The notes under the pieces were generated by a model. It saw only the letters and a list, made by a program, of their open reading frames with translations. It had not been told where the DNA came from and searched no databases. DNA of 64,000 nt from Cryptosporidium bovis (taxonomy: Eukaryota; Apicomplexa; Conoidasida; Eucoccidiorida; Cryptosporidiidae): contig VHIT02000028.1 in assembly GCA_009768925.2 (NCBI GenBank), positions 124,001 to 188,000 on the forward strand, read 5' to 3'. Shown here piece by piece: positions 1 to 64,000 of the stretch (position 1 is the first letter of the stretch; every line of letters starts with the position of its first letter). The translations under genes and the position numbers were made by a program.

Positions 1-2397
1 TTTTAGACGGTGATACAAACCCCAAACAACATTCGCTATTCCAGGAGCTTGCCTTGACATTAACAACACACCAATCCTCAATCCTACACCGGGGCCTTCA
101 GAAGAAAGATCAAGTTGTGCTTCTTGGCAGTAGAAGTGATTAGAATTGCACAAATGTGGATAATATGTTGTAATTTGTCTTTTTATTAGTGGGTCCGATA
201 AATTGTATTGAGTTGTAGGTTTACATCTGGCCTTCAAATTGGTCAAAAGTATTGGCAATGGTGGTCTGTAAGTTGTGCGATAAAGCTGAAGAGGGGATAA
301 TGTTCCCTGAATCCTGTTGAATACCCCCCTCTTACCCGTACTAGTTCCTTGTGATATATTTCTATCAGTCTCCCCTATAATGCCTTCTTCCTCACCACCA
401 TAAAGTAAATCCTTTATTTCTGGTGTCCTGACAATATACGGAATAGTCTCAGAACATGGACCCTCAAATTGCAGTGGACCAGGGGCACGATAAAGATCTT
501 TAAACTTCCAAATATCTCTGACTTGCTTTAGCAACTTGAAGAGTGGCCCATTTAGATCTACCAGCTGTCTAGTAACGGCAGCATAATAACCTGATTTTGA
601 CTTTTTTGCCTCCATTATTCTCGTAATGCTAATTCCACACGCTTGCCAATCTATTGGATTACCTTCAAGGCCCCTAATAACTGCAAGGTATCCATTCATA
701 CCCTTTGAAACAAGCGCTCCTGCACAGTGTCCAAGAGCATAACAATAGTTTGAATCAAAATTTGATGGCATTGCGCATCTTCCCTCGTATCCCAAATAAT
801 GGTGCATCATTGTAAAGCCAAATGGCATCAAAATAGAGTCGGGGTATTTATTGGAACTGTCGATTTCCACTGGGACAGCCTCTTTAGTTTGCCCATGTTC
901 AATATCGTAGTAAAATGACGTTCCATGCCTCCTATGAAGTTCTGCCTCTACTAGTAATATCAAAAGTCTTTCCGTTGCTATCTTAGCAACTTGTATCTGT
1001 CCTGTTGCTTCCCTATCAAGTAAAAGTTGTTCTCTTATATTTTCCGGTAAATATTCCCAAATACCGGCGGAAGATTTAGACAGTAACTTACAAATTTTTC
1101 TGTCATACTCATCTGGAGCTATCTCATCTCCTTCATCATCCTTCAATTCGTCCAAAATATCGTTTAGTTCTTGAATTAATACTTTAATTTCAGGAATGAA
1201 TTCTATCAAACCTTCTGGAATAAGGATAATTCCGTACATTTTTCCTTGCCTAGAACGTTCTTCCATCAAGTCTACGATGCTTTTTACGATTTCAAATAGT
1301 GTTATACCTTCATGTTCAACTTCTTCCGCAATAAAAACCATATTTGGTCTTGTTTGTAGGGCAACTTCAAGTGCTAGATGAGACGCAGACCGTCCCATAA
1401 CCCTCACGAAGTGATATACATTTTGAGATGTACAAATGTCAGAGCATAGATTCCCAACACATTCAGCATAGGTTCTAGCAGCAGTGTCAAATCCAAAGGA
1501 AACCTCTATCGCTGGATTCTTAAGGTCACCATCAATTGTTTTTGGAACGCCAACAACGCAAATACTATTCTTTTTCTTTCCCATGTAATCAGCAATCAAA
1601 GCGGCATTCGAATTTGAACCATCTCCACCTATGACAATTAAGCCGTGTAATTGAAGTTGCTCGCAAACCTTTTCAACATTTTCTAGGTCTTTTTCACCGT
1701 TTATCCTTCCCCTCCCAGACCAAAGCATATCGAAACCACCTTGATTCCTAAAACGGTCCATCATTTCATCAGAGACAACCTTGTATGTCGACTTAAATAG
1801 GCCATCTAATCCCCCTAAAAATCCAAAAAGTTGACTGTCCGGATGGTGGTTTTTAATGAAATCATAAACACCACCTATTACATTATGCCCTCCTGGTGCA
1901 GGCCCACCAGACAACACAATACCAACTCTTAAAGCGTGATATGAATGTTCCACATTATTAGAATCATCTCTAACGATTTCAATGCATGGCCTACCAAATG
2001 TGTTAGGTAATAATTCCTTTAATTTATCTCCATCTTTCTGAACCAAATCTGGTATGTCAATTTCCTTTGTTTCTATTGAATTAGTTGCAAGAGAATACGG
2101 TAAAGTTGGTGTCCAAAATTGTCTTTCGAGTTGAACAGGGCTAAAATTTTCAAAAAGATCTGCAGAGTGAAGGTGTGGTTTTCCGCCCATTGATAATTTG
2201 AAGGAATCCAACCTAGTAGTCAAATTGCGATCAAAAGAGTCTCTCCTTCTAACAGGCTTCTGAACAGAATTAACCCTTACGGTAGAGGATACAGCCTTAT
2301 CCCTGTCAATATGAGTATCTTCCAGAATTACGGCAAGACTCCTAAGACGGCGAATGTTATTTCTTTGAACCTTATTTGTTTCTCTACTAAAAAACAT
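1..2397 (-). CDS. PFK: Phosphofructokinase, PPi-type long form (beta half plus start of alpha half); truncated by left window edge
   Basis: Glycolytic 6-phosphofructokinase of the long plant/protist PPi-PFK class, acting on fructose 6-phosphate in the cytosol. The frame is open from the ATG at 2397-2395 to base 1 (799 codons), so the C-terminus is missing. Visible landmarks are a phosphate-loop-like GGPAPGGHN at about residues 162-170, GGDGS at 257-261, and PKTIDGD at 285-291, whose Lys286 is typical of the PPi-type family. A second Rossmann start (a degenerate copy of the first loop, SRQAPGIAN) lies at about residues 775-785. This indicates the beta-alpha double-domain form known in plants and apicomplexans, with the alpha half continuing outside the window. 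Gly260 sits where classical PPi enzymes have Asp. Cryptosporidium PFK has been reported to use PPi. The start is the first Met after in-frame stops. Confidence 0.93.
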   Translation of the reverse strand, partial: MFFSRETNKVQRNNIRRLRSLAVILEDTHIDRDKAVSSTVRVNSVQKPVRRRDSFDRNLTTRLDSFKLSMGGKPHLHSADLFENFSPVQLERQFWTPTLPYSLATNSIETKEIDIPDLVQKDGDKLKELLPNTFGRPCIEIVRDDSNNVEHSYHALRVGIVLSGGPAPGGHNVIGGVYDFIKNHHPDSQLFGFLGGLDGLFKSTYKVVSDEMMDRFRNQGGFDMLWSGRGRINGEKDLENVEKVCEQLQLHGLIVIGGDGSNSNAALIADYMGKKKNSICVVGVPKTIDGDLKNPAIEVSFGFDTAARTYAECVGNLCSDICTSQNVYHFVRVMGRSASHLALEVALQTRPNMVFIAEEVEHEGITLFEIVKSIVDLMEERSRQGKMYGIILIPEGLIEFIPEIKVLIQELNDILDELKDDEGDEIAPDEYDRKICKLLSKSSAGIWEYLPENIREQLLLDREATGQIQVAKIATERLLILLVEAELHRRHGTSFYYDIEHGQTKEAVPVEIDSSNKYPDSILMPFGFTMMHHYLGYEGRCAMPSNFDSNYCYALGHCAGALVSKGMNGYLAVIRGLEGNPIDWQACGISITRIMEAKKSKSGYYAAVTRQLVDLNGPLFKLLKQVRDIWKFKDLYRAPGPLQFEGPCSETIPYIVRTPEIKDLLYGGEEEGIIGETDRNISQGTSTGKRGVFNRIQGTLSPLQLYRTTYRPPLPILLTNLKARCKPTTQYNLSDPLIKRQITTYYPHLCNSNHFYCQEAQLDLSSEGPGVGLRIGVLLMSRQAPGIANVVWGLYHRLK

Positions 2398-3029
2398 TTT
2401 CAATTTCACCTAATATTACCTCAAATATTTTCTGAATTCTTCAATTATTACCTTATTACTTAAAATGTATACCTTTTAATTGCTATACAAGAATATCATT
2501 AATATTTGAAAATAAAAAACAGGAATAATTCATTCACACATAACCCTCACGAACAATTGTCAATGAGAATTATTGCATTCAAAAATCCCGCCATTGTGGA
2601 ACTTCTAGAACATATTAGGTCGAGATAAATTGAAAAAAAGCTTAGTAAATTTTAACTAATAGCGCAAACACACTGATATATAACTTCCTACCAAAATTTC
2701 ATAGTTTTAGCAGCAAAATTGCTGTAAAAATGCATATAGTTATATAGAAATTTGTTCTGAATTATTTTAAACCTAAATATATATATACATATGTAAATCA
2801 AAATATTAAAATTCGCAACAAAAGTCATTAATTTGTGTGTGTTTATGGAGTTTGAATATATCATGTTGATTTGCTAAGATTTTATTCGAATACAAAACCT
2901 AACAAATATCTCTATTTGTTCCTTAATTATTTGTTTCTAGTGTCAAAATGAGGGGTGACTTGCGCTCGCATTTAAAATAGTTTTACATGTATCTTTCCAC
3001 AAAATATTTCTCACTTCACTATCTCTAAA
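2398..3029. other. Intergenic divergent promoter region
   Basis: This 632-base AT-rich spacer lies between the divergent phosphofructokinase and polycystin-like genes. I see no long reading frame or RNA gene. It contains TCCCGCC at 2586-2592, an E2F-like half-site, and a local GC-rich patch near 2945-2970. Otherwise it is A/T runs with a TATATATA-rich stretch near 2775-2790. Confidence 0.5.
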
Positions 3030-6000
3030 ATGTACTTCCAGAGGAAGGAAGTTTTAGGTGAACCTCCGATTCTTGCATCTTTCGGTTCTATCCGTTCCCA
3101 AAACTCGAAGAAAAGGAAATTAAGTCCGACATTCCAGTTTTTTGTTGGAGTAGGTTATGTTATTTATTTAATAGTTACACTACTTGTTATATCATTAATT
3201 GCACAACCAAGTGAAATTTATTCTTCAATCTATTCGGTTCAGAATGTTTTAAAATCAGCCAACTGGAATCCAGACACATCAACCCCAAAGAATTTAAATC
3301 CTAATAATATTCAAACAAATGATGATATACAAAATTGGATGACATATGTATTAGGACCAATATTGTTAAGTGGTTATATTTCCGATCAAAACCAAGTTAT
3401 TGGAGCCTCTTTCTCCAAGTGTATAGGTGAATATACTCCTGATAGCAATTCAAACAATCTTGTTCCTTCTGACTATGGGATTGCAAACATATTGGAAGTA
3501 TCTAATTGCAATGAAAGTAAAATGAACATGGTATCAAGAATATCAGAACCATACAAATACCTGGAAATTTTCTTTGACTCATCAGAGAAATATATTATTC
3601 AGGAAATTGAAGAGACACCAACTATTCCAACAATACCAAAAAAATCAAAGAGGACAGATATAGTATCATATAAAATTGAATTGCTGATATACAATGCTAA
3701 TGCTGAGGCATTTACAGTACTCAACTTTTCTTTTAATTTATCAATTTTTGGAAATTATATCCTAAATATACATTCACAAACCGCAACATCTATAAATAAA
3801 TTTATAGGATTACCATGTACAAGTTGCAATTTTACAATAAAACAAATACTGAAGGTAATACTGTTTTTTATATATTGTTTTATTTTCGTCTTACATTTTA
3901 TTCCAGGAATTATTTTATTCTTTACGAGCTTGTGTGGCTCAAGAAGTTCTACAAATGAAAAAGAAAGTACTATCAAAATGGAATCTTGGTCAAGTTATTT
4001 TAAAGAAAGATCATTATCTATTGCAATTAGATTGTCTCACTTTAGCACAGTAACATTATGGATCACCTCAGCCTTGATAATTCAACTTCTTCCTGATTTA
4101 GAACTGAAAAATATACTTGAGAACAGTAATAAAGTTGCTATTGAAATTATCAATGGGAATTCTTCAGGAATTCCTTTATTAAATTCAATAATCTATTGGG
4201 TTCAAATTGCATCAATTCTGAAGTTTATAGGTACGGCTGTTGGGTGTTTATCGACATTCTTAATACTTTTTAGAATTTTTCAGATATTTTCTTCATTATT
4301 TTCCCAGGTTAATGTTCCATTGAAGACAATAATTTTGTATTTCAAGAAGATAGTAGGGATATATCTTTTTATAAATACAATATTGTTAACATTATCACTT
4401 GGAATAATTATTTATATACAAATAAACAAATATTATCCAATAATAAGAGGTTTTAAATCGTCATTTACTACCTCTTTATTTCTTCTCTTTCTATCTCCAT
4501 TCGACGAAATAGGATGGGAAGGTAATTTAAATTCTACAGATGCAAATATAACAACAATTGTTTTTGTTTCAGTAATATTAGGTATTTCAACATTTTATCT
4601 AATGTTAGTTCCTCTCTCAACAGCAACGATAATGTTTATATTTAATGAGGTTGAAGTGCTTCAATCTCTAAAGCAAAATACTGATAATATCTACACGATA
4701 AAAACCAGTATAAATTCATGGATTCAGCAGCTTTTTTTTCTTTCAACATTCTGGGCAACAAAAAAAACTGGCTTTTTTTCCAATAAATTTCCTTTGAAAA
4801 TATCTAAGGATTCTCCTGACTCACAGAATAAAACCGAATTTACTAGTGCTTCGAAAATTACAAGATGCTCGAGTAACATTAATGAAAATGAGGAAAAACA
4901 TCAGGTAAAAAGTATTTCTGACTGGAGGCAGAAGAGATTTATACAATTTAAAAACTTCTTTAAAGTACCTCCAAAACTTGAGTTCATTCCATATTATATT
5001 TTTTTTATTTTAATATTATTTCTAGTTTTATCTATAATATGGATTGTTCGTATTGTAAATCATCGATTAGAAAAAGATGCAAAAGATATTGTATGGAAAA
5101 TATTAGATTACCCATTTAAGGCCAGATCTTTTTATACCTTTGACCCAACTAAACGGTTCTCTCCATACATGTTTCAGGAATGCTCAAATGAAAAAACTGT
5201 CAACCCACCATTTTTATATGACGAAACTCAGTTGGAAAGCATCCCTTCGGAATTGATTTATGGTTTATTTCAATCATTTAGACTGAGTAATTTGACATCA
5301 ATCAACCAAATAAAAGTATGGATGGAAAGAATATTAATTCCGTCCATTTTGTCTAAATCAAATGAAACCAAAAAAAATGACAAATTTTTGACGGATATTG
5401 GATACCCTACTCTTACACCAATAGTTAATCCTATTCTTATGCTTAAACAACATTTCAACCCAACTAGATGTAACTCGAATCCAAAAACCTCTGGATTATA
5501 TCTTAGCAAAACAATGGAAACAAAAACCAAGGTTAATTTGGATGATATTACAGACTACAATATATCTTCGACTAAAAATTATAATTTGTTTTCAGTTCGA
5601 AATGAATCATTAGTTAATGATCTGAATGACAATATAACTGGTTCATACTTGAAAAATAACTCGTCTACGGAAGAAATTGGGCAGATGGAGTCAAGTTCAT
5701 CTAGTTATGGAGTAGATAGAATTTTCGTGCTGTATTCAGGGACTCAAAATGAATTGATGGAACAATTCAATAAGACTCTAAATGGAGAAGATGAAGGAAA
5801 TTTGTTTTGGGTAATTAAGTCATACTCCCTATCTAAAGGAAGCGATTCACAAATTCATCTTGTCCATTCATTTGGTCAATCAGCTAATGAAATTAACATA
5901 AACATTCCATATTCTGGACTTTTCGATTTTAATTTAGGTGAAATGAAATTATATTTTCCAATTCTAATCCCAGGTAAATCTTCTGTTTCTCTAATAACAA

Positions 6001-8393
6001 TTGATTTTGATATCTCTCCGACTGGATTGGTTTCTATCTCCTATACCTTTGATTATATTAAGACTGAGTGGATTACACAGGATAGCGATGAAATGGAAAT
6101 AATCGTTGATCGAAAGTCGGAGATTGAAATATCTGCAGTTGAAAATAATTTAAAATATAATTTGATTTTCTCAGAAGTGATATTGGGAATACAAGTACTT
6201 TTGTTTTTGGTTTTGATTTCAATTTTAATATATAATGCAGTAAGAAAAAAATATTTAAATAAAAAGCTTCTAAACAAAACAAACTATGAAATGAATATCT
6301 CTGATCAGGAAAGTGAAAGAGAAAACAAGAAGAAATTCAAAAAATTTCGACTAAAAAGAATGCATAGACAAAAAAAACAATATATTAATGACTTAAGTGA
6401 AGATTCAGGTGAAAAAGAAGAAGACAGACACAGAGTGATTGTGATAAATGAAAAGAAAGATCTATTGGAATTCAGAAGAAAGAAAATGATAAAGAAAATA
6501 AAAACAAGACAATTCGAAGATGGTGGTATTGAAGTAAACAATGAAATTGATGACATCAATGATGAAGACATAATTCAATTATACAAACTAAAGAATGTTA
6601 ATATACTTGCAATAATAATAATATCAAGCACTTTTTTAATTCTATTTTGTCTATGCTTTAGATATTACATTTTAATAATTACAACAAAAATATCAATTAA
6701 CCCCAACTCTATTGACTTTGAAGGTGGTTTTAATTCAATTCCGACATCTGTTGGCGTTCCACTCCCATGGGAAATTTCGATGGATGACGTTTATACAACA
6801 AAATTCGATTTAAACATGATAGGGTCAAATTCAGGGTTTTATAATGACAAAGTATTTTCAATTAAAAAATTAATAAAGACAATTCATGATATTAGAAGAA
6901 TTTCAAACTATTTCTTCATGTTTGAATTTTTTGCTGCATCGATTATATTAGTATATATTGCCTTTCTGTTTTTATATTCTGGAATATTAATTGAACGTCA
7001 CAAAAGAGTAAAGATGTTCAGAATCAAGAAACATTTCGAAAAAACGGGGGATAACATCCTTGAAAACTCACTTGACTCTGTTTCTTTGTTCACATTTATG
7101 GACTCGACCTCACAGACAGGTTTCAGTTGGAAAGAAGCTAATTATGCCTTTTTCCCAATTTTTTGCGTGGTTTTTTCATTCATAATATTGTTTTCTATAA
7201 CTGGATACTCAATTTTGGGTTATCAAGAGGGTCAATTTTTTTCATTTTACTATTCATTCATGAGCTCATTAATGTTAATGTATAATTACAATAGCATAAA
7301 AAATGTGATATTATCTAAAACTTTTCCTGAACTTTCAATCAGATTTTACATGAGCGAGTTATCATTTATTATTAAGCCAATATATTTAATTTTCACTTTT
7401 TTTACCTTTAATTTTATTTTAAAGGCACTAATACCTGCATCAATAATATTCTATATGCGTTCAATAGCATCAAAAAATTTGCAATCCTCTCAAGACACAT
7501 TATTATCAAAACTAAATAAGGTTGCAGTTACAAGACCTTCTATTCCAATTTTTGTAAATGATAGCATTACACTGAGAATGAAATTTTTTATAAAAGCTTT
7601 ATACATAAAACTAGGAAAAATAAAACACCTAGACAAACAAAATTCATTTGAAGATGAAATGATCAATGAACAAATCGATTCAAATATTAAACAAGGAAAA
7701 GACAACCCAGATTGGATATTTGCAAAATTAATTCCTGAGTTGTTCAATGAAATAATCCACTATAAACTAAATATATCGGAGCTGGTGAACAAAGATCAAC
7801 AGGGAATACAAGAAATTAGAGATTACTTAAGTAATACATCCTTACAATTACTGCTCATTCAAGAACATTTGGTAAAAATTGAATTTCTAAGATGTAAACT
7901 TTCCATGATAAGACAGGAACTCATGAAAATTGAAGATGTGAAGAAAGATATATCAAGAGGTAACAGAGAATCGCAGCATTACTTGAACAGGCTATTGCAA
8001 AGGTTAATGAGTATTAATGACGAAATCGAACACTTAGACCAAAGCAATAAAGCAATATCTCAAGAAAAAGAAATTAATAAACAAAAAAACATTCAAAGTA
8101 TAAATTCAAATAGCTTAAAAAAGGAAAAGGATAAGTGTGGGAATGACTACTTATTTGAATATGATAATTCATACGCAAAAGAGCTCTTTGATAATTCAAA
8201 GATAAATGACATTTTATCAGAAAGTGATATTAAAAGCAGTTTAACTTCAGAGTCAGAAACATCAGAATTAGAAACAAGAAGAGGCAGGAAAACGGTACTA
8301 AGTAATAATCCTGAGCCAAATATTAGAAACGATATACTCAATCTAAACAGTGAAGAACTAGAGAAAAGAGTCGAAGAATTGTGGAGAAGATAA
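3030..8393 (+). CDS. Tandem polycystin (PKD)-like cation channel protein, two channel modules
   Basis: A 1787-residue polytopic membrane protein. Module 1 has TM1 at about residues 35-60 and then an extracellular TOP-like domain with the polycystin hallmark LLIYNANAEAF near 220-235 and a nearby LSIFGN segment. Further TMs follow at about 270-302, 335-357, 385-427, 440-466 and 510-545, with a pore-loop-like stretch before the last. Module 2 repeats the plan: TM at about 655-675, a long TOP-like region, TMs near 1048-1072, 1187-1210, 1300-1320, 1368-1396 and 1440-1475. Both modules share an I-x-x-W-M...L-x-P-x-L-L element at the start of the TOP region (near 103-117 and 761-775). A charged linker lies near 1080-1180 and a coiled-coil-rich cytosolic tail after about 1500. 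Ca2+/cation conduction is inferred from family membership; selectivity cannot be read. The family call is firm for module 1 and weaker for module 2. Confidence 0.75.
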   Translation: MYFQRKEVLGEPPILASFGSIRSQNSKKRKLSPTFQFFVGVGYVIYLIVTLLVISLIAQPSEIYSSIYSVQNVLKSANWNPDTSTPKNLNPNNIQTNDDIQNWMTYVLGPILLSGYISDQNQVIGASFSKCIGEYTPDSNSNNLVPSDYGIANILEVSNCNESKMNMVSRISEPYKYLEIFFDSSEKYIIQEIEETPTIPTIPKKSKRTDIVSYKIELLIYNANAEAFTVLNFSFNLSIFGNYILNIHSQTATSINKFIGLPCTSCNFTIKQILKVILFFIYCFIFVLHFIPGIILFFTSLCGSRSSTNEKESTIKMESWSSYFKERSLSIAIRLSHFSTVTLWITSALIIQLLPDLELKNILENSNKVAIEIINGNSSGIPLLNSIIYWVQIASILKFIGTAVGCLSTFLILFRIFQIFSSLFSQVNVPLKTIILYFKKIVGIYLFINTILLTLSLGIIIYIQINKYYPIIRGFKSSFTTSLFLLFLSPFDEIGWEGNLNSTDANITTIVFVSVILGISTFYLMLVPLSTATIMFIFNEVEVLQSLKQNTDNIYTIKTSINSWIQQLFFLSTFWATKKTGFFSNKFPLKISKDSPDSQNKTEFTSASKITRCSSNINENEEKHQVKSISDWRQKRFIQFKNFFKVPPKLEFIPYYIFFILILFLVLSIIWIVRIVNHRLEKDAKDIVWKILDYPFKARSFYTFDPTKRFSPYMFQECSNEKTVNPPFLYDETQLESIPSELIYGLFQSFRLSNLTSINQIKVWMERILIPSILSKSNETKKNDKFLTDIGYPTLTPIVNPILMLKQHFNPTRCNSNPKTSGLYLSKTMETKTKVNLDDITDYNISSTKNYNLFSVRNESLVNDLNDNITGSYLKNNSSTEEIGQMESSSSSYGVDRIFVLYSGTQNELMEQFNKTLNGEDEGNLFWVIKSYSLSKGSDSQIHLVHSFGQSANEININIPYSGLFDFNLGEMKLYFPILIPGKSSVSLITIDFDISPTGLVSISYTFDYIKTEWITQDSDEMEIIVDRKSEIEISAVENNLKYNLIFSEVILGIQVLLFLVLISILIYNAVRKKYLNKKLLNKTNYEMNISDQESERENKKKFKKFRLKRMHRQKKQYINDLSEDSGEKEEDRHRVIVINEKKDLLEFRRKKMIKKIKTRQFEDGGIEVNNEIDDINDEDIIQLYKLKNVNILAIIIISSTFLILFCLCFRYYILIITTKISINPNSIDFEGGFNSIPTSVGVPLPWEISMDDVYTTKFDLNMIGSNSGFYNDKVFSIKKLIKTIHDIRRISNYFFMFEFFAASIILVYIAFLFLYSGILIERHKRVKMFRIKKHFEKTGDNILENSLDSVSLFTFMDSTSQTGFSWKEANYAFFPIFCVVFSFIILFSITGYSILGYQEGQFFSFYYSFMSSLMLMYNYNSIKNVILSKTFPELSIRFYMSELSFIIKPIYLIFTFFTFNFILKALIPASIIFYMRSIASKNLQSSQDTLLSKLNKVAVTRPSIPIFVNDSITLRMKFFIKALYIKLGKIKHLDKQNSFEDEMINEQIDSNIKQGKDNPDWIFAKLIPELFNEIIHYKLNISELVNKDQQGIQEIRDYLSNTSLQLLLIQEHLVKIEFLRCKLSMIRQELMKIEDVKKDISRGNRESQHYLNRLLQRLMSINDEIEHLDQSNKAISQEKEINKQKNIQSINSNSLKKEKDKCGNDYLFEYDNSYAKELFDNSKINDILSESDIKSSLTSESETSELETRRGRKTVLSNNPEPNIRNDILNLNSEELEKRVEELWRR

Positions 8394-8414
8394 AGAAAGT
8401 TATATTATGAACTG

Positions 8415-8933
8415 TTACTTAAAATTGTTTGTATGAATTACTGCTTTCTTAGTATTATCTTTAATTAATGATAATATTTCTTTGTTATTTTTGATCTGAT
8501 TTAGTTTTGTGCTACATTTCTCAACTATTTCTTCTTCTGATAGATATGGATGCAACGAAATTTGTGAATTGTAGTTAAAAAAATAAAACATTTTTTGTGT
8601 TGAAATATTTAAAATAGATTTTTCCCAAGACATTAGGGGCCTTGTGTTTTTCAGCCTTTTTTTCAATGTCAGTGAATCCAGGTTATATCTCGATTTTTCT
8701 GAACAACTTAACTCATCCCACCTAAGCTCACATTCAGCAAATGAATTTATTTTGTTTTTAAAGCCGAATAGAAGTTTTCCAGAAATGGGTGGGATTGATG
8801 TCCCATTAATTAGCATCTCCATCTTAAATCGCTTTTTGAGTCTTCCGCAAATATTTCCAGAAATAATTCCAAATCTACGAGTAAGATTACAATTTATCAG
8901 TTTATAAAGTAAATGAACAAAATAATTATTCAA
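8415..8933 (-). CDS. Small protein with weak HMG-box-like segment
   Basis: A 172-residue basic protein lying tail-to-tail, 21 bases from the polycystin-like gene. The middle (about residues 45-90) has a Pro-Pro-x-Ser-Gly-x-x-Leu-Phe start and a Trp-x-x-Leu-Ser-x-x-Glu-Lys-x-x-Tyr end (WDELSCSEKSRY), the pattern of the first and second helices of an HMG box, here shortened. The N-terminus is hydrophobic and basic, so a mitosome or other targeting signal is possible but unproven. No second domain is seen. The function is unknown; DNA binding is only a suggestion from the motif. Confidence 0.6.
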   Translation of the reverse strand: MNNYFVHLLYKLINCNLTRRFGIISGNICGRLKKRFKMEMLINGTSIPPISGKLLFGFKNKINSFAECELRWDELSCSEKSRYNLDSLTLKKRLKNTRPLMSWEKSILNISTQKMFYFFNYNSQISLHPYLSEEEIVEKCSTKLNQIKNNKEILSLIKDNTKKAVIHTNNFK

Positions 8934-8969
8934 ATATATTACTATTGTTATTTTGTTAGGTTTTGCTTA

Positions 8970-11915
8970 TCATTCCCACCTTTTGTAATTTTTCTTCCTT
9001 AAGTGAAATAATACTAGCGCCGTAGTAATAACTACTGCTGATACAGTGATAACTATATTTATTTTGTTAAAATCATCGGGAATTCTATCAAAATGAGTGC
9101 TCGGATAAAACTCTTTTATTTCTATATAGTTAAATCCAATAGAAATCAACATTGAAGTTGATTCAAATTTCCTATTTGGAAGTACAATCATTTTCCTAGG
9201 GCCAGAAAATTTCATTGCAAATTTGACCCTTTGATCTACCATTGGTTTATATGGTGGGTAATCCATATTTTCAATTGAATTATTGCTAAAGTATTTATTT
9301 GAACCAGGCCTTAGTGTAGTAAACAATTTTTCAGGTATAGCCTCGATAATGTTACTGTTTTCGTTTCCGAATAGAATCATTTTCGGTGTTATTGATTTCA
9401 TTGTTCTACTCAAAGTTAAAGTAGTTATGGGCAACTCGTAATTATACAAGAAAGAGGTTTTTTGTATGTGTATTTTTCTTTCCGGATAAATCTTTGATTC
9501 ATTCACATTCTTTTCGGAAGAAATCAAAAACATAAACTTCTTAAAAAGAGACGAGTTATTATTGTCTTCAAAGGGGAATTGATATAGTTCAAGTATGTGA
9601 AATACTGGAATTTGGTGATGCGCATGAAATGCTGTTAATACTATTAAATTATGATAAACTCCAAGTTTATATGGAGGAGTAAATGATTCAGGTAATATTT
9701 CGGAATGAAGTAGATTGCCATTAATTGAATTAAATAGCATTACTTTTTTTTTATTCGTAATAAACCCTAGTATTGTTGGATAGTCAAACTTATTGACAAT
9801 ATCGTACTCTTTTGAAACTATTGAAGGTGAATTTACACAGTTGTGGCATATTGACGTTGAAATGTTTTCTATTGTTTCATCCTTCAAATTATATCTCCAC
9901 TTTAAGGATGTATTTAGTGTTGAATTAAGCATGTAACAATTAATCGTACTTTCATTATAGGTGATATAATGGTGCGACAAATCCTTATACATTATCCTAT
10001 AACCTTCCAAGTCCAAATTATTTAAATCTAATATTTTAACAAAGTGATCATTCTTATCAATCAGAATTAACCTTGGATCTATTAACGGATCTCCAGCTGA
10101 ATCCAATAGTGATGTGGTAAATATTTTTGAAGATTGATCCAATTTCAAGGCATTTACGATGGTTATACCAGAAATAATATCTATTTTGAAAATAAGTTGT
10201 TCATTTATAATTATCAGCAATAAGGGTTTTTTTTTGTCACCAATAATATACTGTTTGACTTTTTTCACCCTAATGTTTTCCTTGATATGGCGTTTTATTG
10301 TGTCATTTCTCCAAACTAGCTTCCTTTTTTCTACGAGATAACCAAGAACTGAATAATGTTTATTTACAGTTATCAATATTGTTCCGGATAAATCGCCTTC
10401 ATGAGAAATTGATTCATGAGCCATTGAATCATAGTAGATATTACTTGCAGAGACAATCATAGAATAGTCGAATTTACGTGAAAAATCCATTTTATTTGAT
10501 TTTTCGCTGGTCTCTGCACTGTAAACAATGAAGTTATTCTCATAATATTCGACATTATCTAGTGATGAAGTAAAAGATTCATAAATATCCACAATTTTGG
10601 GCTTTCCACAATAGTTTTCAATAATATCGCAATTTAGTGAAATAATTATTAACAATGAATCCTCCCACTGCAATATCAAATCGCCTTTACTTGTTATAGA
10701 AGAGTATTCTATTGACCCATGGTCTATTATTTCATCTTTTCTAAAATAATCTATCTTCAATGTGTTCCTGAAAATTTTATTTTCCGATAGTGGCTTTTTA
10801 TAACCAAATATATTTGTTATGCTTAAATAATAATTATTATTGCTATAGTTTAAAATTGACAAATAACCCATTTCATTTATCTTATTCTCATCAATGAATA
10901 TATTTAACAATGAAGACTGAAAATAATTGAAAATTGGTTTAAAGGAATTTAGAACAAATGATTTATTTTGTTCAAAAATATAAATAATGTGTTTACTATA
11001 ACTACTGTCGTATCGTGAAAAAGTTACTATGATATCGGAAGTTCCGATTTGCCTTAGAGTAAGTTCAGTATCTAAAATTGAAGTCATTTTATCGCTTAGT
11101 GAAGAAATATTTATATTCGTATTTATGTGTTTCGTTTGTCTGTTGTTAAAATTATATTTCAATAGTCCAAACTCATTGCTATTCTTATCTAAATATAGTA
11201 TATTGAGAAATTCAAATTGATCATTTTTAGTTATTAAACAAGAATTTAAATAAATAGAGAGATTTTGTTGGAAAGATATTGTTTCTCGAGGACCATCATC
11301 CAATTTCCCTATTTCTTCATTAATTTCATAGAGAGCAATATACTTATTATTAGTGTCAAATATAACAAGTGATTTTATAATTTCACTTTCACCAAATATA
11401 ATGGAAATAGGAAATTTATTATCGCCAATAGACAAAGTTTCATTTTCTAATAAAAAACCGTCTGAACTTCGAACAACAAATAAACTATTTTTTAATGCCA
11501 AATAACATTTTTCTTTAGTTATAAATAACTCGGTAAAGGCACTTTCTCTTGGAATTTCCATATCCAAAGTCCACCTTATTGATATTATACCGTTATTTAT
11601 ATCAATACTTCTTAGTACCAAATAATCACAATCGCATCTTTTTACAAGCATAATGTACCTCAAATCGTCTACTTTCTTAAAATTAACAAGTCGGTCTCTT
11701 GAGCAAAATTCATCTAGTTTACCCAAAACTTTATTATTACTGACAATGAAAACCCTTCCATTTTCAAGAACAAATAAATTACCGACAGAGGTGTCGACCA
11801 CGGTGTAAATTGAATCAATTCCGACAATACCATAACCATTCACCAAATTCAAATTATTTCCACCGAAAACATTACAAAATGTCACTACAAAAAAAAAGAA
11901 GCGAATAAAGATCAT
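8970..11915 (-). CDS. EMC1: ER membrane protein complex subunit 1
   Basis: A 981-residue type I membrane protein. It has an N-terminal signal peptide (about residues 1-18), a long beta-propeller-like lumenal region, and the conserved EMC1 C-terminal domain. That domain includes RPG near 857, a YPPYKP segment, and ESTSM near 917 followed by the IGFNYIEIKEFYPS block. A single TM lies at about 950-972 with a short basic tail. EMC1 is the large lumenal scaffold of the EMC insertase, which places tail-anchored and multipass proteins in the ER membrane. The length matches the family (about 950-1000). The start is the first Met, giving a good signal peptide. Asn-rich loops are typical of this genome. 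Confidence 0.9.
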   Translation of the reverse strand: MIFIRFFFFVVTFCNVFGGNNLNLVNGYGIVGIDSIYTVVDTSVGNLFVLENGRVFIVSNNKVLGKLDEFCSRDRLVNFKKVDDLRYIMLVKRCDCDYLVLRSIDINNGIISIRWTLDMEIPRESAFTELFITKEKCYLALKNSLFVVRSSDGFLLENETLSIGDNKFPISIIFGESEIIKSLVIFDTNNKYIALYEINEEIGKLDDGPRETISFQQNLSIYLNSCLITKNDQFEFLNILYLDKNSNEFGLLKYNFNNRQTKHINTNINISSLSDKMTSILDTELTLRQIGTSDIIVTFSRYDSSYSKHIIYIFEQNKSFVLNSFKPIFNYFQSSLLNIFIDENKINEMGYLSILNYSNNNYYLSITNIFGYKKPLSENKIFRNTLKIDYFRKDEIIDHGSIEYSSITSKGDLILQWEDSLLIIISLNCDIIENYCGKPKIVDIYESFTSSLDNVEYYENNFIVYSAETSEKSNKMDFSRKFDYSMIVSASNIYYDSMAHESISHEGDLSGTILITVNKHYSVLGYLVEKRKLVWRNDTIKRHIKENIRVKKVKQYIIGDKKKPLLLIIINEQLIFKIDIISGITIVNALKLDQSSKIFTTSLLDSAGDPLIDPRLILIDKNDHFVKILDLNNLDLEGYRIMYKDLSHHYITYNESTINCYMLNSTLNTSLKWRYNLKDETIENISTSICHNCVNSPSIVSKEYDIVNKFDYPTILGFITNKKKVMLFNSINGNLLHSEILPESFTPPYKLGVYHNLIVLTAFHAHHQIPVFHILELYQFPFEDNNNSSLFKKFMFLISSEKNVNESKIYPERKIHIQKTSFLYNYELPITTLTLSRTMKSITPKMILFGNENSNIIEAIPEKLFTTLRPGSNKYFSNNSIENMDYPPYKPMVDQRVKFAMKFSGPRKMIVLPNRKFESTSMLISIGFNYIEIKEFYPSTHFDRIPDDFNKINIVITVSAVVITTALVLFHLRKKNYKRWE

Positions 11916-12079
11916 AACTGGATTGGTAAATTATAATGATATATACAATAATTTCCCATAAATTAAAATAACTATAAAATTAAAACACAGAAAGAAAGTT
12001 TAAAATAATTATTTACAAGTATATAAGGGCAGTTTGAGCTAATTTGACAATGTTAATTATTGGGGGGCAGCGGGAACAG

Positions 12080-13750
12080 CTAGTCAAATTGACTCAAAAC
12101 ATCTTCCCACTGTTGTATTTCATTTATTTGTTCCGATCCAGAGAACTCCTTACAGTCAGAAGTTCCTTTCATACAGTCTTCAGTCTCGTTTTCGAACTCT
12201 TTGCAAACTTTCACTTCCTCAATTTTTTGGTCAACCATTTCTATTTCACTTGTTTTTGTTTCTTTCTCGTTTATTTGATTTACTTGAGGTGGAATAAAGT
12301 AAGGTATCTTTCCAGATATCCAATCGTTGAGTATAATTTTTGCAGTTGTTGCTAGATCAACTTCTCCGCCGCGTAAGATCTTTCCCAACCTCTTTCCAAC
12401 AATAGTGAGGAATTCGTCAGAGTCATCCCACCTGTCCAAATTCCCTAAATCATATCTCTCTTTAATATGCTTTTCCTTGACAATAGTTAGAAGTTTTTTA
12501 ATATAAATACAAGGATCTGAAAGTTTTTCTGGTCTAACAGCACCTCTTAGAACAATGTTGTGGCCAATAGCACTCTCCGGTGGTACGATACCCGGGCAAT
12601 CTATAAGATATATTCTGTGTGTCAAGTGAATATATTGCCAAATTTTAGTCTCTCCAGGAATTGGAGCAACTTTACACACCTTGCTACCTCTAAGTGTATT
12701 AATAATACTTGATTTGCCAACATTTGGGTAGCCAATAAATCCTACACTAACATGTTTTTTATCCTTCAATAATGATGCATACTGCCTTAGTACATGAAAC
12801 AATGTTCTTTTGCCAAATGAATTTGTAATACTTGAATGGAATGCAATGGTTGGTCTATAACTACCATAGAAGCCTATCCATTTACTAATAACCCATTTTG
12901 GAATCAAGTCTACTTTATTTATAACAAACAAGATATATTTTTGTTTGCACTCTTTGGAAATATATTCTTCAATATACCTACATCTAGTCCCCTCAGGATC
13001 TCTGGCATCAAGAACATGTATTATGATATCAGAACTATCTATCACTTTGTACAATTCCTGCCAAATGCGTCTTGAAGTACCTTTTCTTAATACAGAATCA
13101 TCATTCAATAAGTCAAAACCCTGAAAATCATTATTTCTCTGATCAGATAATTTCGTTTTAAAGTTTTCATCAGCACAATCACCTATATTCTCATTGTAAT
13201 TTATTTGTGATTTTTCAACATCTCCAATAAAATCACTCAATGTGTCATATTGTGACGCCATCTTCGGCCTTTTTCTTCTTTGTTCTCCGAATGTTCTGTT
13301 GTAGGGTTCAACAGTAAGTAACTTCATACTGGAATCGGAAGGCTTAAAGTTAATTTGTTCAGAATCAATAATGGAAATCGGAAGCTTTGATCTTTTCAGG
13401 ACTACAGAGTATGGATCTGAAGCGGCTTTCGACATTTCTTCCCGGAAGGTTTCCATTTTCTCTTGAGTGATTACCCTAGTGTTTCCAAACCATCTTCTAT
13501 CTGGCTCAACTCTAACAACCGTTCCAGATGGCTTGTCATTTTTTAACAGCACTCCCTTCTCCCTATACATATTCAATCTATTTATTGTACTTTTGGTTCT
13601 ATAGAACCCATCTTTTTTCTCGATCTTCCTATCGGGATTTGTGGATGCAGTACTCTTCGAAATTGAAGCAACATTCTTTTTTTGTTTATAAGTTCTGATC
13701 CTTTTTATACGTTCAATACCTGAACTCAATCTCTTCGTTTTTTTTGACAT
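12080..13750 (-). CDS. NOG2: Nucleolar GTP-binding protein 2 (60S assembly GTPase)
   Basis: A 556-residue YlqF/YawG-type circularly permuted GTPase. The order of motifs shows the permutation: NKVDLI (G4) at about 276-281 precedes GYPNVGKSS (G1) at about 339-347 and DCPG (G3) at about 383-386. The N-terminal NGP-1 domain (about residues 35-160, with the RRWFGNTRVI block) and the HVLDARDPEGTR segment identify the NOG2/NUG2 branch, which acts in late nucleolar and nucleoplasmic maturation of pre-60S particles. The lysine-rich N-terminus fits nucleolar targeting. An E2F-like motif (GCGCCCGAAAA, 13842-13852) lies about 90 bases upstream of the start. Confidence 0.92.
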   Translation of the reverse strand: MSKKTKRLSSGIERIKRIRTYKQKKNVASISKSTASTNPDRKIEKKDGFYRTKSTINRLNMYREKGVLLKNDKPSGTVVRVEPDRRWFGNTRVITQEKMETFREEMSKAASDPYSVVLKRSKLPISIIDSEQINFKPSDSSMKLLTVEPYNRTFGEQRRKRPKMASQYDTLSDFIGDVEKSQINYNENIGDCADENFKTKLSDQRNNDFQGFDLLNDDSVLRKGTSRRIWQELYKVIDSSDIIIHVLDARDPEGTRCRYIEEYISKECKQKYILFVINKVDLIPKWVISKWIGFYGSYRPTIAFHSSITNSFGKRTLFHVLRQYASLLKDKKHVSVGFIGYPNVGKSSIINTLRGSKVCKVAPIPGETKIWQYIHLTHRIYLIDCPGIVPPESAIGHNIVLRGAVRPEKLSDPCIYIKKLLTIVKEKHIKERYDLGNLDRWDDSDEFLTIVGKRLGKILRGGEVDLATTAKIILNDWISGKIPYFIPPQVNQINEKETKTSEIEMVDQKIEEVKVCKEFENETEDCMKGTSDCKEFSGSEQINEIQQWEDVLSQFD

Positions 13751-13841
13751 TTTTAGTCTTTGCTACTTTTCTGGCCCCGGAAGCCTTGTATAGCAGAGTT
13801 AACATTTGACCGCTTTTATTTGTAATAATAAATTTGCCCAA

Positions 13842-13852
13842 GCGCCCGAAAA
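13842..13852. promoter_or_regulatory. E2F-like promoter motif upstream of NOG2
   Basis: GCGCCCGAAAA stands out in an AT-rich spacer about 90 bases before the NOG2 start codon. It fits the E2F/DP core (TTTSSCGC on the opposite strand). E2F-like sites are a recognised abundant promoter motif in Cryptosporidium; function here is inferred. Confidence 0.4.
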
Positions 13853-13928
13853 TAACAAAAGAATCAAAATTTACTGGAAGTCCTCCAAGTTCAATAAAAA
13901 AATACCCTCAGATTCACTTCATAGTATT

Positions 13929-14258
13929 CTATTCCCTTATTATTACTAGACCTTCATTGATTTCACTATTCATTATACTTATTATTGAATCCCAGTCCAA
14001 ATTGTTATTCCCACTCTTCGCATGGTTGGCACTTGAGCTATGTAATCCTTTTTTTAAATTTATTTCATGTGTTTTATGTTTTACAACAAAACTAAAACTT
14101 TCATTATCACTACTTTCGTTTGAATCTACTGAATCCTTGCGACGCTCTTTTTTCGAGTTCCTGTTTTTGAGGTTGGTTTGGTGTGACTTCAGTTTCGTGT
14201 CATCAAGCTTCAACTCTTTACTTTCGGTTGGCTGAATTTTTGACTGTCTCGATCCCAT
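13929..14258 (-). CDS. Small probable N-myristoylated protein, unknown function
   Basis: A 109-residue hydrophilic protein. It begins Met-Gly-Ser-Arg-Gln-Ser-Lys, which satisfies the MGxxxS/T N-myristoyltransferase pattern with a basic residue after Ser6. The rest is Lys/Ser-rich and probably disordered, with an acidic Ser cluster (about residues 43-55) and a short conserved-looking C-terminal helix-like segment (NLDWDSIISIMNSEI). No enzymatic domain is visible. It lies between NOG2 and a DHHC palmitoyltransferase, both on the same strand. Membrane association is inferred from the N-terminus. An overlapping plus-strand frame is considered a shadow. Confidence 0.7.
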   Translation of the reverse strand: MGSRQSKIQPTESKELKLDDTKLKSHQTNLKNRNSKKERRKDSVDSNESSDNESFSFVVKHKTHEINLKKGLHSSSANHAKSGNNNLDWDSIISIMNSEINEGLVIIRE

Positions 14259-14320
14259 AAATAAACGAAAGGAAAGAAATAATCAACAGAAAAAAAGTTT
14301 AGGTGTAAGTGCTTAAATTC

Positions 14321-14326
14321 GCATGC
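14321..14326. promoter_or_regulatory. GCATGC motif in spacer between small protein and DHHC gene
   Basis: GCATGC embedded in a CGCATGCGCTGTG patch, about 63 bases upstream of the 109-residue gene. GCATGC-type palindromes are known ApiAP2 binding sites in apicomplexans. Use here is inferred. Confidence 0.3.
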
Positions 14327-14438
14327 GCTGTGCCGCAAATAATTTAAAATGCACCCAAGTGAAAAACAAAACAATATAAACATAAATTATAAACTATGTT
14401 ATGAACTATTTATAATGAGTGGGACAAAATTGCAATAC

Positions 14439-15647
14439 CTAACTGTTTTGCAAATCATCCATTTTTATTTCATTTTTGTTGTATGCATTTCTACTTTCTA
14501 AACGCTCAATTTCGTTTTCCTCTGTTTCAAGAATAGAGAAATCCTCGGCTCCCCTTATAAGCATCATGCTTGTTGGCTCAATACTCCTAAGAATTGAGCA
14601 ACAATTAACTCTACCTGACTTATTCTTTGAAATATGCCTTTCCATTGTCATATTATTTCTAGATTTATTTGAATTTACTTGATCAAAATCATCAGACCCA
14701 TATTCTGGGTCTAGATTGAAATCGCCAAATTCAATGTCAAGGAAGGAAGATATATCAAAGTTGTTTGTTCTAAAGGAAGACCTGGTTTTGGTTGGTAAAA
14801 ACCATCTCCACGAAAATTTACCACCAAAAACTTGAGAAAACAATAAATACGCACCTTTCTTCTTCCTATACACAAATTCCTGTTTCAAGTGTTCAATACC
14901 TGTAGTATTGTTTACAATGCAGATAATCTGATCAATTAGCATTGCAATGCAAAAAATACCAAAGATCAAACTCTCCACAATTACTGTAAATCCAAATATA
15001 AGCATTACTGGAGTCATACTACATCCCTGGGTACTTTTAAGATTATCATCAACACTTACTGATAACCCCAAACTTGTACCTACAAGATTCTCGTTAACAA
15101 CAATACTATTAACTTGATCTGGATATGAAAAACAGCTGTAAAAACAATAACAAATAAGTGTCAATGAATACACAGAAAATAAGAAAATATAAAAAAGAAA
15201 TAGTAGAAATTGCTTCTGATTATTAACTCCAACACAATTATTTACCCATGGGCAATGATGATCCATCATAAATACGCATCTTTTACAAACCGAACAGTGG
15301 TGAGTTCTCGGAGGTTTCAGGTTGTTACATTTTATGCACGATCTGATTGAATTACTTTGAGATTGAAGTTCAATAGGTAATATTATCTCACCTTTATCAT
15401 CGCCATTTGGCATCACCCCCGGGTCAGTAGTTGTAGTAATTAAATGGCACAATGAAGAAAGTATGAATAATAAATTATAGAAGATAATGTTAGAAACGAA
15501 AGCCACTACTTTACCAGACTCAAGAAAGGTTGGTATGAACAGAAAGTTTAGTACAAGTGATGCGTATAGTAGTAAAAACTCCCCAAAAATCATGCAAATT
15601 ATTCCACATACATCATTAACGAACCAACATGGCTTGGAAAAAAACAT
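14439..15647 (-). CDS. DHHC-type palmitoyltransferase
   Basis: A 402-residue membrane S-acyltransferase. Two N-terminal TMs (about residues 12-35 and 45-70) are followed by the Cys-rich domain C-x2-C-x9-HC-x2-C-x4-D-H-H-C with the active-site DHHCPW near 127-132. Two more TMs follow (about 150-175 and 215-245), then a cytosolic tail. The usual DPG motif (TTTDPGVMP) lies before the zinc region and a TTxE-like motif (NNTTGIEHL) lies after TM4, both typical. It would attach palmitate to cytosolic proteins at ER, Golgi or plasma membrane. The long disordered C-terminal tail is lineage-specific. Which of the several apicomplexan DHHC enzymes this corresponds to cannot be told from sequence alone. 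Confidence 0.93.
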   Translation of the reverse strand: MFFSKPCWFVNDVCGIICMIFGEFLLLYASLVLNFLFIPTFLESGKVVAFVSNIIFYNLLFILSSLCHLITTTTDPGVMPNGDDKGEIILPIELQSQSNSIRSCIKCNNLKPPRTHHCSVCKRCVFMMDHHCPWVNNCVGVNNQKQFLLFLFYIFLFSVYSLTLICYCFYSCFSYPDQVNSIVVNENLVGTSLGLSVSVDDNLKSTQGCSMTPVMLIFGFTVIVESLIFGIFCIAMLIDQIICIVNNTTGIEHLKQEFVYRKKKGAYLLFSQVFGGKFSWRWFLPTKTRSSFRTNNFDISSFLDIEFGDFNLDPEYGSDDFDQVNSNKSRNNMTMERHISKNKSGRVNCCSILRSIEPTSMMLIRGAEDFSILETEENEIERLESRNAYNKNEIKMDDLQNS

Positions 15648-16341
15648 TATTCCACTTTAACAAATGGCTCCATGTGAAAAAAAAAGAGAAATTCTCTGAA
15701 TAATCAATGGTGTTCACGGAAGTTTTTTAACAATAATCTGTTCTGAACATATATAGTATTTAAACGTATAAACTCAAGAACTTATTTGTTATGGATATTG
15801 TGAAAACTCGCGACATTATACCAGTAAGTTTACATACTCGCATGCCCGCCAGTTAGTACTCGGCAGGCCCGAACCACGAAGATAAACGAACTGCAAGGCA
15901 CAAAAAAAATCGTATATCCGTCTATGACAGCGACTTAAATCAGAGTAAGTACTAAATACCTAGAAAAACAACGGACTAGATGCTCGAATCATGTATCAAA
16001 AACAGGTTTCACTCATCCCGAGAGTTTCCAGGTGAAGTATAACATTATAGATACAAAAGATTATTAGTATAATAGTGAACATCCGATACTGTACCGATAG
16101 TCCCTCCCAGAGAACGGGAGAGATGTTTTTAACCTTATCAGAACACGGATATGCATAATGATATCATGTGAAACTAATCACGGTTTATTTTTCGTTGAGC
16201 ATGAATATAAAAAAACGAAAGGAGTTGGAATCATCTTGATACATGCTACGTGGACCAATCACCATACCCAATGTGGCTATTCAACGTATTACAAAGTTTA
16301 ATAAAGATGTTACGTCAGCCAATCTTCAATGTGAATGCATC
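15648..16341. other. Intergenic region with GC-rich hairpin core; possible structured RNA
   Basis: A 694-base stretch between the DHHC gene start and the RPL37 stop, with no convincing coding frame. Bases 15841-15900 are about 57 percent G+C by direct count, far above the surroundings. Hairpins are visible: GCC-C-GCC at 15844-15850 pairs with GGC-A-GGC at 15862-15868, and CTCCC at 16104-16108 pairs with GGGAG at 16116-16120. The second is followed by TTTTT at 16126-16130, which could be a Pol III stop on the plus strand. A GCATGC lies at 15840-15845. No known RNA family was recognised. Confidence 0.35.
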
Positions 16342-16629
16342 TCAATTTCCAACACTCACTAATGGTTTAGCGACAACACCTTCTCTAAATCCATTCTTAA
16401 ATCTTCTAGCCATAGTCTTCAGATGCCTCATTCTTCCTGTTCCTGTGGTTCTACGTCTCTTCGCCTTTTGACTCCAGTTATATGATCTCATCTTTGATGA
16501 TGGATAACCACAAGATGCGCAACGCTTCTTTTGGACCATGTATGCTCTCTTTCCACAACGACGACAGAGAAAATGAGTCTTTCCATGGTGTTTACCACGA
16601 CTTCCTGTACCCTTTCCTGCCTTACCCAT
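16342..16629 (-). CDS. RPL37: 60S ribosomal protein L37
   Basis: A 95-residue basic ribosomal protein of the eL37 family, single exon here. The zinc-binding set C-x2-C (CRRC) and C-x2-C (CASC) is intact, followed by the family signatures [10 protein letters not shown] and [11 protein letters not shown] and the C-terminal [10 protein letters not shown]. The length matches eukaryotic eL37. Its base composition is less AT-rich than its neighbours, as expected for a highly expressed gene. Start chosen at the first Met (MGKAGKG). Confidence 0.97.
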
Positions 16630-17051
16630 GATTTCTACGTAAAATGAATCAAATAGAAAGTGAACCCTATGTTTTTGTGCAAAACCAGTGATCCAAACTC
16701 GGTATCTCCCAAGTTCAGTTCAATTGAATGTTACTCTCAAACGAACTTTGAAACTTTCTTTACCACGTCTAAGTGATAGACAGCCCCGAAAAAATTACTA
16801 TTGACTATTTTGCGGTCATTAATTCTTAACAATAATATTAGCAACTATATAATGGGCCTATTGTAGACGAGACGCTGTTATGCTATTTCTTTTAGTTACG
16901 CCAGTCCCCTACCCAATAGAAAACCACAAAATTATAGAACCCCGTCTCCCAAGCGGTAATATAATGTCAAATAATAACATTGAAAGAATGTGTTTCAACA
17001 GTGTCGGACAAAAAGAAAAAGAAAAAAAAGATTAGATATAAACAGTATCGA
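16630..17051. other. Spacer upstream of RPL37, no gene seen
   Basis: A 422-base spacer between RPL37 (minus) and the stop of RPN7 (minus). It must contain the RPL37 promoter and the 3' end of RPN7. It is less AT-rich than most spacers (for example CCCCGTCTCCCAAGCGG at 16942-16958) but I found no open frame, tRNA or known RNA signature. Confidence 0.4.
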
Positions 17052-18263
17052 CTACACTTGAACAATCCTGGAGAGCTTTTGCAATCTATTTAGAAGTGCG
17101 TCACCTTTTTCAATGATTTCGTTGTAGTTATTTGTCTTTTTGTCTATGTAATTGCAAATAATTGTCTGTTTTACTTTGTCAATAGTGCACGGTAACTTCG
17201 AAGATGATATGAACGTGACTACATCCCTTTCTAAGAACTGGGGGGATACTCCAAACGAGTCTGCCATCTTGGTAATAGAAACTGATTCGAAAGGTTCTAG
17301 ATATTGTTTGTATGCTCTTAGTCGGATTGACCTTAGGTAAAATTTGTAATGAGGATATAGATAAATATCTTTCCTAATCATGAAAATGATGTCAAGTAGA
17401 GCCTTCGAAAATTCGAGATACTTTCCGTTGTAGAAATTTTCAATATATTCAAGTAGATATTTTTTATCTGGTTGCAATGCAATCTTCAAGATATCTGGGC
17501 AAGTTAATAATTTGTTTTTAAGTGTTACCCTGTCTACCGAAAGAATAGATGTTAATACAGTATAGAATATCAGGCGATCAAATGACATAAGCTCTACAGC
17601 CGTGAATGTGGTTATTGAATCCAATAAAAGTTCAGAGGCAAGGGAAAATTTTCTAGTTGAGATTTTGTGAATAGCATCATAAACTTTGAATCTATTTTTC
17701 CTTTCCCAGTCGCTAGTGGTCTTTAATTGATCTTGTGACTTTAATAAAAATGAGTTTACTAGTTCTGAATCATTCCAAAATAATCCAATTCTTATCCCAA
17801 GAAACAGTAATTCAGTCCTAAGTCCCCCAACTGTTTTTTCAAGTGCAATTTCCAATTCTTTTAGGCACTCTTCCTTATTTCCTATACGAATGAGATAAAC
17901 CAGCTTTTCATATTGGCAATTCCTAACTTCAAGGTCACCATAATTTTCGGTAGCATCTTTTATCTTTTCATCTAGAGTTTTCAACTCATCTTCATTTTTC
18001 TTAGATATAATAGAAATTATTTCCTCATCTAATTTAAAAATAGCTGTATTCTTTACTAGGGACTCATAAAGTGGGATCATACCATTCTGTTTAATTTTTT
18101 CAATAACTCTAGTTATTGAATAATTTTTTTCCTCTTCAGTAGAATATATTGATCCAGATAGGTGAATTAATTCGGTAAGTTCAAGATCGGGAACTGTTTG
18201 TAATAACTCCTCAGGATTATTAACACGATCCATTTGTTGCCTTAGTGTACTCATAAAACTCAC
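17052..18263 (-). CDS. RPN7: 26S proteasome lid subunit RPN7 (PSMD6)
   Basis: A 403-residue lid subunit of the 19S regulatory particle. The N-terminal helical repeat part (about residues 60-240) includes the family-typical WERKNRFKVYDAIHKISTRK block. The C-terminal PCI domain (about 250-375) carries the winged-helix pattern SITKMADSFGVSP and the LPCTIDKV strand seen in RPN7 proteins. It ends in a short helix used in lid assembly. The length is close to the human protein (389). Two Met codons four apart (MSFM) make either start possible. It shares a divergent promoter with the gene at 18570, which contains an E2F-like site. Confidence 0.93.
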   Translation of the reverse strand: MSFMSTLRQQMDRVNNPEELLQTVPDLELTELIHLSGSIYSTEEEKNYSITRVIEKIKQNGMIPLYESLVKNTAIFKLDEEIISIISKKNEDELKTLDEKIKDATENYGDLEVRNCQYEKLVYLIRIGNKEECLKELEIALEKTVGGLRTELLFLGIRIGLFWNDSELVNSFLLKSQDQLKTTSDWERKNRFKVYDAIHKISTRKFSLASELLLDSITTFTAVELMSFDRLIFYTVLTSILSVDRVTLKNKLLTCPDILKIALQPDKKYLLEYIENFYNGKYLEFSKALLDIIFMIRKDIYLYPHYKFYLRSIRLRAYKQYLEPFESVSITKMADSFGVSPQFLERDVVTFISSSKLPCTIDKVKQTIICNYIDKKTNNYNEIIEKGDALLNRLQKLSRIVQV

Positions 18264-18569
18264 AATACAGAGATGTAGTATTAAAGAAGCAATAATCTTA
18301 ATTCCTTATAATAGTAATAAAAGGAAAAAAGCTTCACGGCCTTCACAAAAAAAACACAGCTTCTTGTTTTTTCCTCCCCACCATCACTTGAAAATAACTC
18401 TTCATTTTGGCGCCTTTAGCAGCAATTCAGAAATAGTTGAGAACAATAATCTAACCACTTCTACATTTAGGGACTCTACAAATCTCTCATTTATATGAAT
18501 TAGAGTACAGAAAAGTTGATGGTGATACCACTAATTAATTTTAAGAGATATTGACGTTAATGTTCCTTT
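18264..18569. other. Divergent promoter between RPN7 and an unknown gene
   Basis: A 306-base spacer shared by two diverging genes. It holds TTTTGGCGCC at 18405-18414, a near-perfect E2F-type site. No coding frame is seen. Confidence 0.5.
18405..18414. promoter_or_regulatory. E2F-type site TTTTGGCGCC
   Basis: A ten-base match to the canonical E2F/DP site in the middle of a divergent promoter, about 145-155 bases from either start codon. This is the best E2F-like match in the window. Confidence 0.5.
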
Positions 18570-19661
18570 ATGAATGGAAATCAAAACAGAAACCAAACTA
18601 AAAATGGCTTAACGCCCAAGCCTCCAGGAGCATCTCAAAATTCTGTTTTGCTATTAGATGTTACTCAACCTCATTTAAGTTCATCTTCTGGTCAGGTTCA
18701 GCCAGAATCAAATGTTCCTTTCATATATATATCTGATAAAAAATCAGAGACTCCCGTAAAGCAAACTGTTTTGAACTCAGCTAACACTCCACTAAATAAC
18801 TCTGGTTCATCTGATACCCTTAAAGACGCTGTGAGAAAATGGCACGCTAAAAGGAAAAAAAATCCAGATAATAATGACGATTCCAAGAAGCAAAAAAAGC
18901 TAACCAAAACTTCAAATATTATGCTAGGTGATAAGTCTAAACAACCGGAAGTTAAATTAGCTGACAATAAAAGCAGTCTCGAAAATTCTGTTCAAACTAT
19001 TCATATTTCAAATGAACAAAAATATTCCAAATCAAGCTCAGAGTTAGAAACAGACATTAAGGATCCTTTTGATGGTCCACTTTCATTTGACGCAATAATG
19101 GCATTGAAAAAAAAGAAAAACGAAGCTGATTTTGATGAAGCAAGTGAGAAAAACATCAATAGTCCGGCTCAAGAATTATCTAGTAACAAGATTCGTCGGA
19201 GTAAGCAGGTAAATGAGGCAGCATTATTTGAATCTAGAATTAAAAATCAAGTCGAAACTACACAGAAAAAAGTAATTGCGTTAACAAACAACTTTCAAAG
19301 TTGTAGCACTCAAAGTGAGATTATTCAAGTATTTGCAGATGTAATTAATTGTTTGTTTATAAACATTGAAGAAGTCTTACAAAAGCAGGCATTGGATGAA
19401 GAAGAAAAAACCTCCCATATCAGAAACTCTCTAGAATTATGCATAAACATAGTTTCACAGAAGTCAAACAATGTAACTGATGAACTTGATGAACTTGCAT
19501 TAGATTTTCTTGCTAAATATCCTATTGTTTTTGAATCATTAAAAACACTTACAAACATTGAATCTTTAAATGATTCAACTTTAGATGCGGTACATAAATA
19601 TATTTTAAATTACACAAGTCCAATAGATAGAATCAACCACGTTCTAAAAGTAGATGGCTGA
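18570..19661 (+). CDS. Unknown Ser/Lys/Asn-rich protein with helical C-terminus
   Basis: A 363-residue protein not recognised. Residues 1-220 are low-complexity and disordered-looking, with Lys clusters (AKRKKN, KKQKKL, KKKKN) suggesting nuclear localisation and a conserved-looking DPFDGPLSFDAIMALKKKK segment at about 169-188. Residues 220-363 look globular and helical, beginning at ESRIKNQVETTQKK and ending at the very C-terminus, so that part probably carries the function. There are no TMs or signal peptide. It faces RPN7 across an E2F-containing promoter. Confidence 0.75.
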   Translation: MNGNQNRNQTKNGLTPKPPGASQNSVLLLDVTQPHLSSSSGQVQPESNVPFIYISDKKSETPVKQTVLNSANTPLNNSGSSDTLKDAVRKWHAKRKKNPDNNDDSKKQKKLTKTSNIMLGDKSKQPEVKLADNKSSLENSVQTIHISNEQKYSKSSSELETDIKDPFDGPLSFDAIMALKKKKNEADFDEASEKNINSPAQELSSNKIRRSKQVNEAALFESRIKNQVETTQKKVIALTNNFQSCSTQSEIIQVFADVINCLFINIEEVLQKQALDEEEKTSHIRNSLELCINIVSQKSNNVTDELDELALDFLAKYPIVFESLKTLTNIESLNDSTLDAVHKYILNYTSPIDRINHVLKVDG

Positions 19662-19730
19662 ATATACCTCTACAATGATAATTTTATTCAAAATGTTTGA
19701 TATATTTGCTACTTTATTTAAAATTATTTA

Positions 19731-22238
19731 CTATGTATTCCTAAGTAAACTAGAAATTGATTGCATTGCGCATGTTATTGTAGCGGCTTGTTTTGCTTTA
19801 CATACAACTATCAAGTAATAAATTAACTCCTTGTATGAAAAAATTATTCTGCATCTTTCAAAATCAGAACGGAGAATATTCTGTGGGCTACATATCGTTT
19901 TTTTAAGGAGAACCTTTAGTTCAAGTGGGAGAAAACTGTTATGAACCAATTCAGTCATCTCAAACTTGGTAACACCACAAAGTTTAAATGCATAACTCCA
20001 AATAGACGACCTTATAGGATTTGTAGTTGGGACTTCAAATATATCGCATATAGTTTTCATCTTTTTGCTACATTCAAATAACAGGATATCCAATTCATTT
20101 TTTATACAATTCGAACACTCTTTTGAATACGTTGAGAGAATAGACCAAACTGTTTCTGAATAAAACTCGTAGTCTGACATTTGAATGGGAAAACTATTTA
20201 CCGTACATATTAAATGGTCGTTTTTTGTTACCGAATTTTTTTTGTTTGAAACTTTGTTATTTAGTTTCTCCTTCGCACCTCCTGTTTCTTCTTTTTCACA
20301 TTCTGTTAGATTGTGCCCTAAAATCGATTTATATTCATTCAAGCTAAATATTTTATCAGATTTATCACCTATTCTTTTGAAATTGAAAGAAATTGAATTT
20401 TTTTTTACCATTGGTTTTGAATTCATAACAGAGGAAAGCAGGAAGCGATCTGCCCAGTGCTTATCTGAATTTGATCTTAGTATGATTGCATCGTTTTTAT
20501 TCATACTTAAAATATCTCCATTATGAGAGAATCGATTTAATAAGTGAATAATTCTTATTAACTTTGAATCATCATCTTTAAAGTTGTTGCTACCAACAAA
20601 TCTTTCCCTAATCTCCTTTTTATTTCTTTTTCTTTCCCTTAATTTATTGGGAGAGAAATCAGAAGTGGAGACTTTTTCATCACTTTTTTGAAACTCTGGT
20701 GAATTGTTTTTGAACTTAAAGCGATCTAAATTAAAAAATTCAGTTAAATTTAATCTGAATTTATCAATTTTAGAGTGAAAAAATCCTGTAGAAAGAATGT
20801 AGTTTTGAATTAAATTTATTTTTGTTGAAATAAAGGGAACTAAAATTCCTGTTGATTTTCTGGTATCTATTTGTTGTGAACTGAAAATGCTCGAGGCATT
20901 CCCACTAGTAATTGAATCAGTAACTAAAACTTCTTCGTTCTCTTGATTCACAACGGAGTTATCCTCTTGTTTTCCTTCTTCACTTGAAACATAAACATAA
21001 TCAGACAGAATTTCTTTATAGTATGATGTTTCTAAATAAGCAAGTATGTTATCTGTTGATTTTGATTCCAAACCTTTTTTATACTCTATACAGTCTCTGA
21101 GATTCTCCGCCGTTGGGTCATAACAAGTATTACCATCGCAATTTACCCCCTCAAGAGGGTCTGACCCAAGTTCCCAATGGTCCATAGATGTAATACCGAA
21201 AGAACAGGATAATTGACACATAGATTGAATTGTTGTAACTATGCATATTATATGAGAAAGTTCAGTAATTGTCCAAACCTGTGTAGTTGAAAAAGTTCCA
21301 ATAAGCCTTTTTAATAAATCACTTGAAACACAACTCGGCTCAAAAGTTATAGATTTCAAATATTCAAATAATACAAAAAACTTGTCTGGGAGAGCATTTA
21401 GAGGATTTTTTAACCATTCTATTGGTCCATTATTTATCAAAAACATTTGAATTTCCAACTTTATTATGTAGTCGTTGTCATACAATGAAGAACTCAAAAT
21501 ACCTATAAAATGACGATAAAACAATGGTAAAACGCCATACCTCCTATCCTCCATAATCACTTTATATGAATTTAGCAAAGACTCTGCATACTCTGGAAGT
21601 ATATATATTAACCTAAATATTGAAGGGATTCTTCCGTAAAAGGTATTAAAAACACTCTTCCAAAAAATATCTCCCTCATTTTTGTCATCAAATATAGTAA
21701 AACCAGGTGTCCCAGGGATCATGAATTCTGGACACATAAATCTGCCGCATGGAAGTGGAAATTCAATATTGTCATTTGCAAACATTCCAATCGCTTTGTT
21801 TAAATCAATCGAAGTTCCACCTATTGTTATTTTAAATAAAAACTCTGAAGGAATGCTTTCAATAGGTATATCACAAAAAACCATCCCATTATTAATTTGT
21901 TTTTGATGAGTTGTTATTTTTTTGTTGTCAAGTGATCCCCACTTCAACAACAGTTCATTGTATAACTTGTCCCAATGTTTTAAAATGGCACTCCTAATGT
22001 TTCCATAAGGATTAAGGAATGTTGAGAGACGAAGAAGTACACACAATGTTTGCTCAAAACGCCAATACTCGGTTTTTTCATTCAACAATATTTTATTCTG
22101 AATGAACGTAATCTTTCTTTCAATAATATAATATGTTTCACCACTATTTATTTGCTCCCAATTTGGAATATCTAAATATTCCCAGATAAGTTCTTTGTAG
22201 CTAAGAAACAAGAGCAAGTTCTGACTGAAGTCGTCCAT
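19731..22238 (-). CDS. Sestrin (PA26) family protein, divergent
   Basis: An 835-residue protein with both sestrin lobes. The N-lobe (about residues 195-350) contains PEYAESLL, YRHFIGIL at 241-248, WLKNPLNALPDK and WTITELSHIICIV, all collinear with animal sestrins. The C-lobe ends the protein and contains IRSSIWSY near 742-749 and the terminal helix block. Sestrins act as leucine sensors and stress proteins upstream of TORC1 in animals. By hand alignment, Arg743, Thr739 and Glu804 match human SESN2 leucine-pocket R390, T386 and E451, with identical 61-residue Arg-Glu spacing. The peroxidase Cys125 is Asn255 and His132 is Glu262. A long disordered insert (about 390-690) separates the lobes, making the protein much longer than animal sestrins (about 480-550). 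Confidence 0.85.
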   Translation of the reverse strand: MDDFSQNLLLFLSYKELIWEYLDIPNWEQINSGETYYIIERKITFIQNKILLNEKTEYWRFEQTLCVLLRLSTFLNPYGNIRSAILKHWDKLYNELLLKWGSLDNKKITTHQKQINNGMVFCDIPIESIPSEFLFKITIGGTSIDLNKAIGMFANDNIEFPLPCGRFMCPEFMIPGTPGFTIFDDKNEGDIFWKSVFNTFYGRIPSIFRLIYILPEYAESLLNSYKVIMEDRRYGVLPLFYRHFIGILSSSLYDNDYIIKLEIQMFLINNGPIEWLKNPLNALPDKFFVLFEYLKSITFEPSCVSSDLLKRLIGTFSTTQVWTITELSHIICIVTTIQSMCQLSCSFGITSMDHWELGSDPLEGVNCDGNTCYDPTAENLRDCIEYKKGLESKSTDNILAYLETSYYKEILSDYVYVSSEEGKQEDNSVVNQENEEVLVTDSITSGNASSIFSSQQIDTRKSTGILVPFISTKINLIQNYILSTGFFHSKIDKFRLNLTEFFNLDRFKFKNNSPEFQKSDEKVSTSDFSPNKLRERKRNKKEIRERFVGSNNFKDDDSKLIRIIHLLNRFSHNGDILSMNKNDAIILRSNSDKHWADRFLLSSVMNSKPMVKKNSISFNFKRIGDKSDKIFSLNEYKSILGHNLTECEKEETGGAKEKLNNKVSNKKNSVTKNDHLICTVNSFPIQMSDYEFYSETVWSILSTYSKECSNCIKNELDILLFECSKKMKTICDIFEVPTTNPIRSSIWSYAFKLCGVTKFEMTELVHNSFLPLELKVLLKKTICSPQNILRSDFERCRIIFSYKELIYYLIVVCKAKQAATITCAMQSISSLLRNT

Positions 22239-22316
22239 TGCTATTCAAATACATCGTTTACATCTTAAAAAAATGCAAATTCATACATTTATTTGTATTA
22301 GTTCCACTTTTTTAAC

Positions 22317-22327
22317 TCCCGCGAAAA
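22317..22327. promoter_or_regulatory. E2F-like motif upstream of sestrin gene
   Basis: TCCCGCGAAAA about 80 bases upstream of the sestrin start codon, in an otherwise very AT-rich spacer. It matches the E2F core CGCGAAA. The role is inferred. Confidence 0.42.
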
Positions 22328-22431
22328 TAAGCTAAAACAGTAAAAGGGAAATGACCGAAAATACAACTTCATGGAACGATATTCATTAAAAGCCTAGACA
22401 CTAATAATGAAAAAACAAAAAAGACAGCATT

Positions 22432-23841
22432 TCAGCCGTAAAACCTCGGATCTAACTGACTACAATGAAAATTTGTACAGTGCATGTTGTGGAATGTGTT
22501 ATTATTCCCCGTACCAGATCCACAAATTACACCCTTCTGTATTTCATTGTTTGTAGAAACTTTTCCAACTCCTGATTCAAGCTGGGAAGAAACTAATCCA
22601 TTATTATTCACATGTTGCTGACTACCCTGTCTAAAAACTTGTCTTTGTAGTAATTGTTCATTACACTTTTCCACAATAAAAGATAAAACTACCGAGGGAA
22701 GAGCCTCAAGTCCATTTATTGTTCCATCAGAAGCGAATTTCGCGCAGACAGGTATTGAGGTCAACCCACTAAATGATGAAGGATAATATGTGATCGTTAT
22801 ATAAGAGAGAGTTTGGGAGATATCAGGGCATTGTTGCAAAACTCTATTGTCCCTGTATAACGAAAATTGTTGTTGATCACATTTATTCTCAATAAGGATA
22901 GGACACGTTAAAGATATTCCCTGAACAGAAGACGAATTGTTTGGATTGGAAATGTTTGGGTTGATTGTTCTAATGGCCTCAGTATTACCGATGATATATT
23001 GGTTCTTATCATGTTTTATCTGAATTTTATTTTGAAAACAATTATTATGAGGACATTCCCTTAAACCATTAGAATTCAAACACTTAAACGCCTCCTGTTT
23101 ACAATTTAAATTGTATCCATTATTCATACTCAAGCTAGCAACTTTTTTACTACTTTCTGACATGAATTTAGAAAGGCTTCTTCTTCTTGACCATCTCTGT
23201 CTATCTGCTACTCTACAAGGCTCACAAGATCTCATATGTGGTGTTGCATCCCGTTTATGGCATCTCCAGCAAAGTTTTGGATCTCCTCTGCGCCTCTTGG
23301 TTACTTTAACTTCACTTTCAAAGTTGTTCTTTTTCTCTGACCCTGATTCTTGAAAACCATTTAAAACAAGAGAATCAAATTGAGAACTATAGTTTTTTTC
23401 TGTCTGAAAATTCTTATCAATTTTTAAATTTTGTGTTTCGTCTCTTATCTCATTGTTAGATATTTTCTCACTTTTTAATATATCTTCATCTATAAATAAA
23501 TTTTGGTTAATTGAAGTTCTATTATTTGCAACTGTTCTCTTCTCTGAGTCATTGTTACCAAAATTACCTATATCAATTGAAGTACTTGAATCTTCCATAC
23601 AATTATTTGGAATATAATTACACATTGAGTTATTGCTGTGACTGTAATTTACGTTACCATTAACATTAACATTAACATTTACGTTCAATTTATTACTTGT
23701 ACTTTGTAGATTAGTATTTAGACTTTTTGAGGGATTGGCTATTGAATTAACGGTAGACTCGTTCCAATTGTTGTTCTCGTCCTCAAAAGACAAAATCATG
23801 TCAGAATTAATGTATATCTCCGGAATAGGAAGTCCATCCAT
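22432..23841 (-). CDS. Asn/Ser-rich protein with Cys-4 zinc knuckle
   Basis: A 469-residue protein. The only structured element seen is C191-x2-C194-x11-C206-x2-C209, a single compact zinc-binding knuckle, flanked by RRRGDPKL before it and a strongly basic ADRQRWSRRRSL after it. A small zinc finger followed by an Arg-rich helix suggests nucleic-acid binding and nuclear location. The N-terminal half is Asn/Ser-rich with an imperfect Asn-Val dipeptide run (NVNVNVNGNVN) encoded by a 6-base repeat near 23660-23690. The C-terminal part (about 330-400) has some beta-strand-like, possibly globular sequence (YITITYYPSSFSG). The family is not recognised. Confidence 0.75.
   Translation of the reverse strand: MDGLPIPEIYINSDMILSFEDENNNWNESTVNSIANPSKSLNTNLQSTSNKLNVNVNVNVNGNVNYSHSNNSMCNYIPNNCMEDSSTSIDIGNFGNNDSEKRTVANNRTSINQNLFIDEDILKSEKISNNEIRDETQNLKIDKNFQTEKNYSSQFDSLVLNGFQESGSEKKNNFESEVKVTKRRRGDPKLCWRCHKRDATPHMRSCEPCRVADRQRWSRRRSLSKFMSESSKKVASLSMNNGYNLNCKQEAFKCLNSNGLRECPHNNCFQNKIQIKHDKNQYIIGNTEAIRTINPNISNPNNSSSVQGISLTCPILIENKCDQQQFSLYRDNRVLQQCPDISQTLSYITITYYPSSFSGLTSIPVCAKFASDGTINGLEALPSVVLSFIVEKCNEQLLQRQVFRQGSQQHVNNNGLVSSQLESGVGKVSTNNEIQKGVICGSGTGNNNTFHNMHCTNFHCSQLDPRFYG
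23661..23690. repeat. Hexanucleotide repeat inside coding region
   Basis: About four imperfect tandem copies of ACATTA/ACATTT encode the alternating Asn-Val run of the zinc-knuckle protein. Such a tract is likely to vary in length between isolates. Confidence 0.6.
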
Positions 23842-24204
23842 CCTTTTTGTGTAGATATGTTGACGCGATTATTTGTCTCAATAATTCACAAAACTTCAAA
23901 AAGCTTGAACCATTTACTATCTAAAATTTCATTATTTTCACAGTAAACAAAAAAGTTTCAATACGAATAACTCAATCTTATTGTAACATGTCCAAATATA
24001 TGCAAATTATTTGTTATATATTTTAAAGGTTAACGGAAATATTCAACTTGAAACAAAACAAATATTTTTGCCTTAAAAATTTTTAACATTTGGCTCCAGA
24101 TAAGTGAATTTTTCCCTCGTAAATACTTTGTCAACGCATGGTACCCTCTTTAGCATGATCAAAAAGAAAAATTGAAAAATTCTTTTTTATTTTTTTGTAT
24201 AATT
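23842..24204. other. Divergent promoter between zinc-knuckle gene and RER1
   Basis: A 363-base, very AT-rich spacer. There are no reading frames, RNA signatures or clear GC-rich motif. It must hold promoters for both flanking genes. Confidence 0.4.
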
Positions 24205-25056
24205 ATGATGCAAAGTGAAGGTTAGTTGAAAAGTTTGATTTAGTAACACTTTGACTGAAATTTTCAGCGGAATTCAATGATGCAACCTTCGCTATAACAT
24301 CAAACCCATATTTAAGAATTTATACTGCCTATATTGAAAAAACTACTGTGTACCCAAAATCGAGATGGTTATCATTCCTTGGTTTACTAATGATATTTGC
24401 GTTAAGAGTTTATTATTGTCAAGGTATGTTGCAAGAACATATGGACTGCATTTAGTGGTAGTTTGGATTAAGAATAGATTTAAATAAAGTTATTTTCTAT
24501 TTGAATCTATATTCCATATTAAATCGAAAAAAATATTTTCTAATAAAAATTGTAGGTTTTTTTATAGTTACATATGGTCTTTCAATATATATTTTAAATT
24601 TATTTATTGGCTTTTTGTCACCACAAATTGATCCTGAAGAGGAAGGTATGGTTCTACCAGTTCACGATTCACAGGAATTTAGACCCTTTGAAAGGAGATT
24701 ACCCGAGTTTAAATTCTGGTTGTCAGCTACAAGGGCAACACTTATTTCAATATTCTTAACATTTTTCGAAATATTTGATTTGCCCGTATTTTGGCCAATT
24801 CTACTCGCGTATTTCATATTCTTGTTCGTGCTAACAATGAGACAACAAATTCAGGTAGGTTACTTTGAAAGTGCATAACATGTTTATATTTGTTAATAAC
24901 TGATATTCCTTATCACAGCATATGATCAAATATCGGTATGTTCCGTTCTCTTGGGGAAAACAGACCTATGGAGAGCTAACGAGGGGGGCATCATCTGGAA
25001 GCAAGAAGACGAGTTTAGGTGGGATAGGATTGACTTTAATAGGATCAGACAGATAG
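24205..25056 (+). CDS. RER1: RER1 ER-retrieval receptor, four exons
   Basis: Spliced gene. The exons are 24205-24220, 24268-24423, 24556-24854 and 24919-25056; introns of 47, 132 and 64 bases begin GTTAGT, GTATGT and GTAGGT and end in AG. Joined frames give 202 residues, close to human RER1 (196). Family landmarks cross every junction: a [10 protein letters not shown] start, [43 protein letters not shown], and [10 protein letters not shown] immediately after the last intron. RER1 is a four-TM Golgi protein that returns escaped ER membrane proteins by COPI. Either of two adjacent ATG codons (24205, 24208) could be the start. The three introns are notable in a region of mostly single-exon genes. 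Confidence 0.94.
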
Positions 25057-25273
25057 AAGTTAGATAGCTAGTAAAAATTTTTTTCTGTTTTTCATTGAAT
25101 TCATAGTATTTTAATTTGGGATAAGAAGCGCCAGTATTGCCGCAGTTGTTTTAACCATTGTTTTAATCTAGGTCAAATTTGCACCTTGTATGACAACATC
25201 TGCAGATGAGTGAATAACCCGTTCTTTCTGCACGCCATTTGAGTTAATTTATTGATTTTCTTATAATTTTGGG

Positions 25274-27319
25274 ATGTTGGCGTTACCACCTATTTCATTT
25301 GAACTTTTAAATGAACAACTTGAGAATGGTCCACTCATTGTTAGCAGTATTGCTCAGTTTGTCTATAAAAAGAAAATAGAACCTGCAGGAGAGGCATTTT
25401 TCTTCAAGTTTGAAGGAAGAGAATGGAGGAAAGCTTACACAACTGAATGTTCTTTTCCTTTGAATAATGAAAAACATATTATTTCAGAAGGTAATACTAA
25501 AGAAAATAAAAGAAAGGTTAAAAGGTCTTCAAATAAAGCAAATAACAACATTCCGGTATCACTGGCACGTTTAAAACAACTAGTTGGTGAAACAGAAACC
25601 CTTTATCAAAAGCTGGGTGTAACTGAAAGTGCAGGACCAAATGAAATAAAAAAGGCATATAGAAAATTAGCTTTATTTCATCATCCAGATAAAAATAGCG
25701 AGAGTAGTTCAGATATGAGATCTGATGAATTCCTCAAAATACAAGAAGCTTATGAGATATTGAGTGATGCCAATTTGAGACACGCGTACGACTCTGCGTT
25801 GCCTTTCGATGAGTCAATTCCAAACTATTATTCGACTGAAGATGAGTGTTTTCAGAATTTCAAGAACTTTTTCTCGCCCATTTTTATTCGAAACTCGCGT
25901 TGGTCTGTTAACAAACCGGTTCCTGACTTGGGTAACGAGGATGACGAAATAAGAACTGTTGAGGAATTTTACAATTTTTGGAGAGGTTTTGAATCAAATC
26001 GTGACTTTAGCATTCATGATGAATACGAACTCTCTCAAGCAGAATGTAGAGAGGAGAAAAGATGGATGGAACGTCAAAATTCAAAAATACGCTCGAAGTA
26101 TATTAGAAATGAAATATCAAGAATAAATAAATTAGTTGAATTAGCATATAAACATGATCCTAGGATTAAATTACATTATAGAAACATCGACAAAATAAAA
26201 GAAGAAAAAAAAATGAAGAAGAAAGAGGAAAAAGAGACTATTGAGAGAGAAAAACGACTTTTAGAGGAACAAACAAAAAAGAAAGCCTCTGAATATAAAG
26301 CTATTATAAGGTCTCAAAGAATATCTGTAAGAAACATTATGAAAGAACTTTCTGATATTGAATTACTTATAAATGAGTTTCAAAGAGAAGCTTATTTCCT
26401 TTCAGATGGTATTGAGATTGTCAGTGAATTTTCCAGCTGGAATAACGAATTTTTAAATGAAATACTATTAAGATATTCTGGCTACACAGATGGTGAATAT
26501 TTAATATCTAAACTTGAAGTTAAACAATGGGAAGATTGGTTACTTAAATTGAATCTTGCACAACTTCAAGAATTGAATGATTTTTTAAATAATTGGAAAG
26601 AAAAAAATGGACAAATGTCTAATGATAAAAAATACTTAAAAAAATTGTTTATTATTTACAATTTGAAAATATCAAGTGTTGTGAAAACGGAATTAAAGAA
26701 ATCAAAGACTGATGAAATATCAAATTTACCTAATGAAACGCAAGTAAAAATATTAAATACTTCTGAGTCTGATTCGAAACAAAGTGAACACAAGGAATCG
26801 AATAATTCCGAGTGGTCTATATTTGAGCTCAGCTTACTTGCAAAGGCCCTTCAAAAATATCCAGGTGGTGTCAAAAATAGATGGAATTTAATTTATGACC
26901 ATTTAAAAGGAACTAAAACTAAGGAACAAATATTGACTAAAGTGAAGGAATTGTCTGAATCTGAAAAACTTGCGAAGTTGTCAAATGAGGTTAAGGAAGA
27001 GTCCCCATTTGAGATTTTTATTCAAAGCAACAAAGGTGTTCTAAAAAAATTCGATAATGCACCTGATATTCGAGATTGTCCGGAAAAACTTGAATCAAAT
27101 CAGGATAAAATGCAACGTAAGACAGAAGAGAACGATTTATGGACAAAAGAACAACAAAATACATTTGAAAGTGCTCTGAAAAAGTACCCTGCTTCCATAC
27201 CATCTAAGGAAAGATGGGAATTAATTTCATCTTGTGTTCAGGGTAAAAACACAATACAATGTATTGCAAGATTTAAGTTTATTAGAGAACAAATAATGAA
27301 AAACAAAAGTAAAACATAG
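25274..27319 (+). CDS. ZUO1: Zuotin/DNAJC2 ribosome-associated J-domain chaperone
   Basis: A 681-residue protein with the DNAJC2 (MPP11/zuotin) architecture. It has an N-terminal zuotin homology part, a J domain at about residues 110-178 with the HPD motif near 137-139, then the zuotin-specific FFSPIFIRNSRWS and TVEEFYNFWRGF segments. A long charged helix (about 265-345) follows, with a four-helix part and two C-terminal SANT/Myb repeats at about 514-560 (first Trp of SEWS) and 622-675 (LWTKEQQ). It forms the ribosome-associated complex with an Hsp70 partner at the tunnel exit. The two SANT repeats are found in animal, plant and protist forms but not yeast zuotin, and fit an extra chromatin role. 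Confidence 0.93.
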   Translation: MLALPPISFELLNEQLENGPLIVSSIAQFVYKKKIEPAGEAFFFKFEGREWRKAYTTECSFPLNNEKHIISEGNTKENKRKVKRSSNKANNNIPVSLARLKQLVGETETLYQKLGVTESAGPNEIKKAYRKLALFHHPDKNSESSSDMRSDEFLKIQEAYEILSDANLRHAYDSALPFDESIPNYYSTEDECFQNFKNFFSPIFIRNSRWSVNKPVPDLGNEDDEIRTVEEFYNFWRGFESNRDFSIHDEYELSQAECREEKRWMERQNSKIRSKYIRNEISRINKLVELAYKHDPRIKLHYRNIDKIKEEKKMKKKEEKETIEREKRLLEEQTKKKASEYKAIIRSQRISVRNIMKELSDIELLINEFQREAYFLSDGIEIVSEFSSWNNEFLNEILLRYSGYTDGEYLISKLEVKQWEDWLLKLNLAQLQELNDFLNNWKEKNGQMSNDKKYLKKLFIIYNLKISSVVKTELKKSKTDEISNLPNETQVKILNTSESDSKQSEHKESNNSEWSIFELSLLAKALQKYPGGVKNRWNLIYDHLKGTKTKEQILTKVKELSESEKLAKLSNEVKEESPFEIFIQSNKGVLKKFDNAPDIRDCPEKLESNQDKMQRKTEENDLWTKEQQNTFESALKKYPASIPSKERWELISSCVQGKNTIQCIARFKFIREQIMKNKSKT

Positions 27320-27339
27320 TTAATTAACAATGTATTTTA

Positions 27340-28434
27340 TTATTTTTTCTCTGTCAGCAATAGCAAAGGTGAAGTTTTTCCTGTTGGTAAAGGTGAAGAG
27401 AGTCCTGTGTTTATTTTACGAATTGGAGTTTGATTTGCTTTAATTGATCTTCCAGAATCTTCTTCCACTTTAATAAAATTGCTTTTTTTTCTTTCAATTT
27501 CCAAAGTATTTGTTAGTTTTGGGCCCTTGTAATTAATTATATCGGAAAAAGTACTATTTTTAATGAATTCTCCGGGGATCGAATTCCTCCTAACTTTTCC
27601 AGTAGAAATTCTACCTTGAATAGATGAGATGTAGTTACCAAATTTACTTTTTGCACTTGTGATAATGTTCGAGTTTAAAGATGACTTGATCGAGTTGATA
27701 ATAGGTAGTTTCGATTGATTCCTTGCCTCGGCAGAAAACCTGTTGGAGTTTGGTGTTTTGTAAATGGTAACAGGCTCAGTTTTGTATTGCTGAGGGGTAT
27801 TGACTAACGAATTTTTTCTTATATTAGTGTTTTCTTGTAGCGTATTTGCAACAGATGCAGCTTTGATGAAACTATCTACCAATGAAGACTGGCTACATGG
27901 AGTAGTTGAGTTGAAAACGTTGTATACACTGTTAGATGTGGAAAATGGCCTCCTTGAAGGTGATGTCATACTTAGTCCAAAAAAAGAAATATTCTTCTCA
28001 GAGTACTCAACTCTATTTTCTGTTCTTAATTTTTGAATAGGTGTATTCATATCAAACCCAATGCCGTTCAATATCTTTGTTCTGCCTTCATCAATGAATT
28101 GAACTTCCGTATTTAAATGTTTTTGTTTTTCCTCAATATATCTTTCTGATACACTTAATCTATTTTTATTATCGCTTTTTTTATAGTCCTTTTTAACAAT
28201 TAAATTCCATACATTTAATTCAATATAAAGGGCATTTTTCACATAAACATATAGCCCGTATAAAGTAAAGATAATAAGAATTAAAGATAAAGATGATGTA
28301 AAAATACCATACTCTTCTTCCAAATATTTCCAAAGATAACCCAAGAAGAGGTATGATATGATTGATATAAATGAAACGAATGCCAACATTAAATCAAATA
28401 ATAAAAAATACCATCTGTTACTTGAAATATACAA
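27340..28434 (-). CDS. Membrane protein with two N-terminal TMs and Ser-rich tail
   Basis: A 364-residue protein. Two strongly hydrophobic helices (about residues 8-33 and 43-66) are followed by a long Ser/Asn/Thr-rich, basic, probably cytosolic or nucleoplasmic region with repeated Ser-Pro and Thr-Pro sites (TPIQK, SPSRRP, TPQQ, TPIRK, SSPLP, TSPLL). This layout is seen in nuclear-envelope and ER-anchored scaffold proteins such as TMEM209, but sequence similarity is not enough to name it. The multiple (S/T)P sites suggest CDK-type phosphorylation. It lies tail-to-tail with the zuotin gene, 20 bases apart. Confidence 0.75.
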   Translation of the reverse strand: MYISSNRWYFLLFDLMLAFVSFISIISYLFLGYLWKYLEEEYGIFTSSLSLILIIFTLYGLYVYVKNALYIELNVWNLIVKKDYKKSDNKNRLSVSERYIEEKQKHLNTEVQFIDEGRTKILNGIGFDMNTPIQKLRTENRVEYSEKNISFFGLSMTSPSRRPFSTSNSVYNVFNSTTPCSQSSLVDSFIKAASVANTLQENTNIRKNSLVNTPQQYKTEPVTIYKTPNSNRFSAEARNQSKLPIINSIKSSLNSNIITSAKSKFGNYISSIQGRISTGKVRRNSIPGEFIKNSTFSDIINYKGPKLTNTLEIERKKSNFIKVEEDSGRSIKANQTPIRKINTGLSSPLPTGKTSPLLLLTEKK

Positions 28435-28651
28435 AAACGAATATTAACACTTTAATAATTATAGTTGATATCTTCCTCAAAACTAAGAACAAGTATTACA
28501 GAAAGGGTATCACCTTGAATAGATTTCAATATAAAAATTTAATATTAATTACCCAATGAAATTAAATAATTTTGCGCTCAAACTCGGTAAAAATGGAAAC
28601 TTAAAAAACTGAGAAAAAGTATATACGTAGAGCAATTACTCCCTATTTTGT

Positions 28652-30325
28652 CTAAACCGTTATGCCACACGCTATTACTGTTATGTCATCAACTGAAGCA
28701 TTGCTCGTTTCCTTTAACCATGAATTTTGGCATTTTTTCACTGTCAAGTCAAGTTCTTCTTGAATACAAAGCTTTTTGTAATTAACTTCTATTTTCTTTG
28801 AATGTTCAAGAAAACCATCTGTACCAAGTAAAAGAACCAGCGAATCTCCTTTTTCTACCTTCATTTCCCATATTTCGGGTTTATGAGATATCCCTAAAGC
28901 TCTACCATTTGTATCACCGAGGCTTCTTGTCATGGAGAAATTGATACCTTTATCAGAAAATTTATTAGAGTAAAATCTGTTATTATCTATTAATCCCCCT
29001 TTATTCAGTATTCTTTTTCTCTCTTGGTAATTTTCTAGGTTATGTTGTGGTGTCTCATATACAATATTTCCAGTAAATGTATCAATTATTTTTCCTCCAG
29101 AACTACCAAGTTGAATCATTATAACTCTTTCAGTTTGAACTAATGCAATAGTTGCACTTGTACCTGAGGTTCCAAATAAATTTTCTTTCTCTAATAAAGA
29201 CTGCACACTGTCGAAAAGATTTGATATTTCTGAAATGATGTTTATTTCGTTTTTTTTTTCAACTTGTGCATGGTTGTGTGAATAAACCATTTTTTTAGTT
29301 ATATCATCACTATTATTAATATCTTTGAAGATAAGAATATTTTGGAGACCTCTCATTACCTTTTGCCTTACAATAGAAGAGATTTTGTGTCCATATCTTC
29401 CATGTCCATCAAAAACACCAACTAATAAGTTATTGTTCAATAATTTCTCTATACAAAAGTCGTCTTGGTTAACCATATTTTTATTTGTTCTTTTTCCGCG
29501 AGTGCATGCATAACTTATATTCCATTGTTTCAAAAGTGCTCTTCCAACGTTTTCACATGGCTTCCACAAACACTCCCTATCACAAAGTTCATCCTCATTT
29601 CTGGAGTTGTGGTCTCCACAGACGTATAGACTAATAGCATCATCTTTATATTCCTTAATAATGCTCTTACTTACATTTCTGGCCTTAACTTTTAGCGGTG
29701 GAAGTGATTCCCTTCCAGTGAATGTATTGTTATTACCTAAAACACCTTTTTGGATCAACTCCAACCTAACTTTGAGTTTTTGGTATTCATCTTCTCTGCT
29801 TGATAGGAGTTCTTTTAATTCAGATATCTGTTTTTTTAGTTCTCTATTCTCTTCAAACAGATTTTTTTCGTTGTATTGAATATTTTCACCTATATGTTTT
29901 GCTGCACTAATTCCAACTGAAGCAGATCTAACTGTTTCACTGCTTTTAAGGCTTTCAATATGTATTTTTGAAGGTAAATATGCGGGGCCAATAATTGAAA
30001 CTGTACTTTTTTGGATATTTCCATTTTGTATTCCTAATTGTCTTGTTCTTTCATCTTGAGCAATATTTCTTTCTGGACTCGGTGATCTAGAAATCCTTCC
30101 GGCTCTTCTGTGTATATAGCTTCCAATACTTGTAAACTGTGGTCCTGATTTTGAATTCAATTTTGCCCAACCATTTATTGTTGCTGACTGTTTGCTTGGA
30201 CCTAAAACGTAACTTGGTGATTGCAAAGAGGCAAAATTAATAGATGATATTTGGCTCCCAGATAAAGTTAACTTTCCAAAGTTAGAGGATAATTGATTTT
30301 GACAGGTGAACATGTCATTAATCAT
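28652..30325 (-). CDS. PP2C-type (PPM) Ser/Thr phosphatase with N-terminal coiled coil
   Basis: A 557-residue protein. Residues 1-150 are disordered, about 155-195 form a coiled coil (ENRELKKQISELKELLSS), and the PPM phosphatase domain occupies about 262-557. Metal-site motifs are NQDDF near 283, VFDGHG near 304-309, TRSLGD near 471, GTDG near 505 and DDITVI near 547. The family's GDSR segment reads GSSG, with Ser408 in place of the Asp that binds the third metal in human PPM1A, so kinetics may differ though the binuclear core looks intact. Localisation is unknown; the coiled coil suggests a partner protein. Confidence 0.88.
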   Translation of the reverse strand: MINDMFTCQNQLSSNFGKLTLSGSQISSINFASLQSPSYVLGPSKQSATINGWAKLNSKSGPQFTSIGSYIHRRAGRISRSPSPERNIAQDERTRQLGIQNGNIQKSTVSIIGPAYLPSKIHIESLKSSETVRSASVGISAAKHIGENIQYNEKNLFEENRELKKQISELKELLSSREDEYQKLKVRLELIQKGVLGNNNTFTGRESLPPLKVKARNVSKSIIKEYKDDAISLYVCGDHNSRNEDELCDRECLWKPCENVGRALLKQWNISYACTRGKRTNKNMVNQDDFCIEKLLNNNLLVGVFDGHGRYGHKISSIVRQKVMRGLQNILIFKDINNSDDITKKMVYSHNHAQVEKKNEINIISEISNLFDSVQSLLEKENLFGTSGTSATIALVQTERVIMIQLGSSGGKIIDTFTGNIVYETPQHNLENYQERKRILNKGGLIDNNRFYSNKFSDKGINFSMTRSLGDTNGRALGISHKPEIWEMKVEKGDSLVLLLGTDGFLEHSKKIEVNYKKLCIQEELDLTVKKCQNSWLKETSNASVDDITVIACGITV

Positions 30326-30478
30326 TGAGTTTAACCAAAAATAACTTATTAAGTTAGGGAAATTTTATATTTAATCCACTACCTAAATTTACACACACGA
30401 CAAAACGTCAACGAGGTTAAGCGATAAAAAAAGTAAATCACAAGGTAATAAAGCTTACAAAGAAAAAACATATCGAAT

Positions 30479-31522
30479 CTAATTATTTTTAGGTTTTAGA
30501 GTTCTCAAATAATTCCCGATTATTCTAATTGAGATAATAAACTGAATAAACTCCTCTAGATCTACCTTTAGTTTAAAATTCATTTGCATAAGTGCCTCTG
30601 TTTCAATCCTTGTCAACTCCTCATTTGAAACTCCACCAATCTGAGCAAAACTAGAATAGGTTAACAATTTGTCGTCATATAATTTTACACAAATAATCAA
30701 ACTTGAAAGCATCAATCTATGCGCATTCTTAGTGTCAAATACACACGAAGGATTGCCTTCGAGAATACGTATTATATATATAAACATTATTATAAATAGT
30801 GATGGACTACATAAGGAAAATTTAACGAGTCTCATAAAATAGTCTCTTATTGAAATATTCTTAAAGTTCTTGGTATCAAAACTTGTACTTATTTTGTTAT
30901 TAACCCTTATTTGTGAAATGTACTGTGTCAATACCAAAAAATCGCCGAGGATTTCATCGAACATAAAGCTACACATTAAATCGGAGTCATGGATACAAGA
31001 AATGTCAAACTTATTTTGATTATTTGGAAATTCAAATATATTCCAGAATTTCTGCGAATAAAACTCAGCTTTAAGATCGTCGAAATTTTCGTTATTTTCG
31101 TCAAATTTTTTTAGAACTTTCTCGCCAAGCAACAACCTAATTATATTCCTCGATAGTTCTATAATAGATTTTTTATCATACATTTTTTTTGAATCAAAAC
31201 TTAATATATCCAAGGAATTCTGGTTTCTAACCGTTTCATTAATACCCACATTCTTTGTAAATTTGTCGTTTACAACTTTTAAATGCTTATCTAATTTTAG
31301 ACTGTACCTTGGACTTGTCTTTACATTTGTTATAGATAGGGATCCGTTCTCTGAGTCGAGTTCAGCATTTTCCAAAAATGGAACTTCGTTTTTTAATTCC
31401 TGGAAATGCTCAATACCGAGAGTTGAATTGGCACAAAAATGAGATTTAGTTGAGTATGAGGAACTGATTTCTCCGGGATCCCTCGTTGACATACTTGTGC
31501 AAACAACACTTCTATTTTTCAA
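30479..31522 (-). CDS. P/U-type (PHO80-like) cyclin
   Basis: A 347-residue protein. The cyclin box (about residues 220-330) has the PHO80/PCL pattern: CSPSLFIIMFIYIIRI, AHRLMLSSLIICVKLYDD, FAQIGGVSNEELTRIETEAL and a terminal FKLKVDLEEFIQFI. P/U-type cyclins activate PHO85/CDK5-class kinases and link nutrient state or cell cycle to kinase activity. The N-terminal 130 residues are Ser-rich and probably regulatory. It is divergently paired with the glutamate 5-kinase gene across a 359-base spacer. Confidence 0.87.
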   Translation of the reverse strand: MKNRSVVCTSMSTRDPGEISSSYSTKSHFCANSTLGIEHFQELKNEVPFLENAELDSENGSLSITNVKTSPRYSLKLDKHLKVVNDKFTKNVGINETVRNQNSLDILSFDSKKMYDKKSIIELSRNIIRLLLGEKVLKKFDENNENFDDLKAEFYSQKFWNIFEFPNNQNKFDISCIHDSDLMCSFMFDEILGDFLVLTQYISQIRVNNKISTSFDTKNFKNISIRDYFMRLVKFSLCSPSLFIIMFIYIIRILEGNPSCVFDTKNAHRLMLSSLIICVKLYDDKLLTYSSFAQIGGVSNEELTRIETEALMQMNFKLKVDLEEFIQFIISIRIIGNYLRTLKPKNN

Positions 31523-31881
31523 CTCCAGTCTTCATTTCAAATATGTATTTTTCTTTTTAAGAAAAGTTAAATACTAGCGCCAGGACTATTCATCTCTTAT
31601 TATTTGGGATCACTTCGAATTGCGATTTTCGACACTAGTTTTTAATCCAACTACTTTATTTTCATGTTATACAAATATAAATTTATTTCCAGAAATATAA
31701 AAGTAAGTTGTTAGCAATAACAATAGACAAATATTTAGAAACTTATGTGAGAATTGTTAATGTGGAAATAAATGCACGCAGAGTCGGTTTTTTTTTTTTT
31801 TATGATTACGTGGAGTAATAAGGTGGTATAATATTAGTTGAACTTGCGGGAAAGTGCTTCAAAATATACAAGTTTCAATTA
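31523..31881. other. Divergent promoter with T15 tract and E2F-like motif
   Basis: A 359-base spacer between the cyclin and glutamate kinase genes. It has an uninterrupted run of T near 31787-31801 and TTGCGGGAAA at 31844-31853, an E2F-like half-site about 30 bases before the glutamate kinase ATG. No gene is seen. Confidence 0.5.
31844..31853. promoter_or_regulatory. E2F-like half-site near glutamate kinase start
   Basis: TTGCGGGAAA; its complement TTTCCCGCAA fits TTTSSCGC. A nearly identical TTGCGGGAAC occurs upstream of the STN1-like gene at 54052. Confidence 0.4.
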
Positions 31882-33339
31882 ATGGTAAATTTGACCACAA
31901 ATTCATCTGAAAGCCATGACTCTGGCCCACAATTGGTAAGAAGGGGGAAATGCGGGCCTTTGGTGGTGCTAAAAGTTGGGACGTCAACCTTGACAAATAG
32001 TAGAACAGGAAAGCTTTCTGTTTCAAATATTGGAGCACTCGTAGAGACGATATGTGATTTAATGGATAAAGGTTGTAGGGTTGTGTTGGTGTCTTCTGGA
32101 GCGGTTGGTGCAGGGCTGTTACACATGAATATAAGAGAAAAACCAACTAAATTGCATCTAAAACATGCAATAGCGGCAATAGGCCAACCTCTACTAATGA
32201 GGGTTTATGAGGATTTTTTTTCAATGAGAGGTGCTAAAGTTGCACAATTGCTGATGACCAGGTCAGATTTTGTAAACAAGGATAGGTATATTGACTTTAA
32301 AAATACATTACTGGACTTGATACATTGGAATGTTGTACCAATTATTAATGAAAATGACTCCGTTACAACAAATAACTTAAGTATTGGTAATAACGACACA
32401 TTAGCAGCTTATTGTGCAATAGCTATTTCAGCTGATTGGTTAATCTTAGCAACTGATGTAGATGCATTATTTACAAAAAATCCTAGGCTGCACAAAGACG
32501 CATTGCCAATACTTAAAGTAAATAATATAGATGCCATTTTCCATATGGAAAATGACAATTCAGAAGAAAACATTGGAACTGAGTTAGGGACTGGTGGAAT
32601 AAGGACTAAAATAATTGCAGCAAAAGTTGCAGCAGCAGCTGGAATTTCGACTTTCTTGGTGAATGGGTCATACCCAAATAGGTTGCTACAACTAGTGGAC
32701 TCTGACGATTTTATAAAGATTTCAGAGAATAAAGTTGCCTCCCCAAAATTACTATTGAGACAGAAAAAAAGTGAAAATGAATATATTTTTTATAATAATG
32801 AAGTAATAACTCACTCAGTCAGCAATGAAAGTTTTGGGCATTCCAAAACATCATTCGTCTCGTCACTTTCTACAATATCTGATGACCAATCAAGAGAGGA
32901 ATTAATATATTCTAATTTTGATGAAGAAATCGTTACTTGCAGTTTGGATGAGCTTTATCAAGGTGAATATATAGGAACTATTTTCACGAAACAGCTATTG
33001 TCACAAACAATGAAAAATCATAAAAGATGGATATTAAGTTTACCTGTTTGTGGAAAATTATTTCTTGATAGGGGAGCTATTAAATCGGTAGTTAACGATT
33101 CCGCTTCACTATTTTGCGCAGGCATTACTTATATTAAGGGAAAATTTGAAATGGGGGAAGTTGTCTCTATAGTTTGTGAAGATGATAACGATGAAAGGGA
33201 AGTTGCAAGATGTATTTCCAACTTTGACTCAACTAATCTAAAAAAAATAATAGGAAAAAGATCATGTGAAGTAGAAGACCTTCTTGGAGCAGGAGTTCAG
33301 GGAAAAGTCTCAGACAGGTCAAATATAATTAAACTTTAG
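31882..33339 (+). CDS. Glutamate 5-kinase with C-terminal PUA domain
   Basis: A 485-residue amino-acid-kinase-fold enzyme phosphorylating glutamate, the first step of proline synthesis. Motifs are VLKVGTSTL near 32-40, SSGAVGAG near 73-80, INENDSV near 154-160, TDVDALFTKNP near 192-202 and GTGGIRTK near 236-243. A Ser/Glu-rich insert (about 295-370) precedes a PUA domain (about 390-455, with FLDRGAIKSV). This is the free-standing kinase-PUA form of bacteria and fungi, not the fused P5C synthase of plants and animals. The second enzyme of the pathway (gamma-glutamyl phosphate reductase) is not in this window. The start is the first Met. Confidence 0.92.
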   Translation: MVNLTTNSSESHDSGPQLVRRGKCGPLVVLKVGTSTLTNSRTGKLSVSNIGALVETICDLMDKGCRVVLVSSGAVGAGLLHMNIREKPTKLHLKHAIAAIGQPLLMRVYEDFFSMRGAKVAQLLMTRSDFVNKDRYIDFKNTLLDLIHWNVVPIINENDSVTTNNLSIGNNDTLAAYCAIAISADWLILATDVDALFTKNPRLHKDALPILKVNNIDAIFHMENDNSEENIGTELGTGGIRTKIIAAKVAAAAGISTFLVNGSYPNRLLQLVDSDDFIKISENKVASPKLLLRQKKSENEYIFYNNEVITHSVSNESFGHSKTSFVSSLSTISDDQSREELIYSNFDEEIVTCSLDELYQGEYIGTIFTKQLLSQTMKNHKRWILSLPVCGKLFLDRGAIKSVVNDSASLFCAGITYIKGKFEMGEVVSIVCEDDNDEREVARCISNFDSTNLKKIIGKRSCEVEDLLGAGVQGKVSDRSNIIKL

Positions 33340-33476
33340 AGTTTTTGTAGAATATTTTTTATTCGCACCTTGTGTGAAAATGTGTACATCTTTATTTGTG
33401 TGTTTGGCCCATATTAAAAGAAAATGAGAATTAATATAATTAATTTATAGTTTTAAAATAAAAAATTAGAAATAGG

Positions 33477-35129
33477 ATGAATCTTTGTAGTATTGGAAGG
33501 GATTGTTTTGTAGAGGTTCGTGTTAAGGTTAGTGATTGCCTAAACTTTAATGCATATACTTTTCAGAGAAAAGGTGGGATAAGTCATCCGAATTTATCAA
33601 AATATGTCAGAAATTATAACTGTTACAATTTAAATTACAATCAAAAGAGGGATTGTGTTACTTCAAGAAGGGACTATATTACAGGAAAAAATGACCTAGG
33701 TTTTTTAACTGTCAGAAATAGAGTAGAAAGTGTTAGGACAAATGAATCAATAAACAAATTTACAACTCCAAAGAAAAACGGAAAGAGTCAATATTGCGAC
33801 AATTCATTACCCACTACTAGATTTAGTTCCGTAACAGAGAGGTCGATAAGCACGGCGAATGAATACACACCCACTTCAAATAATGAAAAAATAGTTTTTC
33901 CGCATCCCTATATTTTAACAAATCATTTATCGCCAAAAAAATCAAATAATGGGACAAATCTTCCGAAGAAAGACCAGATAAACAGAAATAAACCATCAAT
34001 TCCTCTGTTGAACCTTAAGTTTACAAAAGAATGCAGTTTAGATTTGGACAAAAAATTTGGAAATATAAAAAATTCGAATAGAATAGACAATAATGAGAAC
34101 AAATTTTTAGACTTGAATTCATCAAAGGGAAACAACAAATTAAGAAGAGATTGGGAGGGAGTGAATATTCTTATTTTAGCGGCTCTACATGATCGTACTA
34201 TACAAAATACGAAAGCTAAAATGGAGCAATTAACACTGTACACAAAGCAATCAAATATTGCAGGCAATTCAAAACAAAAATTTCATATTATTGAAGAAGG
34301 TAGTTTTGGTAAAGTATATAAGGGAAGGTACAAAAACTCCGATGTTGCAGTCAAAGTCCCAAATATTACAACTATGGAAACTGACCCGTTTGGTGTTATA
34401 GAAAGAATATTGAGGGAATGGAAATTACTAGCAAAGATAAAACACCCTAATGTGATTGGTCTTAAGGGAGGAATTATTCTCCCAAATAGGCACATCTGGT
34501 TGTTAACGAGTTATATTAACGGTTGTGACCTACATTCTTTAAGGCATAGATACAATTTTGACATTCCGATGGGAAAATCCATTAGAATGGTGAGACAACT
34601 TGTTGGTGTATTAGATTTTTTGCACACTCCTTCTAGGGAAAAAGGCATAATTATTCACAGAGATATAAAACCTGAAAATATTATTGTTGATTGTGTAAAT
34701 TGGGACATATTCCTGTGTGATTTCGGGGATGCAGAGGAAATAGGGTCTGGAAACAAGAGCAAATTGTCAGGTGCAACTTGGTTGTATTCACCAATTGAAC
34801 TTTTAAGTTCAGATCCAATGAGAATGGAGGCACAAACAAAACACTCTTACAAGTATGATGAAAAATGGGATATTTGGTCATTAGGATGTGTTTTACAAGA
34901 ATTTTTTGGACACTCAAATCCATTTGAATATATTGTTGATTATTCTGATAACTCTAACCAAATATACGATAAACTAGTAAAAGCAACAAAAGAAAACAAA
35001 TATAACCCCTATATTCCAGATAACATTCATCCAATAATAAGAAAAATAATAACAATGTGCCTACATGTTAATCCTCGTATGAGACCAACTGCAAAGGCCA
35101 TATTAAGAATGTTATCTCAATTAGATTAG
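33477..35129 (+). CDS. Protein kinase, TKL-like, with disordered N-terminus
   Basis: A 550-residue protein. The kinase domain occupies about residues 265-548 and keeps all catalytic motifs: GSFGKVYKG Gly loop, VAVK lysine near 292, HRDIKPEN near 394-401, DFG near 414-416, and an APE-equivalent reading SPIE. The DIWSLGC block is also present. The Gly-loop and catalytic-loop style resembles TKL/RIP-like kinases, though the HRDIKPEN loop is also usual in Ser/Thr kinases, so the group is uncertain. The first 260 residues are Asn/Lys/Ser-rich and disordered. It should be active. Confidence 0.88.
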   Translation: MNLCSIGRDCFVEVRVKVSDCLNFNAYTFQRKGGISHPNLSKYVRNYNCYNLNYNQKRDCVTSRRDYITGKNDLGFLTVRNRVESVRTNESINKFTTPKKNGKSQYCDNSLPTTRFSSVTERSISTANEYTPTSNNEKIVFPHPYILTNHLSPKKSNNGTNLPKKDQINRNKPSIPLLNLKFTKECSLDLDKKFGNIKNSNRIDNNENKFLDLNSSKGNNKLRRDWEGVNILILAALHDRTIQNTKAKMEQLTLYTKQSNIAGNSKQKFHIIEEGSFGKVYKGRYKNSDVAVKVPNITTMETDPFGVIERILREWKLLAKIKHPNVIGLKGGIILPNRHIWLLTSYINGCDLHSLRHRYNFDIPMGKSIRMVRQLVGVLDFLHTPSREKGIIIHRDIKPENIIVDCVNWDIFLCDFGDAEEIGSGNKSKLSGATWLYSPIELLSSDPMRMEAQTKHSYKYDEKWDIWSLGCVLQEFFGHSNPFEYIVDYSDNSNQIYDKLVKATKENKYNPYIPDNIHPIIRKIITMCLHVNPRMRPTAKAILRMLSQLD

Positions 35130-35236
35130 TGTTCAAAATTGACCTATTCAGGTTTTTGGAAAAAAATGTTAGTTTTTCTGTCTTCTCTCGAATTAATGAC
35201 TTTTTTAGGCGGCTTAGATCATAGTACCGTTGCTAC

Positions 35237-35245
35237 GCATGCATG
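35237..35245. promoter_or_regulatory. GCATGCATG motif upstream of ferlin gene
   Basis: GCATGCATG about 90 bases before the ferlin start codon, in an AT-rich spacer. It contains GCATGC and ATGCAT palindromes that fit known ApiAP2 sites. The role is inferred. Confidence 0.38.
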
Positions 35246-35330
35246 TTTACACGTGGATAATTGTTAGACTTTTTAATTTCTTTCTCACCAATTCTAGAGA
35301 TGGTTTATAGTGAGTAATTAATTTAATTAA

Positions 35331-38300
35331 ATGGCCAAGGATAAAAGATCTAAGTACATAGTTGGTTTCACAATACATGCAGGCAAGGGTTTTGTTACTC
35401 CTAACCAAAACCCCATAAATCCCTTAGTTGTGGTAAGATGTTGTGGGAGGGAATACAGAACAAAAGTAAAATATAACAAATTAATTGCAACACAATGGGA
35501 CGAATCTCACTCATGGACCGATATTTTTCTAACAGATACAGAATGGGATATGTCATTTATCACTTTTGAGGTTCAATCTGCAAATTCGTTCTGGAAAAAT
35601 GATGTTATTGGGCAATGTTCTGTACAATTAAAGACATTAAGACAGAGAAAGAACCATTTTTTGAAAAGACACTTCAACATTACTGAATTAAATGATACAT
35701 TTACAAAAGGAATTCTTTATTTAACAGTATACGCATGTGGACCAAACGACACACCACCTACAAGTGACGTATTAGAGTTACTGAATGCAGAAGAGGATAA
35801 TTTTCAAAATAACCAAATCGACTTTTTAAGTCAAATTGTTGGAATTCCTGAGTCTGACAAAAACAAATTGTTTCAAGAAAGAGAGAAGCAAATTTATAAT
35901 TTGTATGTCACAATATACAGAGTTGAGGATTTATTATTTAAAAAGGGTTTAAGAGACCCATTTGTAACCGTAGAGTTCAGTGGTTGCAGCATGAAAACTA
36001 CAATAGCACGTGGAGTACTGGACCATAATTTTAATGAGTGCCTCCGATTCCCAGTTGTGACACCAATAGTGGAAGACATTATAATCTTAAAATTATGGGA
36101 TGGTTCTACCAAACAACCAACGCTTATTACACAAGGAAAGTTTTCATTTGCCAAAGTTCGTTCTACGATTATCCCGGTAAGATGGTACAATTTTTATGGG
36201 AATTCTTGCTCAGATATTGAATTTTTATCAGAAGTTTCAACAGATAATTACTTTACGGAAAACATTCATACAGAAAATGATATGTATATAGGTAGAATAT
36301 TACTATCGCTAAAAACAGAGCTATTAAGAAATATGGATCAATTAATGCCTGCTCAAATAATATCTGCACAGCCATTGGATGAGTTATTTACTAGACCGTG
36401 TCAGGTAGTAGCTGATGTTTATTCAGTGAAGGGTATTTTCGGAAAGAATGCATGCGTAGAGGTATCAATTGGACCCGTAAAACGAAGAACAGAATTTGTT
36501 CAACGCGAAAAGAGTGAGCAAAAATACGAACATACAAGAAATGGTGTTAAAATAGTTGAATCAGGTAAACAGATAAATATGGACAATTTCTTTTTTGGAC
36601 CAGCAGAAGGAAGGGTACCAACAATTGAAATCGAATCTCAATCAAGAGAAGAACATACTTGGGATGTTATAATATCAGTATATACACACGACAGATTAAA
36701 AACAGATAATAATAGTAAACATGGAACTTTAACTAACAATGAAATTGCCATTGGCTCAAGAAGAGTAGCTTATTTTAGAGCAGCTATCACGAATATACCA
36801 ATATATTTAGAGAATAAACCCATGTCTCCGATTTGGCTTCCACTTAAACAAACAAATGAAGGTTGGTTGGACTTAATAAAAAATAAGGAAGTTGATGCTA
36901 ATGAGCGTTTTATACCAATTGAAGATCTTAATGAAGGAAAAAAAAAAGAAAAAAACATTCAGGAGATTGATTTGTATAGTATTGGTTCGAGTGCAATATT
37001 AATTTCAATATCAAAACATTTTTCTACAACAGTAAGGCGTACTAAAAGACATACAGTAAAAGCTATAGACTATGAAATAAGGTGTTACTTGTATGCTTGT
37101 AGGAATTTAAAAGAAAGTGGTAAAGATGAGAAAACAAACCCATATGTTGTTATTTCATCTTCTGGAGTGTATACAACCTCATCGATAAAAATAGGAACGA
37201 CTAATCCAACATTCATGGAGTGTATTACTTTGAGGGTTAAGGTTGAAGTAGACCCATTAAGTTCACTTCCAATAGTTTCACCTATTACAGTGAGCGTTTT
37301 TTCAAGACACAGCTGGGGAAAGAGGTATATTGGATCATGTATTTGTATATATGATCGAATTAAAGGTAGAAACAAAAAAAGTGAGCTTGCAAATAGAATT
37401 GAACCCTATTGGGTGAAACTTAAAGGCGGAAGAAAACTTCATTCTCATGTAGGTGATATTTTGATTTGTATTGATATGGTTAAGGCTTGTGATTCAAAAA
37501 TGATCCCACCACAACCACTTTTTCCCGAACTTAGAAAAGTTCAAATGATAGTTACAACAACATTTCTTCAAGAATTATTTATGATGACAGATGAAAATGT
37601 AAGAGAGAATATCAAGTCAAAGATACAGAGTAATGATAACTCATTTTTCAAACAGGGAATTATTGGTTCAAAAATCGAACAATTAAAGGTCTTGAATAAC
37701 GTTAATGGAGATTTCTTCCTTGAAAACCACGAAAGAGGAAATTCTATTTCGACTGAAATAAAAAACCCAGTTATAGAATTTGTTGTTAGTCCATTTGGAA
37801 GGGTTGATGCATCAATTGATTCAGAGGTAAAGAAAAATGAAGGTAATCAAGAAGGCAAAGGAATGAATACTAATAATAAAAGTAGTATTCCAACATTTAG
37901 GCATATCCTACAGTGGAAATCACTCACTAATTCTGGTAAAAAAGAATTTATTAATAAGACATGGAAAACAATGAACGGTTACAATTTTGAATTTTTTAAG
38001 TCTATTACTTTGGATATTTTTCTTCCTGTGTCACCATTATTTGATCCAAGACTGACAATAAGAGTTTTTGAAGGCATAGTTGATGAAACAAAACTTATTG
38101 GTGAATTCATTCTTCCATTAGTGACATTCTTACCTTGGATCCCCGATGTTGATTCTGCTGACGATTGGATTTCTGCAAAACACGACTTTTCAAATAATAT
38201 CGACATTTCTACTATTGTAAATGCATTTATGAAAGGTAATAAGAAGAATTTAATAAAACATTCGGGTTTAGTAAGCATAGCACTGGCAGATATGCAGGAA

Positions 38301-40382
38301 AAAAAAGAACAAAGTGTTGAATCAAAAAATTATCCTTTCCCTTATGTAAATAAACACGAAGAAATGGAGGAACTTAAAAAAAAGAGTCTAAAAAATCAAG
38401 GACTGAATCAATCAGGTGTTCCTATTTCTTTGATGAAGTCCTACACAATCCAAAATGTCTATTACCCAAGAATTTCTCAGAATATGTTTACAATTAATAT
38501 CCATATACCCTTTCATTTTATTATTGTAGCAGAAGGCGAAGCCACCAGTAACATAAATAATCTAAAAATTTCAGCAGCAAATTCTGGATTAAGTGTAGGC
38601 GGTGTAATAACAACAATTACGTCAGGAAAAACAGTTACACTTCGTCCTTCAATTGATACAACAATGGAGGAGTTCCTTTCGGATATTTTTATTCCAGTAA
38701 TACCATTGAGGAAAAGGGGCTTTCAAGGAACAAAAAAAACATTTGGATATATTAGAGGTTTTGTTTTACTTGCTTTGCCTGAAGTGGTTGAGAGAATAAA
38801 TTCAATCGGTAATAGTGAGAATGAAGGAGTAAATTCTGAGAGTAACGAGAACAAATATTCAATCGAAATAAAAAAAGCAATCGAAAATAACCAAATATCA
38901 AGATGTTATAGCGAGGATGTGATAAAACATATTATTAATTTAAGTAGTCTTTACAAGAAGTTGAAGGGTGATAACGTTTATCCAAATCCAGTTAGAGTGA
39001 GACTATATATATTATCAGCATTGGCACTCGTTACGCCAGATCCGAATGAGTTTATCGACTTTGATCAGAATTTGACAAAAATGTCAATGGTCGAAAAAGT
39101 AAAAAGTAAATTTTCACTTTTGGGTACATTTGAACAGAAAACGAGGATAAAATCATTCTACATTTCCATAGTTTGTGGTTCGAAGGAAGAAAATTTTAGG
39201 TCTTTAGCAAAAACATCACTTAGTCCACTTTTTTATATTTTCCAAGAGTATAATGTTAATTTTCCAATGGAAGCGAGATTTGAAATTAAAATATGGGGAA
39301 TACAAGAGAAAGTATATCCATATTTTGTTAGTAAGATTTTTGGACTAGTTTACAACGATAATGACGAAAAAGGTGAAAACAAAAAAGGTGAAAACACAAA
39401 TTCAATGACAATAGACGAAGAGAAGAGTGAAGTTACTCAGGAACTTGGACCTGAGTACGACATATTTATTGGAAGTACTGTTCTTGAACTGACAGACCGT
39501 TGGCATAGCAAGGAGTGGCGTCAAATGATGAGAGAGAACCGTATTCCAATAGAATACCGTCCTTTATATAAAGATTGCACTAGTAATTTGAATTACGGTT
39601 TACTACAATTGTGGGTGGAAATTATGAGTTCAAGCAAGGCAGCAATTACAAAAAGATACGAACTTTCAGAACCAATTCCTACAGAAGTAGAGGTTAGAGT
39701 TGTAATATGGGGAGGTAGGAACATTAAAATACCCTTAAATATGGACTATGGAGATTTGATGTTCAAAGCATCACTAGACTGCAAACAATATCCAGAATAT
39801 AGAGCAGATTTTGGAATAAACAATCCTAAAGTACAAGAAACAGATATACATTTTAACTGCAGGAGCGGAGAACCAATATTCAATTGGAGAATCGTTTACC
39901 CTCACCTTGTAACTCCTATAAGTGGTTGTTTATTGCAGCTATCAGCATATCACTACAGTTCCTTTGGGAACCATGAATTCATAGGTGAAGTTAATTTAGA
40001 TTTGAGAAGATATATCATGAAGGTATCAAGTTCATTAGAGTCCATTGATGAAGATGTGGAGTTACCGCTAGTTAATTCTCAAGGCGTTGATTCTTCGTTT
40101 GTTAATGCAGGTTCAGTGCAGGTTACAATTCAGATAATGCCCCAATCTGAGGCTAATAGCAAGAAAGTTGGCATGGGAAGAGAGTTGCCTAACAGATTCC
40201 CAAAACTTGTTACACCATATTCAGGGAGAAATTGGGAAGACTTTTTACAACTGAAAGAGAGACAAGACAAATTAAGGCCAATTTGGATAAAAATAAGAAT
40301 ATTGTATATAATATTCGCGATACTGTTGTTTTTCATAATAGGGGCCATATATCCTGCACTGTTTTATCAATCAATTTCTTAG
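35331..40382 (+). CDS. Ferlin-like multi-C2 tail-anchored protein
   Basis: A 1683-residue protein with several C2 domains and a C-terminal TM, the ferlin plan. C2-like units are seen at about residues 8-120, 186-310, 358-480, 578-720, 885-935 and 1455-1600, and the TM at about 1655-1677. The segment KRHFNIT-x-L-N after the first C2 resembles the FerI region. Ferlins mediate Ca2+-dependent vesicle fusion; in Toxoplasma they act in microneme and rhoptry secretion. Many Ca2+-binding Asp loops look incomplete, so some C2 domains may not bind Ca2+. Short repeats (KGENKKGENTN near 1345) mark disordered linkers. The paralogue (FER1 or FER2) cannot be fixed by eye. Confidence 0.87.
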   Translation: MAKDKRSKYIVGFTIHAGKGFVTPNQNPINPLVVVRCCGREYRTKVKYNKLIATQWDESHSWTDIFLTDTEWDMSFITFEVQSANSFWKNDVIGQCSVQLKTLRQRKNHFLKRHFNITELNDTFTKGILYLTVYACGPNDTPPTSDVLELLNAEEDNFQNNQIDFLSQIVGIPESDKNKLFQEREKQIYNLYVTIYRVEDLLFKKGLRDPFVTVEFSGCSMKTTIARGVLDHNFNECLRFPVVTPIVEDIIILKLWDGSTKQPTLITQGKFSFAKVRSTIIPVRWYNFYGNSCSDIEFLSEVSTDNYFTENIHTENDMYIGRILLSLKTELLRNMDQLMPAQIISAQPLDELFTRPCQVVADVYSVKGIFGKNACVEVSIGPVKRRTEFVQREKSEQKYEHTRNGVKIVESGKQINMDNFFFGPAEGRVPTIEIESQSREEHTWDVIISVYTHDRLKTDNNSKHGTLTNNEIAIGSRRVAYFRAAITNIPIYLENKPMSPIWLPLKQTNEGWLDLIKNKEVDANERFIPIEDLNEGKKKEKNIQEIDLYSIGSSAILISISKHFSTTVRRTKRHTVKAIDYEIRCYLYACRNLKESGKDEKTNPYVVISSSGVYTTSSIKIGTTNPTFMECITLRVKVEVDPLSSLPIVSPITVSVFSRHSWGKRYIGSCICIYDRIKGRNKKSELANRIEPYWVKLKGGRKLHSHVGDILICIDMVKACDSKMIPPQPLFPELRKVQMIVTTTFLQELFMMTDENVRENIKSKIQSNDNSFFKQGIIGSKIEQLKVLNNVNGDFFLENHERGNSISTEIKNPVIEFVVSPFGRVDASIDSEVKKNEGNQEGKGMNTNNKSSIPTFRHILQWKSLTNSGKKEFINKTWKTMNGYNFEFFKSITLDIFLPVSPLFDPRLTIRVFEGIVDETKLIGEFILPLVTFLPWIPDVDSADDWISAKHDFSNNIDISTIVNAFMKGNKKNLIKHSGLVSIALADMQEKKEQSVESKNYPFPYVNKHEEMEELKKKSLKNQGLNQSGVPISLMKSYTIQNVYYPRISQNMFTINIHIPFHFIIVAEGEATSNINNLKISAANSGLSVGGVITTITSGKTVTLRPSIDTTMEEFLSDIFIPVIPLRKRGFQGTKKTFGYIRGFVLLALPEVVERINSIGNSENEGVNSESNENKYSIEIKKAIENNQISRCYSEDVIKHIINLSSLYKKLKGDNVYPNPVRVRLYILSALALVTPDPNEFIDFDQNLTKMSMVEKVKSKFSLLGTFEQKTRIKSFYISIVCGSKEENFRSLAKTSLSPLFYIFQEYNVNFPMEARFEIKIWGIQEKVYPYFVSKIFGLVYNDNDEKGENKKGENTNSMTIDEEKSEVTQELGPEYDIFIGSTVLELTDRWHSKEWRQMMRENRIPIEYRPLYKDCTSNLNYGLLQLWVEIMSSSKAAITKRYELSEPIPTEVEVRVVIWGGRNIKIPLNMDYGDLMFKASLDCKQYPEYRADFGINNPKVQETDIHFNCRSGEPIFNWRIVYPHLVTPISGCLLQLSAYHYSSFGNHEFIGEVNLDLRRYIMKVSSSLESIDEDVELPLVNSQGVDSSFVNAGSVQVTIQIMPQSEANSKKVGMGRELPNRFPKLVTPYSGRNWEDFLQLKERQDKLRPIWIKIRILYIIFAILLFFIIGAIYPALFYQSIS

Positions 40383-40488
40383 TAATACGCGCTATTTTGT
40401 GTTTGCATGTTCCCACATAATTATAGAAATAAGTATTAATGCAAGTATTATAGTATATATGCTTGAAATTTTAGAAGATAAAATATAA

Positions 40489-40881
40489 ATGAGCTCTAAT
40501 AAGCTAATTTCTCTTTCAAAGGTATCAATTCTTGATTTGTTAGAAATTAGGGGAAAGCATTGCCAGAATCAAGACAAGTCAAATAATATTATTAAAGAGA
40601 TGACTTCATTGGAGAATATAAATCAAAGAATTAGGGAGGTAAATAAGTGCCCTATAGTCATTGAAGGTGAAAAAAAGTCTGAAGATGAGCTAGGAATTTA
40701 CAAAAATTCCTCTTTAATTGAAAACAACATAAACGAATGTTACTTCACAAATGTGAATAAATATTCAATAAAAGAGAAAGGAGGAAATCTTGGCAACAGA
40801 AACAGTGAGAAAATAAACACAACTTTTGGGTTATGGAACAAGATACAAAATGATATTGACAGCATTACTTCAGTTAAATGA
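40489..40881 (+). CDS. Small unknown protein
   Basis: A 130-residue hydrophilic protein, tail-to-tail with the glucan water dikinase gene (10 bases apart). It starts with a short helix-like segment (SKVSILDLLEIRG) and is otherwise Asn/Lys/Glu-rich without a domain. The frame length and the composition, like that of its neighbours, support a real gene, but there is no homology clue. Confidence 0.55.
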   Translation: MSSNKLISLSKVSILDLLEIRGKHCQNQDKSNNIIKEMTSLENINQRIREVNKCPIVIEGEKKSEDELGIYKNSSLIENNINECYFTNVNKYSIKEKGGNLGNRNSEKINTTFGLWNKIQNDIDSITSVK

Positions 40882-40891
40882 ATTTATAGTT

Positions 40892-43800
40892 TTATACCTG
40901 AGGCCTTGATTGAACAATTGCTACATTAAAGTCAGTTTTATTCGTTGATGAATCCAGGTATTCAATTATACAACCTTCTATATCCTGTGGGATTCCATTG
41001 TATTCATCTTGAATATAAAAAGCAATCGTTGCAAGAAGTTTAATTATTTCAGTTCTGTATTTTTCATTATTCATAATTAGCTGATCTAAGTAAGTTATAT
41101 ACCTACTTGAAGGTTCAAATAATGGAATAGATTGAAACACTCCTGCACCTGCAAATCCTTCAATATCCTCTGCATTAGAGTCAGACCTAAATATGTAATT
41201 GTTATTAATCCCATTAAGTTTGAATTCTGTAGAATTCTTTACGCAGTTAAATGAATCGAAAACACCTATAGACTTTGAAGGTAAAGAAATAATATCAAAA
41301 CAGATAATGAATTGGTTGTCTTTATAATTTTTGTTATTTCTAATTCTTTTCGATGTAAATCCCAATGATTTTCCACATGAGTTGGAAACAAGAGTCTCTC
41401 CAAGACCTAGAACAATTTCACCATACATCTCATCATAATTTGTGTCTTCCCTGTCGCTATTTGAATTATTTTGAGTTTTTATAGGGTTTTTGCTATGCAA
41501 AACAAAAGCATATTTTGCATTAATAAGCTTTTGTATTACGACTGACATGAATACATTTGAAAGTGATTGCCCTATTTTCCTCATATTGTAGTATGCTAAA
41601 GGTTGGTAGACTGAACACCAAACTTTTTTGATTTGGCTCCAAATCAATTTACTAACCTTTGAATTTCTCATACTAATCAAATCTACCTTGTTCATTTGAT
41701 TCTCAGAAATAGCTGAGGTGAAGTTATTCGAATCGTCATTTTCGAATTTATAAATGGCTTTGTTGACCTCATCTATTAATTGTGTGCTTGGTTCCAACTC
41801 ATTTTCAATGATATCGCAAATCATACTTAATGTACCTGATATTTCATCCTTATTTAGATCAGATTCTTCAAGAAGTTTCATGTTTTTACTCACTTTGTCA
41901 TTAATACTGCCACTAAATAATTTTTGTAGAGTTCCGAAAGGGAGCGAAACACAATTTGGAACAAAAAATGGTGGTTTATTCTCTGAATTCAGCATTACTT
42001 TAAGCTTAACCAAATTTATGGCCTTTTTTCCAACCTTGTTCTCGTCCATTTCGTTCGGATATAAGACCCAAGAATCACTAATTTCTTTAATTTTGTTCTT
42101 GAATTCGAATAACCTTGATTTTTGCTTAACATTTGTTTGCAAAACCGACTTTTTTATCAGTAACTCCTTTGTAATATCTTTTTTTTGAATATTAATTCTC
42201 ATATCATTTGTTACTTGAATTTCACAAATGTCACCTGTATTTACTTTGTCAGCATTCTCTGATAAAATCGCAGGATTTTGGCAAACAACAAGCAAAACTG
42301 ACATATTTCTAGCTCTAACAGATAAGTGAGAGAGTATATCCGGAGAGTAGTCCGGATTTGTAAGTATTATTCCAGTAACATTCATTGGAATGTCTTCTTC
42401 CCCAGAAATATAAGAACAAATGACGATTTTTGGATACTCGTCCTCACCTATATCAGTGACTCTGTTTACTTTTTTCACAATTCCAATATATTTTTGATCG
42501 GATCTCCAGGATGGATTGTAACTTATAAATTGCCAGTCTTGTAGTTTATTATTTGGTGCATTGTTTAACAAATAATTGTTTATTCGCTTAATTTGAAGTG
42601 ATATAGTAGAAAGCAAAGTAGACCTGAGTATCTCATCCATAAAGTTCTTCATAATCGGATCACCCTCCTTCAAGCCAATGTTCTTTGAAAAAAAAACGAC
42701 TTTAGGGTCCCAATCAGTATAAGTTTTATCCAGATAATTTCCAACGAAAATATGAAGTCTTTCTAAAATACTCTTTAATAAGAGATTATTTCTAAGATTT
42801 GATGAGTCCCTAATAAAGTTTTCCCAATCAAAACAAATAGCTGCCAATTCTTTACTAGTCGGATTGTGACCAAATAAAATCGAAAGGAACGAATTCAATT
42901 CGTTTACCAAGTTATTTAAGTCACAATGATTGTTTGTTATTGTGCACATTGATTGGACAAACATTCCTTGCAAATTCTCCAGTCCTAAGTCCAAAAAGAG
43001 CAGTTCCTTTATTGCATGTTTGTTATATTTGTCCGAAGAGCAGCCACCATGAGAATAATAAATTGAATTTAAGATTTTTTCCCTTGCATTGCTAATTGTC
43101 ATGAGTCTTCCATGAAGAACAACTAAATCCTTTGTATCATCAAACTTCTTGGAATCACCAAAAACAATAGAGGCACAAATATTTTGCAATTCTGTGTCCA
43201 TATATTGTCTTGAGTAATGTAATGATCTTTGTAAATTAAGTGCTTCATGAACATCTATTAATACTTCTAGATATTGTTCAAAGTCGCGAACTAACGTATT
43301 TATGTCAGTACCATTAGGTAAAAATGGTTTTGTTGTAATTGGTCGATCATACGATGATATTTTTTCATAAGACAATCCATTTTCAAAGAGCACTCTTGAG
43401 AAAACCTCCTCGTTTCCATTACTTTTTAGATATCCGATGATAGAACGACATATTCCAACGTCATCAGGAGTTGTATTATTATGTAACTTTTGGTGCCATT
43501 GCTCATAAAACGTTCCATGTTGCTCAGGAATACCATTTTTATGCATAATGTGCAAAATCCTATCTCTAACTTCCTGACCTCGTGAGCCACCTCTAATAAC
43601 TGTCTGCAATATAAGTCTAATTTGAGACCTATATTCGGGGAATTCAACCCACTTTGACACAACGGAAAATGATGCATTCTCAGCCGAATGAGCCAATAAC
43701 CTCGGAGCCGTATTGTAATTTCTTTGCCAATCTAAAACACCAAGAACATTAAATCTCATCCAAATCATGATCCAAGACCAGAACTCCTCAACTTCCGAAT

Positions 43801-45847
43801 TTAGATTTTCTATTAACGCATCAGCGATTATCAATTTTGAGGCGAAACTTTTTGATTCAACCTCCTCTTTAAACTTATTTGACCATATTACCTGGTAATA
43901 TTTTGAAATTTGAGTGTAAGAACTACTTTCCTTAAATTCTCTGTGCCACTTTTGAATGATACTATCCATCAAATTATATCTATGCATCAGTGTCATACTT
44001 GACCAGTCAACTTCTGCAACAATTATATTTTCAATAATATCGGACCATGGGCCTTTCCATTTTCTATTTATATCAGTTTCTGAAATAGAGATAGGAACTT
44101 CAATATCCTTATCTCCATCCTTGTACCAATGTACATTTCCATAGACATCTTCCCCTCTAAACACACACACAAATCTATTATATAATTCCAATGTTGATTT
44201 ATCTATGATAATTTCCAACTCCTGTTCAAAAATAAGACTAGTTGTTTTTTCTTTTAGTAAAAGCTCAGTTTCCAGTGCCTTATCATCAACTTCTATGCTG
44301 TTAGCCGGACGACAAGAATTCGGAGGGCATCTCCACCCCACTTTTCTCCCCTTTATTGAACTGTCCAATAAACCCCAATGTAATAACAACATTCCCTTTG
44401 ATATTGTTTTTAAAATTAATATGCAATTTGAATTACGATTTATTGATATTAAATAGAGTAAACCCATTTCTTCAGATAAGTGATAAATCTTATTTGCTAT
44501 TATAGACTCATTGGAAATTGAATATTTATTCATAGTATCATGTTTGTATTTGTCTTTTTTGCCGAGGAATTCCTGAATTTTGCACTTCCACCTTTTATCA
44601 TCACCGATAAAATTCAAATTTAAAGTTGAATCTATATTAACATTTTTGGACAGTAACGGGAATTCATATGTAAAATCACCATTATCTGCAGATTTTACCC
44701 ATTTTATTGAGTTTGTGTTGCCATTCTTTGGACAAATTTTAATTACAAATACTAAGCCTCTGAAAATACCTAATAATTCTTCCGGAAGTTGTAAAACACA
44801 AGTAGAATATTTGTCTTCCTTTTTAAATGTTATTTCAGACGCTTGACTATTTATATTGTCTATTAAGGTATCGCTATTTAATTTTTTCAAAAAATTATAT
44901 GGTGAATTCCAAACTATGTGATCTGTACTCTTCGTAAGACCAAAATGGAGGATGATTTCACACTCGTTTAATAATTTTGTGTCCATTTTTGAAAGTTCTG
45001 CTTCCATATTTACGATATCAGTAAATATCATTATTGTAAACAATCCCGGTTTATTTGAAACTTCATTATTTCTACTAGAAACAAGGTAAACGAAAGAGTT
45101 TGTTTTTTTGTTATTTGTGTGATAAAATTTATGTTGTAAGCCATTTTCATTATTTTGGTCATTCTGTGTTAGTAGATAACATCTTGAATCACGAATTTCT
45201 TTGTTTTTAAATTCATTCTCTATGTATTTTCTGTATAGATTATTACACATAAATATTTCGTCTACCAATTCCAGTAAAAATAATTCCTCCCCAATAGGCA
45301 GAAAAAAATCTAGATTTCTATCTGCACTCTTAATCCAAGTCTTGATCATGGACTTAGACACAAAATTCGGGCTCGTATTAGTACTTAAATAAAACACAAA
45401 TTTCATTCCCCACTCTCTGTTTTCGTAATTTAACCAGTTAGTAATGTTTTCACAATTTTCTAATCCATTTATTGCGTTCTCATCCTTTGTTTTTTTGTGA
45501 GAAAATCTTAGATGGGAAATATCCATTGTAATTTCACAAGAAAGGGCAACCCCATCCTTACATGGTGATAGCATTGATTCACATGATATTCCGTCTTCGC
45601 ATTTTTCAGGAGTAGCACCATTTGAAGAGAACAAACAACTTGTTGGTTGAACCCAGTTTGAGTTTCTGTTTGAGGATACACCCCAATGTAAAACCAAAGG
45701 GGAGTCCAGTTCAACAGTTGGTGAAAATACTATGTTAATCAACAACTTCTTTTTGTTTTCTATAATTTTTAGCTGAGACTCAACAGTCGATCCATCTGAA
45801 CACTTATTACTTATTGATTTACAATACTCAACATTATTTTTAGTCAT
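40892..45847 (-). CDS. GWD: Alpha-glucan water dikinase (R1-type) with three starch-binding modules
   Basis: A 1651-residue enzyme that transfers the beta-phosphate of ATP to amylopectin and so opens storage polysaccharide to degradation. The N-terminal half has three carbohydrate-binding (CBM45-like) modules, each with an LxLHWG or LHFG strand and a distal W-x-K-x-x-D stretch ending in a Pro: strands near residues 52, 298 and 487. The conserved middle contains FYEQWHQKLHNNTTPDDV near 785-800. The phosphohistidine domain has LSHLSVRARN with catalytic His near 1172. The C-terminal ATP-grasp domain shows FRSDSNAEDIEGFAG near 1553. All key parts look intact. Amylopectin granules are the energy store of coccidian and Cryptosporidium stages. 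Confidence 0.94.
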   Translation of the reverse strand: MTKNNVEYCKSISNKCSDGSTVESQLKIIENKKKLLINIVFSPTVELDSPLVLHWGVSSNRNSNWVQPTSCLFSSNGATPEKCEDGISCESMLSPCKDGVALSCEITMDISHLRFSHKKTKDENAINGLENCENITNWLNYENREWGMKFVFYLSTNTSPNFVSKSMIKTWIKSADRNLDFFLPIGEELFLLELVDEIFMCNNLYRKYIENEFKNKEIRDSRCYLLTQNDQNNENGLQHKFYHTNNKKTNSFVYLVSSRNNEVSNKPGLFTIMIFTDIVNMEAELSKMDTKLLNECEIILHFGLTKSTDHIVWNSPYNFLKKLNSDTLIDNINSQASEITFKKEDKYSTCVLQLPEELLGIFRGLVFVIKICPKNGNTNSIKWVKSADNGDFTYEFPLLSKNVNIDSTLNLNFIGDDKRWKCKIQEFLGKKDKYKHDTMNKYSISNESIIANKIYHLSEEMGLLYLISINRNSNCILILKTISKGMLLLHWGLLDSSIKGRKVGWRCPPNSCRPANSIEVDDKALETELLLKEKTTSLIFEQELEIIIDKSTLELYNRFVCVFRGEDVYGNVHWYKDGDKDIEVPISISETDINRKWKGPWSDIIENIIVAEVDWSSMTLMHRYNLMDSIIQKWHREFKESSSYTQISKYYQVIWSNKFKEEVESKSFASKLIIADALIENLNSEVEEFWSWIMIWMRFNVLGVLDWQRNYNTAPRLLAHSAENASFSVVSKWVEFPEYRSQIRLILQTVIRGGSRGQEVRDRILHIMHKNGIPEQHGTFYEQWHQKLHNNTTPDDVGICRSIIGYLKSNGNEEVFSRVLFENGLSYEKISSYDRPITTKPFLPNGTDINTLVRDFEQYLEVLIDVHEALNLQRSLHYSRQYMDTELQNICASIVFGDSKKFDDTKDLVVLHGRLMTISNAREKILNSIYYSHGGCSSDKYNKHAIKELLFLDLGLENLQGMFVQSMCTITNNHCDLNNLVNELNSFLSILFGHNPTSKELAAICFDWENFIRDSSNLRNNLLLKSILERLHIFVGNYLDKTYTDWDPKVVFFSKNIGLKEGDPIMKNFMDEILRSTLLSTISLQIKRINNYLLNNAPNNKLQDWQFISYNPSWRSDQKYIGIVKKVNRVTDIGEDEYPKIVICSYISGEEDIPMNVTGIILTNPDYSPDILSHLSVRARNMSVLLVVCQNPAILSENADKVNTGDICEIQVTNDMRINIQKKDITKELLIKKSVLQTNVKQKSRLFEFKNKIKEISDSWVLYPNEMDENKVGKKAINLVKLKVMLNSENKPPFFVPNCVSLPFGTLQKLFSGSINDKVSKNMKLLEESDLNKDEISGTLSMICDIIENELEPSTQLIDEVNKAIYKFENDDSNNFTSAISENQMNKVDLISMRNSKVSKLIWSQIKKVWCSVYQPLAYYNMRKIGQSLSNVFMSVVIQKLINAKYAFVLHSKNPIKTQNNSNSDREDTNYDEMYGEIVLGLGETLVSNSCGKSLGFTSKRIRNNKNYKDNQFIICFDIISLPSKSIGVFDSFNCVKNSTEFKLNGINNNYIFRSDSNAEDIEGFAGAGVFQSIPLFEPSSRYITYLDQLIMNNEKYRTEIIKLLATIAFYIQDEYNGIPQDIEGCIIEYLDSSTNKTDFNVAIVQSRPQV

Positions 45848-46174
45848 TTCTGTAAATACTTTTCCTTTAAAAGAAATTTATGAAAGAAAACCCACTCAAA
45901 TGGACTATTATAATCGAAATTACACTTAAACTGGGAATGATGTTCATACATGTATTGGGAACATATTTTTATGTTTACATGCATGTAAATTTCGATTTAC
46001 CCTTGGAAATTATTAATGAGCGGCTTTCTAAAATTCTATTATTTCTTTCCGGAGTATTTATTGCTTTGAAGAAATTACTAAAAAATAAAATAATCTTTAT
46101 TATTTTTGTTAGTATTGTTACTTTTTTAGTATATATCATCACATTTTTATTTTTTCTAGTTAAATAAGGCTGAG
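45848..46174. other. Divergent spacer between glucan dikinase and MA3 gene
   Basis: A 327-base spacer that is almost filled by a plus-strand 95-codon frame (45880-46167), listed separately. Otherwise it is AT-rich without a clear motif. Confidence 0.4.
45880..46167 (+). CDS. Possible 95-residue membrane protein
   Basis: A 95-codon frame that fills the spacer and stops 7 bases before the next start codon. It encodes a hydrophobic protein with two or three TM-like helices (about residues 8-34, 48-66 and 69-94) and a Lys-rich loop. With stop codons expected about every 12 codons at this base composition, a 95-codon frame in a 327-base gap is unlikely by chance. However, AT-rich spacers favour Phe/Ile/Leu codons, which mimic TM segments. 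The family is not recognised. It may instead lie in the 5' leader of the MA3 gene. Confidence 0.4.
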   Translation: MKENPLKWTIIIEITLKLGMMFIHVLGTYFYVYMHVNFDLPLEIINERLSKILLFLSGVFIALKKLLKNKIIFIIFVSIVTFLVYIITFLFFLVK

Positions 46175-47845
46175 ATGGAAGAAGAATCCCCAATAAACTC
46201 TCCGATAAGAGCATTAGATACAAAGGATCCGGTATTTGATAGTGAATCTGAGAATGAGAATGTTTCTTATTCTGTAATTGATGTTGAGAAGAGGGAAAGG
46301 ATGGTAGAAACTTTTTCTTGGAGCCCTCAGGGAAGGGGGATAGAGACAGGATGCTCGATGCCCATTGAAGAGTTTAGAGTTAGAATAAAAAACCTTTGTC
46401 AGGACTATTTTTTAGATTATAAAACGCAAGACTTCATTAATGGCTTGAGACTACTTTCCTCTCCATCATTACACAACTTGGTCGTTGTAATTGCAATTAG
46501 AATGTCATTGGACTATAATGTAACTGTACAACAACAAGTTTCAGCCCTACTCACGATATTGAAAGATGCTCGACTAATAACTCAACAACAAATTGAAGAT
46601 GGTTTGGAAAAATTAATTCAATCAATTGATGATATATGCTTAGATGCGCCTTTTTCACCGGAAAGGCTTGAATCCGTTGTTGATTGTGCAATATTAGATG
46701 GCATTATACCAGAAAACTTCAGATGTAGATATCCAGAAACTTTCCTCAATAAACTTATTGAATTAAGGAAGATTCCAGATACTTCTTCTCCAGAGGCCAG
46801 TAGTATTTCACGCGATATTAAAGGTCCAACTAACCATTTAAATACATTGAGAGCATTTAAATCATATATTATAAACTATGAGGAGGATTTTTTCTCCTCT
46901 GGTTTTAAAGCAGTAGAAGTTGATAAAATATTGGCAGATGCACGCATTTTTGCCTATAAAACTGCATATTGGAATGGAATAGACTGGAATCCAGATTCAT
47001 TTGAAGAACCAACAGATGGAAATATTTCTATTCCTTCAACGTTTTCATTTAATCATGAATTTGTCAAATTTGTTATTAAATCATCTATGAGTAGAAATGA
47101 TTCACAAAGAGAGCTGGTTTCAAGTGGTCTTAACTTAATTTCTCCCTCCATAATTAATTCTGTTGATATATCCCTTGGTCTCATGAGAATTTTGGGTGAT
47201 TTGGATGACTTGTCTCTTGATGTTACAAATGCATGTGAACTAACAACAAAATTTATATCCAGGTGTGTTGTTGATGAACTCATTCCACCTTCTTTCGTAG
47301 CTGTAAATTTGATACTACATATGGGTGGCCCTGGTGGCACTCAGTCATTGAAAATGGCGGAGGAGTTCCTAACCGGTAAACCTAGGAATATCTTGAGGCT
47401 ACAAACAAAGAATATTTGGAATAAAAAAACAGTTACAGAAGATAGAGTATTTGAAACAGAATTAACTAATATATTGAACAACTACTCTTCCGAATTAGAC
47501 AAAAGAGAATGTATTAAATCTTTACATTCATTAAATATTGCCGAAAAAGAGAAGGCTGTGAGGTTGATTATCAATTACTTTATTGAAAAGACTCTTAAAA
47601 ACAACAGTTCATGTAATTCTAATAATGATGTTGAATTGAATGTGGGATTATCTCTTTTGGAATATCTCTTGAGCCAGGGATTCCTCGATGAGGACATCAT
47701 AATGGAGGGGTTTAACAATTCGTACGAAAAAATATCCAACTTTTCTTTTGATAGTTCTCAAGTTCAAACAGTATTTGACTTGTTTATTAAAAGAGCAAAA
47801 AAACGGGCTTTGTTACCTTCACATTGGAACGTTGGGAACGAATAG
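46175..47845 (+). CDS. MA3-domain protein (PDCD4/MRF-like translation regulator)
   Basis: A 556-residue helical protein with three MA3 repeats at about residues 62-195, 288-378 and 425-550. Each has the paired-helix pattern ending in a DELIPPSFV-like element (DGIIPENF, DELIPPSF, and RALLPSHW at the very end). MA3 domains bind eIF4A. PDCD4 of animals and the MRF proteins of plants use them to hold back or tune translation, and in both groups they are targets of the TOR/S6K pathway. The N-terminal Ser/Glu-rich segment has Ser-Pro sites. The region 200-285 lacks a clear MA3 fold. Animal PDCD4 has two MA3 units and plant MRF four, so three is intermediate. Confidence 0.87.
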   Translation: MEEESPINSPIRALDTKDPVFDSESENENVSYSVIDVEKRERMVETFSWSPQGRGIETGCSMPIEEFRVRIKNLCQDYFLDYKTQDFINGLRLLSSPSLHNLVVVIAIRMSLDYNVTVQQQVSALLTILKDARLITQQQIEDGLEKLIQSIDDICLDAPFSPERLESVVDCAILDGIIPENFRCRYPETFLNKLIELRKIPDTSSPEASSISRDIKGPTNHLNTLRAFKSYIINYEEDFFSSGFKAVEVDKILADARIFAYKTAYWNGIDWNPDSFEEPTDGNISIPSTFSFNHEFVKFVIKSSMSRNDSQRELVSSGLNLISPSIINSVDISLGLMRILGDLDDLSLDVTNACELTTKFISRCVVDELIPPSFVAVNLILHMGGPGGTQSLKMAEEFLTGKPRNILRLQTKNIWNKKTVTEDRVFETELTNILNNYSSELDKRECIKSLHSLNIAEKEKAVRLIINYFIEKTLKNNSSCNSNNDVELNVGLSLLEYLLSQGFLDEDIIMEGFNNSYEKISNFSFDSSQVQTVFDLFIKRAKKRALLPSHWNVGNE

Positions 47846-47872
47846 TCAATCATCTTAAATCTTAAAGAAAAA

Positions 47873-50800
47873 TTAGTTTTTTTTAGAAACATAACTTTGA
47901 ATTTTTGTATATCTCATGCAGTCATTTTTTAGTTGTGATTTTTGGTTTGAAATTATCGTGAATAGTGAAAATGGGTCACTACTTGTGCTTAAGTCAAGCA
48001 AATTTTCAGGAAAATCAAGAAAATCATCCTCTATTGACCTAATTATCTTGTCATTATTAATTTTGGGACTCTGAATTGAATTTAGAAGGCAGTTTTTATC
48101 CAAGTATGACGCTATTTCCGCAATGTTTTTCTCAGGGATTGTTTTTTCGTGATAATGAATTAATGGATACCTTGGTGAACCGTTTTGAAAAGCTTCATTC
48201 AAAACGTCCATGTTTATTCCCAACAAAGGTGAGTTTGAATCACCCTTATTTTCCGAAACAACCCTGCAAAAAGGAGAAAATGTATCTATTTTCTTACTTT
48301 TTCCGTTTTTCTCACAATCACCACTTTCTGCAAATGAGTTTTCACCCTTCAAATTATTTTTTTCCTCGGTATAATCCTCACCAGTATTAAGGAAATCTGT
48401 TACAAAAATCCATTGATAAAGATGGAATTCCGGGATATCAAGTAATGATGCGAGATCAACAAATTTCATTGCGGATATTACTAGTCTCTGGTGTTTTTTT
48501 GATCTGAATATTCTAATTAGTTCTGTCAAAACAATTGGCCAGAGAGGCATCAAGGCTTGGTATTGTACCTTAAGCAAAAGCACTCTAAGACACAAAATAA
48601 CCTGTTCTGCAAGTAAAATATAATTAGGATTAATTTTATTGCCTTCTGTATTATTTGGATACTCAGGTGCCAACTTTAAGTTTTCTACAAGTCTTTCAAG
48701 AATCAATGACAACTGCATTTGAAATGTGTTCTTTGGACAACAGAATATCAAAAATGCAAGCCTTTTTATGTGACCACACACGTTTTGAAGTTCAGCATCT
48801 CTCGTACTAAAAATTCCCATGCTTTGAACAGGTACATATGTATCAATTATATTTACTCGTTCAGCTGCCGAAATAGAAGTGATGTCATGCGAAACAAGTC
48901 TTGAAACAACATTTATCCAACACCTAAATGTTCTTCTATCCATACGGAAAAAATCTTGAGAGTTTATTGCATCTATAACAGGCTTTTTGATTCCAGCTAA
49001 ATACTCATGAAAAATTCTATATGGAAATGTGTCTATATGGAGCATCAGAAAATACTTATGTAACATATTTGCAACATCATTGTTCCGCTTTAAAAGTGGT
49101 TGAAATACCCAGTTTAGGGATTTTACTACTGAATTACCCCATACATTCATTAAAAGAAGTCTTTTTGTGTTCGAATGATACGATATTTCAATATTGTACA
49201 TAATTAAAAACCCCATTGAATAATAAGAAAATAATAAAGTTGGTTCGTCGCTTATAACGGCTTTTGGACATTCGCTTACGTTTTTTGAAGTCTCTCCCGA
49301 ACTCTGTTCATTTACCGGGATGGAGAATTCAATGGATTGAAGCATCGCCTCAATGCTTGGTGGTAATGGAGGTAGCTTATCATACTGCTGAGGTTGAACA
49401 GCACCTGAAACTTTTGAGGAAAAATTTCCGTGTACCAAAAATAAGACCATATATATTAAATTATTCAAATTTTTGAGCAGTTTCTTTTCTTCAAATATAT
49501 TTATCAACTTCTTATCTAAAAAAAATGAAGATGGAATTGATTTAGAGGATGCCATACAACCATCTAAAGTTGAAATGAGGCATGCAAACCACAAAACACT
49601 TTTTGGTTGTTTAACTTTATGTATGAACGTATTCAAAAGTGATGAAATGGTATTCCACAAAAATATGGATTCTTCTGGGATTGTAAAGGAGTATGTGACC
49701 GTAATTGTATATAAAAAATGAAACACAAGTGATTCCTTCCAAAGATAGTGACAATGTGTTAAATTGTTCTTCAAAAATGTTCTGGAAAAGTAGACCAAGT
49801 AATTTGGAATTCTTTTTTTTTCATTTAAATTTTCACTAGATCTTGAACGACTTATTTTTTGAGTATCGGATGAACCACTACCTTTCAACCAATAATAGGT
49901 CAAAAATTCACCAGAAATTGAAAATATTGTCCCCAAATTAATTAATTTTAATATAGAATCAAATTGGAAAATGGAAATAATGGCGACATTTCTTGAATTC
50001 TGTGTTGGAATTGAGATATTTTTTGTGTAATTTGTTTTTGTTTTTATTATTTGATTATTTATGCTTGACCAACAAACAATCCCAGAGAAAACAAATGCAT
50101 CTGAGGCATTCCATGCAAGTATGAAGGTAATAGAAATCGAATATTGAATTATTTGAGAATTAATAGAAGTTTTCGAGTCAGAATTCGAATCTCTTTCATG
50201 TATGTAATAAAGTGCTTCTACAAGTGTGCCAAACAAAGTTAAGATCGTATTTTTTATTATTGACTTTTTTGATTCAATGGATATGCCCTCAATACTAGAA
50301 TCCTGTGGGAAATTAATTAATGTTGGAAGGGGAGTGATTGTAGAGATGTGGACAGACTTCCTAACAGGTGTTTGTTCCTCCTTTTGCCAACTAAAAAGTG
50401 ACTGAACAAATCCTGTCCCAGTTTGAGAAATATCCAACTCAGAGGAGAATAATGTATTAGATAATGAAGGAACTCCAATAACATGTATCAAGACTCTAAA
50501 AATTGAATCGAAGTATTGGATAATATTGTTATGATTATTTAAAGTAATTGATGATACAAGCTCCAAACATAATGTTATAATTATAGAAGTTGTATTTTGT
50601 ACTAGTGATTCAGAGTCAAGTTCTTCAATTATTGACAAGCAAAAATCAATATAATGTTTAATTGGGGAAGAATAAGAAGATATGTATGAGTAGCAATTTG
50701 TAGGGGAAAGTTTGACATCTTCTTCTAATAAATCAATACTGTCAACCGCTTTAATATCATCACCTGTTAGTGTTTGCTGGAGTCCTAGTATAATGATAGG

Positions 50801-53800
50801 GAAAAGTTTATCATTGTTAAGTAACAATTGGTTTTTGCTGTTTTTTTGAGATTCCTCAACATTTCTTGGCCTTTGAATAAGTAAAATGGTTTGTAATAGT
50901 TGGATAATTGTTATTTGAAGAGGCATTTTTTTCGAAACAATTGATGATTGAAGTGCAGATAAAATATGGTTTGTAATTAATTCAGTAGTTTTAAATAACT
51001 TTTCCTGAAAATGAGTTAATTTTTTTAGAATGGAAAATGTATTACTTAATAAAGAAGACTTATTTAGAATTGTATTCAAAGCATTTACTGCACTTCTTTG
51101 GATTGGAAAATCAAATGGATTCTTTGATTCCATTGTAGAAAAAATCAAGCAAACATATATAAATACGTCAAAGTAGTCTCTAATATCGTATTTACCTATT
51201 ATGCTGGATACATGTGCTTTCTCAATCTCAGTGTCAACCATTATCTGAATAACATTCAAATTTTCCATAGATATTAATGTAATGAGTCTGTCTAAAGTGT
51301 AGATTAGCCTCCTAAAATCAATTTCATCATTGAATCTGAGATTGCCATCTATTGAAGTGAAGTTGTCTTGATTTAAAAGTTCATCTATGAGATGATCAAA
51401 TATCAGTCTTGGAGTTTCAATGGCCTGAATAACCCATACAGAGCTGATGGTTCTGAGTTGAATCAAATTTGAATCAAGACCTTCAAGTATAAGAAAAGTC
51501 ACTTCATTCGGAATCTTATATACAGAATTAGTGGAGTACTTAATAAAAGTTGCCAATTTTCTTATATTAGATATTTTTAACTCGTTATCATAAACACTTA
51601 AGTGATTTATGAAAAATTGACTAAGTATAGAGTTTCCTCTCAACAAAGTAGATTGATTCTGGTTCTCAGAATTAATTTGATCTTTAGAGAGCAAATCAAT
51701 ATTTAAATTTATCCATTCTTCAAGAATAATTAACGAATTCGTGCTTTCTTTGTGAAATTTACTTAACTCGGGATTGAAAAAAACCCACAATAAGTTCATA
51801 ATGTTGTTTATGCACTCAACCCAACAATTCGGAATGGAATTATTTATAATTAAAAAATTAGTTTTAAAAAATATCTCGATAGTAATCTCCAAACACTTGA
51901 ATATATCATCCACTATGTAATCGTTTAATTGAAAGTTGGAATTAATGTCAATACTATAATCTACGCAACGATTATATATATTGTACAACCATATGGGAAT
52001 TGAAAAATCATCAAAAGGAGGCGAGTTAGTATTTTTTGATTCTTTTAAAATAACCCTTCTCAAAACTTCTGAATTACAAAAACTAGTCAAGAGTGAATAT
52101 AACAATTTTCTGTATTGGATATCCTCAGCGTGAAATGATTTTAGATACAGTGGTTTAAAAATACTTTCAACAAAAGCCTTAGTAATGGCCGAAAAGTCAT
52201 TATCGAAGACTTCATCATTATCTGAAACATCTTTCATTTTTTCCAAAATATACAAACAAAGAGTTGCAAATATTACCGAATCCTGATTTTCCATAGTATA
52301 ATTTACTGTAATACTCATTACTTCTTTCAAAAGGTTTGCTAAAAATAAGTCTAGTAAAGCTTCCTTTGAGCCTTCTCCCAAATCAATGATATTATCGACG
52401 TAAAAAATTATGATTTCATGTAATAGACTAACGGTTGGATTTAATATTTCAGACTTTTCCTGATTTATAGAAGCATTTTCTTTTTTTAGCACTTTATCAA
52501 ATGCCTCCCTTATGGAATCTATGAATTGATTTGGAGGTAAATTAGATGGATTTAATAGTGACTTGCATTCGTCAACAACGTTATATTTCAATTCGGGGAT
52601 CTTGTCTACTGATTTTTTGGAGAATACAAGAAGTGAAATCAGAATTTCTGGTAAAGTAAATTTTAGACAGTAACTATGTTCCTGAAACAAAGCACTAATT
52701 ACTTTCAAAGGCTGGAGAATATTTGTTGAAATAGTATTCAGATTCACTGAAACAGGAGAAATATTGAAGTTCGAATATTGCTTTGATAATTTAATAGAGT
52801 TACTCTTCCAAAGTCTCATTGCCCTTTCAGTTTCAGCAACAGAAATTTGATCAATTACTGAAAATGAGTGCAAAAATTCCTCTATTATTGCCATATTTAA
52901 AAACTTAATAGATGAATTATCGTTCACCTGAATATCTTCACCACTTGTATTCGGACTGTTCTTGCTGTTTGAAATCCACTGTATTAGCCTTCTTGTTAAA
53001 GACCATTCTTTCAGAAGAAGAAGTCTGAGGGCTTTTCTTAACAATAATATTTTAGATTCTAAAGGTAAAATATCATCAATTATCTCCCTATTACTATTAG
53101 AACAGTTTAGATCAAGTTTAAGTGGGATGTGAGCGATAAGAAAATCCATCAGATATCTTTTTACGTATACATTTTCATCATGGAAACATGATTCCAAGGC
53201 CTTTATAAACAAATTATTGCATGGAATTAAATTTTGAATTTTTTTTAAATTTAACTCATTATCTGTTAAAGATGAGCTGTTAAATTGGAACTTTGACATT
53301 ATTACCTCAAAAGCCGAATACCTAACGTGAGTCGTTCTCAATAATATAAGCCACAATGTAGACATAAAATTTTTTTCACCAATACAGTCATCATTCGAAA
53401 TTAATTGAAATGTCTTCATTAATCTTTCGTAGCACTCACTTTTCGGGTCCTCCACACCCGGAAGAAGCCCAACTAGAAGTCCAGATAAGCATGGCAACAA
53501 ACTTGGGCCAAGTGGCAAAAAGTATCTTTCAATTAAATCAAGAAATATTGGTTTAACCTGAGTCGAAGAATGAACAAAAAATGGAAATAAACCTGATCCG
53601 TAAAGTGCTAAGTCCAAACTTAATTCACTTTTCTCTATTTTCTCAAATATTGCACCATATGTTTCTAAAGCCTTTGTATGAACACCACTAGGCAAAGACG
53701 GGTTTAAACATTGAGCTAACCTTTTAGACACGATTTCTTTAAGTGGCACACCAGGAACCCCATAAAATTCTTTGCTAATACATCTATGTAATCTTTGCAA

Positions 53801-53911
53801 GCAATTGCTTAAATCTGCCCATTCTTGTGCCTTCTCAAAGCTCTGAAGAATACTGGACACTTCATTTTCATATTTCTTGAGTTCATTTTTCGACCAGCTG
53901 AAATCATTCAT
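47873..53911 (-). CDS. DOP1: DOP1 (Dopey) family protein
   Basis: A 2012-residue, largely alpha-helical protein. The Dopey N-terminal domain (about residues 1-300) is well conserved: EWADLSNCLQRL, PLKEIVSKRLAQCLNPSLPSGVH, AL(Y)GSGLFPFF and GPSLLPCLSGLLVGLLPG. The C-terminal part keeps the leucine-rich VILCLRVLLLKVQYQALMPLWPIVLTEL block near 1795-1822. DOP1 proteins form a Golgi/endosome complex with MON2 and the P4-ATPase Neo1, used in retrograde traffic and organelle shape. The length is in the usual 1700-2400 range. A Neo1-class ATPase is encoded about 4 kb downstream in the window. Confidence 0.92.
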   Translation of the reverse strand: MNDFSWSKNELKKYENEVSSILQSFEKAQEWADLSNCLQRLHRCISKEFYGVPGVPLKEIVSKRLAQCLNPSLPSGVHTKALETYGAIFEKIEKSELSLDLALYGSGLFPFFVHSSTQVKPIFLDLIERYFLPLGPSLLPCLSGLLVGLLPGVEDPKSECYERLMKTFQLISNDDCIGEKNFMSTLWLILLRTTHVRYSAFEVIMSKFQFNSSSLTDNELNLKKIQNLIPCNNLFIKALESCFHDENVYVKRYLMDFLIAHIPLKLDLNCSNSNREIIDDILPLESKILLLRKALRLLLLKEWSLTRRLIQWISNSKNSPNTSGEDIQVNDNSSIKFLNMAIIEEFLHSFSVIDQISVAETERAMRLWKSNSIKLSKQYSNFNISPVSVNLNTISTNILQPLKVISALFQEHSYCLKFTLPEILISLLVFSKKSVDKIPELKYNVVDECKSLLNPSNLPPNQFIDSIREAFDKVLKKENASINQEKSEILNPTVSLLHEIIIFYVDNIIDLGEGSKEALLDLFLANLLKEVMSITVNYTMENQDSVIFATLCLYILEKMKDVSDNDEVFDNDFSAITKAFVESIFKPLYLKSFHAEDIQYRKLLYSLLTSFCNSEVLRRVILKESKNTNSPPFDDFSIPIWLYNIYNRCVDYSIDINSNFQLNDYIVDDIFKCLEITIEIFFKTNFLIINNSIPNCWVECINNIMNLLWVFFNPELSKFHKESTNSLIILEEWINLNIDLLSKDQINSENQNQSTLLRGNSILSQFFINHLSVYDNELKISNIRKLATFIKYSTNSVYKIPNEVTFLILEGLDSNLIQLRTISSVWVIQAIETPRLIFDHLIDELLNQDNFTSIDGNLRFNDEIDFRRLIYTLDRLITLISMENLNVIQIMVDTEIEKAHVSSIIGKYDIRDYFDVFIYVCLIFSTMESKNPFDFPIQRSAVNALNTILNKSSLLSNTFSILKKLTHFQEKLFKTTELITNHILSALQSSIVSKKMPLQITIIQLLQTILLIQRPRNVEESQKNSKNQLLLNNDKLFPIIILGLQQTLTGDDIKAVDSIDLLEEDVKLSPTNCYSYISSYSSPIKHYIDFCLSIIEELDSESLVQNTTSIIITLCLELVSSITLNNHNNIIQYFDSIFRVLIHVIGVPSLSNTLFSSELDISQTGTGFVQSLFSWQKEEQTPVRKSVHISTITPLPTLINFPQDSSIEGISIESKKSIIKNTILTLFGTLVEALYYIHERDSNSDSKTSINSQIIQYSISITFILAWNASDAFVFSGIVCWSSINNQIIKTKTNYTKNISIPTQNSRNVAIISIFQFDSILKLINLGTIFSISGEFLTYYWLKGSGSSDTQKISRSRSSENLNEKKRIPNYLVYFSRTFLKNNLTHCHYLWKESLVFHFLYTITVTYSFTIPEESIFLWNTISSLLNTFIHKVKQPKSVLWFACLISTLDGCMASSKSIPSSFFLDKKLINIFEEKKLLKNLNNLIYMVLFLVHGNFSSKVSGAVQPQQYDKLPPLPPSIEAMLQSIEFSIPVNEQSSGETSKNVSECPKAVISDEPTLLFSYYSMGFLIMYNIEISYHSNTKRLLLMNVWGNSVVKSLNWVFQPLLKRNNDVANMLHKYFLMLHIDTFPYRIFHEYLAGIKKPVIDAINSQDFFRMDRRTFRCWINVVSRLVSHDITSISAAERVNIIDTYVPVQSMGIFSTRDAELQNVCGHIKRLAFLIFCCPKNTFQMQLSLILERLVENLKLAPEYPNNTEGNKINPNYILLAEQVILCLRVLLLKVQYQALMPLWPIVLTELIRIFRSKKHQRLVISAMKFVDLASLLDIPEFHLYQWIFVTDFLNTGEDYTEEKNNLKGENSFAESGDCEKNGKSKKIDTFSPFCRVVSENKGDSNSPLLGINMDVLNEAFQNGSPRYPLIHYHEKTIPEKNIAEIASYLDKNCLLNSIQSPKINNDKIIRSIEDDFLDFPENLLDLSTSSDPFSLFTIISNQKSQLKNDCMRYTKIQSYVSKKN

Positions 53912-54209
53912 TATTCAAAAACAGATACGATAAATTCACATTACAATAACTCTATTCATAAAATTTATTTTATTATTGTGCTTTTTCTTTCTGAATCAAA
54001 TCGTATTCTCAAAATGATCAAGAAATATTAAGAGACCTCACCATTTAAAGGTTGCGGGAACATGGGAAATTCACATGGGAATAAAGCAAAATAACAGCCA
54101 TCTTAATTTGTGTAAATTAAGTACTTACTAATAAAATGCTTCCTATCTAGGCAATTTATAACTTGATCCTCTTAACGATTTGTTATGAGGAAAAGAATAC
54201 ATAAATACA
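53912..54209. other. Divergent promoter between DOP1 and STN1-like gene
   Basis: A 298-base spacer. It contains the E2F-like TTGCGGGAAC at 54052-54061. An upstream ATG at 54184 opens only ten codons before a stop that overlaps the STN1-like start, so it could act as a short upstream frame. Confidence 0.4.
54052..54061. promoter_or_regulatory. E2F-like half-site upstream of STN1-like gene
   Basis: TTGCGGGAAC, about 150 bases upstream of the STN1-like start codon. It is nearly the same as the motif upstream of glutamate kinase (31844). An S-phase-type site would suit a telomere replication gene, but this is inference. Confidence 0.4.
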
Positions 54210-55409
54210 ATGAATAGAGTCACTCGTCAACATCAAGATTTAAATAGCCTCATAAGCCCAAGTAACAAATACTTTAACCAAAAGGGAATTGAGTTCTCAC
54301 GCTGTTTTATCAAAGAAATAAAGTCAAACCTATTTGAGAATAAGAAATATGTTAAAATTTTAGGTATCATCACAGAAATCAAAAAAAAATCTAAATATAT
54401 TGAATTCACTAGTATGTTTACCTTATTGTTTCATTGCTAATAATGAACAAATCACTGAATTTATTAGTTGATGACTCTTCAGGTATTATCAGAGCAATTT
54501 ACTGGGGTTGTAGATCCGAGTTTGAATGTTTGAAACTAACTAACAATTTTTATTCAAATTTCCCTGTAAGTTTGTTTTAACGTCCACTATATCAATTTTA
54601 AATTAACACTAATATAAGTGTTCTGGTGTGCTCGTTGAAGCACGTGGAATTGTTGAGAATTATAACAACAAAACCCAGTTAAAAATATTCAACTTGAATA
54701 CGGTTTCAGAAAACAACTATGAATCTCTTTGGTGGATAAATATCTACAACCAAAAGTCCTCAGAAATGATGGTCAAAAACACTTCTATATCCATAAATTT
54801 GGAAAAAAATGTTGCATCGATACCAAATCAAACATTGAACACAATAGGTTTACTGGATGATAGTGGGAATATCAAGGAAAATATAAAGCACGTAGAACTA
54901 GACGATGTTTGCATTTGCAAGAAAGTGCCTTTTTCTAGTGATAATATCCCCATAAGCCTTTCGAAGTTTAATCTAATTACTAGAATAGTTGCATCTTCAC
55001 TTTTAAGGTCAATCTCTATTCAACACAGTGAATCAGACGAAATTGGAGAAGATTATATAAGTTTTTCAATTAACAAATTACTAACTTCAACTAACGAGGT
55101 GTTAAACATACTAACTGTTATTCCAGTAAGTCATTATATTTTTTTGAATACATAAAACATTAGGACTATTTATTTCACATGTATTTATTACTTTATTTGT
55201 CCCATATAATCAAATCTCAGATAAATTGTTTTTGCTGCATCTTAAAACATTCGAAGGAAATCATTGTCAATGAATATGGATACAAAGTAGGTTCGCAAAA
55301 CACAACCTCGAAATATTATTAACTAGGTTTAACCTCCTGAACTTAATATCAGAATTTCAGAATACCTCCTCAGTATTTATGTGATGAAAAAGATGCGTGT
55401 GCAGTCTAG
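54210..55409 (+). CDS. STN1: STN1-like OB-fold protein (CST complex), four or five exons
   Basis: Spliced gene. Exons: 54210-54411, 54468-54565, 54619-55125, then 55221-55322 (stop) or 55221-55286 plus 55353-55409 (stop). The firm introns (56, 53, 95 bases) begin GTATGT, GTAAGT and GTAAGT and end in AG, and the frame is kept at each junction. The protein is about 302 or 309 residues. A CFIKEI helix is followed by an OB fold: VKILGIITEI, the DDSSGIIRAIYWG turn formed across the first intron, and VEARGIVENYNNKTQLKIFNL across the second. This is the STN1/RPA32 pattern; the CFIKEI start and missing RPA32 phospho-tail favour STN1, which caps and fills in telomere C-strands. The C-terminal winged-helix part is not obvious. 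Confidence 0.72.
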
Positions 55410-55557
55410 AATTCAAAATAGTATCTACAAAGGAGAAAAAAAGGAATCGTGTACAGATTTTCTTATATCTTAAAGCACACAAAAGAAATAATTGTAATAA
55501 TGAAACAAGATTACTGTTTAAGGTTGTATGTAATTTATAACTAACATTTTATTCACT

Positions 55558-56487
55558 ATGGAAAGGAGTGGGACCCAAAGCAGTGAATGGTTCGATACAA
55601 TAAGTAGACAAGGAAGCAAACTCTCGAGAGCCAGTTTCCAAACTGCTAGAACAGATTTCTCGGTATGTGATGAAATATTTGAATCCATAAACTCTTCAGA
55701 AAATGAAGCCTGTGATTATAAAAAAAAAAGTAAGGATTGCACTGCACCCAGAAAATCAGTAGCTTTTAAACTCCCAGAAAAAAGAAACCACTCGGAAAGA
55801 ATTGGATCTTCCGTTGGAGATAAATATGGAAGTAAATGTGATGTTAATGGTGTGGCTTCAGATGTTGAAAAAGTCAGATCTAAAACGTCTCCTTTGAGAA
55901 ATTTAAAAGAACAACCAACTCGAGAAGAAGGTAAGATGGCAGGGAGTTTTCTCGAGGAAAAAATGAGACGTGAAAGAAAAGATACGCTTGTAGATAGAAA
56001 TTTTAAGATACCAACAGTTGAAATAATTGATGAATGTGTTGATGACTTTAAAATAGAGCCTATTTTGTGTGTTATCGATGATACACATGTGCAAGAACAC
56101 CGAAATTGTGGCAGTTCAGGACCAAAAAAATGTAATAAAAAGGCGTTTACGAGCAGTTTTTTCTCCGTAAACACATTTATTCATAAAGAAAACATTCAAT
56201 CTACTGAATCCATTGAAACGGGGTATGATTTGACAAGGAGATCAAAATCTAGGTTCTTAACATCCCCTGTACAAGAAATTAGATATATATATAAGGAACA
56301 AATACAAAGAAATAATTCACTAGTTGATAAAGTTAATGACTTTTCCAAGAAAGAAGCAACTAAGCCTGAAATTGACCTCCCTAAAATTATTATTGAGGGT
56401 GAAATGAAAACTAGGACTAGGAAATGGCCCTCAAATGAGATCATACCTTCTTATTTCAGATGCAACAATATATGCTGTTTTGGTTGA
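55558..56487 (+). CDS. Unknown protein with PP1-docking motif and C-terminal cysteines
   Basis: A 309-residue hydrophilic protein, rich in Ser, Lys and Glu, without TMs. It has KSVAF near residues 66-70, which fits the RVxF-type docking motif for protein phosphatase 1. It ends in CNNICCFG, a cysteine cluster of the kind that can be palmitoylated. Two segments look better ordered: IPTVEIIDECVDDFKIEPILCVID near 150-173 and a short EIDLPKIIIEGEMKTR near 275-290. Base composition is a little less AT-rich than the surrounding spacers. No family is recognised; a PP1 regulatory or scaffold role is only a suggestion. Confidence 0.7.
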   Translation: MERSGTQSSEWFDTISRQGSKLSRASFQTARTDFSVCDEIFESINSSENEACDYKKKSKDCTAPRKSVAFKLPEKRNHSERIGSSVGDKYGSKCDVNGVASDVEKVRSKTSPLRNLKEQPTREEGKMAGSFLEEKMRRERKDTLVDRNFKIPTVEIIDECVDDFKIEPILCVIDDTHVQEHRNCGSSGPKKCNKKAFTSSFFSVNTFIHKENIQSTESIETGYDLTRRSKSRFLTSPVQEIRYIYKEQIQRNNSLVDKVNDFSKKEATKPEIDLPKIIIEGEMKTRTRKWPSNEIIPSYFRCNNICCFG

Positions 56488-56556
56488 AATTGATGTTTGT
56501 GCTCTTTTTTTGTAACAATTTGAATATTAGATGAGTATATCGCTAAGTTATACTTT

Positions 56557-57606
56557 TCACTTGACTTCTTTCATCTTTATTCCTTGAAATTCTGAATAAT
56601 AAATTCTATCTATGTATAATTTGTTGTATATTTTAATTATTATAGCCATTATTAGTAGAGAAATACCTGCAATACTTTTTGAAATTATAATACTCGGAGC
56701 AATGGAATAGATTGAGTACTCAAAGAGAGATATCTGTGAAAAATTCATGACTTGTATTGGAAGAACAAAACCAAATGATAACCCGGAGGAAATAAACAAA
56801 TACAAAGCAGTTTTTTTGTCGCATCTAAGAGCATCGAAAATAAAAAGTGAAAAGTCTCTATTTGGAAGCAATTTCTTTATTCTATACGCGTGAATTAAAA
56901 TTCCTATTGGTATTCCCAACTTAGAAATATTTAATGCATTCGAGGCCGACACTTCAAAAGGATTAATGTTGCTATTATTTATTCTAATTACCCCAAAGTA
57001 GTACATTAATTTTGATATAATTGAAGTAGTAAGAAGAAAAAACCATAAAAATATTTTGTTGAAATTATTTCTAAGATATTCAAATTTTAGTATTGTTGGA
57101 AAAGAAAAGAAAGTTGAAAAAATTCCTAGTATAATTGGAAGTAATTTCCAAAACTGTCTTCTTCTAGCTTTAGTATTCTGAGAAAAAATATTATTGAATT
57201 CATGAAGACTACCAAAAACCAGCAATAAAGGAAGTAAAATCATAGAGCAATAACTACTTTTACCATCCTCAGATTCATGAATATAGTACAACATGAATAT
57301 AAAGAGCTGACCGATTGAGTGACTGTATGAAGATATTATTGTGCCAAGGTCAACTGGAATAGGATCTCTGATTGAAACAAAGATAGAAAGGAGTGAAATG
57401 AAAGTCATACCACCAAAACACCTGTACGTTAACAGAATCCAAGGCTCTATCCCACAACTTCTCAACATTATCAAGTTTACAATTTGTGCAACCAAAACTA
57501 AGGTCATTAGAGCATGGCAACGAATTAAATTATATGTAGACCTCTTCTCAAAAGGTACCTCAAATAAAATAAATGAGAGAAGCCTTTTCTTAAAGTCACC
57601 ATCCAT
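56557..57606 (-). CDS. Polytopic membrane protein, transporter-like
   Basis: A 349-residue protein with about nine or ten hydrophobic helices spread over the length, a short cytosolic N-terminus and a Lys-rich C-terminus. The size and the even TM spacing resemble drug/metabolite-type transporters (10 TM, about 300-350 residues), and the polar sequence RNNFNKIFLWFF lies between helices. No diagnostic substrate motif was found, so the family is open. It is divergent from the Neo1-class ATPase gene across a 334-base spacer. Confidence 0.7.
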   Translation of the reverse strand: MDGDFKKRLLSFILFEVPFEKRSTYNLIRCHALMTLVLVAQIVNLIMLRSCGIEPWILLTYRCFGGMTFISLLSIFVSIRDPIPVDLGTIISSYSHSIGQLFIFMLYYIHESEDGKSSYCSMILLPLLLVFGSLHEFNNIFSQNTKARRRQFWKLLPIILGIFSTFFSFPTILKFEYLRNNFNKIFLWFFLLTTSIISKLMYYFGVIRINNSNINPFEVSASNALNISKLGIPIGILIHAYRIKKLLPNRDFSLFIFDALRCDKKTALYLFISSGLSFGFVLPIQVMNFSQISLFEYSIYSIAPSIIISKSIAGISLLIMAIIIKIYNKLYIDRIYYSEFQGIKMKEVK

Positions 57607-57699
57607 TTTTTCTCAAAATACAACAATTGCTTAATTGTTTATGTTGGAAAAAAAAAGATGTGCAACCTGAGAAATTCCTCATTATTACCCTTGAACCTG

Positions 57700-57712
57700 T
57701 TTCGGCGGCAAA
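57700..57712. promoter_or_regulatory. E2F-like motif in divergent promoter
   Basis: TTTCGGCGGCAAA, an almost symmetrical GC-rich site in an AT-rich spacer, between the membrane-protein and P4-ATPase starts. Confidence 0.4.
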
Positions 57713-57844
57713 GCACTGCTATCTTGAAGTTTATTAAGTCTTTCCAGTAATGAATCGTTTGAGAGTTTGATATTTTTATCTAGATAATTTGTCAGATTGG
57801 GGGTAATTTTTTTAAATAAACGCAATTAATTGGTAATATTCTAC

Positions 57845-57874
57845 ATTGGAAAGGGGATTGATCTCCTTTCCAAT
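57845..57874 (+). repeat. Strong inverted repeat / hairpin 67 bases before the P4-ATPase start
   Basis: The arms ATTGGAAAGG (57845-57854) and CCTTTCCAAT (57865-57874) are perfect complements. The inner bases GGA and TCT add two Watson-Crick pairs and one G-U pair, leaving a TTGA loop. It would form a 13-pair RNA stem in the 5' leader, or be a palindromic protein-binding site. Confidence 0.8.
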
Positions 57875-57940
57875 ACATAGACCGATTTGAAGTAAAAGGT
57901 AATAAAAACCTTTATATTTGAAAGCCTAATCTATATAGAA

Positions 57941-60900
57941 ATGTCGAAATATGATGAAAACTTACCACTTCTGAATCCAAATAGAGAAAGTAAGTCTATT
58001 ATTTCCAGAATTAATGGAATCTTTTGCAAGAATGCCGCAAGCTTCAGTGAGAGAACCATACACTTTAGTGGTAAAACAGCTCCATCCAAGTTTGTTTCAA
58101 ATGTCGTTTGTAATCAGAAGTATTCTTTATTTACATTCATTCCAAAGGTACTCTATGATCAGTTTAGACATTTTTTTAACTTTTTTTATCTCATTGTAGC
58201 ACTTCTGCAATTTATTCCAGAGTTAAGAACCGGGCCTTTATTTACATACATTGCTCCTTTACTATTCGTTTTGTTCATTACAATGAGTAAAGAGGCAGTC
58301 GACGACATAAAAAGGTATAAACGAGACAGAGAATCTAATAACAAGAAGTATCGCAAAATAACTAGAAGTGGAACAAAAGAAATTCGTTCATGTGACATTA
58401 AAGTTGGTGATCTGATTGAAATTAATACAAATGACAGAGTCCCTGCTGATATACTTTTTCTCAGAACAAATGATCCAACTGGTACTGTATTTGTAAGGAC
58501 TGATCAGCTAGATGGAGAGACTGATTGGAAGGTGAAAAGAGCATTAGGTGTGACTCAGCATTTAGATACACTGGATGATATATTTAATTTAGATTGTACT
58601 GCAAATATTGAGGCACCAAAGAAGGATATTTATGTTTTTAATGGAACAATTCAGTACTATGATCAGATTTCCGTTGATGGTGTTTTACCTGAAGATTCTG
58701 GAATTATTTCAAGTTTAAAAGTTGGGTCTGATGTCCATATTGGACAAGTAGATAAAATGCAAAATACATCTTTTATAAATAAGCCAGTTGTCGAGTCTTT
58801 AATGCTTGATAATACTATTTGGGCGAATAGCGTTCTTACTTGTGGAAAAATATATGGTTTGGTTATTTATACAGGAATTGAAAGCAGATCATTAATGAAT
58901 ACCTGCACGAAAAGTCTCCGTAAAAAAACAGGCCTATTGGATGAACAAGTAAACACCTTGTCGAAAATATTATTCATATTGCTTTTTATATCATCATTCA
59001 TTCTCGTTTTTTGCAAAGGCTTTGATGCTCTTTGGTATATTTCATTTGCAAGATTTATGTTATTGCTCTCGTCAATTATCCCAATATCCCTTATAGTTAA
59101 TCTAGAAATGGCAAAGATAGTGTTTTCCTCTCAGATTATGAATGATGAAAAGATGAATGGAGTTGCTGTAAGATCAAGTATTCCTGAAGAACTTGGAATG
59201 GTAGATTACCTACTAACTGATAAAACCGGGACACTAACTCAAAACTATATGGTTGTTCAGACCTTGCATTTAGGACACTCAATTTATCATCCCGAAAACT
59301 TCGGAGAGATTGTTAATGCTCTACAATATATATACGATGGATACAATATTATTGAAAAAGAGAGTCAACTAATGGATTCACGGAGTTACAATGCGAAACC
59401 TCTTCCAACAATAAGTGACGATTCAATAGTTTGGAACAATTCACCAGATATATTGCATCTTCAGAACTTTTTGTTAAGTATTGCATTATGTCACAATATA
59501 TTTCCAAGATCTTCATTAGATACAAATCTTAAATCAAACGGTGATAACAATTCTGTAGAAGATCTTTTAGATAACAATTGTCTGGATTCTGATGAGTGCA
59601 TGGTTGATTTTAATCAAAGGCATATTGTTTATCAATCTTCATCGCCTGATGAGATTGCATTAATTAATTTTGCAGCAAGTTTGGGTTTGAGACTTGTCGG
59701 CAGATCAAATGAATATATGGATTTGGATCTTGAAAATTTGAGAAAAAATGAGGTCAATTTTGACCATATGGAAAGTTCATTAACAGGTGACTTGGAAAAA
59801 GGTTCGAATTTAACGGTGAGACTAACCTTTAGAATATTGGCGTGTTTCCCATTTTGCAGTTCCACAAAACGTATGGGAATTTTGGTTGAATACAAGGGAA
59901 AATATATCTACTTCTGCAAAGGCGCAGAAAGTGTCATGATTGAATTACTTAGAGAAAAAGGTTCAGGTTGGTTAATGGAAGAGTGTACGAATTTAGCAAG
60001 ACTTGGTTTGAGAACACTTGTGTTCTCATACAGAATCATTTCTAGGAGTGATTATGAGACATTTGACACAATTTATTCATTTCCATGTACAAGTTTGCTT
60101 CAAAGAGACCAAAATTTAAATAATGCTAGAAAAATACTTGAAAAAGATATGGAATTGCTTGGACTTACTGGAGTTGAAGACAAACTTCAAATTGATGTGC
60201 CACTTACACTTGAAGCTTTTAGATATGCAGGTATTAAGATATGGCTTCTTACCGGAGATAAACTTGAAACTGCTTTATGCATTGCTATTTCTGCAGGTAT
60301 AAAACCAAAAAACTCTAGTTTTTTCATTCTTGAATCAAAATACTCCAAAGAAAATAGTTTCGAAATAGGAAGTTTTGTTGAAGACATTGTTATACAGCTC
60401 AATAATTTCATTTCTGAATCATGTGTAAATCACATATTGGTGGTTGAAGGTTCAATTTTGAGCATATGTATGAATTACTGCCCCTATTTACTTATTCATG
60501 CTGCATCTTTGTCTCAATCTGTAGTTTGGTGTAGATGCTCTCCTTCCCAAAAGAAGGATCTGGTTTTACTTCTAAAGGACTATCACTTACATTTCACAAA
60601 ACTAGGCGATGGAAAAACAGCCATTACACTTGAAGAGTTGAACAAATTAAAAGGGAACAATATATATGTTAATTTTAGTCAAAAAATAGATGAAACTGGT
60701 GTAAAACCGAAAAAGGATAAAAATGGGTATATGAAAAGAAGAAAAAAGGATAGAAGAAGTGATTACTCAATTCATGATGATGGTTTGAGTAGAATACCAA
60801 GTTTTGGAGACATAAATCCATTTTTTTATCCTACAAGTCACAGTACATCCGCTAGAGGAAGTATGGTCCCATCTATTCTTTTATCTGGAACTAACGTAGA

Positions 60901-61840
60901 CGATTGGATCCAAGAAACGAATTCAGTCTCTAGATACACACAACAAACGAATATTTCATTTGCTCAAAGCGATTCTAGATCTCTCACTCAAAATTATCAA
61001 ATATCAGGTATTTCGAGAACTTGCAGAGTATGTGCAGTTGGAGATGGAGGCAATGATGTAGGTATGATTCAAGCCGCTGATATTGGAATAGGAATTATTG
61101 GAAAAGAAGGTCAACAGGCTGCTAATGCAGCAGATATAAGTATTCATGAATTTGCTGACTTAAGACCACTGTTTCTTTGGCATGGACGGCATGCATACCA
61201 AAATAGTGCAAAACTTGCTCATTTTGTCATTCATAGAGGATTGATTATTGCATCAATGCAATGCGTCTTTTCTGCACTATTTTATTTCATCCCGGTTGCT
61301 CTATTTCAAGGATGGTTAGCAGTTGGATATGCAACATATTATACAATGGCACCCGTATTTTCCCTTGTGTTTGATGTAGATGTAAATAGATCAACTGCAC
61401 TGCTCTATCCAGAATTGTATAGACACCTTAAAACTGGTCGTGTAATGTCAACAAAAACATTCTTCTGTTGGGTTTGGAAATCATTATATCAAGGTACCGT
61501 TATTATGCTTGCATCAGTCATGCTCTTCAATGATAACATTTTGATGAATCTGGTTGCTATCACCTTTACCTCACTTATACTTTCAGAAATACTCAATATT
61601 TTTACTGAAATACATCACTGGAATGAAGTCATTGTCTCTTCGTGTGTCGTTTCTTTATTAATTTATTTTGCATCATTCTTTCTTCTTGAAAGCTATTTTG
61701 ACCTCAAATTTATATTTACCTTTTCATTTTGGGGTAAAATATGTACTTTGACTTCTTTCGCATGGGGTCCAATACTTTTGTACAAGCTAATAAAAAAAAC
61801 ATTGCATCCTCCTAGATACTACAAATTAATGCAGCAGTAA
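57941..61840 (+). CDS. P4-ATPase phospholipid flippase, Neo1/ATP9 class
   Basis: A 1299-residue P4-ATPase. Key motifs are DQLDGETDWK near 187-196 (actuator loop), DKTGTLTQN with phospho-Asp near 427, TGDKLETA near 770-777, and GDGGNDVGMIQAAD near 1034-1047. The GDGGNDV form, EGQQAANAADISI, WHGRHAYQNSAKL and HRGLIIASMQ are typical of the Neo1/ATP9A branch, which works without a CDC50 subunit. That branch flips PE/PS at Golgi and endosomes and partners with DOP1. Residues of about 887-1026 are a lineage-specific, Lys/Ser-rich insert in the P domain just before the hinge Asp. Ten TMs are expected: two before the actuator, two before the P site, six at the end. Confidence 0.93.
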   Translation: MSKYDENLPLLNPNRESKSIISRINGIFCKNAASFSERTIHFSGKTAPSKFVSNVVCNQKYSLFTFIPKVLYDQFRHFFNFFYLIVALLQFIPELRTGPLFTYIAPLLFVLFITMSKEAVDDIKRYKRDRESNNKKYRKITRSGTKEIRSCDIKVGDLIEINTNDRVPADILFLRTNDPTGTVFVRTDQLDGETDWKVKRALGVTQHLDTLDDIFNLDCTANIEAPKKDIYVFNGTIQYYDQISVDGVLPEDSGIISSLKVGSDVHIGQVDKMQNTSFINKPVVESLMLDNTIWANSVLTCGKIYGLVIYTGIESRSLMNTCTKSLRKKTGLLDEQVNTLSKILFILLFISSFILVFCKGFDALWYISFARFMLLLSSIIPISLIVNLEMAKIVFSSQIMNDEKMNGVAVRSSIPEELGMVDYLLTDKTGTLTQNYMVVQTLHLGHSIYHPENFGEIVNALQYIYDGYNIIEKESQLMDSRSYNAKPLPTISDDSIVWNNSPDILHLQNFLLSIALCHNIFPRSSLDTNLKSNGDNNSVEDLLDNNCLDSDECMVDFNQRHIVYQSSSPDEIALINFAASLGLRLVGRSNEYMDLDLENLRKNEVNFDHMESSLTGDLEKGSNLTVRLTFRILACFPFCSSTKRMGILVEYKGKYIYFCKGAESVMIELLREKGSGWLMEECTNLARLGLRTLVFSYRIISRSDYETFDTIYSFPCTSLLQRDQNLNNARKILEKDMELLGLTGVEDKLQIDVPLTLEAFRYAGIKIWLLTGDKLETALCIAISAGIKPKNSSFFILESKYSKENSFEIGSFVEDIVIQLNNFISESCVNHILVVEGSILSICMNYCPYLLIHAASLSQSVVWCRCSPSQKKDLVLLLKDYHLHFTKLGDGKTAITLEELNKLKGNNIYVNFSQKIDETGVKPKKDKNGYMKRRKKDRRSDYSIHDDGLSRIPSFGDINPFFYPTSHSTSARGSMVPSILLSGTNVDDWIQETNSVSRYTQQTNISFAQSDSRSLTQNYQISGISRTCRVCAVGDGGNDVGMIQAADIGIGIIGKEGQQAANAADISIHEFADLRPLFLWHGRHAYQNSAKLAHFVIHRGLIIASMQCVFSALFYFIPVALFQGWLAVGYATYYTMAPVFSLVFDVDVNRSTALLYPELYRHLKTGRVMSTKTFFCWVWKSLYQGTVIMLASVMLFNDNILMNLVAITFTSLILSEILNIFTEIHHWNEVIVSSCVVSLLIYFASFFLLESYFDLKFIFTFSFWGKICTLTSFAWGPILLYKLIKKTLHPPRYYKLMQQ

Positions 61841-61920
61841 TTTATTTAGATTATTTTAATTTTATTTCTTTTTTGTGACTCGAGAAAAATTAAAAGATAT
61901 AAAACAAAAAATTAATCCTC

Positions 61921-62403
61921 CTAATTATCCCTCCGGATCTCAAACCTAGCGATATTATTGTTTGAAATGTGTTCTAATATTAATATAATAATAAAAGAGG
62001 CTATTATTAACAATAATAGTAATAGTGCCACGGGACCACCCAATGACAAAATAAAGTTACAAAGGATTTTTGTGTATATAATCAAAAAAAAGATCGAAAT
62101 TAATTTGAGTATCATCGTTAACATTTGAATATTTGGATGTCTCACTATATTTGAGAATGCAGAAACAATGTTTCTATTCCCAGGAGTCATGTATGGATGG
62201 CGACAAACACTGCAAAATTTGCTTGACCACGGTCTGTTATTTATTTGAATTCTTTGCCATTTACTCAAGCATTCTAAATGTATATATTCCTGGGTTCCTT
62301 TACAGTTACAAGGTGCTATAAGTGGAGATAATGTTGTATCTGAACCAAAACAGAATCTACATTCCTTAATTAATGATGCAAAACTTAATTTATCTTCTTT
62401 CAT
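61921..62403 (-). CDS. MARCH-type (RING-CH) membrane E3 ubiquitin ligase
   Basis: A 160-residue protein. The N-terminal RING-CH finger has the C4HC3 order C15, C18, C32, C34, H42, C45, C64 and C67, with the RINGv signature Trp (W49) and the PCNCKGTQEYIH...CLSKW block. Two TM helices follow (about 96-118 and 122-146), then a short basic tail. This is the plan of MARCH2/3/8-type ligases that ubiquitinate membrane proteins in the endosomal and ER system. It lies tail-to-tail with the P4-ATPase gene. Confidence 0.92.
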   Translation of the reverse strand: MKEDKLSFASLIKECRFCFGSDTTLSPLIAPCNCKGTQEYIHLECLSKWQRIQINNRPWSSKFCSVCRHPYMTPGNRNIVSAFSNIVRHPNIQMLTMILKLISIFFLIIYTKILCNFILSLGGPVALLLLLLIIASFIIILILEHISNNNIARFEIRRDN

Positions 62404-62597
62404 TGAATTACCTAAAGTAATATGAGCGTTTGCTTATAATTTCAGTTACTTATTTCAACTAAAGACAAATAAAATTACTTAAAAATAATCCGAAATTCAA
62501 TATTGTTATACATTATTCAGTAAACTATTTATTTCTATCTAATTTTATTTTTTTGTTTAAAGTATAAATACACTAAAAAAACATGTGGTCAAAATAG

Positions 62598-62607
62598 ACA
62601 TGCATGT
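62598..62607. promoter_or_regulatory. ACATGCATGT palindrome in spacer
   Basis: A ten-base perfect palindrome, ACATGCATGT, in the spacer between the MARCH-type ligase start and the pseudouridine synthase stop, about 195 bases upstream of the ligase. The TGCATG core fits known ApiAP2 sites. Confidence 0.35.
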
Positions 62608-62679
62608 AGACGAATAAATTAAAAAAGTATATATTTTTATATGAATGAATATAACTACCCATGAAAGGTATGATTTGAG

Positions 62680-63999
62680 TTATACGATATATTCAGGAGC
62701 TGAATCATATTTTTCTAGACATAATTCATTCCAAATTGGCCAATTTGACAAAAAATCTTCTATATTAAAAGAACAAGTGTTTATTGCCCACTTTGGAAAT
62801 TTATTGCATCTTAAAACCATATCTCCATCAGAATCAGAGTTTGCTGGAATAATATACATTAAAGAATGTAGGCATATTCCTAATGGTGGTTCAATGAGAT
62901 ATTCAACTGAAGCAATATTTTTTTCCTGATTAAATGTCAAAACTCCTCCTCCGCCAAAACATATTTCTTTTAATGGTGATTCTTTTATTTCGGGATCAAT
63001 ATCCTCAATATCAATGTCTAACTTCGCAACATAATTTGAATTGAAATATTTAAACCCGGGGTGATCCGTCTTTTCGACATTAAGATTATGTTCATATAAA
63101 AAATCTTGATATATAGGAAAACCAATATATTGCAAATGAACTCTAATTTGATGAGTTTTCCCTGTGACAGGTTTACAGAGGATTAGTGAATGGTTGTTTG
63201 AGTCACTTTGAAGCTTTTGTTTTTTATAAATTTCTGAACCTTTATTAATGATAATAGGGTAAAAGTATGTTAAAGCTAATTTACTATCTTCATTAGTATC
63301 TATGGAAGACATCAAACTTTCCCCTTGTCTGTTTTTTAAAACTTTGATACCTATTTCACATTTGATTCTGTGGCTAAAAAGTCCATGTGACTCTTCAGGA
63401 GACAATTCTGAAATTTCGACACCATTTATAACTTTGCTTTTTAAAGTTTCAATAAATTCTGATACACTTGCTTTAATCTTTGCAATATAGTATTTGTGAG
63501 CTTGAGTTATTCTTTTCGACAATTTTTTTGTTGTTTCCGGATTTTTGCTAAGTATTACTAGTCCAGATGTAACTCTGTCAAGTCTGTTTATAGGGTGAAT
63601 GTATCTTTCATGTAATCTCACACTATCATTGTACTCTGATTTTGAGAGATACTCTGTCTGAACTATCTTTGTTAGCGAGAGTTTATTGTATCTACCTTGT
63701 GGATGACACGGGATCCCATGTGGTTTATATACTACTAAAAATCCAGGAGTATCATACAATACGGTGACTTTATCTGTGCTAACTGGAAGTTCAATAAAGA
63801 GAATTTTATGTTCTATGTGGTCACCATTACGTATTATATAATCAAGAGAATTTATTGGCATGCTATTTATAAATAACCTCCCATTATCAACTAAATCTTG
63901 ATATTCAGAAATAGGTCGCGACCTAAACTCATTTGAAAATAGATCCCTTAAAGATCTGTTTCTCCATCTCTCTTTACAGTGAGATTTACAACTAATCAT
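62680..63999 (-). CDS. RluA-family RNA pseudouridine synthase (RPUSD2/RIB2-like); truncated by right window edge
   Basis: The frame is open from the stop at 62680 to the window end. An S4-like N-terminal segment (SLRDLFSNEF, VDNGRLFINS) is followed by the catalytic domain: KPHGIPCHPQGRY near 93-105 and INRLDRVTSGLV near 136-147 with the catalytic Asp. KPVTGKTHQIRVHLQYIGFPI near 272-292 matches the third family block. It isomerises uridine to pseudouridine, probably in tRNA. Homologues begin 20 or more residues before the first Met seen here (the block matching SHCKERWRNRSL is normally preceded by a YxF-type segment), so the true start probably lies outside the window. Confidence 0.88.
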   Translation of the reverse strand: MISCKSHCKERWRNRSLRDLFSNEFRSRPISEYQDLVDNGRLFINSMPINSLDYIIRNGDHIEHKILFIELPVSTDKVTVLYDTPGFLVVYKPHGIPCHPQGRYNKLSLTKIVQTEYLSKSEYNDSVRLHERYIHPINRLDRVTSGLVILSKNPETTKKLSKRITQAHKYYIAKIKASVSEFIETLKSKVINGVEISELSPEESHGLFSHRIKCEIGIKVLKNRQGESLMSSIDTNEDSKLALTYFYPIIINKGSEIYKKQKLQSDSNNHSLILCKPVTGKTHQIRVHLQYIGFPIYQDFLYEHNLNVEKTDHPGFKYFNSNYVAKLDIDIEDIDPEIKESPLKEICFGGGGVLTFNQEKNIASVEYLIEPPLGICLHSLMYIIPANSDSDGDMVLRCNKFPKWAINTCSFNIEDFLSNWPIWNELCLEKYDSAPEYIV

Positions 64000-64000
64000 A

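What the first reader, a model, noticed from the sequence alone, without database searches (positions are those of the whole stretch)
19731..22238. Divergent sestrin with leucine-pocket residues kept, but peroxidase cysteine and GATOR2 contact lost
The 835-residue protein aligns by eye with both lobes of animal sestrins. Against human SESN2 (recalled, so to be verified): R390, T386 and E451 of the leucine pocket correspond to Arg743, Thr739 and Glu804. The Arg-to-Glu spacing is 61 residues in both, without a gap. The lid Trp444 is Arg797, T377 may be kept with a one-residue shift, and T374/Y375 differ. The AhpD-type catalytic Cys125 is Asn255 and His132 is Glu262, while Tyr127 is kept (Tyr257). 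The acidic pair D406-D407 that contacts GATOR2 is Phe759-Glu760. This could be a sensor of leucine or another small molecule with a different output, in a lineage with a reduced TOR pathway. A roughly 300-residue disordered insert splits the lobes.
Basis: partly seen in the sequence, partly recalled or inferred. Interest (0 to 1): 0.82.

Follow-up and report, generated by a model that had tools for sequence, protein, structure and literature searches.

The report
Parasite sestrin without the TOR kinase
A Cryptosporidium gene encodes a sestrin, a protein that in animals tells the growth-control kinase TOR about leucine; this one has lost its antioxidant cysteine, and its genome keeps several proteins that normally link sestrin to TOR although no TOR kinase was found, so the nutrient switch may work on something else.

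The parts
19731..22238 (-). Sestrin gene, one uninterrupted ORF, 835 aa plus stop
   Evidence: ORF and translation; PF04636 5.3e-31; 9 Cryptosporidium orthologues
21774..22238 (-). N-terminal extension, residues 1-155, modelled as a folded helical domain with a beta hairpin
21144..21641 (-). Sesn-A (N) lobe, residues 200-365
   Evidence: phmmer to SESN2 at 202-349; hhalign 98.2%; 79 of 166 columns invariant in 10 species
21474..21476 (-). Asn255 at the place of catalytic Cys125
   Evidence: Asn in 10 of 10
21453..21455 (-). Glu262 at the place of His132
   Evidence: Glu in 10 of 10
21258..21275 (-). WTITEL, residues 322-327, counterpart of the GATOR2-binding WSLAEL patch (W189 to L194)
   Evidence: W322, T323, T325 and E326 in 10 of 10; motif from PMC11429811
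20184..21143 (-). Disordered, poorly conserved insert between the lobes, residues 366-685
   Evidence: 29 of 320 columns invariant; pLDDT under 50 over 352-692
19749..20183 (-). Sesn-C (C) lobe, residues 686-830
   Evidence: 77 of 145 columns invariant, core 736-818 56 of 83; profile hits 120 of 120 animal sestrins held
20022..20024 (-). Thr739 = T386 of the leucine pocket
   Evidence: invariant in 10 of 10
20010..20012 (-). Arg743 = R390 of the leucine pocket
   Evidence: invariant in 10 of 10
19959..19964 (-). Phe759-Glu760 = D406-D407 of the acidic hinge
   Evidence: 759 is F in 8 and S in 2; 760 is E in 8 and D in 2 of 10
19848..19850 (-). Arg797 = lid Trp444
   Evidence: Arg in 10 of 10
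19827..19829 (-). Glu804 = E451 of the leucine pocket
   Evidence: invariant in 10 of 10

Best explanation
It is a true sestrin that no longer works as a peroxidase and still docks on GATOR2 through WDR24, setting GATOR1 and so the nucleotide state of the RagA-RagC pair according to a small ligand in its C lobe or to its own abundance. Because no TOR kinase was found in this genome, the Rag pair must act on something else, most likely trafficking or degradation at an endosome-like membrane. Shown: the sestrin fold; fixed loss of the catalytic Cys in ten species; strong conservation of the C lobe; genes for RagA, RagC, DEPDC5, NPRL2 and WDR24 in this genome, with a second, weaker GATOR2-type candidate; no TOR found. 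Inferred: docking on WDR24, a ligand other than leucine, and the target of the Rags.
Against: D406, Y408, D409 and Y410 are not kept, and D406A or D407A alone almost completely abolishes GATOR2 binding by human SESN2. NPRL3, Raptor and Folliculin were not found, though no eukaryote was among the control genomes. The second GATOR2-type candidate on C8 rests on its C-terminal zinc domain only and scores at or below the Pfam cut-offs (26.5 bits of 27.4; zinc_ribbon_16 27.2 and 25.2 of 27; best PDB E 4e-4). MIOS, SEH1 and SEC13 were not searched for by name. The FRB search had no positive control. No expression, binding or localisation data exist here. An Arg at the R228 position may be common in WD repeats (recalled).
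Confidence: 0.5

Rival explanations
1. It is a leucine sensor of the SESN2 kind: leucine binds through Arg743, Glu804 and Thr739 and releases it from GATOR2.
For: T739, R743, F800 and E804 are in 10 of 10 Cryptosporidium sequences and in all 58 rows of A4. The C-lobe fold is kept.
Against: H86 is L or F, W444 is R and H454 is Y in 10 of 10; TYNT is not recognisable. T386 and E451 are common in non-animal sestrins, and animal sestrins with intact motifs can bind leucine weakly.
Confidence: 0.12
2. It is a leftover scaffold: sestrin, GATOR and Rag serve a constitutive membrane-trafficking role, with no small-molecule ligand.
For: GATOR2 is built like vesicle coats (PMC8534245 passages). TOR was not found. 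The lid residues are gone.
Against: The pocket region is the best-conserved part of the protein: 56 of 83 columns invariant in the C-lobe core against 227 of 835 overall, and the 8 most conserved 30-residue windows start at residues 785-792.
Confidence: 0.2
3. TOR is present but was missed, in an assembly gap or too divergent for the models, and the pathway is ordinary.
For: 43 contigs; FRB and Raptor searches had no positive control. TOR is predicted in Toxoplasma (PMC3228817 passages), and some apicomplexans keep TOR alone or with LST8.
Against: The kinase-domain and FATC models found both other large PIKKs, including a FATC of only 23 bits. Published work reports loss of TORC1 in apicomplexans (passages).
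Confidence: 0.1
4. The protein left the GATOR pathway and uses its lobes, the N-terminal domain or the insert for an unrelated role.
For: Most of the DDYDY hinge is gone; a folded N-terminal extension of about 155 residues and a 320-residue linker are present.
Against: WTITEL, the acidic residue at 760 and a WDR24 gene are all kept.
Confidence: 0.08

Closest known systems
Human Sestrin-2 (SESN2; PDB 5DJ4, 5T0N, 5CUF, 9LVJ)
   Different: Cys125 is Asn, Trp444 is Arg, TYNT lid not recognisable, D406 lost, folded N-terminal extension, 320-residue linker
Non-animal sestrins such as those of Dictyostelium, Naegleria and Trypanosoma (PMC11429811; their sequences were not seen here)
   Same: His132 nearly always absent, Thr common at S190, acidic residue usual at 407
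   Different: 90.1% of 213 keep the catalytic Cys; I know of no TOR loss in the named species (recalled)
SESN3 and Drosophila sestrin
   Same: Sestrins whose leucine binding is weak (PMC11429811)
   Different: Those keep TYNT and HSEKVH; this one does not
Bacterial AhpD-family peroxidases (PDB 6E8L, 2PRR, 3C1L)
   Different: The Cys of the sestrin active site is absent here

Membership tests
Sestrin (PF04636) | Pfam PA26 model over its curated cut-off | tested here: met
   108.5 bits against 29.4
Sestrin (PF04636) | Two fused AhpD-like lobes | tested here: met
Sestrin (PF04636) | Electronegative hinge DDYDY in the C lobe | tested here: inconclusive
   Position 407 acidic in 10 of 10; 406, 408, 409 and 410 changed, 410 to Glu
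Sestrin (PF04636) | WSLAEL patch | tested here: met
   WTITEL; W322, T323 and E326 in 10 of 10
Sestrin peroxidase activity | Catalytic Cys125 with Tyr127 and His132 | tested here: not met
   Asn, Tyr and Glu in 10 of 10
Leucine-sensing sestrin (SESN1/SESN2 type) | R390, E451 and T386 | tested here: met
   R743, E804 and T739 in 10 of 10
Leucine-sensing sestrin (SESN1/SESN2 type) | Lid: T374, Y375, T377, W444, H86 | tested here: not met
   W444 is Arg in 10 of 10, H86 is Leu in 9 and Phe in 1; TYNT not recognisable, though the alignment there is uncertain
Leucine-sensing sestrin (SESN1/SESN2 type) | Leucine binding and release from GATOR2 | not testable with these tools
   needs purified protein
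GATOR2-GATOR1-Rag module | WDR24-type subunit, DEPDC5, NPRL2, RagA and RagC encoded | tested here: met
GATOR2-GATOR1-Rag module | NPRL3 | tested here: inconclusive
   PF03666 found nothing at E <= 1; no eukaryotic positive control
GATOR2-GATOR1-Rag module | MIOS, WDR59, SEH1, SEC13 | tested here: inconclusive
   one further protein with a GATOR2-type C-terminal zinc domain on C8; SEH1 and SEC13 not searched
TORC1 pathway | TOR kinase | tested here: not met
   6 kinase-domain loci and 2 FATC loci, none TOR-like; FRB none, without positive control
TORC1 pathway | Raptor | tested here: inconclusive
   PF14538 none, but nothing rang in the controls either

The most novel reading that the evidence does not exclude
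Cryptosporidium runs a TOR-free nutrient switch: a redox-dead sestrin, whose lid Trp has become an invariant Arg, reads a charged or otherwise non-leucine metabolite and, through GATOR2 and GATOR1, sets RagA-RagC, which act on an effector other than TOR.
Probability: 0.3. Interest if true: 0.85.

Novelty: new variant of a known kind. Interest (0 to 1): 0.58.

Why it matters
Rag GTPases and GATOR are read mostly through TOR. A lineage that kept sestrin, GATOR and Rag but appears to have no TOR would let the TOR-independent output of this module be studied directly. It would also bear on how apicomplexan parasites without TOR notice starvation, which a 2017 malaria paper calls unknown (PMC5371417 abstract and passages).

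Full report
What is there. The ORF at 19731..22238 runs on the minus strand, has 835 codons and no interruption. Pfam knows it as PA26/sestrin, 5.3e-31. The protein search returned nine proteins, all Cryptosporidium: C. xiaoi 96%, C. ryanae 74%, C. ubiquitum, C. hominis, chipmunk genotype I, C. canis and C. felis at 50-52%, C. serpentis and C. muris at 40-41%. Two of the nine already carry sestrin names (C. canis, C. felis), so the family assignment is not new. The window is thus from a Cryptosporidium close to C. xiaoi; C. bovis is my guess from recall. A second search with the alignment of all ten found no further relatives, which reflects the tool's need for shared words and does not show a restricted distribution.

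Residues. Across the ten species: position of C125 Asn 10 of 10; Y127 Tyr 10 of 10; H132 Glu 10 of 10; T386 Thr, R390 Arg, F447 Phe, E451 Glu 10 of 10; W444 Arg 10 of 10; H454 Tyr 10 of 10; H86 Leu 9, Phe 1; W189 Trp, S190 Thr, E193 Glu 10 of 10; D406 Phe 8, Ser 2; D407 Glu 8, Asp 2; Y410 Glu 10 of 10. For scale, in 213 non-animal sestrins C125 is kept in 90.1%, Y127 in 91.5%, H132 in 1.9%, T386 in 75.6%, E451 in 80%, W189 in 98.6%, S190 is Ser in 55.9% or Thr in 32.4%, E193 is kept in 87.8%, D406 is Asp in 53.5% or Glu in 25.4%, D407 is Asp in 80.3% or Glu in 9.9% (PMC11429811 section 5, part 1 of 2). So the loss of Cys125 and of the D406 acid is unusual, the lack of His132 and the Thr at S190 are usual, and keeping T386 and E451 is usual too. 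For R390 the part I read gives only animals (92.4%).

Conservation. The C-lobe core 736-818 has 56 of 83 columns invariant, Sesn-A 79 of 166, the insert 29 of 320, the N-terminal stretch 1-199 42 of 199, all 227 of 835. The eight most constrained 30-residue windows begin at 785-792 and contain Arg797, Phe800 and Glu804. Something about this pocket face matters; the data do not say whether it is a ligand, a partner or folding.

The pathway. Searches of the window's own 9.06 Mb, 43-contig assembly found RagA in two exons on C13 (exon 1 with GRAGAGKTS and a likely GT-AG intron), RagC on C1, DEPDC5/IML1 on C16, NPRL2 on C23 and a WDR24-type protein on C31. On C8 a 1009-residue protein has a GATOR2-type C-terminal zinc domain that scores around the cut-offs and could be MIOS- or WDR59-like. 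NPRL3 was not found. The PI3/PI4-kinase model found six loci: C37 with ATR HEAT repeats and FATC; C12 with Tra1 repeats, FAT and FATC; a second C12 locus with a PI3Ka domain as in VPS34; and C13, C8 and C38, which show no domain over its cut-off besides the kinase in the stretches scanned (771 of 2112, 760 of 1100 and 665 of 665 residues) and which I read as PI4-kinases from memory. The C37 and C12 frames were scanned in part too (3246 of 3444 and 2906 of 5617 residues). Genome-wide, FAT was found in one locus and FATC only in the first two. FRB and Raptor found nothing, but nothing rang in the control genomes either, so these two add little. The kinase and FATC searches carry their own control, the ATR- and TRRAP-type genes of the same genome. 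I conclude that TOR is probably absent.

What is in print. [quoted passage not shown] Cryptosporidium is not named in its main text (PMC12467227 passages). A 2017 review states that P. falciparum and Encephalitozoon lost RAG and GATOR1 along with TORC1, and its Table 1 has a Cryptosporidium parvum row with RAG and GATOR1 columns, but the symbols are missing from the held text (PMC5745459 passages). The retained module may therefore already be tabulated there. In this library (open-licence PMC papers), searches for sestrin with Cryptosporidium (2 of 3 listed), Rag GTPase with Cryptosporidium (2 of 2), Cryptosporidium, TORC1 and GATOR (20 of 402), apicomplexan TOR (20 of 39), GATOR1 components with apicomplexan names (10 of 182) and TOR loss with Rag and GATOR in alveolates (8 of 14) listed no paper that I could see discussing it.

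How it may work. In animals, leucine-free sestrin binds GATOR2 and frees GATOR1 to switch RagA off; WDR24 is the contact (PMC12136191 section 8 and passages). Human D406A or D407A alone almost completely abolishes binding, while C125S, H132A and Y127F leave mTORC1 control intact (PMC4674687 passages). Here the acid at 407, the WSLAEL patch and a WDR24 with Arg at the position of R228 remain, so docking is plausible although weakened on paper. The ligand is open: with Arg in place of the lid Trp and Tyr in place of His454, the leucine contacts are changed, and an extra positive charge could favour an acidic or phosphorylated ligand or could close the pocket by a salt bridge with Glu804. Those are inferences. 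The output cannot be TORC1 if TOR is absent.

Verdict. Observation confirmed, interpretation partly supported. The sestrin itself is a divergent member of a known family; the point of interest is its company, a sestrin-GATOR-Rag set in a genome where no TOR was found.

Noticed in passing
window 21774-22238 (-): Residues 1-155 of the sestrin are modelled as a folded helical domain with a beta hairpin; no clear PDB match. Human SESN2 1-65 is not ordered in its crystal structure (PMC4674687 legend).
   Followed up: partly
window 1-2409 (-): ORF running off the window that looks by eye like a pyrophosphate-type phosphofructokinase; bases 1-2000 have GC 0.397 against 0.275-0.355 in the other 2-kb blocks.
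   Followed up: no
window 40892-45847 (-): Alpha-glucan water dikinase with two Ig-like N-terminal stretches, the phosphohistidine and the PPDK domains.
   Followed up: no
window 35331-40382 (+): C2-domain protein with a ferlin C-terminal match below its cut-off, ferlin-like.
   Followed up: no
L035 1727-3070 (-): RagA gene with a likely intron of about 0.4 kb.
   Followed up: partly
L041 1068-4097 (+): GATOR2-type protein with C-terminal zinc domain; propeller and middle region too divergent to call MIOS or WDR59.
   Followed up: partly
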